Of a stretch of 10,740 nt of DNA, positions 1 through 10,740 are shown piece by piece. The notes under the pieces were generated by a model that was not told the DNA's origin, made no database searches, and saw nothing but the letters and a program-made list of their open reading frames with translations. This stretch comes from Clostridia bacterium. Its GTDB lineage: Bacteria > Bacillota > Clostridia > Oscillospirales > CAG-272. Location: contig JAGBWH010000153.1 in assembly GCA_017629925.1 (NCBI GenBank), positions 1 to 10,740 on the forward strand. The letters run 5' to 3'. A program made the translations under genes and the position numbers. How positions within the stretch are numbered: position 1 is the first letter of the stretch; each line of letters begins with the position of its first letter.

Positions 1-295
1 AATCATGGCCAGTCCAATTCATGATGCGTCAGCATCAATTCATTTATAATAAAAAACGGAGCAAGTATAGAAGGTTTCATGTCCTTTTATCCTTGCTCTT
101 TTTTGCGGGAGGATGATATCCTCCCCTACGATGATTGTCGCAAACATTCTGTCATGCCCTTTGGGCATTTCAAGTGGCGGAGCCACATTTCAAGCGCGAA
201 GCGCATTTCACAAATCCCACAAGGGATGTATTTCATTGCTTGTTTGCCGACGGCAACCCAGCTAAATTTCGTATTTTTACGAATACAAATGTATG
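1..295. repeat. Array of short hairpins separated by ATTTCA-like spacers
   Basis: Small inverted repeats follow each other: TGATGC/GCATCA (22-37), GGGAGGAT/ATCCTCCC (107-125), ATGCCC/GGGCAT (154-168), GTGGC/GCCAC (174-186), GCGC/GCGC (194-204), ATCCC/GGGAT (214-227), TTGCC/GGCAA (244-256), TTCGTA/TACGAA (268-283) and ATACA/TGTAT (283-294). Most loops are 3-4 bases. ATTTCA recurs between the central ones at 167, 187, 205 and 230, and AATTCA flanks the first. Stem sequences differ while spacers are kept, which argues for selection on structure. No gene is seen here. It could be an RNA, a protein-binding array or the edge of a mobile element. Confidence 0.6.
51..104. terminator. Possible bidirectional terminator near the left edge
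   Basis: GAGCAAG (59-65) pairs with CTTGCTC (92-98). T6 follows at 99-104 and A6 precedes at 51-56, so it could act on either strand. The loop is long (26 bases). It may end a gene lying to the left of the window. Confidence 0.5.
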
Positions 296-690
296 ATTTA
301 CGAAGGATTGTCGGTTTTTGAAAAAGAATAAGCGAAGATGAAATTTACCATTTTTTACCCATTTTATGAAAATTGCCTAAAAATGTCGAATTTGTAGTTT
401 TCCACATTTTGAAATGTGGATAATGTGGGGATTTCCGCACAAAATCTCTTGATACCGAGTAATTCAACCTTTTCGCGTGGAAAAGTATTTGAGTTTTCCA
501 CAAAACCAACATTTTTGAATGTGGAAAACTTTTTATTGCATTTTTTGTTTTTCTCCATTTTACCATCTTGACAGGGGAAAAAGACGAGAAAATGGCAAGT
601 CCGCCGAACTTTGTAACCCCATAGAATGTCATTTTTTCATACATTTTCTGCATATTTTTACGAATTTTCCGATACCTCCAAAAAGCACAA
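296..690. other. AT-rich non-coding stretch
   Basis: Apart from the DnaA-box-like cluster at 398-528, I see no gene here. The short open frames that cross it on both strands run through the inverted repeats, have low-complexity composition and lack convincing ribosome sites. A TTGACA at 568-573 has no matching -10 box. Confidence 0.5.
398..528. other. Cluster of DnaA-box-like 9-mers in AT-rich DNA, possible replication origin
   Basis: TTTTCCACA occurs at 398-406 and 494-502. TGTGGATAA, the exact reverse complement of the DnaA consensus TTATCCACA, lies at 415-423. TGTGGAAAA lies at 520-528, and CGTGGAAAA, one mismatch from the reverse box, at 476-484. The outer boxes form inverted pairs: 398-409 with 412-423 (one mismatch) and 492-502 with 520-530 (11 bases exact). 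T-rich DNA follows at 529-560 and could be an unwinding element. No dnaA, dnaN, rpmH or plasmid rep gene is visible, so this may instead be a DnaA-titration cluster or simply hairpins. Confidence 0.45.
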
Positions 691-731
691 AAAAACAGGG
701 AGTCGCCCCCCGTTTTGCTTTGCCTGTTTTT
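691..731. terminator. Second, probably bidirectional terminator hairpin
   Basis: AAAAACAGG (691-699) and CCTGTTTTT (723-731) are exact 9-base complements flanked by A- and T-runs, so the structure can end transcription on either strand. A C-run (706-711) in the loop may pair with the inner G of the stem. It backs up the terminator at 760-805. Confidence 0.6.
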
Positions 732-764
732 CTAAAAATACACCTGCTCTGTTTTTTAGAAAAA
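727..764. repeat. 12-base AT-rich inverted repeat
   Basis: Bases 727-738 (TTTTTCTAAAAA) and 753-764 (TTTTTAGAAAAA) are exact reverse complements with a 14-base loop. It overlaps the T-runs of both neighbouring hairpins and may add to termination in either direction. Confidence 0.6.
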
Positions 765-805
765 TCCCCCTGCCCTATTTTCCTCAACGGAACAAGGCAA
801 GGGGG
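760..805 (-). terminator. Intrinsic terminator after the hydrolase gene
   Basis: On the minus strand, CCCCCTTGCC (805-796) pairs with GGCAGGGGG (774-766), with one bulged base. An inner TTCC/GGAA stem extends the hairpin, and ATTTTT follows at 765-760. It lies a few bases after the hydrolase stop and probably ends the whole cluster. Confidence 0.8.
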
Positions 806-809
806 TTGT

Positions 810-1895
810 TTATTTTACAATGCTAATTTCGCCCACATCTTTTCCATGAACGCGATAAAAAGCGGTGAGCGAACGGGTATCGTAAATCACATTCCATTGG
901 GTGGCGCGATATTCCTCGGGTTTATTTTGCTCAACGGAAAGCAAAGTATCCATAAGCGTTTGCCCCGTCATTCTGCCCTCTTTTAGGGCGTATTGGAACA
1001 TGAGTCTATCGTATCGGTTTTTGGAGGAAGCGTCTCCTTTGCCGTAGTGGTCACCCGGCGTCAAATAGAAATTGGTCACAGCAGGTGTTTCGGTGCAATA
1101 CATCACATTGTTGATATACTCCACCACCACACGTCTGCCTGATGCATCCGCCAAAGCGAGATGATGCTGCATACCGGAGGAAGAATGCATATCATAATTT
1201 TGGAGCAACGCCAAAGCTTCGTCCACATTTGCCGCACGGTCAAGCAAAAGTCGAATAGCGGCGGTAGTGGTGAGGTCTGTTTTGCCATTGTCTTGGTGGG
1301 TTTCTGTGCCATCTTCAATCACCAAATCTGCCACGCACAGCCCCTTTTCATTCATGCCGTCAAGTGGCACATACACCGCTGCCAACGTCATCATTTGATC
1401 CATAAAACTGCCAGTGGGCGACCAGCTTTCATCAAATCCCAAAAAATCCAAATTGCAAGTGGAAATAGAGGCATATCCCTCTTTTGGCACAGTTTTGACA
1501 ATCATCACACGGCAAGTGGTCCAGTCAAAATTGCGACCAAACAGGGTTTGCCCGTCTGCCGACGTTACTGCCAAGGTACTGCATCCGTAGGTCTGCTCCT
1601 TTGGGTTCAGTTGATAAAAGCCATGAGAAATATAGTCTGCGAGATAGGCGGCAAGTTCCCCGTCTGTGGCGGCACCGCCCTGCTCCAAAAACTCTCCAAA
1701 TCCGTATTCGCCGTCATACGCCATGGTGTATAACCCTTCATCGATCTGCTCGACCGTTCTGGCGGCTAAAATCTGCTCGCCAAACATAGACCAGCCCACG
1801 ATTGCCACCACAACCAACGCCGCAAACACGCCCGCAAATGCAAAGCAGAGTGTTTTGACTGTGCGGATACGCCTTTTCATTTTGGATGTTTTCAT
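810..1895 (-). CDS. Membrane-anchored Ntn amide hydrolase (choloylglycine hydrolase / acid ceramidase-like)
   Basis: 361 residues. A basic N-terminus (KRRIRTVK) and a hydrophobic segment at about 14-36 predict a single membrane anchor with the rest outside. Residue C105 in YGCSTLAV, followed by FGRNFDW (119-125) and DGMNEKGLCVADL (179-191), matches the N-terminal-nucleophile hydrolases that cut linear amides: bile salt hydrolase, penicillin V acylase and the NAAA/acid ceramidase group. In these enzymes the Cys becomes the new N-terminus after cleavage. Here it lies about 105 residues in, so autocleavage between G104 and C105 is likely, as in the NAAA group. The substrate cannot be told: bile acid conjugates, N-acyl amides or peptide amides are all possible. 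AGGAGA (1906-1901) supports the start. It follows the second vWA gene by 60 bases with no terminator in between, yet its envelope location makes a shared role uncertain. Confidence 0.88.
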   Translation of the reverse strand: MKTSKMKRRIRTVKTLCFAFAGVFAALVVVAIVGWSMFGEQILAARTVEQIDEGLYTMAYDGEYGFGEFLEQGGAATDGELAAYLADYISHGFYQLNPKEQTYGCSTLAVTSADGQTLFGRNFDWTTCRVMIVKTVPKEGYASISTCNLDFLGFDESWSPTGSFMDQMMTLAAVYVPLDGMNEKGLCVADLVIEDGTETHQDNGKTDLTTTAAIRLLLDRAANVDEALALLQNYDMHSSSGMQHHLALADASGRRVVVEYINNVMYCTETPAVTNFYLTPGDHYGKGDASSKNRYDRLMFQYALKEGRMTGQTLMDTLLSVEQNKPEEYRATQWNVIYDTRSLTAFYRVHGKDVGEISIVK

Positions 1896-1955
1896 GGTTT
1901 TCTCCTACCGTTTAAGTGAAATATGCGAATCTATGATACATGGTTTTTTCGGGTA

Positions 1956-2834
1956 TTAGTTTCCGCTCACAATATTGAGTGCCTTGGCAAAGGCGGTTTC
2001 GTATGCGCCTTCCGTGGTCACAATAGAAGCGCCCGGATCACTCACAGACTCGATAAAGCGATGATTTGCGCCCGTAGTACCAATGCCAATGATGGTCACG
2101 CCCTTTTCACGCAACCGACGGGCATATTCCTGTTGCTCAGAGGGGTCCTCCCATTCGCCATCGGTGAAGAAGAGAACGTATTTTTTGCCCCAAAATCTCA
2201 TAAAATTGCCTTGCTTCAAAACGAATCCCAAAGGCCCTTGCGTGCCACCGTAACTTTCAAGTTCCGAAATGGCGCTCTTCACTCGACCATGAAACGGTGT
2301 CAAAGGTACACGCAAATCCACCCTGGATTGAAATGTGACAAGCCCCACTTGCGTGCCAATGGGCAACGCATTCAAATAGTCCGTTGCCGCCTTTTTCATT
2401 TCGCTCAGCATATCATCGTCCATACTGCCTGACACATCCATGCACATCATCACGGCAATTCTTGCGTGCTTTTTGCCTCCACCACCGGAGCAAACAATGC
2501 GCTCGTCTTTGGAGGCGGGCACGCGTTCTGTTTTCCCGCAAGCGGGACAAGTATGCTTGCCCTCTTTGCCGTCATAGCAAACGAGGGTATTGCAATGGCA
2601 ACACATATAAAGGGACGTATTTTGTCGGCAAGCCGGGCAGCCTTTTCTTTTGAAAGTCCCGATATGCAAATCCGCTTTTTCTTCTATTGTGGTGCTGAGT
2701 TTTGCATCTGAGATAGTGGGCAAAAACATCCCCACAACCGCCACAGATTCATTGCTATCATTGGCGAACTGAAGCCCAATGGGCTTTTTCTTTTGCTCGC
2801 ATTGCCCCATCACAGGGAAAATTTTACTTGCCAT
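1956..2834 (-). CDS. vWA-domain protein with N-terminal zinc-ribbon-like region (copy 2)
   Basis: 292 residues from the ATG at 2834. That start is preferred over an in-frame ATG 39 codons upstream because it follows an AGGAGA site (2850-2845) and aligns with the start of the paralogue; the longer version would run through an intergenic hairpin. It shares KKPIGLQF, VGMFLP, KRKGCPAC and VCYDG with copy 1. Likely zinc ligands are C66, C69, C78, C81, C86, C96 and C99; C79 and C115 are extra. The vWA domain starts near residue 124 and has an intact metal site: D133-x-S135-x-S137, T198 and D225 in FFTDGEW. It is probably cytosolic and binds protein partners through the bound metal. The two copies are clearly diverged, so they may form a heteromeric pair or recognise different partners. 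Confidence 0.9.
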   Translation of the reverse strand: MASKIFPVMGQCEQKKKPIGLQFANDSNESVAVVGMFLPTISDAKLSTTIEEKADLHIGTFKRKGCPACRQNTSLYMCCHCNTLVCYDGKEGKHTCPACGKTERVPASKDERIVCSGGGGKKHARIAVMMCMDVSGSMDDDMLSEMKKAATDYLNALPIGTQVGLVTFQSRVDLRVPLTPFHGRVKSAISELESYGGTQGPLGFVLKQGNFMRFWGKKYVLFFTDGEWEDPSEQQEYARRLREKGVTIIGIGTTGANHRFIESVSDPGASIVTTEGAYETAFAKALNIVSGN

Positions 2835-2895
2835 GTCGGAGGTATCTCCTTTGTTTTTTAGATGTTTTTTGTGTTTTTGGTCTGCTATGAGATTG

Positions 2896-2938
2896 AAAAT
2901 TCCCTCGGGCTCTTCATAGAAAAGTTCCGAGGGATTTT
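2896..2938 (-). terminator. Hairpin between the two vWA genes, possible weak terminator
   Basis: The arms 2938-2927 (AAAATCCCTCGG) and 2908-2896 (CCGAGGGAATTTT) pair with one bulged base around an 18-base loop. The T-run is only four long, so it may be a weak terminator, an attenuator or an RNA-processing site that lowers expression of the second vWA gene. No convincing promoter is seen after it. Confidence 0.45.
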
Positions 2939-2978
2939 GACAGGATGGCACCGATGCTACTTTCGCACTTAGTTAGGC

Positions 2979-3089
2979 CATGATTTGCGCCCACCGTACC
3001 CATATAAATGATGGTCACGCACGGTGCGTGTAGCACTTTGTTTTTTGCTCACATCGCCCCATCACAGGGAAAATGGAGACCTTACTGTC
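2979..3089 (-). pseudogene. Remnant of a third vWA gene copy, internally deleted
   Basis: Two pieces resemble the downstream vWA gene. Bases 3089-3038 read DSKVSIFPVMGRCEQK, against the ASKIFPVMGQCEQKK start of that gene. Bases 3020-2979 read VTIIYMGTVGANH in another frame, against its VTIIGIGTTGANH near the C-terminus. The zinc region and most of the vWA domain, roughly 230 codons, are missing between them, and the frames do not match. There is no start codon at the expected place. The stop codon of the upstream vWA gene falls inside the first piece. The simplest explanation is a former tandem third copy lost by deletion. Confidence 0.7.
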
Positions 3090-3999
3090 CGTCGTGATGG
3101 ATGGAAATGGCATCTGCAAATGCGCCTTCCATATTGTCATACGCGGCAGAAATGCTATTGCCACCGCTACTGAGTTTCGCCAGATAGCGACTATCCGCAT
3201 CGGGGCTACCAATGGTAATAATGGTGACGCCATATTTGGTTTTGAGTTGTTGTGAAAGTCTTTCCATACGTACCAGATCGTTAAATCCGCCATCAGTATA
3301 TAAGATGATGATTTTTTTGCCTGTGTGTTGCAAAAAGGGCAGATAGACACTCTGTTCCATCATATCTCTGAAAGGCCCGATGGTATTATTGCAAGGGTAG
3401 GCATGAGCGTCCTCCAGCACACGGATCAGTTTGCGACGATCGGTGGTCATGGGCACGACATATTCGTTTCTGTCATGGAAATAGACAATACCAATTTGGG
3501 CTTTGATGTTGGGATCGCTGAGCAAAGTGGCAATCACAGCCTGACGTACCACATCAAACTTGCTTTGTGTGCCACTGACCACATCTCTCATACTGCCCGA
3601 ATAGTCAATGGCAACGAGCACTTGGGTGGTCGGGAGTGTTAAAGGGTTTTGGGGTGCATTTGCCACAATGCGATTGGTCGTCATTGCAGGGACGCTCACA
3701 TGGGCATCGCAACCGGGGCAATACGCAGTTCCGCTCATGCCATTATAGCACACGAAATTACCGCAATCACGGCACACAAACATATATTTTGCACCGCAAC
3801 GAGGGCAACCTTTCCTTTGATATCCTTCGCTGAGATAAAATGCGCCATGAAGACTGTCTTCTGTGACATCCTTGGCTTTGCCGTCCGCGCCTACCATGGG
3901 TAAAAAGCAACCTACTGCAAAAAAGTTGGTTCCCTCTTCTTTGAACTGAAGCGCGATAGGCTTTTTGAATTTAGCGCAATATCCGTATGAAATTTTCAT
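3082..3999 (-). CDS. vWA-domain protein with N-terminal zinc-ribbon-like region (copy 1)
   Basis: 305 residues. The N-terminal about 60 residues (KKPIALQF...FFAVGCFLP) form a short conserved region shared with the downstream paralogue. Next is a cysteine-rich stretch with C65-x2-C68, C76-x2-C79, C84 and C94-x2-C97, probably a zinc ribbon. A von Willebrand A domain follows from about residue 125 to the end, with a complete metal-ion-dependent adhesion site: D132-x-S134-x-S136, T206 and D236 in YTDGG. It should therefore bind a divalent metal and a protein partner. No signal peptide is present. TerY proteins also combine vWA and a metal-binding cysteine region, but there the cysteines come after the vWA domain. 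An AGGAGA ribosome site (4010-4005) supports the start. It lies 59 bases after the transglutaminase-like gene. Confidence 0.9.
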   Translation of the reverse strand: MKISYGYCAKFKKPIALQFKEEGTNFFAVGCFLPMVGADGKAKDVTEDSLHGAFYLSEGYQRKGCPRCGAKYMFVCRDCGNFVCYNGMSGTAYCPGCDAHVSVPAMTTNRIVANAPQNPLTLPTTQVLVAIDYSGSMRDVVSGTQSKFDVVRQAVIATLLSDPNIKAQIGIVYFHDRNEYVVPMTTDRRKLIRVLEDAHAYPCNNTIGPFRDMMEQSVYLPFLQHTGKKIIILYTDGGFNDLVRMERLSQQLKTKYGVTIITIGSPDADSRYLAKLSSGGNSISAAYDNMEGAFADAISIHHDGQ

Positions 4000-4058
4000 A
4001 TCTATCTCCTATATTTAGGCACTTTTATAGGGGGTTTTTCTGTATTTTCGATATTTGG

Positions 4059-5015
4059 TTATAATTTAATGCTAAATACCATATTGCTATGGACATATTC
4101 AACACTTCTTCTCGTCTTGATGCAGGAGAATACGGTTTGCAAGATGCTCTCTTCTTTGCCCGCCATCCAAGAGGCGCAACGGAAACAAATGACCTTTTTG
4201 CCGGCACGGATTTCTCTTTGGGCAATATCTTTTACCATGTCCATATTAAAGGCATACAAATCATTTTTCATATAATAGTTTTCGTCCGTCTCTGTGGCAC
4301 GGCAAGGAAGCGCCATATCAATTTTGTGATTGACCTCAATTTCTTCATCGCAAAGATTGAAATAGTCATAGACCGAAACGGTGGTGCAACCCATGGTATC
4401 GGCGGTGCCGTTATCCCATGTGATATCTACATGATACCAGTCACTTCTGATTTTGACCACATTCCAAGCATGAGGCCCTATATCCCCACCTTTGCCCGCA
4501 TTTCCCGTCATAATAGCGGTGGTCATGCCGAGCATATCAAAGCAGTATTTAGCGGCCTTGGAAATACCTTCGCATACACATCTGCCGTCTATCAATGCGC
4601 CGATAATGGAATGGGCGTGGGCGCCTTCCTGATAGACGATTTTTTCGCAAAGGCGGTCATGCACCAGCAGTTCCCTGCCAAAATCATCAGAGGGCGCACC
4701 TTTGATGATGCGCTCAGCCTCCGCTTTGCATTTTGCAGAAATGCGCGCGACCTCGCTTTGAGAATAGAGATATTGTGGCATTAAAGTAATTCTCGTTTTG
4801 CCAAACATATTCATGACTCGATAATTGAAGGTCCCATCCACATAGAAAATCTCCGGGTGGTCGTATCTAACACTATCAAGAAGACGTTCCAACCGATGAT
4901 GGTCCGCAAGATCAAAGACAATTGATGTTTTCATTGCCTGATATCCAGCCACTAACGCTTCATAGGCGCACTTTTCGTCGGCAGAGAGGGTGCTTTTATA
5001 TAACTCGCATATCAT
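4059..5015 (-). CDS. Transglutaminase-like cysteine protein
   Basis: 318 residues. The centre carries the Cys-His-Asp arrangement of the transglutaminase-like superfamily: GRCVCEGIS with likely nucleophile C148, PHAWNVVKI with H182, and YHVDITWDN with D197. The HDRLCEKIVYQE segment (119-130) and KAAKYCFDMLGM (153-164) are also typical of bacterial members. Such proteins are peptidases, cross-linking or amide-forming enzymes, so the reaction cannot be fixed from sequence. The N-terminal about 110 residues and the tail after 230 are unassigned. There is no signal peptide, so it probably acts in the cytosol, unlike many secreted relatives. The ATG overlaps the preceding stop (ATGA) and no good ribosome site is seen, which fits translational coupling. 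An enzyme that modifies or cleaves proteins beside a kinase and vWA pair suggests a regulated effector. Confidence 0.87.
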   Translation of the reverse strand: MICELYKSTLSADEKCAYEALVAGYQAMKTSIVFDLADHHRLERLLDSVRYDHPEIFYVDGTFNYRVMNMFGKTRITLMPQYLYSQSEVARISAKCKAEAERIIKGAPSDDFGRELLVHDRLCEKIVYQEGAHAHSIIGALIDGRCVCEGISKAAKYCFDMLGMTTAIMTGNAGKGGDIGPHAWNVVKIRSDWYHVDITWDNGTADTMGCTTVSVYDYFNLCDEEIEVNHKIDMALPCRATETDENYYMKNDLYAFNMDMVKDIAQREIRAGKKVICFRCASWMAGKEESILQTVFSCIKTRRSVEYVHSNMVFSIKL

Positions 5016-6172
5016 AGAGCTGAGGGTACATCGCTTTCTGCCAATTTCATGTATTGATGAGCCGCCACAGGATAGCGCAATTTGGCTTTGCCCTTCAGGA
5101 TGAGCACGAGGCTATCGGTGTCTTTTGCCACCATTTTTTGCTCTTTCAGGAGCTCTAAAGTCACCACGGTGCCTTCAGGCAGATCCAACGCGTTGATGGT
5201 ATCTTGTGTCACGATAGCAGGGCGTTCACCTGCCTCACCTTCCATACGCCAAGGCAATGCCACAGCGGTGCTGTATTTGGGAGAGTCTTTTAATTTTTGG
5301 TCGCGACCAAGCAACTCGGTCACATACCCCTCAATGCTTCCATGGGAAAACTTCTTAAATGCTTCTTCCTCTTCTCTGATTTTTGCTTCGTACATTTCCA
5401 TTTCTTTTACCCATCCTTCAAATGTTTCGATTAGTTGTGGGACATTGTCTATTTTCGTAGACTCAATTTTGTTCACCGCTCTTTTAATGTCGTTGATCAA
5501 TTGCGGAATCGTGGAGAGTTTGCTTTTAAATTGTTCTAATTGAAATACAAATAATTGACGATCGCTACGCAAACCATCAAACAGTACCTTGCAACTATGG
5601 CATTCGTCTTCCATCACACTGATGTCGGGCATCTCTACACGGGGGATGCGATGCTCGAGAGCTTGCAGTTGACTTAGCATTCTCTCATAGGGGAATTGCA
5701 ACGCATCCACACTATCTAAATGAAGCCACTTCACACCTTGGTTTTCCTTCAAGGCAAGAAAACGCCTTTTAAGGGACTCCAGTTTGATTTTGCCTTGCTC
5801 CACCTTCTGAGAAAGCTGCTGTAATTGCTGTTTGGATTGCTTTAAGCGCTCGTCTGTTTTTGCTTTGGCGTGGCGCAACAGACTAATGGCTTGATGTAAC
5901 AACTCAATATCTCTTTGATATCTGCTGCGCGCTTGCTTGATTTCCACTTCGCTTGCGCATTTATAAGTAGCCAGCCGATAGTCCACCAGTTCTTCTGCCG
6001 TGTATGGCCCTACCCTATGGTAGCAATCATCCGGATGCCAAGTCAATACATAATATTCGTCTTTGTCCTTTTGCATCAGCAAAATATGGGGCTCTCTCTC
6101 AATATAGCGAAACCGAACGGCTGCAATTTCTTTGAGTTTAGGATTTTTGTCAGGAATAGACTGGCGCGCCAT
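5012..6172 (-). CDS. Coiled-coil/helical protein of the kinase-vWA cluster
   Basis: 386 residues, function not recognised. Residues about 10-70 form a mixed strand-like segment (EREPHILLMQ...EYYVLTWHPDD...ELVDYRLATYKC) that may be a highly diverged relative of the PWxxD module. Residues about 75-145 are rich in Gln, Lys, Leu and Glu and look like coiled coil. A second helical part covers about 155-275 and contains a lone CxxC (191-194). The C-terminus (305-386) is again strand-like, and its LVLILKGKAKLRYPVA segment resembles YTVYKGPVRLTKNA in a kinase module. No signal peptide or membrane segment is visible. The start is well supported by GGAGGA (6186-6181). Its stop overlaps the start of the transglutaminase-like gene by four bases, so the two are probably translated together. 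Confidence 0.85.
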   Translation of the reverse strand: MARQSIPDKNPKLKEIAAVRFRYIEREPHILLMQKDKDEYYVLTWHPDDCYHRVGPYTAEELVDYRLATYKCASEVEIKQARSRYQRDIELLHQAISLLRHAKAKTDERLKQSKQQLQQLSQKVEQGKIKLESLKRRFLALKENQGVKWLHLDSVDALQFPYERMLSQLQALEHRIPRVEMPDISVMEDECHSCKVLFDGLRSDRQLFVFQLEQFKSKLSTIPQLINDIKRAVNKIESTKIDNVPQLIETFEGWVKEMEMYEAKIREEEEAFKKFSHGSIEGYVTELLGRDQKLKDSPKYSTAVALPWRMEGEAGERPAIVTQDTINALDLPEGTVVTLELLKEQKMVAKDTDSLVLILKGKAKLRYPVAAHQYMKLAESDVPSAL

Positions 6173-6203
6173 AAAAAACGTCCTCCGTTTTACTTCACTG
6201 CTT

Positions 6204-7961
6204 TTAAGACTTTACAGCCAATCCGCACAAGAGCAGATGGAGTGCGGTGACTGTTCTTTTTGCTTCCCCATTATCAACGACGTAATACCCTTCTTTGGTA
6301 TCGCGCGTGATTACGCATCGTTTGTCTTCCACCAAAGTGATATGGTCAGATGGCCACGGGGTGCCTTTATTTTTGAAGGCAATTTTCTTTGCTTTTCTTT
6401 CCAAAAAGGTAAAATGAGACACGTCAAGATGATGTCTTAGGTGAGCACATTCGGTGTGAATTTCATGTAGCCACACATGGCGCTCATTGATATCACGATC
6501 AAGGTCATGCCATTGATTTTGAAAAGAGGCTATTTGACGCTCCACTTTTTCTTTCAGAGGCGCAATATCACCTACGGCTTTTTCGTATGCCTGATGGACA
6601 GATGCCAACTGATCCAAACTCTCTTGGGATCGTTGGAGTTTGACGATAAAGTCCGCTTCTGTCTCGGGGATAATCAAATCCTTATATTTCACATCATAGA
6701 CATCGCAAAACAAACGATATAGTGCCGTGATGTCGCCCGCATCTTTGCGATAGTTTTCCACCAAAGTAGTCATATGGGCTAACTTAGCTGAAAGCTGTAT
6801 CATGGCTTCTCTGATGCGAGCGGCACCGCTGTGTAGTGAATCAACTGTGCCTTGCATACGGATTTTGCTCAAATCAAAAGTGCGAGACAACTCTTCCACC
6901 AAGCCATGAGCTTCGGTCAGGCGGTTTTGGAGAGCGGAAAGTGCGGCACTTTCTAAAACATCGGCATAGGTATTCTTTACCTCAGTAAGACAATTGAGGT
7001 TTGTCTCCATCTTCGCACTCACGGATGTCATTTCACCGATGATTTGCTCAAGGGTGCGCACCCCTTCACGGAAAACGGAAGCCACTGCATGATAGTTTGC
7101 TTCCATCTCCATAAACTCACGTTGCAATGTATTCATGCTTTGCACAAGCGCATCCACATCCAGCCGATACATCAAAATTTCTCTGTATGTTTCGGTGTTG
7201 TGTTTGAGCCCATGAGCGAATATCACTGCTTGGAGCAAAGTGGGAAAACTGTCAAGAGGCACGTCAATGCCATACATCACCCCTTCCAGCGCCTTTGCGA
7301 AGGTAACGGGGGTGGAATGTGCCATTTGGGCAATTTGCTTTTTCACCAGCTCATTTGTATATTCTTCAAGGGGAATCGCAAGCCCCTCATCGAGTAATCG
7401 TTGGGCAACAACAGTGAGTGACATATTCCCGCGCATGAGCGTATATCTGCCATTTACCGCGCTTTTTTGGACGGTGATTCCTGCAGGAAATGGCGCAAAC
7501 ACAATATTGTCCGCTGCCCAGGGGGTGTTGGGCGTGCCATCGTCTACTTTGCCGATTTTCGCCTTTTTTTGCGCCGCTTTGGTCAGTTTTCCTTTTCTGT
7601 CAATCACCAGACCTTGGGACAAAAGATAGTAGGCGTCGCATGCAACAATGAGTGCGCCGGGGGTGCGTTCCAGGAAATATTCTTTTCCCTTTTTGAAGTT
7701 ACGTACAATCAAAGCGGTGGTTTCCGGAGGAATTTCAATGCCATCTGTCGTCCAGGGCTTTTCTGCGAAAAAGGGACTCCATTTCGCCATGCCATAGGCC
7801 ACCAATTGGGCCGCCTGCACTTCTATTCCGCTTTCAAGACCGTTGACAGTATAGCCATACCATCTGCCTTCGGCGCTGGTGCGATAAATTTTCCAATCGC
7901 CTTTTACAAAGACAATGCGGTCTTCATCCCAAGGCAAATAGCATCTGTCATCGTGTGCCAT
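6204..7961 (-). CDS. PWxxD-module protein with long helical core
   Basis: 585 residues, function not recognised. Three PWxxD-type modules lie at the N-terminus (about residues 9-60, 68-119 and 146-196) and one at the extreme C-terminus (534-585). Between them, residues about 200-530 are strongly helical with heptad-like spacing of Leu, Ile and Met, which suggests coiled coil or helical bundle. No signal peptide or membrane segment is seen. The modules match those of the kinase encoded just upstream, so a scaffold or partner of the kinase, possibly a substrate, is a reasonable inference. The ATG lies 12 bases after the kinase stop, and its ribosome site GAAGG (7975-7971) overlaps that stop codon, which suggests coupled translation. 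Thirty-one bases separate it from the next gene. Confidence 0.85.
   Translation of the reverse strand: MAHDDRCYLPWDEDRIVFVKGDWKIYRTSAEGRWYGYTVNGLESGIEVQAAQLVAYGMAKWSPFFAEKPWTTDGIEIPPETTALIVRNFKKGKEYFLERTPGALIVACDAYYLLSQGLVIDRKGKLTKAAQKKAKIGKVDDGTPNTPWAADNIVFAPFPAGITVQKSAVNGRYTLMRGNMSLTVVAQRLLDEGLAIPLEEYTNELVKKQIAQMAHSTPVTFAKALEGVMYGIDVPLDSFPTLLQAVIFAHGLKHNTETYREILMYRLDVDALVQSMNTLQREFMEMEANYHAVASVFREGVRTLEQIIGEMTSVSAKMETNLNCLTEVKNTYADVLESAALSALQNRLTEAHGLVEELSRTFDLSKIRMQGTVDSLHSGAARIREAMIQLSAKLAHMTTLVENYRKDAGDITALYRLFCDVYDVKYKDLIIPETEADFIVKLQRSQESLDQLASVHQAYEKAVGDIAPLKEKVERQIASFQNQWHDLDRDINERHVWLHEIHTECAHLRHHLDVSHFTFLERKAKKIAFKNKGTPWPSDHITLVEDKRCVITRDTKEGYYVVDNGEAKRTVTALHLLLCGLAVKS
6207..6362 (-). 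repeat. C-terminal PWxxD-type module in the helical protein
   Basis: This stretch encodes residues 534-585 of the 585-residue protein and runs to its end. It opens PWPSDHITL, has ITRDTKEGYY in the middle and ends LLLCGLAVKS. It is separated from the other three copies by the helical core, so modules would sit at both ends of that core. Confidence 0.7.
7374..7937 (-). repeat. Three N-terminal PWxxD-type modules in the helical protein
   Basis: This stretch encodes residues 9-196 of the 585-residue protein. The openings are PWDEDRIVF, PWTTDGIEI and PWAADNIVF. Each is followed by a G-x-[WY]-type turn or its variant and an L-x2-G-[LM]-[AV] ending. They match the kinase-tail modules in spacing and conserved positions. 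The second copy is the most divergent. Confidence 0.7.
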
Positions 7962-7973
7962 TATATTCTACCT

Positions 7974-10175
7974 TCATTCTTCAATAGGACGAGCATATCC
8001 GTCCCTGATGAGTTCATCTTTGTTACGGTTGACTGTTGCGCCATGCATAAAGTGCATGACAAGCACATATCTACCCTCCGTTGCGCCTCTGGTAATGGAT
8101 ACGTTTTTCCCTTCAACGAACACAATACGGTCGCTTTCCCAAGGTGCATCAAGGGTGGGAGTGGGCGTTGCGGGAGGTGCTTTAGGGGTAGCAGGGGCAG
8201 GGGTATGTGCGCCGGGCGCTGTGCTCACAGCCAGCCTGTCAGCAATCAAGCCTTTGGCATTTTTGGTCAAGCGAACGGGACCTTTATACACGGTATAGGT
8301 ACCCTCGGTTGCCCCTCTTTCCACACGAACGCCCAAAGGCAATGTGAAACGAATGTTATCGGAGGGCCAAGGCTCACTTGTAGCAGGAGGAGGTGTGCCG
8401 GGTGCTTTGGGTGCAAATTTTGCAAATCCTCTACCAACTAAATATATTTTATCTCTCACAGAGCGGTCAGGCATGAGATAGAAGCCCACACCTTTGGCTG
8501 TATGACGGGTAATGCCTGTGGCAGCGCTGGTGAAGATAATGCCGTCTTCGGGCCAAGGCGTGCTCAGTTCTGCCTCGCGTGCAGCAATTTCTTCAGGGGA
8601 AAGCGTACCGGCTACGGCATAGCCTTCACGAATGAGTTCTGCCTCGCTTCTGCTCACTTCCACTCCGCCTTTGCTCATGAAATAGTAGCCGGGTCTGGCA
8701 GGGTTAGGACGAATGCTGACGGTGTGATCTACAATAGTAATACCGCCCGCGCGCGCGCCCGCAGGAGCGCCAGCAGGTCTGGCAGGGCCACCTGCACCCT
8801 TGAGGGTAAGCAGACCTCTTGCAAGCAGGTCTTTATAGTTGTTGGCTTCGGAAATGCTACCGTTGGTGCGCTTGATAATATACCAGCCTTCACCTCTGGC
8901 AACGTTTTTCATAATGCATTGGATAGAAGGATCTACCTCAGGATGGAATTCATATTCTTCGCCGTTCTTGCCGGGCCAAGGAGAATGAATGTCAATAGGA
9001 AGATATTCTGCAGGAATGTCGGTGATGCCTGTGTCTTGGTAGGTTTGGTAACCGCGAAGCACAGTTGCCACCTGCTCCATTGTGGGACGGTCGGCGGGAT
9101 TGAATGCCAGCATCCAACGAAGCAAAGCATGAAGGAAAGGATGATTTTCTTCAAATTCTCTGGGAGGACGAATGGAGAAAGAGGCATCCATTTCGTCACA
9201 GTCGTTGATTTCCACGGGCATAGAGAACGGGATAGGGGTGCCGTCATCTCCCACAAACAGGGAGTCGTTATAGTACAAATCAAAAGGTGTGAGGTGGGCG
9301 TATTCTTTGCCGTACATACATTCGTAAATCGACATAGCAAAGGAGAATACGTCCAGTTTTGTGGTGATACGAGACAAATCAAAACGATCGTGACCACCAT
9401 TTTGCACAGCGCCATAAAATGCAGACAATTCAGGCGCCATCAAAGTACCGCCAATGGTATTGAGCACATACACCATATTGCCCACATTGGCGCGCAAATC
9501 AGAGGCAAAGAATGCCGCGTCAAAGTCGATGAGTTTACCCACGTGAGGAGAAGCACCGGCTCTGCCAATCAGCATATTATGCATTTTAATATCGGAGTGG
9601 ATGATGCCCAATTTGTGAATTTTCGCATAGGCATCAGCGAAAGTCGCCAGAATATCGCATTGCGCCTTTTCATCCGGCAAACGATAAAATACCAAAGGAA
9701 GTCCGCCTTCTTCAAAGCCCATGGTCACGTCACATTCTCTGACGGCTTCAATGGCTTTGAATTGACCTGTGGACCCTCTTCTTTCAATCCACATTTCATC
9801 TGCGCAGTAAATAATATCCTTAAATTCGGGGCGAGCGAACATCTGATTCATTCTGTTTTTAGCATCCAGATACACATCAGACAAAGCATCCTCTTCATCC
9901 CATGCACGTTTACGTTCAGGGGTGTTGATGGCGTTGATTTCATTATCAATGCAGTCAATGCTTTCTCCTGCACTAATCAGTCTTTGGCGTTCGCGCTCCA
10001 TGTCACGCAAGGTGGTAGACCATTTCTTCCATACGGGGCTGGAGTGCTCTTTGAGGCGATAGGTGACACCTGAGCTGATCAGTTTGCCCTTGATCATGGC
10101 ATTTGTCTTTGCGCCACTCGTCCAACAAGGATCCCCCGAGGGAGTTTTAGGTAAATCAAAATCAGATAATTTCAT
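7974..10175 (-). CDS. Eukaryotic-type Ser/Thr protein kinase with C-terminal repeated modules
   Basis: 733 residues. A protein kinase-like catalytic domain occupies roughly residues 120-380. Visible motifs are the catalytic loop HSDIKMHN (H193, D195, K197, N200; Ser replaces the usual Arg of HRD), a metal-binding DFD (218-220) instead of DFG, the APE-like MAPEL (246-250), an Asp-containing KLDVFSFA segment (273-280) and the late FNPADRP motif with Arg363. These predict a working phosphotransferase. However, the N-lobe is unusual: I see no clear glycine-rich loop or VAIK lysine, and a charged helical stretch (about 50-110) lies ahead of the C-lobe. Residues 398-728 hold about five copies of a PWxxD-type module joined by Ala/Pro/Thr/Gly-rich linkers. 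No membrane segment is seen, so it is probably cytosolic. The start is supported by an AGAGGAAG ribosome site (10188-10181). The next gene starts 12 bases after the stop. It resembles TerY-P-triad kinases by context only. Confidence 0.9.
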   Translation of the reverse strand: MKLSDFDLPKTPSGDPCWTSGAKTNAMIKGKLISSGVTYRLKEHSSPVWKKWSTTLRDMERERQRLISAGESIDCIDNEINAINTPERKRAWDEEDALSDVYLDAKNRMNQMFARPEFKDIIYCADEMWIERRGSTGQFKAIEAVRECDVTMGFEEGGLPLVFYRLPDEKAQCDILATFADAYAKIHKLGIIHSDIKMHNMLIGRAGASPHVGKLIDFDAAFFASDLRANVGNMVYVLNTIGGTLMAPELSAFYGAVQNGGHDRFDLSRITTKLDVFSFAMSIYECMYGKEYAHLTPFDLYYNDSLFVGDDGTPIPFSMPVEINDCDEMDASFSIRPPREFEENHPFLHALLRWMLAFNPADRPTMEQVATVLRGYQTYQDTGITDIPAEYLPIDIHSPWPGKNGEEYEFHPEVDPSIQCIMKNVARGEGWYIIKRTNGSISEANNYKDLLARGLLTLKGAGGPARPAGAPAGARAGGITIVDHTVSIRPNPARPGYYFMSKGGVEVSRSEAELIREGYAVAGTLSPEEIAAREAELSTPWPEDGIIFTSAATGITRHTAKGVGFYLMPDRSVRDKIYLVGRGFAKFAPKAPGTPPPATSEPWPSDNIRFTLPLGVRVERGATEGTYTVYKGPVRLTKNAKGLIADRLAVSTAPGAHTPAPATPKAPPATPTPTLDAPWESDRIVFVEGKNVSITRGATEGRYVLVMHFMHGATVNRNKDELIRDGYARPIEE
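7992..8984 (-). repeat. Five tandem PWxxD-type protein modules in the kinase tail
   Basis: This stretch encodes kinase residues 398-728. Modules lie at about residues 398-456, 478-520 (lacking the PW), 538-586, 600-650 and 676-728. The shared pattern is P-W, two residues, D, x, I, x, F; then a variable turn; an Arg followed by a short polar stretch and G-x-Y; then a conserved L-x2-G-x-A ending. Examples of the opening are PWPEDGIIF, PWPSDNIRF and PWESDRIVF. The copies are similar as protein but not obviously as DNA, so they are old duplications. Linkers are rich in Ala, Pro, Thr and Gly and make the DNA locally GC-rich. I do not recognise the module. A small beta-rich fold is a guess from the alternating pattern. 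Confidence 0.75.
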
Positions 10176-10210
10176 TTTTTCTTCCTCTTTGCTTTTTCTT
10201 TTGGCAGATA

Positions 10211-10740
10211 TTATTCTTCGTCAGAGGGGAGTTCGTTTGCTTTTACTTCTTGCACTTCGGGCTCTTGCTCTGCGGGGGCGTCTTCCCCTTCTTCTGCCGC
10301 CTTCAAAGCCTCTTCGTCTCTGCCTTGTGCTTCGATTTTTTCTTTTTCCTCGTCGCAGTTCTCTCTCTGGATCTGGCAGAACAACGCATATTTCACTTTT
10401 TCTGCCTCAAAGACAGGATCGACTTCTTCTTCTGCATGAAGGGTGGAGAGGTAGGCATCGACGGTCTCGGAATGTTCCTCTGCAAATTTGGTCAGGCACT
10501 CATAATCGGCTTCTGAATAGAACAAACGGGTGATTTTGCCTTCGCGGACTTGCGCAGAAATCGCTTCGTGCTCGTCTGCAAAGCTGAGGGGTGTATCCTC
10601 GCCGTTTTGATAGCGTTCAAGATCTTCGAAAATCGCATTGGCGAGATTTTGGAAATAGCTATCCCAAATACGTTTGCCGCGATTCATACGACCAAGCACA
10701 TCTGCCAAACCATCGCCGGAGATGCCAAACACAGAAGACA
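10211..10740 (-). CDS. Incomplete protein with acidic C-terminal tail (5' end outside window)
   Basis: I do not recognise this protein. The frame is open to the window edge: a GTG lies at 10732-10730, but in-frame serine codons precede it, so the true start is probably upstream and only the last 175 or so codons are visible. The visible part begins with a short G-D-G-containing stretch (SGDGLADVLG), continues as a mostly helical region with many charged residues, and ends in a tail of about 60 residues dominated by Glu, Asp and Ala (ending LPSDEE). The SGDGL stretch faintly recalls the S-D-G-L motif of PP2C-type phosphatases, which accompany kinase and vWA genes in TerY-P triads. No other PP2C motif is visible here, so this is only a hint. 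It ends 35 bases before the kinase gene on the same strand and is probably co-transcribed with it. Real gene: fairly sure. Function: unknown. Confidence 0.75.
   Translation of the reverse strand, partial: SSVFGISGDGLADVLGRMNRGKRIWDSYFQNLANAIFEDLERYQNGEDTPLSFADEHEAISAQVREGKITRLFYSEADYECLTKFAEEHSETVDAYLSTLHAEEEVDPVFEAEKVKYALFCQIQRENCDEEKEKIEAQGRDEEALKAAEEGEDAPAEQEPEVQEVKANELPSDEE

Follow-up and report, generated by a model that had tools for sequence, protein, structure and literature searches.

A repeated PWxxD module shared by a kinase and its neighbour in a putative TerY-P-type locus of a Clostridia bacterium

Introduction

Why would a protein kinase and the product of the gene beside it carry copies of the same small module, and what might that module do? 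The question is raised by a stretch of 10,740 nucleotides from a Clostridia bacterium (here called the window, meaning the whole of the DNA that was analysed), which makes up the whole of contig C114 in a genome that is 66% complete and has its main genes on the minus strand.

The TerY-P triad consists of a TerY-like VWA protein, a PP2C phosphatase and a Ser/Thr kinase (Anantharaman et al. 2012, as described in the available part of PMC11090510). In the portions of PMC11090510, PMC7699616 and PMC10889362 at hand, the TerY-P kinase has a C-terminal zinc ribbon or OB-fold, a metal-sensing phosphorylation switch is hypothesised, and no target or trigger of the kinase is named; those of PMC7699616 and PMC10889362 report that anti-phage activity has been shown. 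A second point of reference is provided by the effector-associated domains (EADs) of MoxR-vWA and GTPase systems, small domains found both in a core component and in the product of the adjacent gene and proposed to act as homotypic adaptors. According to the accessible sections of PMC7159879, homotypic EAD binding is a prediction there as well, and three of the ten EADs are mixed alpha+beta.

Results

Gene content of the locus

The genes on which the argument depends are the following, with two from a second contig (C126) of the same genome that we join to the end of the window.

C126 1896-2624: VWA gene beyond the phosphatase-like gene; VWA_2 1e-8; 38% identical to a VWA protein of a related locus in genome G1148 (4e-47)
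C126 (locus L057) 1-1677: phosphatase-like ORF, overlaps the window end and continues P0008
10211..10738, minus strand: P0008, PP2C-like phosphatase of which this contig holds the C-terminal part; the gene is truncated here and runs on into C126
7974..10175, minus strand: P0001, Ser/Thr protein kinase of 733 aa; Pfam Pkinase at residues 173-369 (2.1e-11), with a tail of five PWxxD modules
6204..7961, minus strand: P0002, partner protein of 585 aa; three N-terminal modules, a middle of about 336 residues and one C-terminal module
5012..6172, minus strand: P0003, coiled-coil-like protein in the same direction as P0002; no module detected by profile
4059..5015, minus strand: P0004, transglutaminase-like; NCBIfam NF045980 at 6.7e-19, far below its cut-off, and no Pfam match over cut-off
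3082..3999, minus strand: P0005, TerY_C-type zinc ribbon plus VWA; Pfam VWA 4.1e-10, TerY_C 7.5e-8 (33.0 bits against a cut-off of 28.4)
1956..2951, minus strand: P0006, zinc ribbon plus VWA; Pfam VWA 4.5e-15, TerY_C 1.3e-5 (25.7 bits, just under cut-off)

Judged by these matches, the locus looks like a TerY-P-type system (stress or anti-phage), the basis being the VWA domains, TerY_C, the kinase and the PP2C-like gene, whose PP2C assignment is weak. The kinase P0001 and two other TerY-P-type kinases share the Lys, HxD...N and DFD columns. The two zinc-ribbon/VWA proteins are paralogues (BLASTP 2e-39), and the TerY_C score of P0006 rises to 28.8 bits when the scored frame includes its neighbours. 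Among 394 genomes of the order, P0005 matched only its own genome at 1e-10; three plasmid records also match it, one being a TerY-C protein of Aromatoleum.

The PADLOC matches of the kinase are to kinases from different defence systems, mad6, MkoA and PD-T4-6 among them. Neither P0005 nor P0006 has a PADLOC match at E <= 1, nor was one found for the phosphatase and one VWA protein from each of two related loci. Since the TerY-C protein and the PP2C of the Aromatoleum ter locus are likewise without a PADLOC match at E <= 0.001, PADLOC may be blind to this type of system.

The phosphatase end of the locus was traced through the overlap of two contigs. C126 was found by a search of the same genome for PP2C (a weak match), and its ORF runs off the first base of the contig. 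The first 140 bases of C126 and the last 140 of the window are identical at 132 positions, and the last 46 residues of the C126 ORF are 96% identical to the start of P0008, which makes P0008 the end of a phosphatase-like gene. Direct alignment of P0008 to six PP2C-like tails had given nothing above shuffles. The overlapping ends are 94% identical, with 8 of 140 bases differing, a possible sign that the bin combines two strains. The C126 ORF matches Pfam PP2C_2 under cut-off (0.0057 and 0.027), and BLASTP relates it to the phosphatase-like proteins of two other loci, in genomes G1097 (2e-10) and G1148 (1e-7), whose own PP2C-type Pfam scores are also under cut-off (1.5e-4 in G1097; SpoIIE, 2.8e-4, in G1148). 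Once joined, the gene order is VWA, PP2C-like, kinase, as in the G1097 and G1148 loci.

Elsewhere in the genome a TerD-domain protein (Pfam 7.5e-31) lies on the minus strand at the end of contig C203 (locus L058, 3292-4011), preceded by a cysteine-rich stretch that resembles a zinc ribbon; given its place at a contig end, further Ter genes may be near.

Nine copies of the module in two proteins

The original prediction was of a module of about 50 residues that occurs about five times in the tail of the kinase and four times in its neighbour. A profile search recovered nine copies, five in P0001 (K1 to K5) and four in P0002 (N1 to N4), and each outscored the best of 1000 shuffles of itself, thereby confirming the repeat. 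The copies were placed with a 13-copy profile built from the nine window copies and four from the second genome, G1148. For leave-one-out scores, each copy was scored with a profile of the other eight window copies; these ranged from 12.4 to 45.0 bits, against 3.8 to 8.9 bits for the best shuffles, the weakest copy being K1 (12.4 bits, E 7.8e-6 for one sequence). The following copies all have a profile match and leave-one-out support.

8802..8987, minus strand: K1, P0001 residues 397-458; degenerate, PWPGKN
8610..8744, minus strand: K2, P0001 about residues 476-522; without PW
8415..8564, minus strand: K3, P0001 residues 538-587
8223..8375, minus strand: K4, P0001 residues 601-651; AlphaFold2 pLDDT 95.6
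7986..8150, minus strand: K5, P0001 residues 676-730
7776..7937, minus strand: N1, P0002 residues 9-62
7599..7760, minus strand: N2, P0002 residues 68-121
7371..7529, minus strand: N3, P0002 residues 145-197
6207..6362, minus strand: N4, P0002 residues 534-585; AlphaFold2 pLDDT 95.9

The consensus reads P-W-x2-D-x-I-x-F, then I-x-R, G-x-Y and L-x3-G-L-A. The predicted shared motif stood in part: the G-x-Y turn and the L are kept, and only G, Y and one L are invariant columns of the nine-copy alignment, whereas PW..D is not universal, as K1 and K2 illustrate. A tenth module at the N-terminus of P0003, suggested by eye, had no match at E <= 1 with the 13-copy profile.

When P0001 and P0002 were compared directly by BLASTP, the two stretches that matched best had E-values of 2.5e-11 to 4.7e-11. 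Pairwise identity among the nine copies is 16-38%, with means of 26% within the kinase, 27% within the partner and 26% between the two. Against the G1148 copies the window copies are 20% identical, compared with about 26% among themselves. The module tree is poorly resolved, with no starred branch and with one G1148 copy placed among the window copies; the copy in the G1148 neighbour protein has its highest identity, 44%, with a kinase copy. That copies of kinase and partner are not sorted by gene would fit exchange within the locus, though the poor resolution of the tree applies here too.

In the kinase tail the linkers between modules are 13-24 residues long, and three of the four are rich in Pro, Ala and Gly. 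The middle of P0002 looks helical or coiled-coil, having weak matches to coiled-coil families (Pfam, NCBIfam) and a 3.5-residue periodicity in parts. The partner matched only its own genome when 98 relatives were searched and had no match in plasmid or phage records; P0001 matched nine plasmid records, all inside residues 165-375, which is the kinase region.

Comparison of the module with known families and folds

The first reading of the sequence had recognised no named domain in the module. This holds for Pfam, NCBIfam, PADLOC, PHROGs, PDB sequences, PDB folds and viral folds, and no well-described family absorbed it in these searches. In Pfam, three of the 13 copies each matched a single family weakly, a different one in every case (best 0.027), and none matched GYF_2, a resemblance suggested by its pattern that was thereby rejected. 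Scans of the whole window proteins gave no PADLOC match over the module, a single chance-level NCBIfam match over N4 (NF040642, 0.099) and a single weak PHROGs match over N1 (PHROG 17240, 0.0093). Of the profile searches against PDB sequences, one returned none and another returned weak partial matches (best 0.029).

A common fold among the copies was one of the checks proposed with the original prediction, and the two copies modelled with AlphaFold2, K4 and N4, are both predicted confidently and agree in the order of their structural elements, β-β-β-β-α-β. The input alignment consisted of the nine window copies, and since the same nine sequences were used for both, the two models are not independent. 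With Foldseek, the K4 model had no match at E <= 0.001 either in the PDB (best 0.65) or among viral models (best 0.33). The query was 56 residues long, a length at which weak E-values are expected, and for this reason the module may be an old fold in new dress. In the available literature on TerY-P-type systems no description of the module was found, the module being without a name to search by. Judged by the family and structure libraries together with that literature, PWxxD is apparently an undescribed domain family.

A second locus with the module

The module is rare. A seven-copy profile at E <= 0.01 matched 2 of 398 genomes of the phylum and 3 of 341 of the class, and the 13-copy profile matched 3 of 254 of the phylum (the window's own genome counted in each) and, among 118 relatives of G1148, only G1148 itself. 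Pattern scans of genome contigs and viral contigs gave no confirmed relative. Several matches were judged to be chance: those in G677 and G687 fall in frames that look on reading like DnaE and RecN, that in G788 in a frame that looks like a sigma-54 activator, and that in G1117 consists of two short partial matches.

Only one other genome, G1148, carries convincing copies. Its match (5.5e-4 with the seven-copy profile, among class genomes) is close to the 0.002-0.009 of the matches judged chance, so it is the gene context that carries the case. The match sits in a kinase related to P0001 (BLASTP 8e-18), and the genes beside it include one for a phosphatase-like protein, two for VWA proteins and one for a transglutaminase-like protein related to P0004. 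By inspection there are three modules in this TerY-P-type kinase and one at the end of an adjacent RanBP-type zinc-ribbon protein. With the seven-copy profile alone, one kinase copy scored 16.7 bits and the other two, like the zinc-ribbon copy, were hardly or not supported; scores of these copies with the 13-copy profile are not independent, because that profile contains them.

The G1148 kinase matches 2554 plasmid and 28 phage records. Among the 20 listed per set, one plasmid record (Arthrobacter, to residue 363) and one phage record (to residue 349) reach its first module, and the phage record holds no module. In the same locus (L034) lie a TrwB/TraD-type coupling ATPase (4677-6080, Pfam 1.5e-48) and a protein in which an HNH-like motif can be seen by eye (5974-6837), hinting at DNA processing or mobility.

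Related loci without the module

TerY_C was matched in 7 of 391 class genomes, the window's own included, with five matches over cut-off; no module was found around the TerY_C matches of the six other genomes. The match in G191 is under cut-off, lies among genes resembling gyrB and recF and is probably chance. The locus in G1097 has a VWA gene, a PP2C-like gene, a kinase (2e-13 to P0001) and a relative of P0004, with no PWxxD module. By eye, its kinase (L028, 12612-14108) has two helical-looking tail repeats of about 65 residues in place of PWxxD modules, which we take to resemble FIVAR repeats, Pfam giving no such match. Tail repeats may be swapped between loci.

The relatives of P0004 in the G1097 and G1148 loci (BLASTP 1e-16 and 3e-13) match Pfam Transglut_core. 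Transglutaminase-like proteins recur in three TerY-P-type loci (window, 4059-5015; G1097, L028 17063-18049; G1148, L034 463-1488), and such a protein may be a regular accessory part of them.

MT836186.1, a scaffold from human gut that is catalogued as phage (L036, about 109-2860), holds by eye a compact triad of PP2C-like, kinase and VWA genes without PWxxD modules or extra domains, and also integrase-like and repressor-like genes.

Discussion

A module is repeated in a kinase and in the adjacent protein, two of its copies have a common predicted fold, the system context surrounds both genes, and the arrangement recurs in a second locus. The TerY-P-type context (VWA, PP2C-like phosphatase, kinase and TerY_C zinc ribbon) narrows what the module might do. 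As in the TerY-P triad, a kinase and VWA proteins stand in one gene string, to which a putative PP2C-like phosphatase probably belongs, TerY_C-type zinc ribbons are present, and the kinase has an accessory C-terminal region. The window differs in that this region is made of five PWxxD modules, where the parts of the cited papers at hand give TerY-P kinases a zinc ribbon or OB-fold, and in the addition of P0002, two zinc-ribbon/VWA fusions and the transglutaminase-like and coiled-coil-like proteins.

We propose, at odds only slightly better than even (a probability of about 0.55), that this is a TerY-P-type system in which PWxxD serves as an adaptor that links the kinase to partners particular to each locus; the contacts between modules, like the signal, the substrate and the output, are what we infer. 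The adaptor role is proposed because the pattern of the EADs, a domain in a core component and in an adjacent product, is matched here. Set beside the EADs as given in the available text of PMC7159879, PWxxD is likewise a small non-enzymatic domain of a core protein found again in the product of an adjacent gene, and this is repeated in G1148. Unlike in the EAD systems, no MoxR, VMAP or DO-GTPase core family is present among the Pfam matches of the eight window proteins, and the window kinase has up to five tandem copies. The modules have no Pfam match, but Pfam may not hold EADs.

In the mechanism that we consider, the locus would encode a VWA protein, a PP2C-like phosphatase and a Ser/Thr kinase together with zinc-ribbon/VWA, coiled-coil-like and transglutaminase-like proteins, and PWxxD would be the small β4-α-β adaptor domain of the system. 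The five copies, on mostly Pro/Ala/Gly-rich linkers, would form the kinase tail, and four would flank the putatively helical middle of P0002. Contacts from module to module would most likely join the kinase and P0002 in a multivalent kinase-scaffold complex, which the kinase would phosphorylate and the phosphatase would reset, with the VWA/zinc-ribbon proteins in control.

The main rival to this adaptor role, though a less likely one, is that the modules act as receptors and that both proteins bind one and the same ligand from outside (a nucleic acid, a metabolite, a phage protein or a piece of cell wall), on which the kinase and P0002 would meet and which would also trigger the kinase. Ligand binding would equally account for the presence of these copies in both proteins, and a ligand with a repeating structure would be well matched by modules in tandem. 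In other TerY-P-type kinases the tail holds an OB-fold or zinc ribbon, which has been suggested to bind nucleic acid (PMC11090510, in the part available), and three kinases of TerY_C loci have paired-cysteine motifs in their tails, followed by a stretch that looks beta-rich by eye, with weak zinc-ribbon matches in Pfam. The module has its position C-terminal to the kinase domain in common with the accessory domains of the OB-fold and zinc-ribbon kinases (CoCoNuT and stand-alone anti-phage systems, in the sections of PMC11090510 consulted), but differs from them in matching no zinc-ribbon or OB-fold family in Pfam. A relation to the tails of the three TerY_C-locus kinases was rejected by profile comparison (hhalign probability 0.4%), no solved fold or viral model matches at E <= 0.001, and nothing in the sequence names a ligand. 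The co-assembly or common ligand foreseen in the original prediction stays an interpretation, but has gained support from G1148, where one module family is again present in a TerY-P-type kinase and in an adjacent product.

It is improbable that the tail is instead an autoregulatory or substrate region, with copies marking the substrates that the kinase would phosphorylate, both within its own chain and in P0002. In favour of such a role, genes for a kinase and for a phosphatase-like protein adjoin one whose product has the same repeats; against it, the columns kept in all nine window copies are G, Y and L, with neither Ser nor Thr among them. Less probable still is that the repeat was amplified locally and neutrally and that its copies have no binding role in common. 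The rare distribution, with one other genome carrying convincing copies, would suit this reading, but the core residues are kept in copies that are 16-38% identical, two copies share a predicted fold, and the pattern of kinase plus neighbour recurs in a second genome.

Returning to the adaptor role, a wider version can be put forward tentatively, and we think it has perhaps one chance in three of being right. PWxxD would be the founding β4-α-β adaptor through which TerY-P-type kinases recruit interchangeable partners by multivalent homotypic contacts, making TerY-P a modular signalling chassis, a part proposed for the EADs in MoxR-vWA systems; the partners in question would be the coiled-coil-like scaffold in the window and the zinc-ribbon protein in G1148.

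The system is a variant of a kind already known, whereas its domain, which merits a name, is apparently undescribed and adds a family for annotation. A module common to a kinase and one partner predicts the members of a complex, and the modules, being small and predicted to fold well, lend themselves to testing this. Lastly, the gene after the system (P0007, 810-1895, minus strand) encodes a choloylglycine hydrolase/C45-type enzyme (Pfam, NCBIfam) in which an N-terminal stretch looks hydrophobic by eye; this gene may have no connection with the system.
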